Below, one piece after another: positions 1 through 50,454 of a stretch of DNA of 50,454 nt; position 1 is the first letter of the stretch; every line of letters starts with the position of its first letter. Below the pieces are notes generated by a model. It had not been told where the DNA came from and ran no database searches. It saw only the letters and a list, made by a program, of their open reading frames with translations. A program made the position numbers and the translations under genes. This DNA comes from an uncultured Oscillospiraceae bacterium (GTDB taxonomy: Bacteria; Bacillota; Clostridia; Oscillospirales; Oscillospiraceae): assembly GCA_947631845.1 (NCBI GenBank), contig CANRMY010000011.1:1-50454 (forward strand), read 5' to 3'.

Positions 1-855
1 AGCGTCACCAACACCGGCACCGACACCAACGCCATTTTGAACTTCGTCATTCCCCAGGGCGCCACCGGGGCCACCGGCGCGACGGGAGCTACCGGCGCGA
101 CAGGAGCAACCGGAGCCCAAGGCCCCCAGGGTCCCGCCGGTCCCACAGGCGCTACAGGCGCGACCGGCCCGCAAGGCCCTGCCGGCGCGGCGGCCACCAT
201 TGAGATCGGCACCGTCACCACCGGCGCGCCGGGGACGCCCGCCAGCGTCACCAACACCGGCACCGACACCAACGCCATTTTGAACTTCGTCATTCCCCAG
301 GGCGCCACCGGGGCCACCGGAGCCACGGGTCTTACGGGCGCTGCCGGGGCGACAGGGGCCACAGGCCCCGCCGGCCCGCAAGGCCCCCAGGGGCCCCAGG
401 GCGAACCCGGCCCCCAGGGCCCCGCCGGTACGCCCGCGCCCGTGGGCTACGGCGATTTCTACGCCCTGATGCCCGACGACAACGCCACGGCCGTGGGCGT
501 GGGAGACGCCATCGAGTTCCCCAACGACGGCCCCACCGCCGGAGGGGTCGCCTCCGCCTCCGACACCACCTTTACCGTGGCTGACGCCGGCACTTATCTG
601 GTGCTCTTCCAGGTCAGCGTCACCGGGGCCGGGCAACTGGCTCTGGCCGTCAACGGCGCCGAGGCCGCCACCACCGTGGTGGGCCGCGCGGGAGGCACCG
701 ATCAGATCGTCGGCGTCAGCGTCCAGACCCTGGCCGCCGGCGACACGCTGTCCGTGGTCAACTCCTCCGGCAGCGCCGCCGCCATCACCATCACCCCCGC
801 CGCCGGCGGAAACAACCCCGTCTCGGCGCACCTTGTCATCGTCAGAATAGCCTGA
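1..855 (+). CDS. collagen-like repeat protein, 5'-truncated by the window edge
   Basis: The reading frame is already open at base 1, so the true start lies outside the window; the TTG at 37 is not a credible start. The visible part has two collagen-like tracts of Gly-X-Thr and Gly-Pro-Gln triplets, each preceded by the same non-collagenous segment ([10 protein letters not shown]...LNFVIPQG). About 125 residues of beta-rich, TNF/BclA-like C-terminal domain follow the second tract. In the family, such proteins form trimeric filaments on spores, exosporia or cell surfaces. The segment at 1-78 recurs almost exactly at 244-321, an in-frame 81-codon repeat. No partner gene is visible. Its function is inferred from architecture only. 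Confidence 0.85.
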
Positions 856-878
856 ACCCGCCTCCCCCCGGCGGAGGG

Positions 879-1612
879 CCGCCCTTATAAGGGCGGAGAA
901 AACTTACTTTCTCCTCTTTTGTGTTGACAAAAGAGGAGAAAGTAACAAAGAGGAGAAAAGCAATAGGGCGGAAATCGCAGCCCGTCCCACTCATCACCGC
1001 GCGCCTTTTGACGAATGGTCTCTGCGTTTAACCCGCTTAGCCGCTCACAGCTCTATAATCAAAGATTTCATTCCTATTTAACCCGCGCTGGTGCGGCGAT
1101 ATATGAGCAGTGTCTGTAGGGGCCGATTACCCGCTCGGCCCAAACACCGCACCGTCGAATTTCCGAACGGCCCACCGTATTTCCCGGCGCATTTCGAACA
1201 ACGCACCCGTACGGGCCGGACACCGGTCGGCCCGTGTATCGAATTCCCGAACATATTTCGTTATATGCCGTACGGGCCGCCTGGAGAGGCGGCCCCTACA
1301 AGGTCGTTCGATGGATTTTCGGGAAATTCGGTGGGCCGCCGAAGGCGGCGGCCCGTACAGCGTCTAAAGGAAAAACCAGGAAGTCGTCATGCGTGGGAAA
1401 GCCCATTTCCCGTGCCCGCCGCCCCGCGGGCGATCCCTTGGGGTTCTCCACATAGGGGCCGCGGCCCCTGTGTGGTCGTTTTTAAAAGGTGGGGTCCAGG
1501 GGAGGGAAAAAACGAAATCCCTCCCCTGGTTTCTTTTCCTCTTTTGTTTCTTTTCTCCTTTTGGAAATCCAAAAGGAGAAAAGAAAGTTTCCCGTCCGCC
1601 TATAAGGCGGAC
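879..1612. repeat. gene-free repeat island 1 with inverted double-hairpin ends
   Basis: This fills the gap between the collagen-like gene and the DUF2264 gene; no credible ORF is present. The left end has an 18-bp palindrome (879-896), then a 19-bp perfect stem with GTTG loop (904-922/927-945). The right end carries the same module inverted: a 19-bp stem (1547-1565/1568-1586), then a GTCCGCCT/AGGCGGAC hairpin (1594-1612). The middle (961-1100) aligns with 43640-43785 of island 2, including the shared words ACCCGCTTAGCCGCTCA and CCCGCGCTGGTGCGGCGATA. Between lie GGGCCG...CGGCCC palindromes (about 1119, 1213, 1271, 1333, 1455). It may be a non-autonomous mobile element or a structured transcript; the sequence does not decide. 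Confidence 0.75.
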
Positions 1613-1628
1613 AACCTTATAAAACCCC

Positions 1629-2753
1629 TCAATCCTCGGCGTGATCGGCTTCCACACGCTGGCCGCTCCAGATGCGCTTCTGCGTCCAGGGCTCGTCGGG
1701 GGCGGCCCAGAAGGGGTGGGTGTGGGGTAGGCCCAGGGGCAGAAAGACCGTCTCGCACAGGTAGAGGCTCCCCACGCCGATGTAGCCCTCCGCCAGCTCC
1801 GGCTGAAGGCCGCTGATCCCCGGCAGGAGGAAGCCGTTTTCGTCGTAGATGTTCCCCCGGTGTACCCGCCGGATCACCGCCGTCAGGCCGCAGCGGGCCT
1901 GGGCCGGGGTCACATACGCGGGCAGAAAGCCCTCCAGGGCGGCCTGGGCCAGGAGCTGGAAGGCCCCGTAGCGATAGGTCGAGGAACGGCCCAGGACCGG
2001 GTACGAGCCGTCGGGCATAATGAGCCGCTCCAGGATCCCGGCGCACCTCGCCGCCCGTTTCAGCTCAATTTCATAGAATTCCGCGTACTTTTTGTCCTCT
2101 TTCAGTTCCCTGAGGATATCCGTCATCATGGGGTGGATGACAAAGGAGTTATAGTAGTCGGCGTGGAACCGCTCCCCGTCCCCGTAGACCCCGTCCCCCA
2201 CATACCAGCCCCGGAAGGCATCCAGCGCCCTGTCCACGGGCGCCGGCTCCCAGTCCTCCCCCACATGCCGCAGAAAGATCTCGATCATGGCGGAAAAGAA
2301 GAGCCAGTTGGAGTTGTAGGGGGTGAATTTCCGGGTGGAGCGCAGAGCGGCGGCCAGGCGGCGCCGGGTGAGTTCCTCCAGGGAAAACCAGAGAGCGCCG
2401 GGGGCCCGCAGCAGGGCGTGGGCCAGAAAGGCCGCGTCCACCAGGGACTGCCCGTACCCCTCCGTGAAGTTCACCGCATCCGGGCTTCGGGGATCCACCG
2501 CGTTCTGAAGGCCCCTCCGGGCCAGGGCGCGAAAGCGCTCCCGCGCCGCCCGTTCCCCGGAGGGCTCCTCCGCCTCCAGCCACGGGGCCATGCCGCACAG
2601 CGTCCTGCCCAATGCCTCCAGGGGGGCGTAGAGGGCCCGGTCCGGGTGGAACGCCAGGGGGAGGGAGGTTTTCAGCCGGTTCTCCGCCAGGGCGGACAGC
2701 ACGGGGTACGCGGTCTTCAGCATGGCGTCCAGCCAGAGCTTTCTCGTCACCAC
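1629..2753 (-). CDS. DUF2264 domain-containing protein
   Basis: This 374-residue protein has the look of the DUF2264 family, an alpha/alpha-barrel group found with polysaccharide-degrading enzymes; its biochemical role is not established. Family-like segments include NFTEGYGQSLVDAAF near residue 95, YNSNWLFFSAMIEIFLRHVG near 147, and FHADYYNSFVIHPMMTDIL near 195. There is no signal peptide, so it is probably cytoplasmic. The GTG start overlaps the stop of the GH88 gene by 7 nt, so the two are translationally coupled and probably work on the same substrate, an unsaturated uronate oligosaccharide (inference). The family is confident; the role is not. Confidence 0.8.
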   Translation of the reverse strand: MVTRKLWLDAMLKTAYPVLSALAENRLKTSLPLAFHPDRALYAPLEALGRTLCGMAPWLEAEEPSGERAARERFRALARRGLQNAVDPRSPDAVNFTEGYGQSLVDAAFLAHALLRAPGALWFSLEELTRRRLAAALRSTRKFTPYNSNWLFFSAMIEIFLRHVGEDWEPAPVDRALDAFRGWYVGDGVYGDGERFHADYYNSFVIHPMMTDILRELKEDKKYAEFYEIELKRAARCAGILERLIMPDGSYPVLGRSSTYRYGAFQLLAQAALEGFLPAYVTPAQARCGLTAVIRRVHRGNIYDENGFLLPGISGLQPELAEGYIGVGSLYLCETVFLPLGLPHTHPFWAAPDEPWTQKRIWSGQRVEADHAED

Positions 2754-3844
2754 ACAAAGACCCCCTTCCCCAGCCGCTTCAGCACCGCCTCGGTGAAGAA
2801 ATAATCGGCGTAGATAAGCGGGTGGTTGTGCTCCCTGTCGTGGAAGCTCACCGAACAGCGGCTCAGGAGAAAATCCGTGTCCGGGGAGAGATCCAGGCGC
2901 TTTTCCGAAAGCGCGGTCAACAGGCGCTCCGCCGCTTCCCTGTACCGGCTCTCCCCCGCCGCCACGGCCAGCTCCAGAAGCCCCGAGGCGGCGATGGCGG
3001 CGGCGCTGTCGTCCTCAAAGGCGCAGTCCGCCCCCTGGGCGAAGTCCACGGGGATCAGGCCGGAGGCGGGGATATGGGCGATGAAGTAGTCCGCCGCTCT
3101 CTTAGCGCAGACAAGGAAGATTGGATCCTCTGTGTGGAGCCAGGAGAGAGTAAAGCCGTAGACCGCCCACGCCTGTCCCCGGGTCCAGGCACCGCCGGCG
3201 GCCATGCCCTGGCCGGGGAGCGTCCCCCGCTTTTCCCCGGTGGCGGGGTCGAAAACCACGATATGCTCCACCGAGCCGTCGGGCCGCTGGAAGTGGGCGG
3301 CGGCGGTCCCGGCGTGGAGGGCGGCGATCTGCCCAAAGCGGGGGTCGCCCGTCAGGGCCGAGGCCCTGTACAAAAGGGGCAGGTTCATCAGGCAGTCGAT
3401 GATGGCCCAGCCGGCCTTCTCCCCGCCCTGATCGTTCCAGGCGCGGATAAAATTCCCCCTGGGATTGAAGCGGCCCGCCAGGTTGGAGGCCGCCAGCAAC
3501 AGGCGGTTCAGGGACGCGGGGTCCTTTGTGAGCGTATAGTCGGCCCCGGCGGTGAGCAGCCACTTAAAGCCGCTGTCGTGGTCCATTCCCCCGGCGTCCA
3601 AAAGCGCCGCGTCCAGCTTCCGCTCAACAGCGGCGGCGGCGCTTTTCAGCTCCGCCGCCCCCGTCAGGGCGTAGACCTGCCACAGGCTCCCCGCCCAAAA
3701 ACCGTTTGTCCACCAGGAGATGTGCTCCCCCGATTGGTCGTCAAAGCGCCCTCCGACGTCCGTCCGGTAGGGAATTTTCTCCCCGCTCCGGCGGCACACC
3801 AGCAGCGTCTTTTCACTGATGCTCCGGGCCAATTCCTCCCACAT
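2747..3844 (-). CDS. glycoside hydrolase family 88 unsaturated glucuronyl hydrolase
   Basis: This protein is predicted to remove the unsaturated uronic acid that polysaccharide lyases leave at the non-reducing end of oligosaccharides. At 365 residues it has the normal size for GH88. The HDSGF motif places Asp90, and the segment IIDCLMNLPLL places Asp150, at the positions of the two catalytic aspartates known in Bacillus UGL (Asp88, Asp149). WTRGQAWAVYGF and EDDSAAAIAASGLLEL are further family motifs. There is no signal peptide, so it acts inside the cell on imported fragments. The ATG at 3844 follows GGAGGT; the frame stays open upstream, but that sequence is promoter-like AT-rich DNA. The DUF2264 gene follows with overlap. 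The exact substrate cannot be read from sequence. Confidence 0.88.
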   Translation of the reverse strand: MWEELARSISEKTLLVCRRSGEKIPYRTDVGGRFDDQSGEHISWWTNGFWAGSLWQVYALTGAAELKSAAAAVERKLDAALLDAGGMDHDSGFKWLLTAGADYTLTKDPASLNRLLLAASNLAGRFNPRGNFIRAWNDQGGEKAGWAIIDCLMNLPLLYRASALTGDPRFGQIAALHAGTAAAHFQRPDGSVEHIVVFDPATGEKRGTLPGQGMAAGGAWTRGQAWAVYGFTLSWLHTEDPIFLVCAKRAADYFIAHIPASGLIPVDFAQGADCAFEDDSAAAIAASGLLELAVAAGESRYREAAERLLTALSEKRLDLSPDTDFLLSRCSVSFHDREHNHPLIYADYFFTEAVLKRLGKGVFVW

Positions 3845-3886
3845 AGGCGGACCTCCAAAAAAATAATTATTTTTACATAAGAATAC

Positions 3887-3915
3887 TTGACAGATTATCG
3901 TCTTTGTGGTATAAT
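3887..3915 (+). promoter_or_regulatory. perfect sigma-A promoter reading antisense to dnaE
   Basis: TTGACA (3887-3892), a 17-nt spacer and TATAAT (3910-3915) form an exact consensus promoter on the plus strand. No plus-strand gene follows; transcription would run into the 3' end of dnaE in antisense. The GH88 gene points the other way, and no comparably good minus-strand promoter is visible for it here. Confidence 0.6.
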
Positions 3916-3921
3916 ACAATT

Positions 3922-3940
3922 ATTCCGAAATATTCGGAAT
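3922..3940. promoter_or_regulatory. palindrome ATTCCGAA-ATA-TTCGGAAT at the predicted transcription start
   Basis: A perfect 8-bp inverted repeat with a 3-nt centre begins 7 nt after the -10 box of the plus-strand promoter at 3887. It lies 6 nt beyond the dnaE stop and 78 nt upstream of the GH88 start. It could be an operator, for example for a sugar-responsive regulator of the GH88 pair, or the stem of a weak dnaE terminator. No strong T-run follows on either strand. Confidence 0.4.
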
Positions 3941-3945
3941 GGGCC

Positions 3946-6900
3946 TTATTTGACCACCACGTTGTCCTCGCCCAAAAGCTCCCTCAGCTCCTGCACCAGG
4001 GCCGGGTGGATGAGGCAGTCGGCGCCCACCCGGCGGCGGGTGTCGGCGAAAAACACCACCAGCTGCTGTTCGCCGGGGAACATGGTGAGCAGCAGGCGGA
4101 TCCTGTGGTACTCCGGGCAGTTCTCCGTGGGCAGGCGGAGGTAGAGCTTTTTATTGGCTTCCGGCTCGAGCTCCCCCGGGGCGTCCGGCCGCAGATCGGT
4201 CAGGGGGCGCAGGAAGATGACCACAGCCTGGGGCTCCTTCCCCTCCCGGATGGAGAGGCGCGCGCGGGTCATCACAAGGGCCCCCTCCCGCATGTAGACG
4301 CCGGACTGATCCAGGACGCGCTGGAAGGCCAGCAGCTCCATGCTCCCGGTGCCGTCGTCCAGGGTCAGATAGGCCATCAGGCCGCCGTTTTTGGTGGCGC
4401 GGGTGCGGCTGGAGATGATGACGCCGGCGAAGGCCATCTCCTGGTCGTCGGCAAAGCGGTGCGTCTCCCGCTCCTCGGCGTAGTCGGCCAGGACGGCGCC
4501 GATGTTGGTGACGCCCATCCGCCGGACGGCCTGCCGGTAGGCGTCCATGGGGTGGCCGGAGAGGTAGAGGCCCGTGACCTCCCGCTCCATGGTCATCCGC
4601 TCCAGGGGGGAATAGTCCTCCACATCGGGCAGGGGCACGGCGGAGGCGGAGGCGGAGTCGCCGCCGCCGGAGAAAGCGCCGAAGAGATCCATCTGGCCCT
4701 CCACGTTTTTGCGGCGGCTGTCGGCGATGGCCTCCAGGGTGCGGCCGGCGATCAGCGTCAGCTGGCGGCGGTTGGCGCCCAGGGAATCGAAGGCCCCGGC
4801 CTTGATGAGGCTCTCCAGGGCGCGGGAGTTCATATCCGCCCCGTAGAGGCGCTGGCAGAAGTCGTGGAAGGAGGCGAAGGGGCCGCCGTTTTCCCGCTCC
4901 TCCACCATATTCTCAATGAATTTGGCGCCGATGTTCTTCACCGCCACCAGGCCGTAGCGGATATCGTTCCCCTCCACGGTGAAGCGGCTGCGGGAGTGGT
5001 TCACGTCGGGGGGCAGGAGGTTGATGCCCATGCTCTGGCACTCGGCGGTATACTCGGCCACCTTGTCGGCCTGGCCCAGGACGGAGCTCATCAGGGCCGC
5101 CATATATTCCCGGGGGTAGTGGCATTTGAGGTACGCCGTCTCATAGGCCACGATGGCGTAGGAGACGGAGTGGGCCTTGTTGAAGGCGTAGTTGGCGAAG
5201 GCGTTGATCTCGTCGTAGATGCTCCCGGCGATCTCGGCGGAGATGCCGTTTTTCACACAGCCGTGGATCCCCCGGGCCTCGTCGCCGTTGATGAAGGTCT
5301 CCCGCTCCTTCTGGATCTCCGCCATCTTCTTTTTGGACATGGCGCGGCGGATCATATCCGCCTGACCCAGGGAGTAGCCGGCCAGGCGCTGGAAGATCTC
5401 GATGACCTGCTCCTGATAGAGGATGCACCCGTAGGTGACGTTCAAAATCGGCTCCAGCAGGGGGTGCTTGTAGGTCACCGTCTCCGGGTGCTGGGTGGCC
5501 TCCAGGAACCGGGGGATGGAGTCCATGGGGCCGGGGCGGTAGAGGGCCACCACGGAGGAGATATCCTCGATGCTCCTGGCCTTCATGCCCACGGCCACGC
5601 TGGTCATCCCGGCGGACTCCAGTTGGAAAACCCCCGAGGTCCTCCCGGCGGAGAGCATGTCGTAGGTGGCCCTGTCGTCCGTGGGGATCTTCGTAATGTC
5701 GAAATCCGGGACGTTTCTGCGGATGTCCTGAACGGCGTCGTCGATGATGGTCAGGTTCCGCAGGCCCAAAAAGTCCATCTTGAGAAGGCCCAGCTCCTCC
5801 ACGGTGGTCATGGTGTACTGGGTGGAGATGGTGTTGTCCTTTTTGGAGAGAGCCAGGGGGACGTAGGTGTGGACGGGGTCGCGGGTGATGACCACGCCGG
5901 CGGCGTGGGTGCCGTAGTCCTTGGGCATGTCCTCGATGGCCCGGGCCGTCTCGATGACGCGTTTATACCGCTCGTCCCGGTCCATCAGCTCCCGCAGCTG
6001 CGCGGAGACGCGCACCGCGTCGTCGATGGTCATTTTGGCGTCGTCGGGCATGGATTTGGCCAGCTCGTTCTCCTCGGCGAAGGTCAGGCCCAGCACCTTG
6101 GAGACGCTGCGGACGGCATTTTTGGCCTTCAGGGTGTTGAAGGTGATGATCTGGGCCACATGGTCCGCGCCGTACTTGCGCTTGACGTAGTCCATGACCT
6201 CGCCCCGGCGGCGCTCGCAGAAGTCCATATCAATATCCGGCATACTGACCCGCTCGGGGTTCAGGAACCGCTCGAAGAAGAGGTTGTATTTGATGGGGTC
6301 CACGTCGGTGATGCCCAGGGTATAGCTGACCACGCTCCCCGCCGCGCTGCCCCGCCCCGGCCCCACGGGGATGCCGTTTCTCTTGGCGTACATGACGAAG
6401 TCCTGGACGATCAGGAAATAGTCGGTGAAGCCCATGCGGTCGATCATGTCGAGCTCGTAGAAAAGCTGTTTTTTCGCCCGGTCGTAGATCTCCCCGGCGT
6501 ACCGGCGGGAAAGGCCCTCCAGGCACTGCTTTTCCAGGTAGTCCTTGGACGTGACGCCCGCCGGGAGCTTGAATTCCGGCAGGTGGTAGTGGCCGAATTC
6601 AAACCGCATATCGCACATGGCCGCGATCTTTTCGGTGTTGTCCGCCGCCTCCGGGTGGTTGGGAAAGAGGGCGCGCATCTCCTCCTCGGACTTGAGATAC
6701 AGCCCGTCGCCCTGGAACTTCATGCGGTTGGGCTCGTCCAGGGTCTTGCCGGTCTGGATGCACATCAGCACGTCCTGGGCGTAGGCGTCCTCCCGCTTTA
6801 AATAGTGGACGTCGTTGGTCAGCACCAGGGGGATGCCCGTCTCCTTGGAGAGCCGGAGGAGGCCCCGGGCGGCGGTGCGCTCCTCGGCGATGCCGTGGTC

Positions 6901-7425
6901 CTGGAGCTCAAGGTAGTAATTGCCCTTCCCGAAGATCCTTTCAAATTCCAGGGCGGTCTTTTTGGCCTCGTCGAACTTGTCCTCCAGGATGAGGCGCGGC
7001 ACCCGCCCCTGGATGCAGGCGGACAGGGCGATGAGGCCCTCGGCGTGGGCCCGCAGCAGGTCCATATCCACCCGGGGCTTCATGTAAAAGCCCTGGACGA
7101 AGCTCATGGACACCATGTAGCAGAGGTTTTTGTAGCCCGTCTCGTTTTTGCACAGCAGGATCAGGTGGTAGCGCACCGAGTCCTCCCCCCGCTCCATGTC
7201 GAAGCGGGTGCGGGGGGCCACGTAGACCTCGCAGCCGATGATGGGACGGATCCCCTCCTTCAGGCACTCCTTATAGAAGGCCACGGCCCCGTACATGACG
7301 CCGTGGTCGGTGATGGCGAGGCTGGTCTGGCCCAGCTCTTTGGCCCTTTTGGGCAGGTCCTTGATACGGCAGGCCCCGTCCAGGAGGCTGTATTCGGAGT
7401 GGACATGCAGGTGTGTGAAGGCCAT
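3946..7425 (-). CDS. dnaE: DNA polymerase III alpha subunit (DnaE type)
   Basis: Replicative DNA polymerase of the DnaE class, 1159 residues, the usual length. The N-terminal PHP domain opens with HLHVHSEYSLLDG and has ITDHGVMYG. The C-family polymerase core carries the catalytic PDIDMDF motif near residue 400 and GPGRGSAAGS before it. The helix-hairpin-helix region and the C-terminal OB-fold (about residues 990-1070, VIISSRTRATKNG) follow. The ATG at 7425 has AAAGGAG 8 nt upstream; the extra 46 in-frame codons beyond it translate a palindromic repeat and are not coding. It ends the hprK-murB-rapZ-whiA-dnaE group. Gram-positive bacteria usually also have PolC, which is not in this window. Confidence 0.97.
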   Translation of the reverse strand: MAFTHLHVHSEYSLLDGACRIKDLPKRAKELGQTSLAITDHGVMYGAVAFYKECLKEGIRPIIGCEVYVAPRTRFDMERGEDSVRYHLILLCKNETGYKNLCYMVSMSFVQGFYMKPRVDMDLLRAHAEGLIALSACIQGRVPRLILEDKFDEAKKTALEFERIFGKGNYYLELQDHGIAEERTAARGLLRLSKETGIPLVLTNDVHYLKREDAYAQDVLMCIQTGKTLDEPNRMKFQGDGLYLKSEEEMRALFPNHPEAADNTEKIAAMCDMRFEFGHYHLPEFKLPAGVTSKDYLEKQCLEGLSRRYAGEIYDRAKKQLFYELDMIDRMGFTDYFLIVQDFVMYAKRNGIPVGPGRGSAAGSVVSYTLGITDVDPIKYNLFFERFLNPERVSMPDIDMDFCERRRGEVMDYVKRKYGADHVAQIITFNTLKAKNAVRSVSKVLGLTFAEENELAKSMPDDAKMTIDDAVRVSAQLRELMDRDERYKRVIETARAIEDMPKDYGTHAAGVVITRDPVHTYVPLALSKKDNTISTQYTMTTVEELGLLKMDFLGLRNLTIIDDAVQDIRRNVPDFDITKIPTDDRATYDMLSAGRTSGVFQLESAGMTSVAVGMKARSIEDISSVVALYRPGPMDSIPRFLEATQHPETVTYKHPLLEPILNVTYGCILYQEQVIEIFQRLAGYSLGQADMIRRAMSKKKMAEIQKERETFINGDEARGIHGCVKNGISAEIAGSIYDEINAFANYAFNKAHSVSYAIVAYETAYLKCHYPREYMAALMSSVLGQADKVAEYTAECQSMGINLLPPDVNHSRSRFTVEGNDIRYGLVAVKNIGAKFIENMVEERENGGPFASFHDFCQRLYGADMNSRALESLIKAGAFDSLGANRRQLTLIAGRTLEAIADSRRKNVEGQMDLFGAFSGGGDSASASAVPLPDVEDYSPLERMTMEREVTGLYLSGHPMDAYRQAVRRMGVTNIGAVLADYAEERETHRFADDQEMAFAGVIISSRTRATKNGGLMAYLTLDDGTGSMELLAFQRVLDQSGVYMREGALVMTRARLSIREGKEPQAVVIFLRPLTDLRPDAPGELEPEANKKLYLRLPTENCPEYHRIRLLLTMFPGEQQLVVFFADTRRRVGADCLIHPALVQELRELLGEDNVVVK

Positions 7426-7465
7426 AGGGAGGCTCCTTTCGGGGAAAATCAGGGTTTTTAAGGGA

Positions 7466-7580
7466 CGGGCCGGCCAGGTGTCCGGCCCGTACATAGCAGT
7501 GTGTCCGGCCCATCCAAAGCTGGGTGTCCGGCCCGTACATAGCCGGGTGTTCGATTCGTACAAGGCCGGGTGTCCGGCCC
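7466..7580. repeat. cluster of GGCCGG...CCGGCCC palindromes between whiA and dnaE
   Basis: The 165-nt gap holds four or five copies of a GC-rich unit ending in GTGTCCGGCCC, some with a full GGGCCGG partner arm and others eroded. The same unit appears near 1213, 9480, 16120, 43820 and 44085. Transcribed from whiA into dnaE, it would form strong hairpins in the mRNA. No promoter is visible here. Confidence 0.7.
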
Positions 7581-7590
7581 GCGCGGGAGG

Positions 7591-8490
7591 TCATTTCAGG
7601 GCGGAGGCCAGCTCCGACAGCTTGCGGAGGCGGTGGTTGAGGCCGGATTTGGTCACGGGCGGCGTACAGAGGGCGCCCAGCTCCTCGATGGACAGCTCCG
7701 GGTTCTCCTCCCGCAGTCTGGCGGCCTCCTGAAGCTTGTCCGACAGGGCGGAGAGTCGGCCGCTCTCCCGGAGCTTTCGGATATCCGCCAGCTGCTGGGC
7801 GCTGGCCTCCACGGTCTTTAAAACGTTGGCGGTGTCGCAGTTGACCTTGCGGTTCACAAGGTTCGTCATATCCTTCTCGATCTTGGCGTTCATGACGGAC
7901 ATGGCGGACACCGGCGCGCCCATGGTGGTGAGCAGATCCTCGATGAGGTCGCTCTGCTTGAAATAGAGGATGTAATTGCCGCCCCGTGTGACACAGCGCG
8001 GCTCAAAGGTCATATCCAAAAACAGGGCCGTGATCTCCCGGCTGACGGAGAAGTGGTCGGTGACCAGCTCCAGGTGGTAGCCCTTGTGGGGGTCGGTGAC
8101 GCTGCCGCCGGCCAGAAAAGCCCCCCGGAGGAAGGCGGCGCGGGAGGCGTCGTCCTCTAAGAGGCCCAGGTTCACATGGTGGGTCAGCAGGCCCGTGGAG
8201 GGATACCCCAGGGCGTCCAGGACGGCGGAAAGAGCGGCGGGGTCCCGGAGGATCAGGGTGCGTTTACCCGTCTCGCCCTTCCGGGGCAGCTCGTCGAAGG
8301 ACACCCGGAAGGCCCGGGAAAAGATCTTGGGCAGGCGCGTGATGAAGGCGTCGGAGCCGGTGACGATCCGCGCCTCGGTCCGGTCAAACCGGTTGCAGAA
8401 CAGCAGTACCCCGTAGCATTCGGCCAGGGCCGTCCTGGAGGACAGCTCCGCCCGGCACAGCTCCGCCTTCACCTGAGAGGAGAAGGACAT
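7591..8490 (-). CDS. whiA: DNA-binding protein WhiA
   Basis: WhiA is a Gram-positive DNA-binding protein with a degenerate LAGLIDADG homing-endonuclease-like N-terminal part and a C-terminal helix-turn-helix. In streptomycetes it controls sporulation; in Bacillus it affects division and chromosome segregation. Of its 299 residues, the N-terminus FSSQVKAELCR and the segment CYGVLLFCNRFD are family hallmarks. The C-terminal helix-turn-helix runs through NPELSIEELGALCTPPVTKSGLNHRL. The ATG at 8490 was chosen because the family begins MSFSSQVK; the 37 earlier in-frame codons do not resemble it. rapZ is 73 nt upstream. The gene yvcK, normally between rapZ and whiA, is absent. Confidence 0.95.
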   Translation of the reverse strand: MSFSSQVKAELCRAELSSRTALAECYGVLLFCNRFDRTEARIVTGSDAFITRLPKIFSRAFRVSFDELPRKGETGKRTLILRDPAALSAVLDALGYPSTGLLTHHVNLGLLEDDASRAAFLRGAFLAGGSVTDPHKGYHLELVTDHFSVSREITALFLDMTFEPRCVTRGGNYILYFKQSDLIEDLLTTMGAPVSAMSVMNAKIEKDMTNLVNRKVNCDTANVLKTVEASAQQLADIRKLRESGRLSALSDKLQEAARLREENPELSIEELGALCTPPVTKSGLNHRLRKLSELASALK

Positions 8491-8563
8491 CCCACGCACC
8501 CCGCTTTCTTTGGGATCCCATCCGGACAAATGGCCCGGGCAGGCCCGTTTCTTCGTATAAAAA

Positions 8564-9418
8564 TCAGTTTTTGCCCACGTCCCGGTGGACGCAGTCCACA
8601 TCGTGGCCCATGCCGGTGAGATAGGCCCCCAGGGCCTCGGCCACCGCCACCGAGCGGTGATGGCCGCCGGTACAGCCCACGCAAACGGTGACGGTCATCT
8701 TGCCCTCCTCCTCGTAATTGGGCAGGAGGAAGTCGATCATCTCCTCCAGGCGCACCAGGAACTGGCGCGTCACGTCGGAGTTGAACACATAGTCCCGCAC
8801 GTCTGGGTCGGTGCCGTCCCGCTCCCGCAGCTCCGGCACGTAGAAGGGGTTGGGCAGGAAGCGCACGTCGAACACCAGGTCCGCCTCGATGGGGATGCCG
8901 TACTTGAAGCCGAAGGACATGACGGTGACGTGGAGCTTCTGCTCCTTGCCCGTGCCGAAGAGATGGAACAGGGTGCGCTGAAGGCGGCCCAGGGTGAGGC
9001 CCGTGGTGTCGATGATGTAGTCGGCCCGCCGGCGCACAGGCTCCAGCAGCTGGATCTCGCGGCGGACGGCGGCCTCCAGGCCCCCGGCGTCGTCCAGCGG
9101 GTGGCGGCGGCGCGTCTCCTTGTAGCGCTTGACCACCGTCTCCACCGTGGCGTCCACATACAGGATCTTGTAGTCGAAGCCCCGCTCGGACAGCTGATCC
9201 AGCGCCGAGAACAGCTGCTCAAAGTTGTCCCGGCCGCGGATATCGGACACCAGGGCCACGCGCTCGTAGCGGCCGCGGGTGGCGGCGCACAGCTCCGCGA
9301 ACAGGGGCATCAGGGGCGCGGGCATGTTGTCTACACAGTAGAAGTCCAGATCCTCCAGGGCGGCGGCCACGCGGCTCTTGCCCGCACCGGAGAGGCCGGA
9401 GATAATGAGCATTTCCAT
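8564..9418 (-). CDS. rapZ: RNase adapter protein RapZ / nucleotide-binding protein YvcJ
   Basis: P-loop nucleotide-binding protein of the RapZ/YvcJ family, 284 residues. In E. coli it directs RNase E to small RNAs of amino-sugar metabolism; in Bacillus YvcJ binds and hydrolyses GTP and ATP. The Walker A motif GLSGAGKS is at residues 8-15. The family segments FYCVDNMPAPLMP, SFGFKYGIP, DVRFLPNPFY and CTGGHHRSV are all present. The ATG at 9418 is preceded by AAGGGTGA. The frame is open further upstream but runs through repeat DNA and antisense murB. It lies between murB and whiA, the standard order in Firmicutes. Confidence 0.96.
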   Translation of the reverse strand: MEMLIISGLSGAGKSRVAAALEDLDFYCVDNMPAPLMPLFAELCAATRGRYERVALVSDIRGRDNFEQLFSALDQLSERGFDYKILYVDATVETVVKRYKETRRRHPLDDAGGLEAAVRREIQLLEPVRRRADYIIDTTGLTLGRLQRTLFHLFGTGKEQKLHVTVMSFGFKYGIPIEADLVFDVRFLPNPFYVPELRERDGTDPDVRDYVFNSDVTRQFLVRLEEMIDFLLPNYEEEGKMTVTVCVGCTGGHHRSVAVAEALGAYLTGMGHDVDCVHRDVGKN

Positions 9419-9479
9419 GGAATTCACCCTTTCACTGTCGGCAAAGGCTTTTGTTTTTTTGTGATTTAGATGCGCAGTT

Positions 9480-9543
9480 GGGCGGGCCGGCCGGGTGTCC
9501 GGCCCGTACAGACGGATGGGCCGGCCGGGTGTCCGGCCCGCCG
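9480..9543. repeat. two GGGCCGGCC-GGTGTCCGGCCC palindrome units
   Basis: Two near-identical units (about 9481-9508 and 9517-9540) lie between murB and rapZ. Each has GGGCCGG facing CCGGCCC around a short centre. They belong to the dispersed palindrome family described at 16120-16325 and directly adjoin the structured element at 9548. Confidence 0.7.
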
Positions 9544-9547
9544 GGGC

Positions 9548-9647
9548 CCCCATCGGGCCGTCGCCCGATGGGGAAAGGAGAAGCGAACCGTGCGAGTGAG
9601 CCCGAATACTTGCAGGGCGAGCCATCGCCGGTTCCGCGACGACGCGG
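9548..9647 (+). ncRNA. candidate structured RNA element, copy A
   Basis: A 100-nt element that aligns without gaps to 44229-44328. P1 is an 11-bp stem (9548-9558/9563-9573) with loop CGTC. AAAGGAG follows. P2 pairs GAACCG (9585-9590) with CGGTTC (9629-9634). P3 pairs GCCC (9600-9603) with GGGC (9615-9618) around the conserved loop GAATACTTG-CA. P5 is CCGCG-ACGA-CGCGG (9634-9647). In copy B, P1, P2 and P3 have different bases but still pair, which is the signature of selected RNA (or DNA) structure. It ends one base before the murB stop and is antisense to the murB transcript. Strand is assigned from stem and loop layout only; no promoter is visible. Confidence 0.6.
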
Positions 9648-9648
9648 A

Positions 9649-10560
9649 TCAGGGAATGATCCTGATCTCCGGCTCTAAGGTGACGCCGGAGGTGAGATAG
9701 ACCCTTTCCCTGACCTGGTCCATGAGGGAGAGGATATCTTCGGCGGTGGCGTTCCCCAAGTTGATGAGGAAGCCCGCGTGCTTCTCGGAGACCTGGGCGC
9801 CGCCCACGGTGAGGCCCTTCAGGCCCGCCGCCTCGATGAGCCGGGCGGCGAAATCCCCCTGGGGGCGCTTGAAGGTGCTGCCGGCGGAGGGAAAATTCAG
9901 CGGCTGCTTCTCCCGGCGGCGGCGGGAAAGGTCGTCCATCTTCTCCCTGATCTCTTTTGGGTCGCCGGGGCGGAGGCGGAGGACGGCGGAGAGGATGGTA
10001 TCGCCGGCGCCCTGAAAGCGGCTGTGGCGGTACCCGAAATCGCACTCGGCGCGGGGCACGGTGCGCAGGGCGCCGCCGGCGTCCAGGTAGGTGACTGCCT
10101 CGATCACGTCCCGAAGCTCCCCGCCGTAGGCCCCGGCGTTCATGTAGATGCCGCCGCCCAGGGAGCCGGGGATGCCGTGGGCGAATTCCAGGCCCGTCAG
10201 GCACGCCTCCGCCGCGGCGGAGGCCAGCCGTGAGAGCAGGACGCCGGCCCCGGAGATAAGGCTGTCGCCGGAGAGGCGCACGGTGTCGAGCCTGGCAGTG
10301 GACAGCACCGCCAGGGTGTGGGGCCTGTCGGAAAAAAGGAGATTGGAGCCGTTGCCCATGACGAGGCGGGGCAGATCCCGGCGCTGAAGCTCCCGGGCAG
10401 CCCAGACAAAGGCCTCGATGCTCTTGGGCTCGGCGAAAAGGCTCACCGTGCCGCCCACCCGGAAGGTGGTGTGCTTCCGCATGGGCTCCCCGAAAAAGAC
10501 GGCGGTGCCGGGGAAGGCGGCGTTCAGATCTTTGGCGAAGGCGTCAAAGGCGTTTTCCAT
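9649..10560 (-). CDS. murB: UDP-N-acetylenolpyruvoylglucosamine reductase
   Basis: FAD-dependent reductase that turns UDP-GlcNAc-enolpyruvate into UDP-MurNAc, the second committed step of peptidoglycan synthesis. It has 303 residues, normal for the compact type II MurB of Gram-positives. The FAD-binding part shows KHTTFRVGG, GNGSNLLFSD and FAHGIPGSLGGGIYMNAGAYG. The C-terminal part has SAGSTFKRPQGDFAARLIEAAG and KHAGFLINLGNATAEDI. The ATG at 10560 shares one base with the hprK stop (TGATG), so translation is coupled. rapZ follows after a repeat-filled gap of about 230 nt. Confidence 0.97.
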   Translation of the reverse strand: MENAFDAFAKDLNAAFPGTAVFFGEPMRKHTTFRVGGTVSLFAEPKSIEAFVWAARELQRRDLPRLVMGNGSNLLFSDRPHTLAVLSTARLDTVRLSGDSLISGAGVLLSRLASAAAEACLTGLEFAHGIPGSLGGGIYMNAGAYGGELRDVIEAVTYLDAGGALRTVPRAECDFGYRHSRFQGAGDTILSAVLRLRPGDPKEIREKMDDLSRRRREKQPLNFPSAGSTFKRPQGDFAARLIEAAGLKGLTVGGAQVSEKHAGFLINLGNATAEDILSLMDQVRERVYLTSGVTLEPEIRIIP

Positions 10561-11501
10561 CAGTTGTTCTCCAGACTGTCAAAATAGTCGTCCAGCTGTT
10601 CGGCAAAGTCCTTGCCGGAGTTGAGGCCCATGCGCTTCTGACGGTTGTTCATGGCGGCCACCTCAATGATGACGGCCAGATTCCGCCCCGGACGGATGGG
10701 GACCACGATGTAGGGCACCTTGACGCCCAAGATGTCGATCTGCTGGGTCTCGCTGCCCATGCGGTCGTAGCTGTTCTCGGCGTTCCAGTTCTCCAGCTTG
10801 ACGACCAGATCCACCTTCTCGCTCCACTTCACCGCGCCGTTGCCGAAGATCCGCCGCACGTCCACCACGCCGATGCCGCGCAGCTCGATGTAGTTGCGGA
10901 TCAGGTCGGGGGCGGTGCCGGTGAGGGTGGTGGAGTTGACCTTCTTGATGATCACCGCGTCGTCGGAGATCAGGTGGTGGCCGCGCTTGATGAGCTCGAT
11001 GGCCGTCTCGGACTTGCCCATGCCGGACTCGCCCAAAATCAGCACGCCCTCGGAATAGACCTCCATAAAGACGCCGTGGCGCATGATCTGGGGGGCCAGG
11101 GCGTTGGTGAGCTTGGTGGTCAGCTCGATGATCAGCTCGCTGGTCTCCCGGTGGGACTTGAGGATGGTGATGTCGTGCTCCCGGGCGGAGTCCAGCGTCC
11201 CCTCCGGGATGTTCACGTCGTGGGCGATGATGATGGCGGGGACGCCGCTGCCCATCAGCCTGTCCAGCCGGGCGCGGCGCTCCTCCTCGGAGAACTGCTG
11301 GAGGTAGGCGTCCTCGTTCCAGCCCAGGATCTGAAGGCGCTCGGTGGTGAAGTTGGTGTAGAAGCCCGTCAGCTGGAGGCCGGGGCGGTTGACGACGGCG
11401 GTGGTGATGAGCTTTTTGTCATAATCCGTGGAGGCGTTGAGCACCTCCAGGCCCACCTGCTCCGCCAGCGTCTTCAAAGACATTCCCTGCTGTGATTCCA
11501 T
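10560..11501 (-). CDS. hprK: HPr kinase/phosphorylase
   Basis: Bifunctional sensor that phosphorylates or dephosphorylates Ser46 of HPr and Crh, linking glycolytic state to carbon catabolite repression. It has 313 residues, the family norm. The Walker A loop GESGMGKS is at residues 157-164, preceded by the conserved RHGVFMEVY. LISDDAV and the C-terminal signature region IRPGRNLAVIIEVAAMNNRQKRMG follow. The ATG at 11501 has GAGGGGG upstream; the longer frame to 11573 is not supported. It is first in the hprK-murB-rapZ-whiA-dnaE run. A Crh-like substrate with Ser46 is encoded at 44570-44833. Confidence 0.97.
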   Translation of the reverse strand: MESQQGMSLKTLAEQVGLEVLNASTDYDKKLITTAVVNRPGLQLTGFYTNFTTERLQILGWNEDAYLQQFSEEERRARLDRLMGSGVPAIIIAHDVNIPEGTLDSAREHDITILKSHRETSELIIELTTKLTNALAPQIMRHGVFMEVYSEGVLILGESGMGKSETAIELIKRGHHLISDDAVIIKKVNSTTLTGTAPDLIRNYIELRGIGVVDVRRIFGNGAVKWSEKVDLVVKLENWNAENSYDRMGSETQQIDILGVKVPYIVVPIRPGRNLAVIIEVAAMNNRQKRMGLNSGKDFAEQLDDYFDSLENN

Positions 11502-11590
11502 ACGCGTGTCCCCCTCGGTAAAATAAAATTGGAAAGTGGATCGGCGGCCTTTTGTACGCCGCGCATAGCGCACAATTTCTCTTTTATAAT

Positions 11591-11617
11591 ATTATACAAA
11601 AACTGTCGATTTGGCAA
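11591..11617 (-). promoter_or_regulatory. probable hprK promoter
   Basis: On the minus strand TTGCCA (11612-11617) is followed by TATAAT (11591-11596) with a 15-nt spacer. An overlapping TAATAT gives a 17-nt spacer. This is the only promoter-like sequence in the divergent gap upstream of hprK, about 90 nt from its start codon. Confidence 0.55.
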
Positions 11618-11664
11618 GAGCTTTGAGCCAATTAAAAAAATTTCTTCCTGTCGAAAAAATGTTC

Positions 11665-11693
11665 TTGCAATTTAGGGAAACTTCTGCTATTAT
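11665..11693 (+). promoter_or_regulatory. rpmB promoter
   Basis: TTGCAA (11665-11670), a 17-nt spacer and TATTAT (11688-11693) precede rpmB by about 37 nt. The Shine-Dalgarno AAGGAGGTG at 11716-11724 completes the signal. Confidence 0.75.
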
Positions 11694-11730
11694 ATACAGG
11701 CTATGATTTCACTGCAAGGAGGTGCAGCAG

Positions 11731-11919
11731 ATGGCAAAGTGTGAATTTTGCGGTAAGGGCGTCTCATTTGGCATTCAGGTGAGCCACTCCCACAGAAGAT
11801 CCAACCGTACCTGGAAACCGAATGTCAAACGTGTCAAGGCCGTAGTCGACGGCTCCCCCCGCCACGTTTACGTCTGTACCCGTTGCCTCAGAAGCGGCAA
11901 GGTCACCCGCGCGGTGTAA
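11731..11919 (+). CDS. rpmB: 50S ribosomal protein L28
   Basis: Large-subunit ribosomal protein bL28, 62 residues. It is the zinc-binding (C+) form, with CEFCGKG at residues 4-10 and CTRCLRSGKV near the C-terminus. HRRSNRTWKPNVKRV is the family core that contacts rRNA. The ATG at 11731 lies 7 nt after AAGGAGGTG; a GTG three codons earlier overlaps the ribosome-binding site and is rejected. It is transcribed alone, divergent from hprK, with its own promoter and terminator. Confidence 0.98.
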   Translation: MAKCEFCGKGVSFGIQVSHSHRRSNRTWKPNVKRVKAVVDGSPRHVYVCTRCLRSGKVTRAV

Positions 11920-11970
11920 TGGTTCCGAAAAGGCGCCCCCTTTTCGGCTGACGCGTACAAGAACAAATTT

Positions 11971-12005
11971 GGGAAAGAGCCAAAGCTCTTTCCCATTTTG
12001 TTTTA
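11971..12005 (+). terminator. rpmB terminator, probably bidirectional
   Basis: GGGAAAGAGC-CAAA-GCTCTTTCCC followed by ATTTTGTTTTA. The opposite strand has AAATTTGTTCTT after the same stem, so it can also end the convergent DUF6056 transcript. Confidence 0.85.
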
Positions 12006-12030
12006 TTGGCCGGGCGGCCTTTTGGCGCGG

Positions 12031-13356
12031 CTATTGGGTGATCCCCTTCAGGCGGATGCCGTAATAGGCGGACATGTGGTTGTTGGGCCAGGCGTAGGAA
12101 TCGCTCTCCAGATCCGCCAGGCCCTGGCAGGCGCTGTACTTTGTGGCGGGCAGGATCAGGGGCAGGGAGATTTCCGTCTGGCCGTCCTCGCGGGCTTGGG
12201 CGATGGCCGCCTCCCGCGCGGACCAGGCGGTGTGGGTGGCCCAGACGTCGTAAGCGCCGGTCACCAGCGCAAAGGCGGCCGCCACCGCCAGAAGGGCGCC
12301 CGCGCAGGCGCAGGGCTCCGCTCCGCCCTGGCGCAGAAGCTCCGGGATCAGCACCGCCACGGCCAAAATCAGCAGGGCCGCCGTGGTGCAGAAGCACCGT
12401 TCGGGGTAGTAGCTGGCGGCCACCAGCATATAATTGGCCGCCACGGCCCCGAAGGCCAGGACGGCGGAGAGCGTCAGCCGGCCGGCGTCCAGCTTCCGGA
12501 ACAGCCCCAAAATCTCCGCCACGGCCCACACGGCCAGAAGCCACAGGCCGTAGGTTTTGAGCATCGACGTACACACGTTGACGCGGCCCAGGAAAGCCGC
12601 CAGATCCATCTGGCCGCTTTTGGCCTTCATCTCAGCCGGCATGGACATCATCAGAAGATACCCCACGGCCGCCAGGGCGATGGGCGCCAGGAGCCAGGTC
12701 TTCAGGCTTGTTTTTTTGGTGAGCCGGCCCAGGAGCAGGAGGAGGGCGGCCAGGAAGGGACAGATAAACGAGGTGACCTCCGTGTACATCCCGAAGGGCA
12801 GGGCCAGGACGCAGAAAAGGAGCTTTCTCCAAAGGGGCGGCGCGGCCTCCGTCCCGGCCTCATAGCGGCGGATATACGGGCGGAGGAACAGGAGGCCGAA
12901 CAGCAGCGCCCACGAATAGTTGACGGAGCCCATCTGCCACAGGGTCACCTGGCCGAAGGCGGGCATGAAGAACCAGAGGGCGCAGAAGACGGCGGCCAGC
13001 AGGAGGGCGTTTTCGCCCTCTTTTTTGGGGACGGAAAGCCTGTAGATCAGGAACACAAGGCCCGTAAAGACCGCGGCGTTCACCCCGTCGAAGACAGCCT
13101 TGGGCCACAGCATGAAGAGCTGTCCCAGCCCGTGGCTGATGAGCCGGCCGTTCATGGTCTCGGCGTGGGCGGCCATGGAGGGAAAGATGTCCCAGACCGT
13201 TCTGATCCAGTCCTGAGTCTTGAAGCTGATCTTATAGGCGAAATCATCCGCCGCGTAGGGCGTCAGGAGGTTCAGAAGGAACATGAACGCCCAGACAAGT
13301 CCCGAAAGGCCCAGCACGGCGCTTTTGGACGCATTGAGCTTTTTCAGCTTCTCCAC
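12031..13356 (-). CDS. DUF6056-like polytopic membrane protein (putative GT-C type transferase)
   Basis: About 441 residues with roughly ten hydrophobic segments. The first loop after helix 1 contains YAADDFAY and NGRLISHGLGQLF, resembling the DUF6056 group, whose topology is like that of lipid-linked-sugar-dependent GT-C glycosyltransferases; an acidic DD pair in the first extracellular loop is typical of such enzymes. No activity is proved. The start is uncertain: GTG at 13356 lies 9 nt after AGGA, while TTG at 13362 overlaps the GtrA stop. It follows GtrA and a GT2 enzyme, so it may be the acceptor transferase of a three-part glycosylation system (inference). Confidence 0.7.
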   Translation of the reverse strand: MEKLKKLNASKSAVLGLSGLVWAFMFLLNLLTPYAADDFAYKISFKTQDWIRTVWDIFPSMAAHAETMNGRLISHGLGQLFMLWPKAVFDGVNAAVFTGLVFLIYRLSVPKKEGENALLLAAVFCALWFFMPAFGQVTLWQMGSVNYSWALLFGLLFLRPYIRRYEAGTEAAPPLWRKLLFCVLALPFGMYTEVTSFICPFLAALLLLLGRLTKKTSLKTWLLAPIALAAVGYLLMMSMPAEMKAKSGQMDLAAFLGRVNVCTSMLKTYGLWLLAVWAVAEILGLFRKLDAGRLTLSAVLAFGAVAANYMLVAASYYPERCFCTTAALLILAVAVLIPELLRQGGAEPCACAGALLAVAAAFALVTGAYDVWATHTAWSAREAAIAQAREDGQTEISLPLILPATKYSACQGLADLESDSYAWPNNHMSAYYGIRLKGITQ

Positions 13357-13358
13357 GG

Positions 13359-13817
13359 TCAATTTTCCTTTCCGCCGTCCTTTCGCTCCCTGAAGGCGAA
13401 GAAGCGCTGTCCGATGTAGTTGAGGACCACAAAGAGGCCCATGCCCACCAGCATGGCCACGTTGTCCCGCACCTGCTGGGTCGCGCCGGAGAGGAGGAGC
13501 CGCACCAGCGGCCGCGCCGCGCCGTAGGCGATCAGGTAGCAGACGCTGATCTCCAGCACGAACCGGACCAGCGTCCCCGCGCCCTTCTCCCGGTTTTGGA
13601 AGGTGAAGCGCTTGTTGAGGAAGTAGCTGAGGATACTGCCGAAGAAATAGTTGGCGGCGGAGGAGATCCAGTAGCTCAGATGCAGAAGATTATAAAAGCC
13701 GAACATGATGGCGGTGCCGAACAGGGTGTTGACCACGCCCACCAGGATAAATTTCAAAAAGGTTCTGTCGAAAAAAAGCCCGACGAAGCGTTTGAGCTTC
13801 TCCTTCAATTCAATCAC
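13359..13817 (-). CDS. GtrA family membrane protein (putative lipid-linked sugar flippase)
   Basis: Four-helix membrane protein of the GtrA family, 152 residues, normal length. FLKFILVGVVNTLFG is the characteristic first helix, NYFFGSILSYFLNKRFTF the second, and GMGLFVVLNYIGQRFFAF the last. Family members such as GtrA and GtcA are thought to move undecaprenyl-phosphate sugars across the membrane. The GTG start at 13817 overlaps the GT2 stop by 8 nt, and its own stop lies 2 nt from the preferred DUF6056 start, so the three genes look translationally coupled. The ribosome-binding site is weak, consistent with coupling. Confidence 0.88.
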   Translation of the reverse strand: MIELKEKLKRFVGLFFDRTFLKFILVGVVNTLFGTAIMFGFYNLLHLSYWISSAANYFFGSILSYFLNKRFTFQNREKGAGTLVRFVLEISVCYLIAYGAARPLVRLLLSGATQQVRDNVAMLVGMGLFVVLNYIGQRFFAFRERKDGGKEN

Positions 13818-14727
13818 CGCACTCTCTGGAGATGATGTACCGGGGCCGGCCCAGGCTCTGGCGGTAGATCCTGCCGATGTAATAGCCGGCGACGCCCAGG
13901 CACACCAGCAGGACGGCGGCGCCCAGGAGGATGAGACACCCCAAAAAGACGAGCCAGCCGCCGGGGTCGCGGCCCAGGACGGCGTAGAGGACGCCGGTGA
14001 GGACGGCGGCCAGGGCGAAGAGGACGCCGAAAACCGTGGCCAGTTGCAGAGGGGCGGCGGAGAAGGCGGTCACGGAGGAGACGGCGTACCGGGCCAGGGA
14101 CTTGAAGGACCACTTGGACTCCCCCGCCGTGCGCTCCGCCACGTCAAATTCCACCTGGGCGCGGCGATAGCCCACGAAGGCCGTCAGGCCCCGGAAGAAG
14201 ACCTCCTCCTCCGGCAGGGCCAGCAGCGTGTCCACCACCTTGCGGTCCAGGAGCTTAAAATCGGAGGAGCGCTTCATATCGAGCTTGGCAAGCCGGGAGA
14301 TGACGGCGTAGAAGCCCCCGGCGCACAGCCTGTGGAGGCCGGATTCCTCGCCCCGGTCGCGCTTGACGCCCTCCACGATCTCCAAGCCCTGCCGCCAGAG
14401 GGCGTACATCCGGGGCAGTACCTCCGGGGGGTGCTGAAGGTCGCAGTCCATGACGGCGGCGCAGTCTCCACGGGCCTTGGAGAGGCCGGCGAAAATGGCC
14501 CGGTCCTTGCCGAAATTCCGGGAGAAGGAGACACCCCGAACGTTTTTGTCCGCCGCGTGGGCGCGCAGGACCGCCTCCCAGGTGCCGTCCCCGGAGCCGT
14601 CGTCCACAAAGATCAGCTCATAGGGGATCCCGGCGTCCCGGAGGATGCCGGCCACGGTCACGGCGGCCTTTTCCACCATGGCCTCCTCGTTGAAGGCGGG
14701 GATGACAACAGATAACAGCTTGTCCAT
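13810..14727 (-). CDS. polyprenyl-phosphate glycosyltransferase, GT2 family (GtrB/CsbB type)
   Basis: Family 2 glycosyltransferase of 305 residues that is predicted to load a sugar onto undecaprenyl phosphate at the inner membrane face. The GT-A domain has VVIPAFNEE near residue 7, FVDDGSGDGT near 40, SFSRNFGKDRAIFAGL near 68 and the metal-binding MDCDLQHPPE near 93. Two C-terminal transmembrane helices (about 233-258 and 266-290) match GtrB, CsbB and DPM1-like enzymes. It is followed with overlap by GtrA and DUF6056. The sugar donor cannot be read from sequence. der lies 44 nt upstream on the same strand. Confidence 0.92.
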   Translation of the reverse strand: MDKLLSVVIPAFNEEAMVEKAAVTVAGILRDAGIPYELIFVDDGSGDGTWEAVLRAHAADKNVRGVSFSRNFGKDRAIFAGLSKARGDCAAVMDCDLQHPPEVLPRMYALWRQGLEIVEGVKRDRGEESGLHRLCAGGFYAVISRLAKLDMKRSSDFKLLDRKVVDTLLALPEEEVFFRGLTAFVGYRRAQVEFDVAERTAGESKWSFKSLARYAVSSVTAFSAAPLQLATVFGVLFALAAVLTGVLYAVLGRDPGGWLVFLGCLILLGAAVLLVCLGVAGYYIGRIYRQSLGRPRYIISRECGD

Positions 14728-14771
14728 GATGTTCTATCTTTCCCTCTTTCATAAACGGCGGGGTCGAGGAT

Positions 14772-16097
14772 CTATTCTTCCTTCTCCCCGCGCTCACGGA
14801 TGACAAGGCGTATGGGGGTACCGGTGAAGCCAAAAACGGCGCGCAGCTGGTTTTCCAGATACCGCTGATAGGAGAAGTGGAAAAGCGAGGCGTCGTTGCA
14901 AAACACCACAAAGGTGGGCGGACGGGTGCCGGTCTGGGTCATATAGAAGATCTTCAGCCGCTTGCCCTTATCCGAGGGCGGCTGGACCCGGGCCTGGGCG
15001 TCACTGAGGACGTTGTTGAGAAGGCCCGTGGTGATTCGGCGGTTGGCCTGCTCGTTCACCTGGTTGGCCAGGGCGAAGAGCTTATCCACCCGCTGGCCCG
15101 TCAGGGCGGAGACGAAGAGGATGGGCGCGTAGGGCATGAAGCTCAGATCCCGGCGAATGTCGGCCTTGAGCTTGTCCATGGTCTTGCCGTCCTTCTCCAC
15201 CAGGTCCCACTTGTTCACCAGGATGATAGAGGCCCGGCCGGCCTCGTGGGCCATGCCGGCCACCTTGGTGTCCTGCTCGGTGACGCCGTCCCGGGCGTCC
15301 AGCATGATGAGGCACACGTCGCACCGTTCAATGGCCAGCTGAGCTCGCATGACGGAGAATTTCTCCACCCGGTCGTCCACCCGGGACTTCCGGCGCATCC
15401 CGGCGGTGTCGATGAGCACATATTTTCCGAAGCCGTTCTCAAAGGGGGTGTCCACCGCGTCCCGGGTGGTGCCGGCCACGTCGGAGACGATGACCCGCTC
15501 CTCCCCTAAGATCCTGTTGACGATGGAGCTTTTGCCCACGTTGGGCTTGCCGATGAAGGCCAGCTTCACCGCGTCGCCGCCCGCGTCCTCCTCGCCGGCG
15601 GGGGGGAAATATTTCAGGCACTCGTCCAGAATATCCCCGGTGCCGTGGCCGTGGAGGGCGGAGAGCTGGATGGGGTCGCCCAGACCCAGGGCGTAAAATT
15701 CGTATATATCCGGGTCCACCGGACCCACGGAGTCCATCTTGTTGACGGCCAGGACCACGGGCTTGCCGGAGCGCTGGAGCATATCGGCCACCTCCTGATC
15801 CGCCGCGGTGACGCCGCTCTTGATGTCGCCCACGAAAATGACGACGGTGGCGGTGTCGATGGCGATGAGGGCCTGCTCCCGCATGAAGGTCAGGATCTCG
15901 CTGTCGGTACTGGGTTCGATGCCGCCGGTGTCCACGATGTCAAAGACGCGGCCCGCCCACTCGCATTTGGCGTAGAGCCGGTCCCGGGTGACGCCGGGGG
16001 TGTCCTCCACGATGCTGAGGCGCTGTCCGGCCAATCTGTTGAATAAGAGGCTCTTTCCCACGTTGGGGCGGCCTACGATGGCGACTAAGGGTCTCAT
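14772..16097 (-). CDS. der: ribosome assembly GTPase Der (EngA)
   Basis: Essential GTPase with two tandem G domains that acts in 50S subunit maturation. The 441 residues hold the first G domain (GRPNVGKS near residue 9, DTPGVTRD, DTGG, NKMD), the second (GKPNVGKSS near 180, DTAGMRRK, NKWD near 292) and the C-terminal KH-like domain. The ATG at 16097 follows GGAGGT; an in-frame ATG at 16109 overlaps that site and is rejected. The DUF512 gene is upstream on the same strand, its common neighbour in Clostridia, but separated here by a tandem repeat array. Confidence 0.98.
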   Translation of the reverse strand: MRPLVAIVGRPNVGKSLLFNRLAGQRLSIVEDTPGVTRDRLYAKCEWAGRVFDIVDTGGIEPSTDSEILTFMREQALIAIDTATVVIFVGDIKSGVTAADQEVADMLQRSGKPVVLAVNKMDSVGPVDPDIYEFYALGLGDPIQLSALHGHGTGDILDECLKYFPPAGEEDAGGDAVKLAFIGKPNVGKSSIVNRILGEERVIVSDVAGTTRDAVDTPFENGFGKYVLIDTAGMRRKSRVDDRVEKFSVMRAQLAIERCDVCLIMLDARDGVTEQDTKVAGMAHEAGRASIILVNKWDLVEKDGKTMDKLKADIRRDLSFMPYAPILFVSALTGQRVDKLFALANQVNEQANRRITTGLLNNVLSDAQARVQPPSDKGKRLKIFYMTQTGTRPPTFVVFCNDASLFHFSYQRYLENQLRAVFGFTGTPIRLVIRERGEKEE

Positions 16098-16119
16098 GGA
16101 TACCTCCAAATCTGGTGTG

Positions 16120-16325
16120 CGGGCCGGCCGGTGTCCGGCCCCTACGGGAGAAACGCGAGACGGGCCGGCCGGTGTCCGGCCCCTACGGGGGGAAACGCGG
16201 GACGGGCCGGCCGGTGTCCGGCCCCTACGAGGGAAACGCGGGACGGGCCGGCCGGTGTCCAGCCCCTACGGGGGGAACGCGGGACGGGCCGGCCGGTGTC
16301 CGGCCCCTGCGGGGGAAACGCGGGG
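16120..16325. repeat. tandem array of five 41-42-bp units with GGGCCGGCC/GGCC palindromes
   Basis: Five head-to-tail units of about 41-42 bp, each reading CGGGCCGGCCGGTGTCCGGC then CCCTACGGGGGAAACGCG with small changes. Each unit can fold by pairing GGGCCGG with CCGGCCC. The array fills the gap between the DUF512 gene and der, so it would be transcribed within that mRNA. There are no unique spacers, so it is not a CRISPR array. Copy number is likely to vary between strains (inference). Confidence 0.9.
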
Positions 16326-16334
16326 GCGGCGGGG

Positions 16335-17642
16335 TCAGGACAGGAAAATGCGCAAAAGGGCCTCTCCCCCGTTGTCCATGGGGATCACGGGGACGCCCAG
16401 CTCCCGGGACGCCTCCTCCACGGTGACGTCGTCCAGGAAGACGCCCTCCCCGTCCCGGAGCATGCGGTTGGTGATATAGACGCGCCGGCCCAAGTCCCGT
16501 CCCCGGAGCTGGGCGATCAGATCTTTCCCCGTGATGAGGCCGGCCACGTCGATGGTGTGGCCGAAGAAATCGTTGACGATGGGAATTATATCCACATGGA
16601 TATTCGGGAATTTCTCCCGCGCCAGGTCCCGCAGCTCCGTGAGGGTCTTAGCGGCGGAAACGCCGGTGGCGATGACGGCGGGGGTACACTCGGCGGGGCC
16701 GGCGGATTCCCGAAGGGCGTCCTCAAATTCGGTGTAAAGGAGGCGGAGCATCCCCACGCCGTTTTCCAGCTGGGGGTAGCCCTCGTAAAAATCCTCCTCC
16801 GGGATGGGCAGGCCGGCCTTCTGGTACATCTCGTCGGAGCAGAAGAAGATACGGCTGCCGTGGCGCTTTAAGCACCGGGCCCCGAAGCGCTCCACCTGCT
16901 CCACGGTCCTGCGGGCCGTCTCCCGGTCAAAGGGCTTTAAGGGGTAGAGGCCCTCCCGGAACTTCGTCAGGCCCACGGGGATGACGGAGCAGCTGTGTAC
17001 CTGGGGGGCCAGGCGGGCCAGCCGCCGCATGGTCCTGTCCAGCTCGCGGCCGTCGTTGAGGCCGGGACAGCAGACGATCTGGCAGTTGAGCTCGATGCCG
17101 GCGCGGGCAAATTTTTTCAATATCTCAATGCCGCGTCCGGCGTTTTTGTTGCCCAGCATCTCGCACCGGAGCTTGGGGTCCATGGTGTGGACGGAGACGT
17201 TGATGGGGGAGATCTTCAGGTCGATGACCCTCCGCACCTCCCGCTCCCCCAGATTGGTGAGGGTGAGATAGCTCCCCGTCAGGAAGCTCAGGCGCACGTC
17301 GTCGTCCTTGAAATAGAGGCTCTCCCGCATCCCCGGCGGCATCTGGTCCACGAAGCAGAAGACGCAGTTGTTGGCGCAGGAGCGCATCCCGTCCATCAGG
17401 TATTCCTCGAAGTCCAGGCCCGCGTCCCGGCCCGGCTCCTTCTCCACCGTGACGGTGAACTCCGCCCCGTCCCGCTCCAGCGCGAATTCGCTCTCGGCGT
17501 CGTAGGCGTAGTACATATAGTCCAGTACATCGGCGATGCGGTTCCCGTCCACCCGGAGAAGCTTGTCCCCGGGGCGGATCCCCGCCCTTTCCGCCGGGGA
17601 GCCCGGGGCCACGGACTTTATTCTGTTGCGTTCCCCCGCCAT
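16335..17642 (-). CDS. DUF512 family radical SAM protein with N-terminal PDZ-like domain
   Basis: A 435-residue protein of the DUF512 family, whose biochemical role is not established. A PDZ-like segment (IKSVAPGSPAERAGIRPGDKL, about residues 8-60) comes first. The radical-SAM-like cluster CANNCVFCFVDQMP, a C-x3-C-x2-C pattern, follows near residue 88. The C-terminal DUF512 region contains VIPVGLTKFREGLYPLKPF and ATGVSAA. The ATG at 17642 has CGGAGGC upstream. The family is a frequent neighbour of der. The rpmF terminator lies just upstream, and no separate promoter is obvious in the 37 nt between. Confidence 0.9.
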   Translation of the reverse strand: MAGERNRIKSVAPGSPAERAGIRPGDKLLRVDGNRIADVLDYMYYAYDAESEFALERDGAEFTVTVEKEPGRDAGLDFEEYLMDGMRSCANNCVFCFVDQMPPGMRESLYFKDDDVRLSFLTGSYLTLTNLGEREVRRVIDLKISPINVSVHTMDPKLRCEMLGNKNAGRGIEILKKFARAGIELNCQIVCCPGLNDGRELDRTMRRLARLAPQVHSCSVIPVGLTKFREGLYPLKPFDRETARRTVEQVERFGARCLKRHGSRIFFCSDEMYQKAGLPIPEEDFYEGYPQLENGVGMLRLLYTEFEDALRESAGPAECTPAVIATGVSAAKTLTELRDLAREKFPNIHVDIIPIVNDFFGHTIDVAGLITGKDLIAQLRGRDLGRRVYITNRMLRDGEGVFLDDVTVEEASRELGVPVIPMDNGGEALLRIFLS

Positions 17643-17679
17643 AGCCGCGCCTCCGTTCCGGGAATTTCTTCTTTAAGCG

Positions 17680-17709
17680 AAAAAGCGGCGGGTTTGCCCC
17701 GCCGTTTTT
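17680..17709 (-). terminator. rpmF terminator
   Basis: On the minus strand CGGCGGG-GCAAA-CCCGCCG is followed by CTTTTT. The plus strand also has a T-run after the stem. It lies 13 nt beyond the rpmF stop. Confidence 0.85.
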
Positions 17710-17721
17710 CCAAACTCGCTA

Positions 17722-17904
17722 TTACTCGTCCACAGACACGACTTCACGGCCATTGTATGTGCCGCAGGCCTTGCAGGCTCTGTGGGGCAGATGAAGCTCG
17801 CCGCACTTGGGGCAAGCCACGAGAGCGGGAACGCTGAGCTTCCAGTTGGAACCGCGCCTTCTGTCTCTCCTCGCCTTGGACACTTTCCCCTTCGGTACCG
17901 CCAT
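17722..17904 (-). CDS. rpmF: 50S ribosomal protein L32
   Basis: Large-subunit ribosomal protein bL32, 60 residues. MAVPKGKVSKARRDRRR is the conserved N-terminus. It is the zinc-binding form, with CPKCGELHLPHRACKACG giving two CxxC pairs. The ATG at 17904 lies 7 nt after AGGAGGTG. It is the second gene of the yceD-rpmF pair, transcribed from the promoter at 18456-18484 and ended at 17680-17709. Confidence 0.98.
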   Translation of the reverse strand: MAVPKGKVSKARRDRRRGSNWKLSVPALVACPKCGELHLPHRACKACGTYNGREVVSVDE

Positions 17905-17925
17905 GATGACACCTCCTAAGTTAAT

Positions 17926-18423
17926 TCATTCTTTTTCCAGAAGCTGCCGCAGGGCGGCCATTCTGGGATCCGGGTCCTCCGCGCATCCGCAGGGGCCATC
18001 GTTCAGATCCTTGCCGCACTTGGGGCAGAGGCCCTTGCAATCGTCCTTGCAAAGAAGCCTCGGCTCAAAATTGAGGATCAGCGCGTCGCGGGCGATCTCC
18101 TCCAAGTCGGCTGTGCCGTCCTCCAGAAGATAATAGTCCTCGTTGTCCTCATCCTCAAGCTCCTCGGTGAGGTAAGCGGCCGCCTCTCTCCGAAGACGCA
18201 TCGGGAACTCCTTCAGGCATCGGGCGCACTGACAATTGAGGTCCGCCTCGATGAGCGCGCGGAGGGTAAGCAGGCCCGCGTGGTTCTCCACCGCGCCCGT
18301 GACGGTGATGGGGCTTGCGTAGCCAAGCACCCCGTCAAAGGTGAGATCGGTGGGATCCAGCGCAAAGGAGAAGTCCTTCCTGCCGCCGGGCGAGGCGATG
18401 AGCTCGCGAAGATCCAACCGCAT
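17926..18423 (-). CDS. DUF177 / YceD family protein
   Basis: A 165-residue protein of the YceD/DUF177 family, nearly always encoded directly upstream of rpmF; homologues are implicated in 23S rRNA and ribosome assembly. The hallmarks are CQCARCLKEFP near residue 70 and the C-terminal CKDDCKGLCPKCGKDLN, a probable metal-binding cysteine cluster, followed by the variable end CGCAEDPDPRMAALRQL. AAGGAG precedes the ATG. rpmF starts 21 nt after the stop. The family call is secure; the molecular role is inferred from neighbourhood. Confidence 0.93.
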   Translation of the reverse strand: MRLDLRELIASPGGRKDFSFALDPTDLTFDGVLGYASPITVTGAVENHAGLLTLRALIEADLNCQCARCLKEFPMRLRREAAAYLTEELEDEDNEDYYLLEDGTADLEEIARDALILNFEPRLLCKDDCKGLCPKCGKDLNDGPCGCAEDPDPRMAALRQLLEKE

Positions 18424-18455
18424 CCCGTCTCACTCCTTCCAAGTCGCGCTTTGAT

Positions 18456-18484
18456 ATTATAAGCTAAATGTTTGGGGTTGTCAA
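18456..18484 (-). promoter_or_regulatory. yceD-rpmF promoter, perfect consensus
   Basis: On the minus strand TTGACA (18479-18484), a 17-nt spacer and TATAAT (18456-18461) lie about 32 nt upstream of the yceD start. It drives the yceD-rpmF pair. Confidence 0.9.
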
Positions 18485-18504
18485 GGGTTTTTTCGGACGC
18501 GCGG

Positions 18505-18560
18505 GAAAAATAAAGGGGCTGTGAAAAGCAAAGCCCGAAACAGCTCCTTTTCACAGCCCC
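18505..18560 (-). terminator. terminator of the S-layer-type gene
   Basis: GGGGCTGTGAAAAG (18515-18528) pairs with CTTTTCACAGCCCC (18547-18560). On the minus strand the stem is followed by TTTATTTTT. It lies 18 nt after the stop of the SLH gene. Confidence 0.85.
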
Positions 18561-18577
18561 GGCATGGGTTCAATTAT

Positions 18578-20431
18578 TTATTTGCCCAGGTCACGCCACA
18601 GGAAGGTGACGATATCGCCTCGGGTGCAGTTCTTATTGGGCGCAAAGGTAGTGCTTGTGACGCCGTTGGTGATCTCTTCCTCCACCGCCCAATTCACCGC
18701 GTCGGCGTAGAAAGCGCCGGCGCGGACATCCGTGAAGCCGGAAGCGCCGGACGCGGCGGGCATGTTCGCCGCCCGCCACTGGAAGGTCATCGCCTCGCCG
18801 CGGGTGCAGGTACCGTTGGGATTAAAGGTGTTTTTGCCGGTGCCTGTGGTAATGCCCTCTTCCGCCGCCCAGAGGATGGCCTTGTAGGCGAAGGAATTGG
18901 CGCTGACGTCGGTGAAGGGATTCTCAGTGGTGGTGGGTTCCGGCTTGCCCTTGGCGCGCCACAGGAAGGTGACGATCTCGGCGCGGGTGCAGGCCTTATT
19001 GGGCGCAAAGGTAGTGCTTGTGACGCCGGTGGTGATCTCTTCCTCCACGGCCCACTTCACCGCGTCGGTATAGTAGGCGCCGGCAGGGACGTCGGTGAAG
19101 CCGGTGGGGGTGACCTCCTCCTCCTTCTTTTCACCGAAATCTTCGGGATACCTGAACCATCCGATCTTCCCGTCCGCGACGGCAATGATCTCCGGCTCCC
19201 TGATCCCATCCGGGTTTTCTTCGGTCAACGCCACCACGTAAGAGCAGTCGTCAGAGGAGATGATCTTATTCCCTTCAGTGTCATACAGGGCTTTCCATGT
19301 ATCGTTGTAGAGATCCCCCGCGGTGATGACTCCGTTGCTGTAAGCCCTGGCGGTATCGCCCTTCACCCAGGGCATGACCTCCTTGCCCGACGTATCGATC
19401 ATGGTAAACCAGGGATCGTCATTTTCGTCATATTTGGCCACGTCCAATAAGCCGTCCCGGAACATCGTGCTCCAGGTGTTATAGTCCGTCCCCTTCTCAA
19501 TGGGAATCACGGTCTTCCCGGTGGAATCAATAAACTCGCTGATTGAGTGATGCCAATCTCCGTTCTCATATATTTCAACGTGAGCCAATCCATCGCTGAA
19601 TGGCACCGCGTCATCATACCGGAGCGGGATAACGACTTTCCCCGTCAAATCCACATATCCAAACTTGAGATTCTTGTTACCGTCGTAGTTCCCGACGCAG
19701 ATCAGCTCGGCCGCCCCGTCGTAATACAATTGGTCGTACGCACACGGGAGGACGACCTCACCTTTTTCATTGATCAGACCCTTTTTGGAATTCTGATCCG
19801 TTACCACGGCCATCCCGTCGTAGAATTTATCGATGGATTTGTACACCCCCGGTTCCACGACATATTTTAAATTCTTGTCAATGACGGCGGCTCCGCCAAC
19901 AACGGCGACTCCGTTTTGAAAATCGGAATTGTAAAACCGATTAATGTTGTCAGAGGTAAAAACCTCCTTACCGTTGACGTCGATATACATGTACTCGCGG
20001 GAACTGTATTCCTCTACGACGGCCGCGTAGCCGTCAAAGAAGGGGCGCGCGACGCTATAGGCCACCGTGGTTACCGTCTCTCCGGCGGGGGTCGCGTAGG
20101 CGTACCACACACTGTTGTCCTCTTCCACCCAGGCGAACATCGTCAGTCCGCAGGAAAACGGGTGAATAAAAAGATCCCCGAATCGGTCGGTCCGCTTACC
20201 GGTCGCCATGTCAATGTTGACAAAAACGTTGTTGTGCTCCGCGTCCATCAGCCAGCAGGAGAGGATCCCAAACTCTTTGACATAGCTTGCGTCTCTCAAC
20301 CTCCACCCGCTGGGCACCTCCACATCTGTCCAGTGGATATTCGGCTCCTTCTTTTCCTCCGCCGCGAACGCCGAAGGGGCCAGGCTCATAACGAGGACGA
20401 ACACAAGGATCAGGCTGAGCATTTTTTTCAT
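18578..20431 (-). CDS. WG-repeat protein with three S-layer homology domains
   Basis: Secreted cell-surface protein of 617 residues. A signal peptide (MKKMLSLILVFVLVMSLAPS, cleaved near AFA-AEE) comes first. The middle carries WG/KWG-type repeats, for example KKGLINEKGEVVLPCAYDQL and KFGYVDLTGKVVIPLRYDDA. Three SLH domains occupy about residues 445-617; the first and third share the block TTFAPNK-C-TR, and all end in a FxWR motif. SLH domains bind pyruvylated wall polymers, so it should sit on the peptidoglycan. The ATG at 20431 follows AAGGAGGA. The ligand of the WG region is unknown. It has its own terminator and a structured leader. Confidence 0.92.
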   Translation of the reverse strand: MKKMLSLILVFVLVMSLAPSAFAAEEKKEPNIHWTDVEVPSGWRLRDASYVKEFGILSCWLMDAEHNNVFVNIDMATGKRTDRFGDLFIHPFSCGLTMFAWVEEDNSVWYAYATPAGETVTTVAYSVARPFFDGYAAVVEEYSSREYMYIDVNGKEVFTSDNINRFYNSDFQNGVAVVGGAAVIDKNLKYVVEPGVYKSIDKFYDGMAVVTDQNSKKGLINEKGEVVLPCAYDQLYYDGAAELICVGNYDGNKNLKFGYVDLTGKVVIPLRYDDAVPFSDGLAHVEIYENGDWHHSISEFIDSTGKTVIPIEKGTDYNTWSTMFRDGLLDVAKYDENDDPWFTMIDTSGKEVMPWVKGDTARAYSNGVITAGDLYNDTWKALYDTEGNKIISSDDCSYVVALTEENPDGIREPEIIAVADGKIGWFRYPEDFGEKKEEEVTPTGFTDVPAGAYYTDAVKWAVEEEITTGVTSTTFAPNKACTRAEIVTFLWRAKGKPEPTTTENPFTDVSANSFAYKAILWAAEEGITTGTGKNTFNPNGTCTRGEAMTFQWRAANMPAASGASGFTDVRAGAFYADAVNWAVEEEITNGVTSTTFAPNKNCTRGDIVTFLWRDLGK

Positions 20432-20523
20432 CTGTTTTTTCCTCCTTGATAAATAATTTCTCCTCCGGTGCCGCCGGGAGAATAGGAGAATATATATTAC
20501 TCCCGGAAACACCCTCGGAGATA

Positions 20524-20565
20524 ACAAAAACCGCGCGTGGCAGGCAAGGAGACCCAACACGCGCG
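20524..20565 (-). terminator. terminator-like hairpin in the SLH gene leader
   Basis: On the minus strand CGCGCGTG (20558-20565) pairs with CACGCGCG (20532-20539) and is followed by GTTTTTGTT. No minus-strand gene lies upstream, so it would act inside the leader of the SLH gene as an attenuator, unless transcription starts downstream of it. Confidence 0.5.
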
Positions 20566-20580
20566 AATACAGCTACACAA

Positions 20581-20620
20581 ACATTGTACTTGCAAAAGAA
20601 GAAAATGTAAGGTACAATGT
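20581..20620. promoter_or_regulatory. divergent promoter region built on an inverted repeat
   Basis: ACATTGTAC (20581-20589) and GTACAATGT (20612-20620) form a perfect 9-bp inverted repeat. Plus strand: TTGCAA (20590-20595), 17 nt, TACAAT (20613-20618), serving the RluA-type gene. Minus strand: TTACAT, 16 nt, TACAAT, serving the SLH gene. The two -10 boxes lie in the repeat arms. Confidence 0.55.
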
Positions 20621-20784
20621 CTTTGGTGCAGAATAATTCTGTTGTGTGGGTGGTCACAGCACCCGCGCAGGTCCGGAGGGGATTAGGGCCCCCTCCGGGC
20701 TGCCGCTATTTTTGCTATCCTGCCTGTATTTTACCGCATGTCATCCTAAATGGCAAGTATTTTTTTGAAATTCATGGGGATAAA

Positions 20785-21735
20785 ATGAAAGAGTTTACCA
20801 TCAACCATAACGACGCGGGGCAGAGGCTGGACCGGTTCGTGTCCAAGGCCGCGCCGCTGCTACCGGAGGCTCTGCTGCAAAAATATATCCGTATCAAGCG
20901 CGTCAAGGTCAACGGTAAGGGCGGCAGGCGGGAGCAGAGGCTGTGCGCCGGGGACCGTGTACAAATGTACATCAACGACGAGTTTTTTGAGCGGCCCACG
21001 GAGGAGAACGCCTGGCGAAAAGTGAACGTGCCGCGCCTTTCCGTCCTCTACGAGGACGAAAACATCCTCCTGGCCCACAAGCCCGCCGGGGTGCTGTGCC
21101 ACGCCGGGGACGGCGGCGAGTGGAACACCCTCATCGACAACATCAAGGCGTACCTCTTTCAGAAGGGCGAATGGGAGCCGGACCGGGAGAACTCCTTCGC
21201 CCCCGCCCTGTGCAACAGGATCGACCGGAACACCCAGGGCATCGTCATCGCCGCCAAGACGGCGGAGGCCCTGCGGATCCTGGACGAGAAGATCAAAAAC
21301 CGGGAGATCGACAAATTCTATCTGGCCGCCGTCCACGGGAGGATGGAGCCCCCCGACGGGGAGCTTTCCGGGTATATCTTCAAGGACGCGGTGAAAAACC
21401 GGGTCTATGTGCGGCAAAGGCCGGAGCCGGGGGCCAAGCGAGCGGTCACCCGGTACAGAACGCTCCAATACAGGGACGGGCTGTCCCTTTTGGAGTGCGA
21501 GCTTCTCACCGGGCGGACCCATCAGATCCGGGCGCAGCTGGCCGCCGCGGGGCGCCCGCTTCTGGGGGACGGGAAATACGGCACGGACAAGCGGAGCGGC
21601 GAGTTGCCGGGGCAGGCGCTTTGCTCCTGGAAGCTGAGATTTTCCTTCCGAACGGACGCCGGTTCGTTAAATTATCTCAAAGATCAGACGTTTACCGTCC
21701 CGAATCCGTCTTTTGTCGAAAAATATTTCCTGTGA
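20785..21735 (+). CDS. RluA family pseudouridine synthase
   Basis: RNA pseudouridine synthase of the RluA/RluD type, 316 residues. An N-terminal S4 domain (DRFVSKAAPLLPEALLQKYI to about residue 70) precedes the catalytic domain. The segment VLYEDENILLAHKPAG opens the synthase fold. The catalytic Asp is in NRIDRNTQG, a clostridial variant of RLDxxTSG. LLTGRTHQIRAQLA is the third family motif. The ATG at 20785 starts the S4 domain correctly; the open frame upstream is leader sequence. Which rRNA uridine it modifies cannot be read. The leader of about 160 nt holds a CCGGAGGG/CCCTCCGG hairpin at about 20681. Confidence 0.93.
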   Translation: MKEFTINHNDAGQRLDRFVSKAAPLLPEALLQKYIRIKRVKVNGKGGRREQRLCAGDRVQMYINDEFFERPTEENAWRKVNVPRLSVLYEDENILLAHKPAGVLCHAGDGGEWNTLIDNIKAYLFQKGEWEPDRENSFAPALCNRIDRNTQGIVIAAKTAEALRILDEKIKNREIDKFYLAAVHGRMEPPDGELSGYIFKDAVKNRVYVRQRPEPGAKRAVTRYRTLQYRDGLSLLECELLTGRTHQIRAQLAAAGRPLLGDGKYGTDKRSGELPGQALCSWKLRFSFRTDAGSLNYLKDQTFTVPNPSFVEKYFL

Positions 21736-21747
21736 TCGATTTTTGTA

Positions 21748-21776
21748 TTGACATTCGGGTGTATTGTCTGTATATT
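21748..21776 (+). promoter_or_regulatory. polyamine transporter operon promoter
   Basis: TTGACA (21748-21753), a 17-nt spacer and TATATT (21771-21776), starting 12 nt after the stop of the pseudouridine synthase gene and 119 nt before potA. Confidence 0.7.
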
Positions 21777-21785
21777 TATCTCGAT

Positions 21786-21833
21786 ATCCGTGAGGAATCT
21801 TGGTTGGAAGCTGGGGTCTTCACGGATTTTTCT
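21786..21833 (+). terminator. terminator hairpin in the pot operon leader or at the end of the upstream gene
   Basis: ATCCGTGA (21786-21793) pairs with TCACGGAT (21820-21827), directly followed by TTTTCT. It begins a few nt after the start site expected from the promoter at 21748. It is therefore either an attenuator of the pot operon or a terminator of the upstream gene combined with a further downstream start. Confidence 0.55.
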
Positions 21834-21894
21834 ATCATTCTTTTATTATTCTGTTCGGAGGCGATGATGTCTCCGAGAAAAGAGGGGGAGGATA

Positions 21895-23079
21895 ATGTCC
21901 AAAGAACTCATACGTCTCAAGGACGTGACCATGACCTTTGACGATGTCACCGTTTTAAAGGACATCAACATCTACTTCAACGATCAGGAATTCCTCACGC
22001 TGCTGGGCCCGTCGGGCTGCGGCAAGACCACCATGCTCCGGATCATCGGCGGCTTCCAGACGCCCACCTCGGGGGATGTGTTCTTTGACGGCGTGCGGAT
22101 CAACGACGTCCCGCCGTACCGGCGTCAGGTGAATACGGTGTTTCAGAAATACGCCCTGTTCCCCCACCTGAACGTCTACGAGAACGTGGCCTTTGGGCTT
22201 CGCATCCCCCGTGAGGTGACCGGCGACAACGGCAAAACGGAGAAGGTGAAGCTGTCCAGGGAGGAGATCGACAGCCGCGTGTGCGAGATGCTGGAGGTGG
22301 TCTCCCTGAAGGGCTTTGAGCACCGCTCCATCGCCTCCCTGTCCGGCGGCCAGCAGCAGCGCGTGGCTATCGCCAGGGCGCTGGTGAACCGGCCCAAGGT
22401 GCTCCTGCTGGACGAGCCTCTGGGCGCGCTGGACATGCGTCTGCGCAAGGATATGCAGCAGGAGCTGAAGCGCATCCAACAGCAGATGGGTATCACCTTC
22501 ATCAACGTGACCCACGACCAGGAGGAGGCGCTCGCCATGTCCGACACGGTGGTGGTCATGAACGAGGGCGTCATCCAGCAGATCGGGACGCCGGAGGACA
22601 TATATAACGAGCCGAAAAACGCCTTTGTGGCGGATTTCATCGGCGAGAGCAACATTGTGGACGGCATCATGCGGGAGGATAAGGTGGTGGAGATCTTCAA
22701 CCGCCGCTTCGCCTGCCTGGACGGGGGCTTTGCCAAGGACGAGCCGGTGGACGTGGTCATCCGGCCCGAGGACGTGGACATCGTCTCCGAGGCGGAGGGC
22801 CAGCTGCGGGGCACCGTCACCTCCGTCACCTTCAAGGGCGTCCACTACGACACCATCGTGGACTTTTACGGCTTCAAGTGGCTGATCCAGACCACCGACT
22901 ACTGCCCCGTGGGCTCCCGTATCGGCATCCGGATCGACCCCGACGGCTTCCACGTCATGAAAAAGAGCAAGTATTCCGGCCTCTACGGCGACTACTCCTC
23001 CTACTCCGAGGAGTACGACGAGATCAACGATCCCACCCTTCTGGATGTGGAAGAGGAGGGCGCCGGCGATGAGGAATAA
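21895..23079 (+). CDS. potA: spermidine/putrescine ABC transporter ATP-binding protein
   Basis: ATPase of a polyamine importer, 394 residues. Walker [10 protein letters not shown] is near residue 39, followed by the Q-loop region [13 protein letters not shown], the signature LSGGQQQR, Walker [13 protein letters not shown] and the switch His in [16 protein letters not shown]-terminal TOBE-like regulatory domain ([11 protein letters not shown] onward) and an acidic Ser/Tyr-rich tail make it slightly longer than usual. The ATG at 21895 is preceded by GGGGGAGGA. potB overlaps its 3' end by 11 nt. The polyamine assignment rests on the fused PotD-like partner. Confidence 0.94.
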
Positions 23080-23944
23080 GCGGGCCTGGTTTGCCTTTCC
23101 CTACGTGATCTGGATGGCGCTCTTTGTGGTCATCCCCATTCTGATCATGCTCTTCTACTCCCTGACCGCGGAGGTGGAGACGGTCTCCGGGACCGCCTTC
23201 GCCGGTTCTCTGGAGAACTTCACCGGAATGTCCCTCTACATGAGCGTGTTCGGCCGTTCCTTCTGGCTGGCGCTGATCGCCACGGTCATCTGCCTGCTCA
23301 TCGGCTATCCGGTGGCCTACCTCATGAGCCGGGAGGGCCCCGGCTTCCAGCGGGTGGCCATGGCCCTCATCATGCTGCCCATGTGGATGAACTTCCTCCT
23401 GCGCACGTACTCCTGGATGGCGATCCTGGAGAACAACGGCCTTTTGAACCAGCTTTTCCAGAAGCTGGGCGTCATTTCCCTGTACAACAGGCTCACCGGC
23501 AGTGCCATCGACCATTTCCAGATGATCCGCACCTCCGGCGCGGTGGTGCTGGGCATGGTCTACAACTATCTGCCCTTTATGATCCTGCCCATCTACACGG
23601 TGCTGACCAAGCTGGATCACCGGCTCACCGAGGCCGCCGAGGATCTGGGGGCCAACGCCGTCACGGTCTTCCGGCGCGTCACCCTGCCCCTCTCCGTCTC
23701 CGGCATTATCTCAGGCATCACCATGGTCTTTGTGCCGTCGGTGTCCACCTTCGCAATCTCCCGGCTCCTGGGCGGCGGGACGCAGATGATGCTGGGCGAC
23801 CTCATTGAGAATCAGTTCCTGGGCGGGGCCTACAACCCCCACCTGGGCGCGGCCATCTCCATGGTGATGATGGTCATCGTCGTCATCTGTATGCTGGTGA
23901 TGAACCACTTCGGCGACGGCGAGGGAGAGGCGGTGATGCTCTGA
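23069..23944 (+). CDS. potB: spermidine/putrescine ABC transporter permease PotB
   Basis: First membrane subunit of the importer, 291 residues with six predicted helices (first [21 protein letters not shown]). The cytoplasmic EAA loop that docks on the ATPase is [29 protein letters not shown] is a family segment. The ATG at 23069 lies inside the potA reading frame with GAGGAGGG upstream. The stop shares one base with the start of potCD (TGATG), so all three genes are coupled. Confidence 0.94.
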
Positions 23945-25953
23945 TGGGAAAAAACCGCTTTGGCAGCCGCTTTCTCATCGGGCTGTGCTTCCTCTTTCTC
24001 TATCTGCCCATCCTCCTTCTGATCTTCTTCTCCTTCAACGCGGGCGATTCCAGCGCCGTGTGGAAGGGCTTCTCCCTCCACTGGTACCGGGAGCTCTTTC
24101 ATAACCGGCTGGTGATCGAGTCCCTGGCCACCACGCTCCTGGTGTCCCTGCTGGCTACGGCCATCGCCACGGCCGCCGGCACCTTCGCCGCCATCGGCAT
24201 CTACTCCCTGCGGAAAAAGTGGCGCGATCCGGTGCTGGTGGTCAACAATATCCCCATGATGAACGCGGATATCGTCACCGGCGTGTCGCTCCTGCTGCTG
24301 TTCGTGGCCTTCTTCCGGGGCTGGGGCGCCATCGCCGCGTGGCTCAACTCCTGGCAGAGCCTGATCAAATTCCCCACCCGCCTGACGCTGGGGCTGGGGA
24401 CCCTGCTCATCGCCCACGTCTCCTTCAACATCCCCTACGTGATCCTGAACGTGGCTCCCAGGCTCCGGCAGATGGACGCCAACCTGGTGGAGGCGGCTCA
24501 GGATCTGGGGTGCACCTGGATCCAGGCGTTTTTCAAGGTGATCCTGCCGGAGATCAAGCCCGGCATCGTCTCCGGGGCGCTCATCGCCTTCACCATGAGC
24601 GTGGACGACTTCGTGATCTCCTACTTCACCGCCGGTTCCGCCACCCAGACCCTGTCCATGACCATTTACGGCATGACGAAAAAGCGGGTGACGCCGGTGG
24701 TCAACGCCGTCAGCACCCTGATCTTCCTGGCGGTGCTGATCATCCTGGTCATCAACAACATCCGGGAGGCGCGGCAGGCGAGGCTGGCCTCCAAGCGGGC
24801 CTCCTTCGAGCCGGTGCGGGAGAACCCCCGGGCGGAGCGGTTCCGCGCCTGGCTGAGCACACCCCGGGGGAAGCTGGCGCGCCGCGCCGCCGCCACCGCC
24901 CTGTGCGTGATCTTTGTGTCCACCACCGTCTTCCTCACCGCCTTCACCACCTCCCGCCCCGTGGTCAACGTGTGCTCCTGGGGCGAGTATATCGACGAGG
25001 ATCTGATCGACGAGTTTGAGGCGGAGACGGGCATCCGGGTGAACTACCAGACCACGGACTCCAACGAGACGCTCTACTCCCTGCTCAGCAACGGCGGCGC
25101 GGACTACGACGTGGTGGTGCCCTCGGATTACATGATCTCCCAGCTCATCGAGGAGGGGATGCTGGAGGAGCTGGACTACTCCCAGATCCCCAACTTTGAG
25201 AAGATCGACAGCCGGTTCAAAAATCTCCCCTACGACCCGGAGAACAAATATACCGTCCCCTACACCTGGGGCACCGTGGGCATCATCTACAACGAATCCA
25301 TGGTGGACGGGGAGATCGACAGCTGGTCGGCCCTGTACGACGGCGAGTACGCCGGCCAGGTGCTGCTGATCAACAACTCCCGGGACGCCCTGGGCATCGC
25401 GTTGATGTATCTGGGCTATTCGGTGAATACCACGGACGAGGGCCAGATCCGGGAGGCCTATGCGCTCATCGAGGACGCCGCCAGGCGCGGCATGTTCCAG
25501 GGCAAGGTCATGGACGAGGTATTTCAGACCATGGAGGGCGGCAACGCCGCCATCGCCACGTACTACGCCGGCGACTACCTCTCCATGCTGGAGAACAACG
25601 AGGATCTGCGCTTTGTGGTTCCGAAAGAGGGCTCCAACTGGTTCGTGGACGCCATGTGCGTCCTCAAGGACGCCCCCAACTACGAAAACGCCCTGAAGTG
25701 GATCAACTTCATCGCCTCCACCGACTCCAACCTCCGGAACATGGACTACATCTGGTACGCCAGCCCCAACAAGGAGGCGCTGGAGATGTACCCGGCGTGG
25801 TACGAGGAGCAGTACGGTGAGGAGCTGGACCCGGAGATCTACGAGATCATGGCCGCCCCCCAGGAGGTGCTGGACAGGTGCGAAATGTACGTTTGCCTGC
25901 CCAAGGCCACCCGGAAGCTCTATAACGACCTGTGGATCAAACTGGGCATCTGA
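23944..25953 (+). CDS. potC: fused polyamine ABC transporter permease and substrate-binding protein (PotC-PotD)
   Basis: A 669-residue fusion. Residues 1-about 280 are a PotC-type permease with six helices and the EAA loop EAAQDLGCTWIQAFFKVILP. A linker and an extra helix (about 313-335) lead to a periplasmic-type binding domain (340-669). This starts VNVCSWGEYIDEDLIDEFEA, the PotD opening, and contains DYDVVVPSDYMI and TVPYTWGTVGIIYN. The binding protein is thus tethered by a membrane helix; there is no lipobox. In the family PotC and PotD are usually separate. The frame is continuous with no sign of a sequencing error. It ends the operon, followed by two hairpins. Confidence 0.94.
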   Translation: MGKNRFGSRFLIGLCFLFLYLPILLLIFFSFNAGDSSAVWKGFSLHWYRELFHNRLVIESLATTLLVSLLATAIATAAGTFAAIGIYSLRKKWRDPVLVVNNIPMMNADIVTGVSLLLLFVAFFRGWGAIAAWLNSWQSLIKFPTRLTLGLGTLLIAHVSFNIPYVILNVAPRLRQMDANLVEAAQDLGCTWIQAFFKVILPEIKPGIVSGALIAFTMSVDDFVISYFTAGSATQTLSMTIYGMTKKRVTPVVNAVSTLIFLAVLIILVINNIREARQARLASKRASFEPVRENPRAERFRAWLSTPRGKLARRAAATALCVIFVSTTVFLTAFTTSRPVVNVCSWGEYIDEDLIDEFEAETGIRVNYQTTDSNETLYSLLSNGGADYDVVVPSDYMISQLIEEGMLEELDYSQIPNFEKIDSRFKNLPYDPENKYTVPYTWGTVGIIYNESMVDGEIDSWSALYDGEYAGQVLLINNSRDALGIALMYLGYSVNTTDEGQIREAYALIEDAARRGMFQGKVMDEVFQTMEGGNAAIATYYAGDYLSMLENNEDLRFVVPKEGSNWFVDAMCVLKDAPNYENALKWINFIASTDSNLRNMDYIWYASPNKEALEMYPAWYEEQYGEELDPEIYEIMAAPQEVLDRCEMYVCLPKATRKLYNDLWIKLGI

Positions 25954-25960
25954 GAAAATA

Positions 25961-26013
25961 TGCCGGAAAAAGCCTTGACGGGCTTTTTCCGGCAAAGCGT
26001 TTTTTGACAAGCT
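25961..26013 (+). repeat. short copy of the 3'-UTR hairpin element (third copy)
   Basis: GCCGGAAAAAGCC (25962-25974) pairs with GGCTTTTTCCGGC (25981-25993). TTTTTTGACAAGCTGAAA follows, almost identical to TTTTTTGACAATCTGAAA at the end of the 26621-26883 copy. The central hairpins of the longer copies are missing. It starts 7 nt after the potCD stop. Confidence 0.6.
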
Positions 26014-26014
26014 G

Positions 26015-26044
26015 AAAAGGATCGCGTTCGCCGCGATCCTTTTT
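26015..26044 (+). terminator. pot operon terminator
   Basis: AAAAGGATCGCG (26015-26026) pairs with CGCGATCCTTTT (26032-26043) and is followed by T residues. The A-rich 5' arm also makes it a terminator for the convergent gene at 26060-26464. Confidence 0.85.
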
Positions 26045-26059
26045 ATCATATTCCTGATA

Positions 26060-26464
26060 TCACGTTTTTCCGGAAAATCTGTTGCCGCATTTGGAGCAGG
26101 TGATCTGGAGCTTCCCCTTGCCCCGGGGGACGCGCAGGCGGGTGTGGCAGGTGGGACAGGTGAAGAACTTGTACTCCTTGCGCATGGAGAAGCGGATCCT
26201 GAAATCCCTCAGCTTGGTTCTCAGGGAGGCGGTCCTGGCCAGATACCGGGCGTTCTCCTGGGAGCGCTTGTACACGTTCCGGGAACAGACGCGCCACCAG
26301 GTATAGACGATGAGCGCAAAGACAATCAGTGTGCAGACAAACCCGAAAAGGCCCGGCAGGAAGGACAGCACCAGAAACACAATGGTCAGGATCCAGACAA
26401 ATCTCGTCAGGTCGTCAAAACCGTTTCGCCCCTGCATAAAATTGTACAGAAATCGCCTTATCAT
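26060..26464 (-). CDS. small membrane protein with C-terminal zinc ribbon
   Basis: I do not recognise a named family. The 134 residues contain two adjacent transmembrane helices (about 21-55, including FVWILTIVFLVLSFLPGLFG), a basic segment rich in Arg and Lys (about 60-100), and a C-terminal zinc ribbon with CPTC and CSKC pairs separated by 17 residues. The ATG at 26464 follows AAAGAGGG. It is a single gene, convergent with the pot operon. No terminator of its own is seen except the shared hairpin at 26015-26044. Confidence 0.75.
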   Translation of the reverse strand: MIRRFLYNFMQGRNGFDDLTRFVWILTIVFLVLSFLPGLFGFVCTLIVFALIVYTWWRVCSRNVYKRSQENARYLARTASLRTKLRDFRIRFSMRKEYKFFTCPTCHTRLRVPRGKGKLQITCSKCGNRFSGKT

Positions 26465-26620
26465 AAATAACCCTCTTTCGGCGTGACGCGTTCAGCCCCT
26501 GATGCAATTCTGATACAATCTATTTTAGTCAAAAGGAACGCCGGGAGGTTGAATAAAGTGTAAACATTTTTTGCAAAATACCGGAAAATCGCAACCGGCC
26601 TGATTTTTTCCCACGCAAAA

Positions 26621-26883
26621 GCCGCCCGGACGGATCCGGGCGGCTTTAAGACTGTCGAAAAAGCCCTGGCGGGCTTTTTCCGACAAGGGGAACGTGCGGG
26701 TAATTTTCTCTGAATTTTGCGAAATTCAGAGAAAATTACCCTGCTGTCGCCCTGCGCGCACGCAGAGCGCACACTTGGGCGACAAATGGGATTTTTTCCG
26801 ACGTACATGCCGCCGGAAAAAATATCGAATTCGAGTTTTTTGACAATCTGAAAGCCGCCCGGACGGATCCGGGCGGCTTTTTT
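26621..26883 (+). repeat. multi-hairpin 3'-UTR element, copy 1, flanked by duplicated terminator hairpins
   Basis: The gap between the zinc-ribbon gene and ftsZ (about 440 nt) holds this element. A GCCGCCCGGA/TCCGGGCGGC hairpin stands at both ends (26621-26644 and 26854-26877). Between them come an AAAAAGCCC-TGGC-GGGCTTTTT stem (26653-26685), a perfect 18-bp stem with loop TGCG (26700-26739), a TGTCGCCC/GGGCGACA stem (about 26744-26784) and a TTTTTTCCG/CGGAAAAAA stem (about 26792-26822). The inverse copy is at 39905-40092. The right-hand hairpin followed by TTTTTT, with AAAAAA on its other side, serves as the bidirectional terminator of ftsZ. Confidence 0.8.
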
Positions 26884-26902
26884 AAATATACCGTGTTATT
26901 TA

Positions 26903-28024
<1,122 letters not shown>

Positions 28025-28030
28025 TTTATA

Positions 28031-28058
28031 TCCTCCTCCAAGCGCGCGCGGCGCGCTT
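28031..28058 (-). promoter_or_regulatory. GC hairpin abutting the ftsZ ribosome-binding site
   Basis: On the minus strand AAGCGCGC-CGC-GCGCGCTT (28040-28058) ends at the first base of the Shine-Dalgarno TGGAGGAGGA (28031-28040). It could affect ribosome access or mRNA processing. Confidence 0.45.
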
Positions 28059-28113
28059 TCTTTTGTAGGGTTGGCTATAACGTATATTTTTGCATTTTGT
28101 TATAGATACGTTT

Positions 28114-28142
28114 ATTGTAAACCGTTTTTCTCTCAAGGTCAA
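28114..28142 (-). promoter_or_regulatory. ftsZ promoter
   Basis: On the minus strand TTGACC (28137-28142), a 17-nt spacer and TACAAT (28114-28119), about 90 nt upstream of the ftsZ start. Just downstream lies a CTATAAC...GTTATAG inverted repeat (28075-28105) that could be an operator. Confidence 0.75.
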
Positions 28143-28205
28143 TACCAAAGTGGAATTTTTATTCAATCAAAAAGCAAATTCCGGGGCGGTTTCCTTTCGG
28201 ACGGA

Positions 28206-28958
28206 TCAGGAGAAACGCAGGCCCTTGACCTTGGCGTCGTAAAACGCGGTCTGGCCGCTGCCGGGATCGGGGTGTACCTTCAGGAAATCCGCCAGAAGGG
28301 TGCCGAACTTCAGATCCAGCTCGTCGTCGGCCCCGAAATTGAAGCGGTAACCGTTGTAGTCAAAGGTGATGGCGGAGAGATTGGTCATGTCGATCCAGGC
28401 CATTTTGTCAAGCCGGTGGTACTCGCTCGCTTTTTTGAGGTAGTCGGTCAGGGCCGTGACCCGGGGCGTCTCGCTCTTGCCGAAGGAGATGGTCTTGCCC
28501 GCCTGGGGATCCTCGGGGATCGCGCCCCGGATCTCCACGCCCTGGGGGACGTAGGAGGATTTTTCCAGGATCCTGCCGTTCAGGTCCAGGATGTAGTAGC
28601 TCCCGCCGGAGGCGATGTAGGCGGCGGAGACGGATTCGGTGATCCGGATGGTCACCGTGCCGGGGAGGTGGCGGGTCACCTTCACCGTGTCCACATAGGG
28701 CAGGGCGGATTTGATGGCCACCTCGGCGGAGGAGGCGTTGAGGAAAAAGACAGAGTTATCCTTCTCGATACCGGATACGGCGATGATCTGGCCGGCGGTG
28801 TACTTCTCCGCCCCCTCCACGGTGATGTCCGTTATCTTGAAAAAGAGTCCCATGGCCGCGATGGCGATGATCAATATAAACGCCACGGCCACGGTCACAT
28901 AGAGCGCGCCGTCGCCGGGGGTATACCGGTTCCTTCCTTTTGTGCTTCCCATCTTCAT
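28206..28958 (-). CDS. ftsQ: cell division protein FtsQ/DivIB
   Basis: Single-pass divisome protein of 250 residues. A short basic cytoplasmic tail precedes one transmembrane helix (about 21-41, TVAVAFILIIAIAAMGLFF). The POTRA domain follows (ITDITVEGAEKYTAGQIIAV, about 43-110), then the FtsQ beta domain. The ATG at 28958 overlaps the murA stop as ATGA; a second ATG two codons later is also possible. It is the penultimate gene of the cluster. The C-terminal half is divergent, as is usual in Clostridia. Confidence 0.9.
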   Translation of the reverse strand: MKMGSTKGRNRYTPGDGALYVTVAVAFILIIAIAAMGLFFKITDITVEGAEKYTAGQIIAVSGIEKDNSVFFLNASSAEVAIKSALPYVDTVKVTRHLPGTVTIRITESVSAAYIASGGSYYILDLNGRILEKSSYVPQGVEIRGAIPEDPQAGKTISFGKSETPRVTALTDYLKKASEYHRLDKMAWIDMTNLSAITFDYNGYRFNFGADDELDLKFGTLLADFLKVHPDPGSGQTAFYDAKVKGLRFS

Positions 28959-30217
28959 CCAGTCCTTTCGTCTCTCTTTATGTCAGCTCCAAGCGCCCTG
29001 AAGGTGCGGTCTATGGCCTCATAGCCGCGCAAAATATGTTCGGTACCGCAAATCGTCGTCTCCCCCTCCGCCGCCAGGGCGGCTGTCAGGAGGGCCGCGC
29101 CGCCGCGCAGATCGGGGGCGGTGACCGCCGCGCCGTGGAGGGGCCGTCCGCCGTATACGCGGGCCACCTGTCCGTCCACCCGGATATCCGCGCCCATTTT
29201 CACAAGCTCGGGCACGTGGCGGAAGCGGTTTTCAAAGATCGTCTCTACAAAGGCCGACGTCCCCCGGGCCCGCAGGGCCGCCGCCATCAGGGGCGGCTGG
29301 GCGTCGGTGGGGAAGCCGGGATAGGGCCGGGTGGTGACGGTCAGGGGCGGCTTTATGCGCTCCCCCGCCGCGGCCACCAGCGTACCGCACCGGTAGCAGA
29401 GGCACACGCCCATCTGGCGGAAAACGTCGTTGACGGCGGTGAGATCCCGCTCGCAGACCTGCCGCAGAACGATCCGCCCTCCGGCGGAGGCGACGGCGGC
29501 TATGTACGTGGCGGCGGCGATCCTGTCGGGGATCACCCGGTGGCACACGATTGGGGCGAAGGCCCCGCCCTCCACCGTCACGGTAGATGTCCCGGCGCCG
29601 CTGACCTTAGCGCCCATGGCATTAAGGTAACGGGCCAGGTCGCGTATCTCCGGCTCCCGGGCGGCGTTGACGATCAATGTCAGGCCCCGGGCGCCGGCGG
29701 CGGCGATCATGGCGTTTTCGGTGGCGCCCACGCTGGGGATCTTCAGGTCGATCCTGGCGCCCCGCAGCTCCGGCGCGCGGAAGAGGAGCCGGCCGCGGCT
29801 CCGCCGGATCACCGCGCCCAGGCGCTCCATGGCGTCCAGGTGCAGGTCGATGGGCCGGGGCCCCAGCTCGCACCCTCCCGGCAGGGAGAGGGCGGCCTGC
29901 CCCGTGCGGGCCAGGATGGCCCCCAGGAAGACCACGGAGGAGCGCATACGGCGCATCAGGGGGTCGGGGATATCCCAGCCTGTCATGGTGGAGGAGTCCA
30001 CCCAGACGGTACCGTCCGAAAACTCCGCTCTACACCCCAGATGTCTCAAAATAGCAAGGGCGGCCTCCACGTCGGTAAGCGCGGGAACATTCGTCAGCAC
30101 GGTCTCGCCGGCGGAGAGTATGGAGGCTGCCAATATCGGAAGGGCGCTGTTTTTCGCCCCCTGTAAGCTGATTTCACCGGAGAGCCTGCGGCCCCCCGTC
30201 ACTGTCAAGCTGCTCAT
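28955..30217 (-). CDS. murA: UDP-N-acetylglucosamine 1-carboxyvinyltransferase
   Basis: Transfers enolpyruvate from PEP to UDP-GlcNAc, the first committed step of peptidoglycan synthesis. It has 420 residues, the family norm. LQGAKNSALPILAAS is the N-terminal substrate-binding motif. The catalytic loop LPGGCELGPRPIDLHL carries Cys116, the residue alkylated by fosfomycin in classical MurA, so this copy is not of the naturally Asp-bearing resistant type. GFPTDAQPPLMA is another hallmark. It lies 84 nt after murG and overlaps ftsQ by 4 nt. A murA within the division cluster is common in Clostridia. Confidence 0.97.
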   Translation of the reverse strand: MSSLTVTGGRRLSGEISLQGAKNSALPILAASILSAGETVLTNVPALTDVEAALAILRHLGCRAEFSDGTVWVDSSTMTGWDIPDPLMRRMRSSVVFLGAILARTGQAALSLPGGCELGPRPIDLHLDAMERLGAVIRRSRGRLLFRAPELRGARIDLKIPSVGATENAMIAAAGARGLTLIVNAAREPEIRDLARYLNAMGAKVSGAGTSTVTVEGGAFAPIVCHRVIPDRIAAATYIAAVASAGGRIVLRQVCERDLTAVNDVFRQMGVCLCYRCGTLVAAAGERIKPPLTVTTRPYPGFPTDAQPPLMAAALRARGTSAFVETIFENRFRHVPELVKMGADIRVDGQVARVYGGRPLHGAAVTAPDLRGGAALLTAALAAEGETTICGTEHILRGYEAIDRTFRALGADIKRDERTG

Positions 30218-30301
30218 AGTGACCCCCGAAAAGTTTTATTTTCAGGTCATACTATGCGCAGACGCGTTTTTCGGTTCCATTCCCCCTTCAGGGGATTTTG
30301 T

Positions 30302-31423
30302 TCATTTCATCAGATCCAGGATCTCGTTGACGATCCTGTCGCAGGCGTCGGTGACGCCCATGGCGCGGGACGCCTTCTCCATAGCGGCCAGCCGGTCCCT
30401 GTCCCGCAAAAGGGCGACGGCGGTGTTGTATAGCTTCTCGCCGGTGCAGGATGCCTCGGTGAGCACTACGGCTCCCCCGGCCTTCTCCAGCTCCCGGGCG
30501 TTCTTGGTCTGTTGGTCGTTGGTGACGTTGGGACTGGGCACCAGGATACTGGCCCGGCCCAGGGCGGTGAGCTCCGCCAGGGTGGAGGCCCCGGCGCGGC
30601 AGAGGACCAGGTCGGCGGCGGTCATCACCGGGCCCATGTTGTCGATGTAGGCACGCAGATCCTCCCACTGGGGAAGGCCGTAGACGTTCACCTGGCTCAA
30701 TCGCTCCCGCATCCGGTCCAGGCCCGTCTCGCCGTTGCCTGTGGCGTGCAGGTGGAGCATCTCGCCGCTCCTGGCGTTGAGGCTGATGAACTCCGCCATC
30801 ATGCTGTTCATGTTATCCGCCCCCAGGCTGCCCCAGAAGGACACCACTAAGGGCTTTCCGGTGAGGCCCAGCTTCCGCTTGGCCTCCTCCCGGCTCATCC
30901 GCAGAAAATCCTCCCGCACCGGCGTGCCGGTGAATACCACCCGGTCGGGCTTTTTGCAGTACTCCTTTGCCGAGGCGAAGGAAACCATGACCTTGTTCAC
31001 ATGGGAGGACAACAGCTTTGTGGTGAGGCCCGGTTCCGCGTTGGACTCGTGGATGGCCGTGGGGATCCCCATTTTGGCCGCCTGGCCCAGGACCGGCCAG
31101 CACACATATCCGCCGGTGCCGAAAACCACATCGGGCCGGAAGGACTCCAGCATCTCCCGGCTCTCCCGTCCGGCCACGGAGAGGTTCTTCACCATTTCCA
31201 GGTTGTGCCGGATATCCGCCGGGGAGACGCCCCGGCGCAGGCCGGAGACGGTGATGTTTTTAAGCTCAAAGCCGGCGGCGGGGATCAGCCGGCGCTCCAG
31301 CACCCGGCCCGCTCCGGCAAACAGAAAGTCCGCCTCGGGAAAGAGCTCCCGGAGCCTGCCTGCCACGGCCAGGGCGGGGTTGATATGGCCCGCGCTGCCG
31401 CCGCACGCGAATAGAAATCTCAT
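30302..31423 (-). CDS. murG: UDP-GlcNAc:lipid I N-acetylglucosamine transferase
   Basis: GT-B glycosyltransferase (GT28) that converts lipid I to lipid II at the inner membrane face, 373 residues. GGSAGHINPALAVA is the N-terminal glycine-rich loop. GGYVCWPVLGQAAKMGIPTAIHESNAEPG is the lipid-I site; it is given here in family terms as GGY and HExN. The donor site is ADLVLCRAGASTLAELTALG near residue 275. The ATG at 31423 has GGAGGA upstream and overlaps the ftsW stop by 4 nt. Confidence 0.97.
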   Translation of the reverse strand: MRFLFACGGSAGHINPALAVAGRLRELFPEADFLFAGAGRVLERRLIPAAGFELKNITVSGLRRGVSPADIRHNLEMVKNLSVAGRESREMLESFRPDVVFGTGGYVCWPVLGQAAKMGIPTAIHESNAEPGLTTKLLSSHVNKVMVSFASAKEYCKKPDRVVFTGTPVREDFLRMSREEAKRKLGLTGKPLVVSFWGSLGADNMNSMMAEFISLNARSGEMLHLHATGNGETGLDRMRERLSQVNVYGLPQWEDLRAYIDNMGPVMTAADLVLCRAGASTLAELTALGRASILVPSPNVTNDQQTKNARELEKAGGAVVLTEASCTGEKLYNTAVALLRDRDRLAAMEKASRAMGVTDACDRIVNEILDLMK

Positions 31424-32652
31424 GACTCCTCCACGTCCTCACTCTTCTTTTTTCTCAGCGGGATCTCCCGCGAGATGGATAGCACGATCCCCATCTCCCC
31501 CAGCTGTATGAGCAGGGCCGTGCCGCCGTAGCTGAAGAACGGCAGGGAGATGCCCGTACAGGGGACCAGATTCGTGACCACGGCCACGTTCAGGAACACC
31601 TGGATGGCCAGGAGGCTCACGATCCCCACGATGACCAAAGACCCGAACCGGTCCTTGGCGTGGAGGGCCAGCCAGTAGCCCCGGATGATGAGGACGGCGA
31701 AAAGGAAGAGGATGAGCAGAGCGCCGATAAAGCCCAGCTCCTCGCAGACGATGGAGAAGATGAAATCGTTGTGCTCCTCCGGCAGGTACATGTACTTCTG
31801 TCTCCCCTGCCCCAGGCCCAGGCCGGTCATGCCGCCGGAGCCGATGGCGTACAGGGACTGGATGGTCTGGAGGCCCTTGTTCAGGGGATCCGACCAGGGA
31901 TCCTGCCAGACGGTGATGCGGGAGGAGGCGTAGGGGAAGAAATTGACCACCACAAAGCCCACGACGCCCACCACGCCCACGCCCAGCAAAAAGCACCACA
32001 GGGGCGCGCCGCCCACGAACATCATGATCGCGCCGATAGCCAGGATGATGACGGAGGCCGACAGGTGCGGCTCTAAGATCAGCAGGAAGACGGTGACGGC
32101 CAGGATTCCGGCGAAGGGCACCACGCCGTAGCGGAAGGTCTTCATCTTCCCCCGGTAGAGGCAGATCATATGGGCAAAGAGGAGGATGATGGCGATCTTG
32201 GCGATCTCCGAGGGCTGGAAGGTGGTAAAGCCCAGATTGAACCAGCGGTTGGCGCCCACCTCGCTCTTGCCGGTGCCCAAAAAGGGCACCAGGGCCAGCA
32301 TAAAGCCGGTGATGACCACCAGCAGGGGCGTCATGCGCCGGTAGAAGGTGGTGGGCAGGGTGGACAGGAAGATCATCAGCGCGATGCCAAGGCCCGCGAA
32401 GCCCAGCTGCCGGAGGAAGATCCCCATGGCGTTCCCGTCCTTATAATAGGCTCTGGCAAAGCTGGCGGAGAGCACCATCACCACGCCGATGGACAGGATC
32501 AGCAATGTCAGCAGGAAGAAGGGCAGATCGAAGGCCCCGCGCTCCACGCGGCGGCTCTCCTCGCGCCTGTCGCGCAGCTGCTCGCCGGCGTAGTCCGTAT
32601 TGGCGTATTCCGTTTGCCCCGCGTCGGCGGCGCTTCTTCCAAGGCGTGCCAT
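31420..32652 (-). CDS. ftsW: lipid II polymerase FtsW (SEDS family)
   Basis: Polytopic SEDS-family peptidoglycan glycosyltransferase that pairs with a class B PBP at the septum, 410 residues. A hydrophilic N-terminal tail of about 40 residues precedes ten predicted helices. Family hallmarks are QLGFAGLGIALM, LGFTTFQPSEIAKIAIILL, the loop RITVWQDPWSDPLNKGLQTI and YLPEEHNDFIFSIVCEELGF, which includes the conserved acidic residue of the catalytic region. FFSYGGTALLIQLGEMGIVL is the C-terminal motif. The ATG at 32652 follows GGAGGGG. murD, often found next to ftsW, is not here. Confidence 0.96.
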   Translation of the reverse strand: MARLGRSAADAGQTEYANTDYAGEQLRDRREESRRVERGAFDLPFFLLTLLILSIGVVMVLSASFARAYYKDGNAMGIFLRQLGFAGLGIALMIFLSTLPTTFYRRMTPLLVVITGFMLALVPFLGTGKSEVGANRWFNLGFTTFQPSEIAKIAIILLFAHMICLYRGKMKTFRYGVVPFAGILAVTVFLLILEPHLSASVIILAIGAIMMFVGGAPLWCFLLGVGVVGVVGFVVVNFFPYASSRITVWQDPWSDPLNKGLQTIQSLYAIGSGGMTGLGLGQGRQKYMYLPEEHNDFIFSIVCEELGFIGALLILFLFAVLIIRGYWLALHAKDRFGSLVIVGIVSLLAIQVFLNVAVVTNLVPCTGISLPFFSYGGTALLIQLGEMGIVLSISREIPLRKKKSEDVEES

Positions 32653-32681
32653 AGAAACCCCTCCTCCCGTTTACGAAATAA

Positions 32682-33677
32682 TCAGATGATGCCGACCCTG
32701 TGCCGGACGGCGAAGAACGTCAGCGCCGCCAGGGCGGCGGAAACGGCTGTGAACACGGTGAAAATGCGCCGTTCGCCCCAGCCGGACATCTCCAGATGGT
32801 GATGGATGGGGGCCATCTTGAAGATGCGCTTGCCGTGGGTGAGCTTGAAATACGTGACCTGGATGATGTCCGACAGCGTCTCCACGATGTAGATGAAGCC
32901 CAGGGGGACCAGCACCAGGGGCATATCCAGGGCGAAGGCCGTGGCGCACACGGCGCCGCCCAGGAAGAGACTGCCCGTGTCGCCCATGAACACCTTGGCC
33001 GGATAGAAGTTGAAGATCAGGAAGCCCACCAGGCCCCCCGCCAGCGCCGCGCCGAACAGGCCCACGGAGCCGTATCCCCACGCCGCCGCGACGGCGGCAT
33101 AGCAGACGGCCACGGGCGTGGTGACACCGGCACAGAGGCCGTCCACGCCGTCGGTGATGTTCACCGCGTTGACACAGCCCACGATGATGAACACGGCAAA
33201 GGCCACATAGAGCGGGTAGGGGATGTGAACGGTCACGTCAAAAAACGGGATGTAGAGGTTGGAGCTCAAATGCCCCTCCAGCCGCAGAAGCAGGACGAGC
33301 ACCACGGCGGCGGCGATCTGGAGCACCAGCTTCTGCCAGGCGGTCAGGCCCAGATTCTGCTTTTTCTTCACCTTTTCATAGTCGTCCAGAAAGCCGATCA
33401 GGCCGAACAGCAGGGAGAAGACCAGGATGATGATATGCCTCCAATCCCCGGCGGCGATGTCGTCCAGGCCCCCCAGGACGCACATGGCGGTGATGCCCGT
33501 GATGAACATGAGTCCACCCATGGTGGGGGTGCCCTGCTTGCTCAGGTGCCAGGTGGGGCCATCCGAGCGGATGGTCTGGCCGGCGTGCATACGCCTGAGC
33601 GCCGGGATGAGGGCGATGCCCACGATCACCGTCACAAGGAAGGAGCCGGTAAAGGCCCATATCAGATCCAAAATCAT
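32682..33677 (-). CDS. mraY: phospho-N-acetylmuramoyl-pentapeptide transferase
   Basis: Integral membrane enzyme that moves phospho-MurNAc-pentapeptide onto undecaprenyl phosphate to give lipid I. It has 331 residues and ten predicted helices. Conserved cytoplasmic motifs include LSKQGTPTMGG, FLDDYEKVKKKQNLGLTAWQ, NITDGVDGLCAG with the key aspartates, FMGDTGSLFLGG and the MAPIHHHLE box near the C-terminus. The ATG at 33677 has GGAAG upstream. It is followed by ftsW after 29 nt and preceded by murE after 19 nt; murF, the usual intervening gene, is absent. Confidence 0.97.
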   Translation of the reverse strand: MILDLIWAFTGSFLVTVIVGIALIPALRRMHAGQTIRSDGPTWHLSKQGTPTMGGLMFITGITAMCVLGGLDDIAAGDWRHIIILVFSLLFGLIGFLDDYEKVKKKQNLGLTAWQKLVLQIAAAVVLVLLLRLEGHLSSNLYIPFFDVTVHIPYPLYVAFAVFIIVGCVNAVNITDGVDGLCAGVTTPVAVCYAAVAAAWGYGSVGLFGAALAGGLVGFLIFNFYPAKVFMGDTGSLFLGGAVCATAFALDMPLVLVPLGFIYIVETLSDIIQVTYFKLTHGKRIFKMAPIHHHLEMSGWGERRIFTVFTAVSAALAALTFFAVRHRVGII

Positions 33678-33696
33678 ATTGTCTTCCGTCCTATCG

Positions 33697-35148
33697 TCAA
33701 TGCATTTCGCCCAGGATCTCCGCCACCGCCTCGCGCTCGTCGAAGTGGCGCTTCACATGGTCGATCTCCTGGTACGTCTCGTGGCCCTTTCCGGCCAGGA
33801 TCACCACATCCCCCGCCCGGGCGATCTCCAGGGCGCGGCGGATGGCCTGCCGCCGGTCCACGATCACGTCATAGGGTGTCTTTTTCTTCGATGCCGTAAC
33901 GCCCGCCAGGATATCGTCGATGATGGCCTCGGGCTGTTCCGTCCGGGGATTATCCGAGGTGACGATCACGTAGTCGGCCAGCTCCATGGCGATGCCGCCC
34001 ATGATGGGCCGTTTGGCGCTGTCCCTATCCCCGCCGCAGCCAAAGAGGACGATGGTCCTGCCCTTGGCGAAACCCTTGACGGTTTTGATGATGTTTTCCA
34101 AGGCGTCCGGGGTGTGGGCGTAATCGATAAGCACCGTGTAATCGGTGCCCGTGGGCACCACCTCCGCCCTGCCCTTGACGCCGGCGCATTTGAGCATGGC
34201 CGGCCCCACGGCCTCCAGGGGGACGCCGGCGCACACCGCCGAGGCGGCGGCGGCCAGGGCGTTGTAGACGCTGAACTGTCCGGGGATGCCCAGGGTGAGC
34301 TTTTCCAGCTTGCCGGTCATCAGGGCGCAGAAGCTCACCCTGTTCTGGTGGAGCCGGATATCCCGCGCCGTCAGGTCGGCGCTGTCGCTTTTGGCGGAAT
34401 AGGTGAACACGCGGCCCGTGGCGGCCGCCAGCATGGTCCTGGCCCAGGGGTCGTCCAGATTGACGATGGCCGTCTCGCACATGGAAAAGAGCTTGGCTTT
34501 AGCCTGGGCGTAGGCCTCCATGGTCTTGTGGAAGTCCAGATGGTCCTCCGTCAGGTTGGTGAAGATGCCCTGGTCGAAGGCGATGCCGTGGACCCGGTCC
34601 AGCATCAGCGCGTGGGAGGAGACCTCCATCACCGCGTAGCGGCACCCAGCCTCCACCATATGGGCCAGAATGGCCTGGAGCTCCAGGCAGTCGGGCGTTG
34701 TCCGCTCGGCGGGTGTCTCCTCCGCGCCGATCATGACGCGGTTGGTGCCGATCAGGCCCACCTTGGCCCCCTGGGTCTCCTCTAAAACGGTCTTGATGAG
34801 ATTGGTGACGGTGGTCTTGCCGTTGGTGCCCGTGACGCCGATCATATGGAGCGCCCGGGAGGGGTTGCCGTACCAGTTCCCGGCGGCCACGGCCATAGCC
34901 AGGCGGGAATCCCGCACGATGACGGCGGGCGTCCCCTCCGGGGCCTCCTCGCCGATGATCACCGCCGCGCCCTTCTCCAGGGCGGCGGGGATGAACCGGT
35001 GTCCGTCGCTCTCATAGCCCCGGATCGCCAGAAACGCGCAGCCGGGGACGGCCTTGCGGGAATCGGACACCAGCGCCGTGATCTCCAGCGCCGGGTCGGC
35101 CCGCAGGTCCAGAACGTCGATATTTTCGATAAGCTCAAAAAGCTTCAT
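33697..35148 (-). CDS. murE: UDP-MurNAc-tripeptide synthetase, meso-diaminopimelate type
   Basis: Mur ligase that adds the third peptide residue to UDP-MurNAc-L-Ala-D-Glu, 483 residues. The ATP-binding motif GVTGTNGKTT is near residue 110. LIDYAHTPDALE and FGCGGDRDSAKRP are typical central motifs. The specificity loop reads SDNPRTEQP, the DNPR form known for meso-diaminopimelate rather than L-lysine, so the peptidoglycan should be DAP-type. The ATG at 35148 was chosen because family members begin MKLFELI; the longer frame to 35208 overlaps the PBP stop. The ribosome-binding site is weak (GGTGATC). Confidence 0.96.
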   Translation of the reverse strand: MKLFELIENIDVLDLRADPALEITALVSDSRKAVPGCAFLAIRGYESDGHRFIPAALEKGAAVIIGEEAPEGTPAVIVRDSRLAMAVAAGNWYGNPSRALHMIGVTGTNGKTTVTNLIKTVLEETQGAKVGLIGTNRVMIGAEETPAERTTPDCLELQAILAHMVEAGCRYAVMEVSSHALMLDRVHGIAFDQGIFTNLTEDHLDFHKTMEAYAQAKAKLFSMCETAIVNLDDPWARTMLAAATGRVFTYSAKSDSADLTARDIRLHQNRVSFCALMTGKLEKLTLGIPGQFSVYNALAAAASAVCAGVPLEAVGPAMLKCAGVKGRAEVVPTGTDYTVLIDYAHTPDALENIIKTVKGFAKGRTIVLFGCGGDRDSAKRPIMGGIAMELADYVIVTSDNPRTEQPEAIIDDILAGVTASKKKTPYDVIVDRRQAIRRALEIARAGDVVILAGKGHETYQEIDHVKRHFDEREAVAEILGEMH

Positions 35149-35194
35149 ACGATCACCATTCACAGGATTGAAAATTCGGAAAAACCGCGGCCCG

Positions 35195-37522
35195 TCAATA
35201 CTGGCCAAGGTTCGAGTTGTCCACCAGCGTCACGTTGATGACCGCCCCGTAGGGCACCTCGGTGCCCGCCTCCACGGCCTGGGAGGCCACCTTGACGCCG
35301 GAGGTCGCCGGCGAGGCGCCGGAGGTGTCCAGATACAGGCCCAGATTCTGAAGCTGGTTCCTGGCGGTGTTGACGGTCTTGCCTGTCAGGTCCGGAACAA
35401 CTACCGTCTCCTGGGGGACCTGCTCGCCCAGGTATACGATCATCTGGCTGCCCGCCGCGATCTGCGCGCCCGCCACGGGGAGCTGGGCGGTAACGGTGTC
35501 GCCGGTGCCCACCTCTCTCAGGCTGAGGCCCAGCTCCTTGGCCTTCTCTCTGGCCGCCAGGACGCCGCCGCCGATGAAGCGGGGCACCGTCACGTCCAAA
35601 AGGGCCTCCTCGCCCTCCTCATAGATGGGCTGAACGCCCAGATACGGCAGGATCTCGCTCAGGATCTTGCCCACATAGGGGGCCGCCATCTGGCCGCCGC
35701 CGATGTAGATGCCGCTTTCCTTGCTGGGGTTATCCAGCACCATGAGAACGGCCACCTCCGGGTCGTCGGCGGGGGCGATGCCGCAGAAGGACACCATGTA
35801 TTCCCGCACGCCCGTCTGCCGCTCCAGGGCGGTCTTGGTGGTGGTGCCGGTCTTGCCGCCCACCCGGTAACCGGGCACATAGGCGTTGGAGCCGGTGCCG
35901 CCCTCGTCGCCCACCACGGATTCCAGGATGTCCGCCACCAGGGCGCTTGTCTCCTCGCTGATCACCTGGCGGACTACCTTGGGCTCCCGGGAGTAGACCA
36001 CGTCGCCGTCGGCGTTGCGCATCTCCTTGACGATATAGGGCTCCATGAGATAGCCGCCGTTGACGGCGGCGGATACCGCCGTAATCATCTGGATGGGCGT
36101 CACGTTGAAGGTCTGGCCGAAGGAGGCGGAGGCCAGAGAGGACTTGTTCCAGCTGAGGAAGTCCTTGTCGGGCCACCACTGGCTGCCCGCCTCGCCGGAC
36201 AGGTCGATGCCCGTTTTTTCCCGGATGCCGAAGGCCCTGACGTAGTTGTTATAGGCCTCCGCGCCGATCTTCAGGCCGATGTTGGCGAAGGCCACGTTGC
36301 AGGAGTGCATGGCGGCCTGGCGCAGATTCTGCTCCCCGTGTCCCGCGTGCTTCCAGCAGTTGAGGTCGGAGTCACGGCCCGGGATCTGGCCCTTGGGGAT
36401 CTTCCCGTAGCAGGGGAAGCTGCTGTTTTCGGTGATGACGCCCTCCTCCAGGCCGATGGCCATGGTGATGATCTTGAACACCGAGCCCGGCTCGTAGGTG
36501 TCGGAGACGGCCATATCGCGCCATTGGGCCCGCTGGGCGTCCCCGATGGCCTTGCTCCTCTCCTCCGGATCCTCAATGAGGGCGATCTGGTCCAGCGTCT
36601 CCTGGGGCAGGCCCCAGGGGTCGTTCAGGTCGTAGCTGTTGGCGTTGGCCAGGGCCAGGATCTCCCCGGTCTTCACGTTCATGACAATGACGCAGCCGCC
36701 GTTCTGGATGTAGTTGGCCTCCATGGCCTGCTGAAGGTATTTCTCCGCGATGGACTGGATGGTGTAATCCAGGGTCAGGGTCATATCGTTGCCGTCGATG
36801 GCGTCGTTGTAGTTCTGATAGTTCTCAAAGAGCATCTCGGTGCCGTTCTGGGCCACCAGGCGCACCACGGAGCCGTTGGTCCCCTCCAGACTGTCGTCAT
36901 AGAGGGCCTCGATGCCCTCCAGGCCGAAATTTTCCCGGCCCACAAAGCCAATGACGTGGCAGGCCAGATCCCCGCAGGGGTAGTAGCGCTTGGAGTCCTC
37001 CTCGATGTGGACGCCGGCGATGGACTGCTCCTCCTTGAATTTGCGCACCTCGTTGGCCAGCTCCGCGCTTATTTTGGTGGCCACGGTCTTGTACCAGGAC
37101 TTGGTGTCCTTCATCTGCTCCAGCATGGTGTCGATATCCGCGCCCAGGATGCGGTTCAGCTCCGTGGCGATCAGCACCGGATCGTCGTTGTAGACCTTCT
37201 CGTTGCTCTTGTACTCCTTCTCGTGGTAGAGCTTGATCTCATAGGGAGAGATAAATACGGTGTAGGCCGTGGCGCTGCGGGCCAGGGTCTTGCCGTTGGC
37301 GTCGTAGATGGTGCCCCGGGAGGCGGACACCGCCACCGAGCGGGTCTGCTGACGGACGGCCAGCTCCTGATATCTGTCGTGCTCGCGGATCATCACATTG
37401 TACAGCTGGACGCCCAAAACAATAAACGCAACTATACCGCACACGACTGCCAGGAAAAGTGTGCGGCCAAGTATTGTTCTATTCGTCCTCTGGCGGGAGG
37501 AACCGTTTTTGGATGTTGCCAT
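35195..37522 (-). CDS. class B penicillin-binding protein with two PASTA domains (SpoVD/FtsI type)
   Basis: Membrane-anchored transpeptidase of 775 residues. One N-terminal helix (about 20-45, LFLAVVCGIVAFIVLGVQLY) precedes the dimerisation domain. The transpeptidase domain has SVFK with Ser347 and Lys350, SCN near 400, and KTGTTTK near 545. Two PASTA domains (about 635-700 and 705-770) end the protein. It should cross-link the glycan made by FtsW. In Bacillus, both a division PBP and the sporulation PBP SpoVD sit in this cluster; only one copy is here and sequence alone does not say which role it plays, so I give no symbol. GGGGAG precedes the ATG. Confidence 0.94.
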   Translation of the reverse strand: MATSKNGSSRQRTNRTILGRTLFLAVVCGIVAFIVLGVQLYNVMIREHDRYQELAVRQQTRSVAVSASRGTIYDANGKTLARSATAYTVFISPYEIKLYHEKEYKSNEKVYNDDPVLIATELNRILGADIDTMLEQMKDTKSWYKTVATKISAELANEVRKFKEEQSIAGVHIEEDSKRYYPCGDLACHVIGFVGRENFGLEGIEALYDDSLEGTNGSVVRLVAQNGTEMLFENYQNYNDAIDGNDMTLTLDYTIQSIAEKYLQQAMEANYIQNGGCVIVMNVKTGEILALANANSYDLNDPWGLPQETLDQIALIEDPEERSKAIGDAQRAQWRDMAVSDTYEPGSVFKIITMAIGLEEGVITENSSFPCYGKIPKGQIPGRDSDLNCWKHAGHGEQNLRQAAMHSCNVAFANIGLKIGAEAYNNYVRAFGIREKTGIDLSGEAGSQWWPDKDFLSWNKSSLASASFGQTFNVTPIQMITAVSAAVNGGYLMEPYIVKEMRNADGDVVYSREPKVVRQVISEETSALVADILESVVGDEGGTGSNAYVPGYRVGGKTGTTTKTALERQTGVREYMVSFCGIAPADDPEVAVLMVLDNPSKESGIYIGGGQMAAPYVGKILSEILPYLGVQPIYEEGEEALLDVTVPRFIGGGVLAAREKAKELGLSLREVGTGDTVTAQLPVAGAQIAAGSQMIVYLGEQVPQETVVVPDLTGKTVNTARNQLQNLGLYLDTSGASPATSGVKVASQAVEAGTEVPYGAVINVTLVDNSNLGQY

Positions 37523-37593
37523 GCTGAAACTCCCCGTTGACTGTGTTGGATCCCCGCGGGCGGCCCGCCGCCCTTTCTCAGTTTATAGCGTCC

Positions 37594-38157
37594 TTAACTG
37601 AAATATTCCGGGAGGCTCTTCAAAAAGCCGATGATCCTGGCGCCCAATCCCGCCGTCTCGTCCTCGGCCAGGATCTGCGCCCTGTCCGCCAGGATCACGC
37701 CGCCGGTGTACATCTCGTCCAGTCCCCGGCTCATGCCCAGGATGTTGACGGCGTAGGACTCGATCTCCTCTATGTTGAAGGTGGTCTCATAGTTGATCTC
37801 CAGGATCTCCTGGCGCTCCTCCAGCTGCGCGATGGAGGCTCTGACGCGGCTGGTCTCGCCGGAGATCTGGGCCAGCCTTATATAGCCCATCAGGACGGTG
37901 ATCATCAGCGCCGCCACCACCAGGACGCCCACAATGGCAAGGACGGGGATCCCGAAGGTCTGGGACGCGGCCTCGGCCTGGGCCTTGGCCTTCGCCCGCT
38001 CCCGGGCGCGCTCATCCAGGCGCTGGCGTATCCGCTCCTGACTGGACGGCTCCTCATAGATCTCCTCGTCGGGAAGGGCGTAGCCCTGTACCCGGTCAAG
38101 ATCATAGGCTTCGCTGCCGTAGGTGGCGGAATATTGTGCTTTGACTGCCGCTGCCAT
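37594..38157 (-). CDS. ftsL: FtsL/DivIC-like septum formation protein
   Basis: A 187-residue bitopic protein in the position of ftsL. The cytoplasmic N-terminal part (about 65 residues) is highly charged and includes an Arg/Lys/Ala-rich helix. One transmembrane helix (about 69-92, IPVLAIVGVLVVAALMITVL) is followed by a coiled coil (TSRVRASIAQLEERQEILEI) and the short motif IESYAVNILGMSRG typical of FtsL/DivIC. A C-terminal extension of about 40 residues is less usual. It should bridge FtsQ and the FtsW-PBP complex. It is called on position and topology more than on sequence. Confidence 0.82.
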   Translation of the reverse strand: MAAAVKAQYSATYGSEAYDLDRVQGYALPDEEIYEEPSSQERIRQRLDERARERAKAKAQAEAASQTFGIPVLAIVGVLVVAALMITVLMGYIRLAQISGETSRVRASIAQLEERQEILEINYETTFNIEEIESYAVNILGMSRGLDEMYTGGVILADRAQILAEDETAGLGARIIGFLKSLPEYFS

Positions 38158-38208
38158 TCTTCCATTTCCTTCCTTAGCTGTTTTCCCCGGTCAACGTTTC
38201 CGATCCTT

Positions 38209-39144
38209 CTATATCCTCTCCGCGATCCTGAGCTTCGCGCTCCGGGAACGCGGGTTTTCCTCCAGCTCCCGCTGTGACGGGGTGATGGGCTTCCGGGTGA
38301 CGCTCCTCATAGTCTGACGGAACCCGCACACGCACACCGGCAGTCCCGGCGGGCACGTACACCCGTTTTCCCTGGCCCGTATGGCCGTCTTGACGATCCT
38401 GTCCTCCAGGGAGTGAAAGCTGATAACGGCGATCCTGCCGCCGGGCTTCAGCCTGTCCATGGCCGTGTCCAGCATCTCCCGCAGGGCCCCCAGCTCGTCG
38501 TTCACCGCGATGCGGATGGCCTGGAAGCACCGCTTGGCCGGGTGCTGTTTTTCCCGGAGGGCCGCCGCCGGCATGGCCGCTTTGATGACCTCCACCAGCT
38601 CCAGGGTGGTGCCGATCTCACGCTGGGCCCGGCTTTTCACGATGGCGGCGGCGATCCTGGCGGAATACCGCTCCTCGCCGTACTCAAAAAAGATCCGCCG
38701 CAGCTCCGCCTCGTCCCAGCAATTCACTACGTCAAATGCGGAAAGAGCCGCCGTGCGGTCCATCCGCATATCCAGCGGCGCGTCCGTCATATAGGAGAAG
38801 CCCCGGGCGGCGTCGTCCAGCTGCGGGGAGGAGACGCCCAGGTCGAAAAGCATCCCGTCCGCCCTGTCGATCCCCTGCCCGTCCAGGATGGCGCCGATGT
38901 CCCGGAAGTTCCCGTGAACCAGCCTGACCCGACGGCCGAAGGGCCGAAGCCGCTCCCCCGCCTGGGCGATCGCCGTCTCGTCCCGGTCAATACCCAGGAG
39001 CAGGCCCGTGGTGAGCCTTTCGGCGACAGCCTCCGAATGGCCGCCCCGCCCGAGCGTGCCATCCACATAGATACCCGTGGGATCGATCTTCAGCCCCTCA
39101 ACGCACTCATGAAGGAGTACGGGCACATGCGCGGCCCTGTCCAT
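38209..39144 (-). CDS. rsmH: 16S rRNA (cytosine-1402-N4)-methyltransferase
   Basis: S-adenosylmethionine-dependent methyltransferase that N4-methylates C1402 in the ribosomal P site, 311 residues. HVPVLLHECVEGL opens the protein, and the SAM-binding motif DGTLGRGGHSEAV follows near residue 28. DGMLFDLGVSSPQLD is near 98, and FQAIRIAVNDELGAL near 212. The C-terminus ISFHSLEDRIVK leads to a Cys-rich segment (CTCPPGLPVCVCG). The ATG at 39144 shares its A with the mraZ stop (TGATG). Confidence 0.97.
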   Translation of the reverse strand: MDRAAHVPVLLHECVEGLKIDPTGIYVDGTLGRGGHSEAVAERLTTGLLLGIDRDETAIAQAGERLRPFGRRVRLVHGNFRDIGAILDGQGIDRADGMLFDLGVSSPQLDDAARGFSYMTDAPLDMRMDRTAALSAFDVVNCWDEAELRRIFFEYGEERYSARIAAAIVKSRAQREIGTTLELVEVIKAAMPAAALREKQHPAKRCFQAIRIAVNDELGALREMLDTAMDRLKPGGRIAVISFHSLEDRIVKTAIRARENGCTCPPGLPVCVCGFRQTMRSVTRKPITPSQRELEENPRSRSAKLRIAERI

Positions 39145-39560
39145 CAGAAGCCCAGCTCCTCAAGGACTTTGGCGATGTTCTCCGGCGTGGTCTCAACCAT
39201 GTCCACATCGTCCCAGGTGCTCTCATCCCAAAGCTGGGCGCACTCGCCGTTGCCTACAACGGCCACGTTCTTGTCCAGCGCGGCGAAATCCCGCAGCGGC
39301 TGGGGCAGGAGGACGCGCCCCTGGCTGTCCAGCTCGCACTTGGCGGCGTGGGCGAACAGAGGACGGGCCTTGATCTGCGCGGCCTTGGGCAGGGCGACGA
39401 CCTTATCCATCATCCTCTGCCAGCTCTCGGACGAATAAGCCGTGAGGCATTTTTCCGAGGAGATGGTGACGTAGAACGTCTCCCCCAGCTCCTCGCGGAT
39501 CCGGGAAGGGATCGCGAGACGCCCCTTGGCGTCGATGGTGTGCCTGTATACGCCGAACAT
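39144..39560 (-). CDS. mraZ: transcriptional regulator MraZ
   Basis: DNA-binding regulator of the division and cell-wall cluster, with two AbrB-like swapped-hairpin repeats, 138 residues. The first repeat is HTIDAKGRLAIPSRIREEL (residues 7-25) and the second CELDSQGRVLLPQPLRDFA (about 75-93), each with the DxxGR signature. In other bacteria MraZ rings bind direct repeats upstream of their own gene. Here three 10-bp-spaced GTGG-like boxes lie at 39642-39666, just downstream of the promoter. GGAGGGAGGG precedes the ATG. Confidence 0.96.
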   Translation of the reverse strand: MFGVYRHTIDAKGRLAIPSRIREELGETFYVTISSEKCLTAYSSESWQRMMDKVVALPKAAQIKARPLFAHAAKCELDSQGRVLLPQPLRDFAALDKNVAVVGNGECAQLWDESTWDDVDMVETTPENIAKVLEELGF

Positions 39561-39641
39561 CCCGATCCCTCCCTCCGGTCAAATGGTAAGATGTGTCTTG
39601 TATATCCAGGTATGCTGTGGTATGATGGTGGGGAAATGGTA

Positions 39642-39666
39642 CACTTTTCACCACTTCTCCCCACTT
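39642..39666 (-). promoter_or_regulatory. MraZ operator boxes
   Basis: On the minus strand three direct repeats AAGTGGGGAG, AAGTGGTGAA and AAGTG recur every 10 bp (CAC at 39642, 39652 and 39662 on the plus strand). They lie at the predicted start site of the cluster promoter, the position expected for MraZ autoregulation. Confidence 0.75.
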
Positions 39667-39675
39667 CATGGTCTT

Positions 39676-39704
39676 ATTATACGTAAGGCCAACAGAAATT
39701 GCAA
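39676..39704 (-). promoter_or_regulatory. promoter of the mraZ division and cell-wall cluster
   Basis: On the minus strand TTGCAA (39699-39704), a 17-nt spacer and TATAAT (39676-39681), about 115 nt upstream of mraZ. Confidence 0.8.
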
Positions 39705-39840
39705 GAGGAAATTTACAATTTAAAAAATCTTTTTTTGGGCACTTGTGTTGACATAAAGACCACCCCACAAGATATGGCAACCGTTGTTTTTTCGCGTCTC
39801 CCCTCCCCCTTTTTCCAGTCAACATAAAAAGCAGCATAAA

Positions 39841-39879
39841 AAATCCCCGCCGGGCCGCAAAGCGGCCCGGCGGGAAAAT
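39841..39879 (-). terminator. terminator downstream of the uvrC-rsmD-coaD group
   Basis: CCCGCCGGGCCGC (39846-39858) pairs with GCGGCCCGGCGGG (39862-39874). On the minus strand GATTTTTTATG follows. It is the distal end of the multi-hairpin element at 39905-40092. Confidence 0.85.
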
Positions 39880-39904
39880 TTTGTAAGATTTTGTTTTCCG
39901 GCTT

Positions 39905-40092
39905 TTCAAAAAACTCAAATTCAATATTTTTTCCGGCGACATGCGCGTCGGAAAAAATCCCTTTTGTCGCACAAGCGTGCGCTCTGCGTGCGCACAGGGC
40001 GACAGCAGGGTGATTTTCTCTGAATTTCGCAAAATTCAGAGAAAATCAGCCGCACGTTCCCCTTGGCATCGAAAGCCCGCCAGGGCTTTCGA
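39905..40092 (-). repeat. multi-hairpin 3'-UTR element, copy 2
   Basis: This is the reverse complement of 26655-26850. Read on the minus strand, directly after the stop of the coiled-coil gene: TCGAAAGCCC-TGGC-GGGCTTTCGA (40069-40092); a TGATTTTCTCTGAATTT stem with loop TGCG (about 40011-40048), where an A-T pair of copy 1 is G-C here; a TGTCGC/GCGACA stem; a TTTTTTCCG/CGGAAAAAA stem. The terminator at 39841 follows. Spurious short ORFs across it are rejected. Confidence 0.8.
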
Positions 40093-40100
40093 GCCAGTCA

Positions 40101-40616
40101 TTACAGCTCGATATCCGTCTCGGAGGCGGGAGAGGGCTGTTCGCGCTGGGGGACAGCGCTGGCGGAGACGGAGCGGAAGCGGGTACGGGACTGGCGCACC
40201 TCGCCCAGGGCCTCGGCGATGGCGTCCTCGGTACGGCGGAGGGCGTCGTCGGCGTACTCGTTGGCCACCCTTCTCAGCTCGTTGGACTTGGCCTCGGCGG
40301 CGGAGACGATCTCGTTGGCTCGGATCTTGGCGGCGCGGACGATCTCCTCCTGGTCCACCAGCTGGCGGGCGCGCTGTTCGGCCACCTTGCGCATGGACTC
40401 GGCCTCGCGCTTGGCGTTGTTGACGTACTCGGCGCGGCTGGCGATGAGGCGCTTGGCCTCCTCAAGCTCGGTGGGGAGCTGGGACTTGATCTCGTCCAAA
40501 AGATCCAGCACCTTGTCGCGCTCGATGACGCATTTCTCCGCGCCCAGGGGCAGTCCCCAGGCGTCTGTGACCATGTTGTACAGCATGTCGATAAGCTCTT
40601 GAACGTCGTTACCCAT
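40101..40616 (-). CDS. coiled-coil protein, DivIVA-like
   Basis: A 171-residue protein of unknown function, commonly seen beside coaD in Clostridia. Residues 1-45 form a helical N-terminal domain (VQELIDMLYNMVTDAWGLPL). About 50-145 is one long charged coiled coil, with heptad-like Ala/Glu/Arg spacing (EAKRLIASRAEYVNNAKREA). The tail is Ser/Pro-rich. The overall form recalls DivIVA/GpsB-type scaffold proteins, but the DivIVA N-terminal membrane-binding motif is not clear. AAAGGA precedes the ATG. It is the last gene of the uvrC-rsmD-coaD run and is followed by a structured 3' UTR. Confidence 0.78.
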   Translation of the reverse strand: MGNDVQELIDMLYNMVTDAWGLPLGAEKCVIERDKVLDLLDEIKSQLPTELEEAKRLIASRAEYVNNAKREAESMRKVAEQRARQLVDQEEIVRAAKIRANEIVSAAEAKSNELRRVANEYADDALRRTEDAIAEALGEVRQSRTRFRSVSASAVPQREQPSPASETDIEL

Positions 40617-40667
40617 AGTGATTCGTTCCTTTCTCTATTAAAAATGGGAAATGAATACCATTTTAAT

Positions 40668-41153
40668 TTATTTCTGGACGCAGAGTCTCTCCAGCACATC
40701 CGCCGCGATCTCCCGGGGCACCACCTTGGAGATATCGGCGTTGTAGGTGGCCATCTCCCTGGCGATGGTGGAGGAGAGGTATGTATATTTCTCGTCGGCG
40801 GTGAGGAACACCGTCTCGATCTCCGGGGCCAGCTTTTTATTGAGCAGCGCGATCTGGAATTCCATCTCAAAGTCCGACACGGCCCGCAGGCCCTTGACGA
40901 TGAAATTGGCCCCCAGGTTCCTGGCGTACTCCACCAGCAGGCCGTCGCAGGTGGTGACCTCCACGTTCCCGTACTTTTTCGTGACGCGGCTGACGAAATC
41001 CGCCCGCTCCTCCAGGGTGAAATGGGGCTTTTTGGCGGAGTTCACCGCCACACAGACGTAGACCCTGTCAAAGATGCGGGAGGCCCGCTTGATGATGTTC
41101 AGATGCCCCAGGGTGATGGGGTCGAAGGAACCGGGGTAGACGGCGATCTTCAT
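40668..41153 (-). CDS. coaD: phosphopantetheine adenylyltransferase
   Basis: Penultimate enzyme of coenzyme A synthesis, transferring AMP from ATP to 4'-phosphopantetheine. It has 161 residues, the family norm. YPGSFDPITLGHLNII is the nucleotidyltransferase signature containing the (T/H)xGH motif. GLRAVSDFEMEFQIALLNKK is the substrate loop. YLSSTIAREMATYNADIS carries the second ATP-binding ISST-like motif. rsmD lies just 4 nt upstream, the very common rsmD-coaD order. Confidence 0.98.
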   Translation of the reverse strand: MKIAVYPGSFDPITLGHLNIIKRASRIFDRVYVCVAVNSAKKPHFTLEERADFVSRVTKKYGNVEVTTCDGLLVEYARNLGANFIVKGLRAVSDFEMEFQIALLNKKLAPEIETVFLTADEKYTYLSSTIAREMATYNADISKVVPREIAADVLERLCVQK

Positions 41154-41157
41154 AGGC

Positions 41158-41697
41158 TCAGATCCTCGTAAACGTAGTCAGCTTCACGCGCCCATAGAGG
41201 TATTCCCGGCGGGCGAATTTCTCCTCCGGCAGGGCCGGCAGGGTCAGGCCCCTGTCGCTTTCGCAAATCATTATACCATTTTTATTTAAAATGTCAAACC
41301 TTCCGATGAGATTTAATGCTTTTTCCAATAAATCTCCGGCGTAAGGGGGGTCGGCCAGGATCAGATCGAAGCCCCGCGCCCTCTCCAGATAGGCCAGGGA
41401 GTCCATTCTGGCGATTTTGCCCCTGGCCTCCAGATGGGTGGCGCGCAGATTTTCCCCCACGATCCTGAGGGCCTCCGGGGATCTGTCCACAAAGACGCAC
41501 TCCGCCGCCCCCCGGGAAAGGGCCTCGATGCCCAGCTGGCCGGTGCCGGCGAAAAGGTCCAGGACCCGGGCGTTCTCCACCGCGAACTGGACGATGTTGA
41601 ACATGGCCTCCTTCACCTTGTCGGTGGTGGGGCGGATGTCGTAATTTTCAGGGGTTTTCAGCTTCCGGCCCCTGGCCGAGCCCGTGATCACTCTCAT
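41158..41697 (-). CDS. rsmD: 16S rRNA (guanine-966-N2)-methyltransferase
   Basis: SAM-dependent methyltransferase predicted to act on G966 of 16S rRNA, 179 residues. MRVITGSARGRKL is the typical N-terminus. RPTTDKVKEAMFNIV is near residue 22 and the SAM loop LDLFAGTGQLGIEALSRGA near 46. The catalytic motif is ADPPY near residue 115. The start at 41697 lies inside the uvrC reading frame, giving a 50-nt overlap; the conserved N-terminus supports this start. coaD follows after 4 nt. Confidence 0.96.
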   Translation of the reverse strand: MRVITGSARGRKLKTPENYDIRPTTDKVKEAMFNIVQFAVENARVLDLFAGTGQLGIEALSRGAAECVFVDRSPEALRIVGENLRATHLEARGKIARMDSLAYLERARGFDLILADPPYAGDLLEKALNLIGRFDILNKNGIMICESDRGLTLPALPEEKFARREYLYGRVKLTTFTRI

Positions 41698-43534
41698 GGT
41701 CTGTCACCTCGTTGCTTTCCTCACTGTGGAAATGGTCGTATACCGCCTTGGCGGCGGGGCCGGGGATCACCCCGGCCAGGTCGACGAGATCCGCCTCGGC
41801 GATGGCCTTGACGGATTTGAACCGCTTCAAAAGCTCCGCCTTGCGCTTCTCCCCCACGCCGGGGATCCCGTCCAGGCGCGAGGCCCTGACCCGCTTGGAC
41901 CGCAGGGTCCGGTGGTACTCGATGGCGAAGCGGTGCGTCTCCTCCTGGATATTCCCGATGAAGGCGAACACCGCCGGATTTGCCTGGATCCCGATCTCCC
42001 GCCCCTCCGGGGTGATGAGGGCCCGGGTCCGGTGCCGGTCGTCCTTCACCATGCCGAAGACGGGCACGGAAACGCCCTTTTCCTCCATGGCCTCCCGGGC
42101 CGCCTCGGCGTGCCTGTCCCCGCCGTCGATGAGCAGCAGATCGGGAAGCCGGCCAAAGCTCTCGTCGCCGGCCGTATACCGGGCGAAGCGGCGGCCCACG
42201 GCCTCCCGCATGGAGCCGTAGTCATCCTGTCCCTCTATTGTTTTCATTTTGAATTTCTTATATTCGCTCTTTTTGGGCTTGCCGTCCACGAACACCACCA
42301 TGGAGGCCACCACGTCGTCGGCGCCGGTGTTGGAGATATCGAAGCTTTCCACCCGCTCCGGCGGGGCCTCCAGCCCCAGGGCGTCGGCCAGCCATTGGGC
42401 CGTTTTGGACACCCGCTCCGTGGCCGTGGTGTTGCGCTCCGTCTCCTCCCGGGCGTTCTCGGCGGCGGCGGTGAGGAATTCCCGGTACATCCCCCGCTGG
42501 GGGACGGTCACCTGGACCGCGTGGCCGGCCTTCTCCGTCAAAAACCGCTGCAGCTCCTCCCTGTCCTCCGTCTCCAGGGGCAGCAGCACCCTGGCGGGGA
42601 TCAGCTCCGCATCCTGATAGTACTGCCGCACCAGCAGGGAGACGGACTCCTCCGCGTCCCCCAGGGGATCGTCAAAGAGCTCGCAGTCCTTGGCCAGCAG
42701 TTGCCCCTGGACGTAGTGGAGGACGGCGAAGGCGGATTTGACCTGGCCCTCAAAATATCCCACGGCGTCGGTGTCCGAAGCGCCCTTGTTCAGGACCGTC
42801 TGCCGCGTCTCCAGAAGCTCCAGCGCCCTCACCGTGTCCCGGAGCCGGGCCGCCTCCTCAAATTGGAGCGCCTCGGCGGCCTCGTTCATTTGCTCCGTCA
42901 GCTGCGCCGTCAGCTCCCGGCCCCGGCCCTTCAGCACCATCACAGCCTGAGCCACCCGCGCCCGGTAGTCCTCCTCCGTCAGCACCCCCCGGCACCAGGC
43001 GTCACAGACGCCCATGTGGTGGTTGAGGCAGGGCCTGTCGCGTCCCAGATCCCGGGGGAAGCGCCGGGAACAGGTGGGCATTTTCAGCGCCTTCAAAAGC
43101 ATCTCCAGTGCCGCCTTGGTGTTGCCCCGGGAGCCGTAGGGGCCGAAATACTCCGCCCCGTCCTTCTCCCGGCGGGAGGCGATGGAGAAGCGGGGGTACC
43201 CAGCCTTGCTGTCCAGCCGGATGAAGGGATAGCCCTTGTCGTCCTTCAAGAGGATGTTGTATTTGGGCTTGTAGTGCTTGATGAGGGAGTTTTCCAGCAC
43301 CAGCGCCTCAAATTCCGACTTGGCGATGATCACCTCAAAGTCGTCGATGTTGGCCACCATCGCCTCGGTCTTGGCGTTGTGGGTGCCGTGGAAGTAGGAG
43401 CTCACCCGGTTGCGGAGCGCCTTGGCCTTGCCCACATAGATCACCGTCCCGTCGGCGGCGTGCATGATGTAGCTCCCCGGCTTCAAAGGCAAGGCCGCGG
43501 CCTTTTCACGAAGTTCGTCAAGCTTGGGGTTCAC
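41648..43534 (-). CDS. uvrC: excinuclease ABC subunit C
   Basis: Dual-incision endonuclease of nucleotide excision repair, 628 residues. The GIY-YIG nuclease domain is at the N-terminus (GSYIMHAADGTVIYVGKAKA). The Cys-containing segment LGRDRPCLNHHMGVCDAWC is near residue 160, and the UvrB-binding UVR domain near 205. The RNase H-like 3' nuclease (FDISNTGADDVVASMVVF) and a C-terminal helix-hairpin-helix (LDGIPGVGEKRKAELL) follow. I chose GTG at 43534, 8 nt after AGGAGG, over upstream ATGs that run into repeat island 2. The 3' end overlaps rsmD by 50 nt. Confidence 0.96.
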   Translation of the reverse strand: MNPKLDELREKAAALPLKPGSYIMHAADGTVIYVGKAKALRNRVSSYFHGTHNAKTEAMVANIDDFEVIIAKSEFEALVLENSLIKHYKPKYNILLKDDKGYPFIRLDSKAGYPRFSIASRREKDGAEYFGPYGSRGNTKAALEMLLKALKMPTCSRRFPRDLGRDRPCLNHHMGVCDAWCRGVLTEEDYRARVAQAVMVLKGRGRELTAQLTEQMNEAAEALQFEEAARLRDTVRALELLETRQTVLNKGASDTDAVGYFEGQVKSAFAVLHYVQGQLLAKDCELFDDPLGDAEESVSLLVRQYYQDAELIPARVLLPLETEDREELQRFLTEKAGHAVQVTVPQRGMYREFLTAAAENAREETERNTTATERVSKTAQWLADALGLEAPPERVESFDISNTGADDVVASMVVFVDGKPKKSEYKKFKMKTIEGQDDYGSMREAVGRRFARYTAGDESFGRLPDLLLIDGGDRHAEAAREAMEEKGVSVPVFGMVKDDRHRTRALITPEGREIGIQANPAVFAFIGNIQEETHRFAIEYHRTLRSKRVRASRLDGIPGVGEKRKAELLKRFKSVKAIAEADLVDLAGVIPGPAAKAVYDHFHSEESNEVTDHESDHGLGQGPEAENP

Positions 43535-43560
43535 GGCGTTGGCCTCCTTTTTGTATGTTT

Positions 43561-44425
43561 CCGCCATACATGGGCGGGGGTACGCTTTCTTCTCTTTTGT
43601 GTTGACAAAAGAGAAGAAAGCTTCAAAGAAGAGAAAAACAATCGGGCGGAAGTCGCGGCCCATTCCACTCAACATCGCGCCCCTTGTTACGAATGGCCTC
43701 TGCTTCTAACCCGCTTAGCCGCTCACCGCTCTATCCACGAGGCGTGATGTCCTATTTCGCCCGCGCTGGTGCGGCGATAATCGTGTGGTGTTCGAAAACA
43801 TCGTTTCTGTTTCCGTACGGGCCGGACACCCGGCCGGCCCGTCTTCCGAATTTCCGAAAATCCTTCAATCACCGCCGTAGGGGCCGATGACTACATCGGC
43901 CCACACGCCGCACTACCGAATTCCCTTCCGTACGGGCCGGACACCGGCCGGCCCGTGCATCAATTTTCCAAAAGCCTATCGTACAACCTTGTAGGGGCCG
44001 CCGCCCTCGGCGGCCCGTAAATTCAATGGCGGCGAAGCCGCAACCTTTTTAATCGACAGCGTGCGGGAAATTCGATTGTGCGTCGGGCCGGCCGGTGTCC
44101 GGCCCGTACGGGGTGCGATGTACGAAATGCGGCAGGTTCCCCGCGGGCGCTCCCCGGGGGGGAGTCCAGATGGGGGGTCGCAACCCCCCTCTGGTCGTTT
44201 TAAGGGGGAGTCCAGAGGGGAATGGGGCCCCCTCCAAACGTAAGTTTGGTGGGGAAAGGAGGAGCGAAGCCAGCGCCTGAGGGCGAATACTTGGAGCCCG
44301 AGGTTAAGCGGCTTCCGCGACGACGCGGAAAGCCCCCCTCTGGTTTCTTTTCCTCTTTTGTTGCTTTTCTCCTTTTGGAAATCCAAAAGGAGAAAAGCAA
44401 ATCTCCGTCCGCCTGTAAGGCGGAC
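43561..44425. repeat. gene-free repeat island 2 with inverted double-hairpin ends
   Basis: This fills the gap of about 1 kb between uvrC and the Crh-like gene. The left end has CCGCC...GGCGG (43561-43577), then a 17-bp stem with GTTG loop (43584-43600/43605-43621). The right end has the same module inverted: a 19-bp stem (44361-44379/44382-44400), then GTCCGCCT/AGGCGGAC (44407-44425). Compared with island 1, several stem pairs differ in both arms. GGGCCGG palindromes lie near 43820, 43883, 43930, 43995 and 44085. The structured element at 44229-44328 sits inside the loop of a CCAGAGGGG/CCCCTCTGG stem (44212-44220/44335-44343). The remainder up to 44510 shows only a short GC-rich stretch. Confidence 0.75.
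44229..44328 (+). ncRNA. candidate structured RNA element, copy B
   Basis: A gapless 100-nt partner of 9548-9647. P1: CCCCTCCAAAC/GTTTGGTGGGG (44229-44239/44244-44254), one T-T mismatch, loop GTAA. P2: GAAGCC (44266-44271) with GGCTTC (44310-44315). P3: GGGC (44281-44284) with GCCC (44296-44299) around GAATACTTG-GA. P5: CCGCG-ACGA-CGCGG (44315-44328), identical to copy A. Unpaired AAAGGAG, GCGAA, TGA and GA are conserved. The TGA/GA pair flanking P3 would allow tandem G-A pairs (inference). No promoter is visible. Confidence 0.6.
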
Positions 44426-44510
44426 ACCTTATAAAACCCCCGCCAGGGTATTGGCGGCCCCCGCCGCCCGGTGTCGGGCGGCTACCCCCCGCCGGGGTCA
44501 GGCGCCCCCC

Positions 44511-44550
44511 ACAACAAAGCGGCCTGTTTCATTTTGTGTGAAACAGGCCG
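44511..44550 (-). terminator. terminator of the Crh-like gene
   Basis: On the minus strand CGGCCTGTTTCA (44539-44550) pairs with TGAAACAGGCCG (44520-44531), followed by CTTTGTTGT. It lies 19 nt after the stop codon. Confidence 0.85.
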
Positions 44551-44569
44551 TTTTATGATGCGCTATAAA

Positions 44570-44833
44570 TTACTCGGCAAAGTCGTGGGAAATCAGCTCG
44601 CAGAGCGTCTCCACGGCGCGCTCCTCGTCCTCGCCGTCGGCGGCGACGGAGATGGTCATGCCCTTGATGATGCCCAGGGACAGAACGCCCAGCAGGCTCT
44701 TAGCGTTGACGCGGCGCTCCTCCTTCTCGATCCAGACCTGGCACTTGAATTCGTTGGCCTTCTGTGTGAAGAAGGTGGCCGGCCTCGCACGCAATCCGAC
44801 CTGGTTCTTGACCTCAACTGTTTTAGCAAACAT
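44570..44833 (-). CDS. HPr family protein lacking the phospho-accepting His15 (Crh-like)
   Basis: An 87-residue HPr-fold protein. In HPr, PEP-dependent enzyme I phosphorylates His15 in the GxHARPA motif; here the motif reads GLRARPA, with Arg at residue 15. Ser46, the HprK target, is kept in NAKSLLGVLSLGI. This combination resembles Bacillus Crh, which has Gln15 and works only in catabolite repression. So a regulatory rather than sugar-transport role is likely (inference). HprK is encoded at 10560-11501. It is a single gene with promoter, GAGGAGGGG ribosome-binding site and terminator. A true HPr with His15 should exist elsewhere if the cell has a PTS. Confidence 0.9.
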   Translation of the reverse strand: MFAKTVEVKNQVGLRARPATFFTQKANEFKCQVWIEKEERRVNAKSLLGVLSLGIIKGMTISVAADGEDEERAVETLCELISHDFAE

Positions 44834-44894
44834 AAATGCCCCTCCTCAAAAGTGCGCAGGCCGCCGCCCGCAGAACATTTATAAACTTACCATT

Positions 44895-44923
44895 ATTCTA
44901 CCAAAGAGCTTCACGCTCGTCAA
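44895..44923 (-). promoter_or_regulatory. promoter of the Crh-like gene
   Basis: On the minus strand TTGACG (44918-44923), a 17-nt spacer and TAGAAT (44895-44900), about 60 nt upstream of the start. The spacer contains a small GAGC-GTGAA-GCTC inverted repeat. Confidence 0.75.
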
Positions 44924-44994
44924 TAAATAATTCTGTTGAATATTCGGTGCAAAACGGAAAAAATGTGTGCTATTTTGACAAAACAGCTTGGGTG

Positions 44995-47361
44995 TCAGCG
45001 GATCTCCACGATGGTGACGCCGCTCTCCCCCTCGCCGAACCGGCCCAGGCGGTAGCTTTTCACCTGCCTGGAGCGCTTCAAACATTCGTGGACGGCCTTG
45101 CGCAGCACGCCCGTCCCCTTGCCGTGGATGATGGTCACCTGACTGAGGTGGCGCAGCTGCGCCCCGTCTATGAACCGCTCCACCAGCGCCACCGTCTCGT
45201 CCGCCGTCATCCCCCGCACGTCCAGCTCGTTTTTGGCGCTCTGGGTGGAGGCGGGGACGGACACGGAGGCGGTCTTGATCTTCACCTTCTCCTGCTCGGT
45301 GACCCGCACCTCGCTCTGCTTGGCGGTCACCTTCATGACGCCCGCCTGGAGCTGCAGGGAGCCGTCGGGGTTCACCTCCAGCACCGTGGCCTTGGACCCG
45401 ATGGCAAGGATCTCCACCGTGTCGCCCTTCACCGCGGGACGGGTGGGCTTGCGCTCGATGGGGGCCTCCCGCTCCGGCGTCACCTTTTCGGCGGCCTCGT
45501 TCAGGCCCTGGCGGAGCTTCGCCTTGGCCTCGTTGAGTCTCTGCCAGTCGGTGTCCGAGGCCGCCTCCCGGCGGATGCGCTCGATCTCCCGAAAGGCCTC
45601 GTCGGCGGCCCGGCGGGCGTCCTCGATGATCCGCTCCGCCTCGCCCCGGGCGTTTTTGGTGAATTTGAGCCGCTCCTCCTCCGCCTTTTTCCGCTCCTTT
45701 TCCGCCGCGTCCAGATCCTCCTTCGCCCTTCTCAGGACCTCGGAGGTCTCGGCCTTGCGCTCCTCGGCGGCCTTGCGGTTCTCCTCCAGCTTTGTCAGAG
45801 CCTCCTCAAAGTCCACGTCCCCCTTGTCCATCCGGCGTCTGGCGTCGTCGATGATGTGTCCGGGCAGGCCCAGCCGCTCGGAGATGGCGAAGGCGTTGGA
45901 CTTGCCTGGGATACCCATCAGCAGCTTGTAGGTGGGCTTCAGGGTCTTCACGTCAAATTCACAGGAGGCGTTCATGACGCCCCTCTCCGTCATGGCGTAG
46001 ATCTTCAGCTCCGCGTAGTGGGTGGTGGCGGCGATATGGGCGCCCACGCTCCTGGCGTACTCGATGATGGCCACGGCCAGGGCCGCGCCCTCCGCCGGGT
46101 CGGTGCCGGCGCCCAGCTCGTCAAAGAGGACAAGGCTCCCCTCCCCACACTCCGAAAGTATGCCCACGATGTTGGTCATATGCGAGGAAAATGTGGACAG
46201 GGACTGCTCGATGGACTGCTCGTCGCCGATATCCGCCAGCACCCTCTCAAAGAGCGGGATCCGGCTCTCGTCCCCCGCCGGGATGTGCAGGCCGCACTGG
46301 GCCATCAGGCACAGAAGGCCCAGGGTCTTGATGCTCACCGTCTTGCCGCCGGTGTTGGGGCCGGTGATCACCAGGGTGTCGAAGTCCCCGCCCAGCTCGA
46401 TGTCGATGGGCACCGCCTCCGCCTGCTTCAAAAGGGGGTGGCGGGCCTTTTTCAGCGTCAGCTCCCCCTTCTCCGAAAATTCCGGCGGGGCGCAGTTGAG
46501 CTTGTAGCTGAGCTTGGCCTTGGCGAACACAAGATCCAGCTGCGTCAGCAGGTTATAATCCAAAATGATGCTCTCGGAGAAGTCCGACGCCTCGGCACTG
46601 AGCTCCCGCAAAATGCGCTCGATCTCCCGCTCCTCCCGGGCCAGCAGCTCCCGGATCTCGTTGTTGGCCTTCACGGCGCTCATGGGCTCGATGAACAGCG
46701 TCTGTCCGGAGGAGGAGATGTCGTGGGTCAGCCCCGGCACGGCCCCCTTGTGCTCGGCCTTCACCGGCACCACATAGCGGCCGTTTTTCACGGTGATGAT
46801 GGGCTCCTGCAGGGCCTTCTGATAGGTGGGCGAGGAGATGATTTTCTGCAGGGCCTCCCGCACCTTACTCCCCGCCACCCGCATGGCGCGGCGGATATCC
46901 GTAAGCTCCGCGCTGGCAGAGTCCGCCAGCTCCCCCTCGCCGATGATGGAGTTTGTGATCTTCTCCTCCAGGTACTTGTTGGCGTGGAGGGAGGAGAAGA
47001 GGTACCCGATGCTCCCGGCGCCCTTCTCGTCCCCGGAGGCGTAGGCGGCGGCGTTCCGGGCGCACCGCAGGACCTGGGCGATATCCGTCAGCTCCCTGGT
47101 GTTCAGCATCCCGCCGGCGTCGGCCCTTTTCAGGCTGTCCCGGATGTCCTTCACCCCGTCAAAGGAGGGCGCGGCGTACAGGGTCATCATATCCCTGGCG
47201 TCCGTTGTCTCCCGCTGCCGCCGCTCCGCCTCCGCCCTGTCGGCCACGGGCGTCAGCGCCCGCGCCGCGGCCTTGGCCCCGTCGCTGACCGCCTCGGCGG
47301 CCAGCATCTCCAGCACCGCCGGCAGCTCCAGAATGGCCTGGGATTTCTCATAAAGCGTCAT
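44995..47361 (-). CDS. mutS2: endonuclease MutS2 / ribosome rescue factor
   Basis: MutS-like ATPase with a C-terminal Smr domain, 788 residues. It lacks the mismatch-recognition domain of MutS1. The Walker A GPNTGGKTVSIKT is near residue 335 and Walker B LVLFDELGAGTDPAEG near 410. A long charged coiled coil (about 515-640) connects to the Smr domain (LDVRGMTADETVALVERFID; HGKGTGVLR near 755). Homologues suppress recombination and, in Bacillus, split collided ribosomes. The ATG at 47361 follows GGAGGTGA; the nine upstream in-frame codons overlap that site. It has its own promoter. Confidence 0.96.
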   Translation of the reverse strand: MTLYEKSQAILELPAVLEMLAAEAVSDGAKAAARALTPVADRAEAERRQRETTDARDMMTLYAAPSFDGVKDIRDSLKRADAGGMLNTRELTDIAQVLRCARNAAAYASGDEKGAGSIGYLFSSLHANKYLEEKITNSIIGEGELADSASAELTDIRRAMRVAGSKVREALQKIISSPTYQKALQEPIITVKNGRYVVPVKAEHKGAVPGLTHDISSSGQTLFIEPMSAVKANNEIRELLAREEREIERILRELSAEASDFSESIILDYNLLTQLDLVFAKAKLSYKLNCAPPEFSEKGELTLKKARHPLLKQAEAVPIDIELGGDFDTLVITGPNTGGKTVSIKTLGLLCLMAQCGLHIPAGDESRIPLFERVLADIGDEQSIEQSLSTFSSHMTNIVGILSECGEGSLVLFDELGAGTDPAEGAALAVAIIEYARSVGAHIAATTHYAELKIYAMTERGVMNASCEFDVKTLKPTYKLLMGIPGKSNAFAISERLGLPGHIIDDARRRMDKGDVDFEEALTKLEENRKAAEERKAETSEVLRRAKEDLDAAEKERKKAEEERLKFTKNARGEAERIIEDARRAADEAFREIERIRREAASDTDWQRLNEAKAKLRQGLNEAAEKVTPEREAPIERKPTRPAVKGDTVEILAIGSKATVLEVNPDGSLQLQAGVMKVTAKQSEVRVTEQEKVKIKTASVSVPASTQSAKNELDVRGMTADETVALVERFIDGAQLRHLSQVTIIHGKGTGVLRKAVHECLKRSRQVKSYRLGRFGEGESGVTIVEIR

Positions 47362-47414
47362 ACCGTCACCTCCGACCGATCCGATCACCTTAGTTTTTGT
47401 CCTAAAACAGGTTT

Positions 47415-47443
47415 ATCATACCACACCTTCCGGCTTTTTTCAA
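47415..47443 (-). promoter_or_regulatory. mutS2 promoter
   Basis: On the minus strand TTGAAA (47438-47443), a 17-nt spacer and TATGAT (47415-47420), about 53 nt upstream of the mutS2 start. Confidence 0.7.
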
Positions 47444-47514
47444 GCATAGAAGCGCCTGGCGCGGATTACTTCGCAACAGGCGCTAAAAAATAATTAAATT
47501 TTTTCAAAAAGTAC

Positions 47515-47543
47515 TTGACAAATGCTTTTCCTTATGGTATAAT
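47515..47543 (+). promoter_or_regulatory. perfect sigma-A promoter with AT-rich upstream element, reading antisense
   Basis: TTGACA (47515-47520), 17 nt, TATAAT (47538-47543), preceded by an A/T-only-like stretch (about 47484-47509) resembling an UP element. No plus-strand gene follows. Transcription would cross the hairpin at 47576-47618 and run antisense into the ABC permease gene. Confidence 0.6.
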
Positions 47544-47575
47544 GCGTCATGTAACCGAAAATTTCCTTTTGAAAG

Positions 47576-47618
47576 GGCCGTTTTGGCGACCCTTGGCGTG
47601 AGCGCGGCCAAAACGGCC
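47576..47618. terminator. 12-bp hairpin after the ABC permease gene
   Basis: GGCCGTTTTGGC (47576-47587) pairs with GCCAAAACGGCC (47607-47618). It is the probable terminator of the permease transcript (minus strand, followed by CTTTC) and would also fold in a transcript from the plus-strand promoter at 47515. T-runs are weak on both sides. Confidence 0.5.
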
Positions 47619-47621
47619 TTC

Positions 47622-48434
47622 TCACTCCAGATTCAGCCGGCGCTTCAGGAAATAGGCGGTGATACCGTAGCAGACGGCGCCCTCCAGGATCATCAGGCCC
47701 GCGTTCGCGCCGCAGATGCCGCGCCAGTAGGTCATAAACGCGTAGACGTCCACAAAGGGCGCGTCCAGGTAGCCGTAGAAATTGGTCATCACCGTAAGCC
47801 TCGCGGCAAAGCTGAGGGCGATCTGCCCCAGGATCAGAAGGCCGATGTACGTCGCCACCGACGCGGCCATCTTGTGCCTGGCGAAGGAGTGGCCCACGCT
47901 GAGGGCCGCGTCAAAGCTCAGGCTCATGGTCACGGAGGCCAGCACCAGCATGGCCAGACACTCGATCACGATCTCCGCGATTTGTCCATTGCTCCTGGTA
48001 ACGATGAACAAGGTCCTGAACAGATCTCCGATGACCTTGAGGGTATCCGCGTCAAAGGTCAGCAGGACCACGGCGGCCACGATGGTCACGGCGGCCAGGG
48101 CGTACCACAGGGCGGAGACCAGCACCTTGCTCCAGATCTGGGCGTGGACGCTCACCGGCAGGGTGTGCATGATGTACCCCTCGTCCCGGAGCAGGTTGTC
48201 CCGGAACCGGCGCACCATCATATACACCGTCACAAGGCCGATGGCGAAGATCCCCACGAAAAACAGCACCATCACCAACATGATGATGATATTCACCGCC
48301 GCCGGCAGATCGTGGCCGTTGCCCAGCCGGACGCACACGTTCCCCATGACCGCCACCAGGAGCATCTCCCCGATGATGGGCAGCATGGCGTGGGCCGTGG
48401 CCCACAGCTCGTGCTTCATGAGCTTTCCTAACAT
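47622..48434 (-). CDS. ABC-2-like transporter permease
   Basis: A 270-residue membrane protein with about six helices, organised like ABC-2 permeases of the GntR/YtrA-linked type. The N-terminus MLGKLMKHELWATAHAMLPI is typical of this group. The segment RRFRDNLLRDEGYIMHTLPV is a cytoplasmic loop often seen in these permeases. It overlaps the ATPase gene by 7 nt and is the last gene of the GntR-ATPase-permease operon. The substrate is unknown; related systems respond to cell-wall-active compounds. Confidence 0.85.
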   Translation of the reverse strand: MLGKLMKHELWATAHAMLPIIGEMLLVAVMGNVCVRLGNGHDLPAAVNIIIMLVMVLFFVGIFAIGLVTVYMMVRRFRDNLLRDEGYIMHTLPVSVHAQIWSKVLVSALWYALAAVTIVAAVVLLTFDADTLKVIGDLFRTLFIVTRSNGQIAEIVIECLAMLVLASVTMSLSFDAALSVGHSFARHKMAASVATYIGLLILGQIALSFAARLTVMTNFYGYLDAPFVDVYAFMTYWRGICGANAGLMILEGAVCYGITAYFLKRRLNLE

Positions 48435-49123
48435 CTGAACACCTCCCTGAAGATCTGATCCACGCTCTTGCCCTGCTGTTCCCGCAGCTGGTCGGCGGGG
48501 GCCGCCAGGACGACCTTGCCCTGGCTTATAAAGATCACATCGTCCAGCACCCGCTCCACGTCGGCGATCAGGTGGGTGGAGATGATCACGGTGGCGGTGG
48601 GGTTGTAGTTGGAGAGGATGGTACTCAAAATAAAGTCCCGGGCCGCCGGATCCACCCCGCCGATGGGCTCATCCAGCAGGTAGAGCTGTGCCCTCCGCGC
48701 CATCACCATAATGAGCTGTACCTTCTCCCGGTTGCCCTTGGACAGGTGCCTGAGCCGCGCCTTACTGTCGATATTCAGCCGCGCCAGCATGGCCTTCGCC
48801 GTGGTCCGGTCAAAATCCGCGTAGAAGTCCCCGTAAAAGCCCATGAGCTGGGCGGCGCTCATCCACTCCGGCAGGCAGGAGCGCTCCGGGAGATAGGAGA
48901 CCACCTTCTTCGTCTCTATCCCCGGCACCTGCCCGTTGATCAGGATCTGTCCGGCGGTGGGTGTCAGCAGACCGTTGGCCAGCTTGATAAGCGTGGTCTT
49001 TCCGCTGCCGTTGGGCCCCAGAAGCCCCACGATCCGCCCCGGCGCCACGGCGAAGTCCACCCCGTCCAGAGCCCGGACGGGGCCGTAGGACTTGGAAAGC
49101 CCTTTACACTCCAAAATTGCCAT
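48428..49123 (-). CDS. ABC transporter ATP-binding protein (YtrB-like)
   Basis: A 231-residue ATPase. Walker A is GPNGSGKTT near residue 37. The signature is the atypical LSKGNREKVQL near 128 rather than LSGGQ. Walker B is LYLLDEPIGGVDPAARD, and the switch His is in ISTHLIADVE. I chose ATG 49123, 7 nt after AGGAGG; the ATG at 49129 almost touches that site. It overlaps the GntR stop by 20 nt and the permease start by 7 nt, so the three genes are tightly coupled. Confidence 0.92.
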   Translation of the reverse strand: MAILECKGLSKSYGPVRALDGVDFAVAPGRIVGLLGPNGSGKTTLIKLANGLLTPTAGQILINGQVPGIETKKVVSYLPERSCLPEWMSAAQLMGFYGDFYADFDRTTAKAMLARLNIDSKARLRHLSKGNREKVQLIMVMARRAQLYLLDEPIGGVDPAARDFILSTILSNYNPTATVIISTHLIADVERVLDDVIFISQGKVVLAAPADQLREQQGKSVDQIFREVFRC

Positions 49124-49490
49124 GCTCATACCTCCTCGTATCTGCTTCCAGCAGTTTGATCATATCGCTTTTTTCCATGCCCAGCCTTTCCATCGCCGTG
49201 AGAAAGGCGTCCACATATCCCCCGGCCAGCTCCCGCCGGGCCGCCCGGATGACGGCCTCGTCGCCGGTGACATACCGGCCCGCCGTGCGCAGGGTGTATA
49301 AAAGCCCCTGCCGCTCCAGCTCCGAAAGCGCCCTCTGCATGGTGTTGGGGTTGACCCCGGCCTCCAGGGCCAGCTCCCGCACGCCCTGGAGCCGCGCCCC
49401 CGGCGGCAGCTCCCCGGAGACGATGGCCAGCTTCACCGCGTCCACGATCTGGGCGTAAATGGGCGCTCCCCCCTCAAACCTCCATTCCAT
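49104..49490 (-). CDS. GntR family transcriptional regulator (YtrA subfamily)
   Basis: A 128-residue repressor-type protein. The winged helix-turn-helix occupies residues 1-75: PIYAQIVDAVKLAIVSGELP, then the recognition segment VRELALEAGVNPNTMQRALS and GLLYTLRTAGRYVTGD. The short all-helical tail of about 50 residues marks the YtrA subfamily, which controls adjacent ABC transporters. The ATG at 49490 follows GAGGTG. An inverted repeat over the promoter (49530-49555) is the likely autoregulatory operator. Confidence 0.93.
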   Translation of the reverse strand: MEWRFEGGAPIYAQIVDAVKLAIVSGELPPGARLQGVRELALEAGVNPNTMQRALSELERQGLLYTLRTAGRYVTGDEAVIRAARRELAGGYVDAFLTAMERLGMEKSDMIKLLEADTRRYEHGNFGV

Positions 49491-49529
49491 GGCACACCTC
49501 CCCGCTTTTCCTGCCGGCCGCACCTGTAC

Positions 49530-49555
49530 TATTGTATTAGGTACTTAATACAATA
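49530..49555. promoter_or_regulatory. operator for the GntR/YtrA regulator
   Basis: TATTGTATTA (49530-49539) and TAATACAATA (49546-49555) form a perfect 10-bp inverted repeat around a 6-nt centre. It covers the -10 box of the operon promoter, so binding would repress. Confidence 0.75.
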
Positions 49556-49578
49556 ACACACTTCTCCCCCGCTGTCAA
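49550..49578 (-). promoter_or_regulatory. promoter of the GntR-ABC operon
   Basis: On the minus strand TTGACA (49573-49578), a 17-nt spacer and TATTGT (49550-49555), the latter inside the operator arm. About 60 nt lie between the -10 box and the gntR start. Confidence 0.75.
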
Positions 49579-49590
49579 GAGGGAAACCCC

Positions 49591-49620
49591 AAAAAATTCC
49601 CGCCGGCGTTTTCCGGCGGG
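49591..49620 (-). terminator. terminator of the 49664-50371 gene
   Basis: On the minus strand CCCGCCGG pairs with CCGGCGGG, followed by AATTTTTT. It lies about 44 nt after the stop. Confidence 0.85.
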
Positions 49621-49663
49621 AGGGGGGCGATATTCATCTAAAAAATCTTTAATAACGGATACG

Positions 49664-50371
49664 TTACAGATCGAACAGGAACACATTCGGCACGGCCTGC
49701 GTACCGAAGGTCCTGACCGCCATGCGGTACATGGCCCTGGCGTGGATCCTGTCGTGCCAGACAAAGCGTCTCAGCACCTTTCTCAGCGACCACTCCTCCT
49801 CATAGCTGCCCAGCACGACCGGATCATTCAGGAAATCCGGCTTGCTTTCCAGCGCCGCGAAGCCGCGCTCCCGGCACGTCAAAAGGGTGCCCTCGTTGTC
49901 CGCAGGAACGCCGATCTCGCCAAAATAGTATCCGTTGACGTTCTTTGTGTGCTCGTACATCTCCAGAGCCGTGCGGGGGACCGGCCCGTAGAAGGTCTCC
50001 CTGGCCGGCCGGCAGCTCCTGTTCGGATCCGGTATCGCCTCAAACAGCGTCAGAAAATCCCGGGCCGACTTCAAAGCCAGCGCTTTCAGCTCGGCGTACT
50101 CAGGCGGGCTCAACGCCTGCCTCTCCGAATCAAAGAGGACGTCCGAATCCGCGTCGGAAACCGTCAGCGCGGAGGACTTTTCCTGAACGATCTCCACCTC
50201 AAAAGCGTCCGGGACCGGGCCGCCTCTCCACCTGAGATAAGATTTTATCTCAGCGGGCATTTTTCGAACCGCCTCGGCTTTGGAGGGGCCTCTTGTAAAA
50301 GCGCCGGGAAACCGCTCGGCGAAAAGCATACTGTCCTGGCCGTTATGCTCCCAGACACAGCTGATTTTCAC
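49664..50371 (-). CDS. uncharacterised protein with HicB-like N-terminus and DinB-like C-terminus
   Basis: I do not recognise a named family for the full 235 residues. The first 50 (VWEHNGQDSMLFAERFPGAF, then GPSKAEAVRKMPAEI) resemble a HicB/UPF0150-type fold, with the PGxxxxGxxxxEA pattern. The remainder is helical, and its last helix (VWHDRIHARAMYRMA) resembles the His-bearing end of DinB-type proteins. There is no signal peptide. I prefer the GTG at 50371, 9 nt after AGGAGG; an ATG at 50431 with GGAGTG upstream would add 20 residues. It is a single gene with its own terminator. Confidence 0.7.
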   Translation of the reverse strand: MKISCVWEHNGQDSMLFAERFPGAFTRGPSKAEAVRKMPAEIKSYLRWRGGPVPDAFEVEIVQEKSSALTVSDADSDVLFDSERQALSPPEYAELKALALKSARDFLTLFEAIPDPNRSCRPARETFYGPVPRTALEMYEHTKNVNGYYFGEIGVPADNEGTLLTCRERGFAALESKPDFLNDPVVLGSYEEEWSLRKVLRRFVWHDRIHARAMYRMAVRTFGTQAVPNVFLFDL

Positions 50372-50454
50372 AGGAAAATCCCTCCTCGTATAATAAGATT
50401 TGACAGGAATTTTGTAAGTGTTATCTGTCATTCACTCCGAAAAACCAGCAGGCA

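Follow-up and report, generated by a model that had tools for sequence, protein, structure and literature searches.

What is the 100-nt sequence that occurs twice in the window (the whole 50,454-nt stretch of DNA analyzed here, from an uncultured Oscillospiraceae bacterium), and why do its two copies differ by paired base changes? A preliminary description had aligned positions 9548-9647 (copy A) with 44229-44328 (copy B) and had read the differences as compensatory changes in three stems. The two stretches indeed align without a gap over 100 nt, with 69/100 positions identical, and the base swaps between the copies in stems P2 and P3 are as first noted. The P1 stems also pair overall, although TCCAAAC/GTTTGGT of copy B forms six of its seven pairs and contains one T.T mismatch.

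By covariance model, copy A spans 9544..9644 (+ strand, E 1.8e-18, 105.8 bits) and copy B 44225..44325 (+ strand, E 3.8e-18, 104.2 bits). In copy A the P1 hairpin CCCC-ATCGGGC-CGTC-GCCCGAT-GGGG (9548..9573, +) precedes a long arm, which consists of the 5' strand of P2 (9577..9595, +), starting with a tandem G.A part (GGAGAAGC...), the P3 stem GCCC/GGGC with its loop (9600..9618, +) and the 3' strand of P2 (9625..9644, +), which has GCGACGACG at its end. Copy A as first delimited stops one base short of the stop codon of an antisense ORF (9649-10560, -). This ORF (9649..10560) is murB, with PF02873 and TIGR00179 above cut-off in Pfam and NCBIfam, and its orientation relative to copy A is that of the copies beside tRNA 3' ends described below. 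Copy B is flanked, by eye, by the arms of an outer stem, CCAGAGGGG on the left (44212..44220, +) and CCCCTCTGG on the right (44335..44343, +), a context that recurs in loci L001, L028, and L034; its neighbor in the window is an HPr gene (44570-44833, -; ORF with Pfam/NCBIfam support).

Two details of the original outline had to be redrawn. The hairpin CCGCG-ACGA-CGCGG does not belong to the element: CGG directly follows GACGACG in only 14 of 180 copies, and the 3' half of this hairpin is therefore flanking sequence. AAAGGAG and GCGAA, described as unpaired, are not wholly so, as GGAGGAGC lies opposite GCGACGAC in a helix that includes two tandem G.A mismatches.

The resemblance is not that of a chance pair. 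In the genome to which the window belongs (2,590,296 bases in 119 contigs), AAAGGAGNAGCGAA is matched exactly at 37 places (19 forward, 18 reverse), as compared to none for the reversed pattern. Most of these copies continue to GCGACGACG and then diverge, and they lie in several different surroundings. The covariance model gave 80 matches at E <=0.01 among 150 candidates scored in this genome, some of them partial or nested. The preliminary description had named two copies only, with no further covariation, as the outcome that would speak against it; with 37 exact and 80 model matches this is not what was found. Among 119 related genomes, 49 had a match at E <=0.001: 28 of the 34 in the genus, 14 more in the family, and 7 more in the order. 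In a sample of the phylum, 3 of 299 genomes had a match at 1e-5, including the genome studied here; of the other two copies, one (L370) lies directly before a phage DUF2800 gene and one (L369), by eye, near a terminase-like gene. Since we scored at most 12 candidates per genome in the phylum sample, about 30 in the related genomes, and 150 in the own genome, the high copy numbers are lower bounds. Carriers among the matches listed include Pseudoflavonifractor capillosus, P. phocaeensis, Candidatus Flavonifractor intestinipullorum, and Amedibacillus dolichus. Four viral contigs had an exact pattern match, and blastn found no match for copy A in phage records or for the copy of L140 in phage and plasmid records.

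The fold of the element is under selection, as had been proposed from the two copies, and compensatory double changes support this strongly. RNAalifold, applied to 18 varied copies, gave 27 pairs, 13 of which had changes on both sides. To avoid alignment choices, we then scored 57 gapless rows of 102 columns, one for each distinct copy of a single length among the loci then collected. P1 was paired in 84% of cells with 77 double-change cells (shuffle mean 25), P2 in 96.5% with 73 (mean 23), P3 in 99.6% with 40 (mean 14), and P2c in 99% with 10 (mean 2). The paired fraction of P1 is lowered because the scored rows differ in loop length. The basal pair 38-98 was G-C in 49 rows and C-G in 8, with no mixed rows. 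For these four stems and this pair, the double-change values were reached by 0 of 500 shuffles. Sliding one strand by 1-3 columns reduced pairing to <=0.55 (P1), <=0.39 (P2), and <=0.5 (P3); double-change cells in P1 fell to 45-50 at offsets of -2 and -1 as compared to 77 in register, and those in P3 to 20 at offsets of one as compared to 40, while P2c retained 82% pairing at -1 as compared to 99% in register. The pair set 52-53/83-84, on the other hand, was paired in 19% of cells, its double changes were reached by 212 of 500 shuffles, and it is present in one subtype only.

The pattern by which the 57 rows were collected fixed the two basal G.A motifs (except column 39), pairs 35-101, 41-95, and 42-94, and the 3' end, and left free only pair 38-98, the third G.A motif, P1, P2, P2c, and P3. 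That third motif (56-57/77-78) was kept in 56 of the 57 rows. In loci found by the covariance model, whose rows are model-fitted, the four basal G.A positions were kept in 36, 34, 35, and 36 of 36 rows; over all 71 distinct model-aligned rows, likewise model-fitted, the values were 62 to 64. We take the + strand as the folded strand because the opposite strand would have C.T mismatches instead of tandem G.A mismatches. The 5' end varies between contexts, being GGGGCCCC in some and CATAT or CATT in others; most copies were collected with patterns that included the 3' end GCGACGACG, whose constancy is therefore partly by construction. A variant 5' part (GAGCGCGTTTACAAGCGAACAG...) stands before the common P2 arm in twelve loci (L129, L142, L153, L156, L158, L162, L170, L211, L217, L224, L230, and L236).

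The element is mobile in the genomes of gut bacteria: its core occurs with and without the same surroundings, and cores are far more alike between sites than the surroundings are. Insertion left no visible target duplication and mostly replaced about 8-10 nt. The counted copies are not all independent, as some share ancestry. In a helicase-type gene, loci L168, L150, and L228 are filled while L284 is empty and nearly identical around the site, with ACAAACGG between CAGACCGG and AGGATGGG. Here 8 nt were replaced for a net gain of 105 nt, and the reading frame was kept. Another copy, in L194, lies about ten codons from this site. Plasmid homologues of the gene are annotated as SNF2-related or DEAD/DEAH helicases; the piece searched had no Pfam or NCBIfam match. 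A boundary between two phage genes is occupied in 5 of 80 fetched loci (L375 and L380-L383, as in L370), and the empty loci read have about 9 nt in the place of the element. In L370 the element (1530-1610) connects the two phage genes; the upstream frame appears to close on its TGA, and its GGAGGAG...ATG could open one that continues into the downstream DUF2800 gene.

Similar pairs of filled and empty sites were obtained from host repeats. The repeat R2 (GAGCGGCTAAGCGGGTTAG...CCATTCGTAACAAGG) has 49 places in the own genome, of which, after filters, 8 were filled and 27 empty. The element cores in filled copies are 98.2% alike, while left flanks are 72.1% alike among filled copies as compared to 74.7% between filled and empty ones. 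This argues against passive amplification within one host repeat, as core identity far exceeds flank identity. The right flanks of filled copies are closer together (82.9% as compared to 66.6%) because only one R2 subtype is filled, and gene conversion within this subtype may play a part. At the site, CGNNNACG is often present in empty R2 copies, three of which have CGACGAC, so that target loss is ambiguous in R2; insertion without loss, or gene conversion, is possible. One empty R2 lies in the window itself (43660-43724, -), upstream of the ORF 41648-43675. The window also holds, at 9480-9541 and 43820-44110, several copies of the palindromic repeat GGGCCGGCCGGGTGTCCGGCCC and its relatives, the center of which is occupied by element copies elsewhere in the same genome.

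Element copies occur at the tips of hairpin repeats, the P3 loop of the element itself included. In genome G019, the core sits at the tip of the hairpin repeat R5 in 17 of 18 stretches with a core (20 were fetched), where it replaces a tip hairpin that is present in 20 other R5 copies; at three sites read letter by letter, 8-10 nt were lost. In G024, 10 of 14 fetched copies lie between the R6 arms GGACGGTT..GTCAC and AAAAGAACCGTCC, or between slightly altered forms of these arms; 131 matches to R6 lack the element, and more letters were lost at the filled R6 sites. In L028, L035, and L036, a second copy stands in place of the P3 loop of the first. As a general rule, however, palindromic flanks are weak: flanks scoring >=12 were found for 10 of 178 copies as compared to 0.7% of permuted pairs, and for 4 of 111 non-redundant copies. 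The R5 repeats (L475-L494) form a hairpin family of their own, and their tip stem shows compensatory changes (CCGCC/GGCGG, TGACC/GGTCA, TCGCC/GGCGA, CGCCC/GGGCG). A repeat of about 390 bp carries the element in two species (L006, L016, L023, and L032 in G000; L076 in G031); its ends, TATAGCTGRCGGGAWTCGAACCC and the inverted form on the opposite side, resemble a tRNA/tmRNA 3' end.

Some copies lie in frame within coding sequence. Many open frames over copies are spurious, and we limit this statement to recognizable genes. In L063 the element is part of the reading frame of a RecD2 helicase gene and falls inside the stretch of its SH3 domain; the NCBIfam RecD2 score of 227.8 bits is below the whole-protein cut-off of 500, and the locus holds the C-terminal part only. 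The recD2 relatives that we read have shorter, variable loops at this site, and since loop length varies among them no exact empty site was found there. A coding explanation for the element itself was rejected, as L150 and L194 read through it in different frames, and so was a leader of one gene, as the neighbors differ across 117 loci. There is an excess of copies downstream of genes: among 136 copies, the right neighbor was antisense in 74 and sense in 48, and the left neighbor sense in 81 and antisense in 42.

The 3' end of the element also falls exactly at the ends of stable RNAs. Among 186 distinct pattern copies, 28 have this end within 0-3 nt of the end of a tRNA or tmRNA, as compared to a mean of 0.07 and a maximum of 2 in 2000 runs of random placement in the same loci. 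Of the 28, 25 are antisense at tRNA 3' ends, representing 11 isotypes, two are sense at the tmRNA 5' end, and one is sense at the 5' end of tRNA-Asp. As copies can be inherited in related genomes, 28 is not the number of events, to which the 13 kinds of RNA are a better guide. At +0 or +1, 40 of 180 copies have TGG, which is complementary to CCA; in 23 of these 40 the tRNA is intact. The totals of 186 and 180 retain three pattern matches (L166, L186, and L188) that look like chance in GC-rich genes. By reading, further copies abut tmRNA in L057, L087, and L192, and one abuts 5S rRNA with 2 nt between (L160). In L129, L154, L128, L133, L159, L219, and L231, the 3' flank resembles a truncated tRNA, mostly antisense; such tRNA 3' fragments (e.g. 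L129 and L154) may be remnants of attachment sites.

How would such a sequence move? It is probably a non-autonomous, high-copy structured mobile element, about 100-130 nt long, with a + strand that forms the P1 hairpin and then the long P2/P3 arm with its tandem G.A pairs. The folded single strand, RNA or ssDNA, would be what a mobilizing machinery recognizes; this machinery would act in trans, and joining to the target would start at the 3' end GACGACG. The element would be selfish, with occasional effects as a 3' tail, a spacer or an in-frame peptide. No ORF family recurred beside copies in more than 4 of 117 loci. Among the 34 genomes of the genus, RVT_1 occurs in 15; Y1_Tnp occurs in 15 of 34 genomes examined and is absent from G005, G006, G011, G014, and G016.

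One possibility is that a reverse transcriptase acting in trans copies the + strand RNA from its 3' end GACGACG, in the manner of a SINE, starting at a tRNA CCA 3' end, by template switch at the 5' end of a mature RNA, or at a nick in a hairpin loop. The folded strand, the 3' contact, the variable 5' end, the loss rather than duplication of the target, and the joining to RNA ends would suit an RNA intermediate: junctions lie at processed RNA ends, antisense at tRNA 3' ends in 25 of 28 cases and with TGG at +0/+1 in 23 copies with an intact tRNA, or sense before the 5' ends of tmRNA, tRNA-Asp, and 5S rRNA, and tandem G.A pairs suit RNA. However, RVT_1 was absent from 7 of the 34 genus genomes (G006, G011, G016, G019, G024, G031, and G033), each of which has at least 24 element matches, while G020, G025, and G026 have RVT_1 and no element, and the tRNA 3' fragments beside L129 and L154 can also be attachment-site remnants of integrated elements. 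We therefore consider this route rather unlikely. The full picture of a bacterial counterpart of SINEs is slightly more doubtful: a folded RNA of about 100 nt would undergo reverse transcription from its 3' end, with tRNA CCA ends as primers or with joining at the mature 5' ends of tmRNA, 5S rRNA or tRNA, and would spread to hairpin tips, coding sequences, and its own loop. As the missing reverse transcriptases count against an RNA intermediate, we commit ourselves only to a non-autonomous structured mobile element that would have its folded strand as substrate and a partner in trans.

Another possibility, which we also regard as rather unlikely, is that a Y1/HUH-type or hairpin-directed recombinase inserts the folded + strand as ssDNA into DNA hairpins, as modeled on IS200/IS605-derived or REP/RAYT elements. 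Structure in one strand, targets at hairpin tips, the lack of target duplication, and the Y1_Tnp found in 15 of the 34 genomes are consistent with this. Nonetheless, several element-rich genomes are without Y1_Tnp. Moreover, IS200/IS605 elements insert without target loss and with a fixed tetranucleotide adjacent on the 5' side, whereas the present element replaces letters and makes its exact contact on the 3' side.

It could also be speculated that the element is a functional RNA module, serving tRNA and protein genes as a trailer, a processing signal or a terminator and spreading between loci by recombinational copying. P1 on the opposite strand followed by a T-run resembles, by eye, a terminator after tRNAs, and the excess of copies at gene 3' ends (74 to 48 and 81 to 42 among the 136 copies) would fit such a role. 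This is quite unlikely, as the G.A mismatches become C.T on the opposite strand, the orientation at tmRNA, 5S, and tRNA-Asp is opposite to that at other tRNAs, and the in-frame and nested copies are without such a role; enrichment at convergent gene ends is also reported for the BOX, RUP, and SPRITE repeats (PMC3049150). Nor do we favor a regulatory RNA gene, given that the copies are numerous, mobile, and selective in their insertion sites.

A known RNA class such as a HEARO/IscB guide RNA, a group II intron fragment or a CRISPR repeat would share its being structured, mobile, and multi-copy, but is refuted at the sensitivity of Rfam 15 and highly improbable, and the preliminary description had not recognized one either: at gathering scores, neither the window nor 18 other loci gave a match of any Rfam family to element copies, nothing credible overlapped them at E up to 10, and no ORF recurs beside the copies. 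Rfam matches in those 18 loci were to tRNA, 5S, 23S, SECIS, glycine riboswitch, and abiF. The T-box leader in L029 (1759-1977, 109.7 bits) is a separate feature downstream of an element copy. Literature searches, including searches by element sequence strings, found no published description of the element; a catalogue of 3161 candidate structured RNAs of human microbiomes (PMC8040213) may include the fold.

We therefore return to the non-autonomous mobile element and compare it with systems already described. It is short, non-autonomous, multi-copy, and mobile, as MITEs are. In the strict sense it is not a MITE, as neither terminal inverted repeats nor target duplications were seen: the 5' GGGGCCCC (or CATAT/CATT) and the 3' GACGACG are, by reading, not complementary, outer arms are supplied by host repeats in some contexts only, and in the filled and empty pairs letters were replaced, R2 being ambiguous. 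HEARO/OMEGA RNAs are structured RNAs tied to mobility; the element differs in having no recurring ORF at 117 loci and no Rfam match. REP/BIME sequences are high-copy hairpin repeats between genes, and the element is likewise a high-copy hairpin repeat. In contrast to the REP/BIME-RAYT system, no Y1 protein is linked to it in 117 loci, the occurrence of Y1 at the genome level is patchy, and it has a defined internal architecture with strong compensatory change.

The BOX, RUP, and SPRITE repeats of Streptococcus are non-autonomous and folded like the element, overrepresented between convergent genes, inserted into one another, and spread mainly in a burst, BOX being modular (PMC3049150). As described there, BOX and RUP have terminal inverted repeats and duplicate their target (PMC3049150), whereas the element loses target letters and its 3' end can abut tRNA, tmRNA, and 5S. 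Rickettsia palindromic elements are 105-146 bp long, form long stem-loops, and reside between genes or in frame in protein genes, many of them conserved (PMC2229807). By this description they share size range, folding, and intergenic and in-frame residence with the element, while their hosts differ and they are listed with 12-bp terminal inverted repeats (PMC2229807). The same paper speaks of many small structured bacterial repeats without demonstrated means of movement (PMC2229807).

The in-frame residence in conserved genes that is described for Rickettsia palindromic elements was seen here in RecD2 (L063) and in the helicase-type gene (L150/L168/L228 and L194), which is a likeness of behavior. 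For the Rickettsia elements, neither tandem G.A motifs nor self-nesting in a loop nor joining to stable-RNA ends is, to our knowledge, reported. On our best reading, the element is likened to the Rickettsia palindromic or BOX elements, with the mechanism of its movement a proposal. With its many copies in related species, its matched pairs of filled and empty sites, a fold established by covariation, and 3' ends at processed ends of tRNAs, tmRNA, and 5S rRNA, the family makes the mode of movement, by an RNA intermediate or not, testable in cultured carriers such as Pseudoflavonifractor. These data also place short in-frame insertions in conserved genes, known from the Rickettsia palindromic elements, outside Rickettsia.
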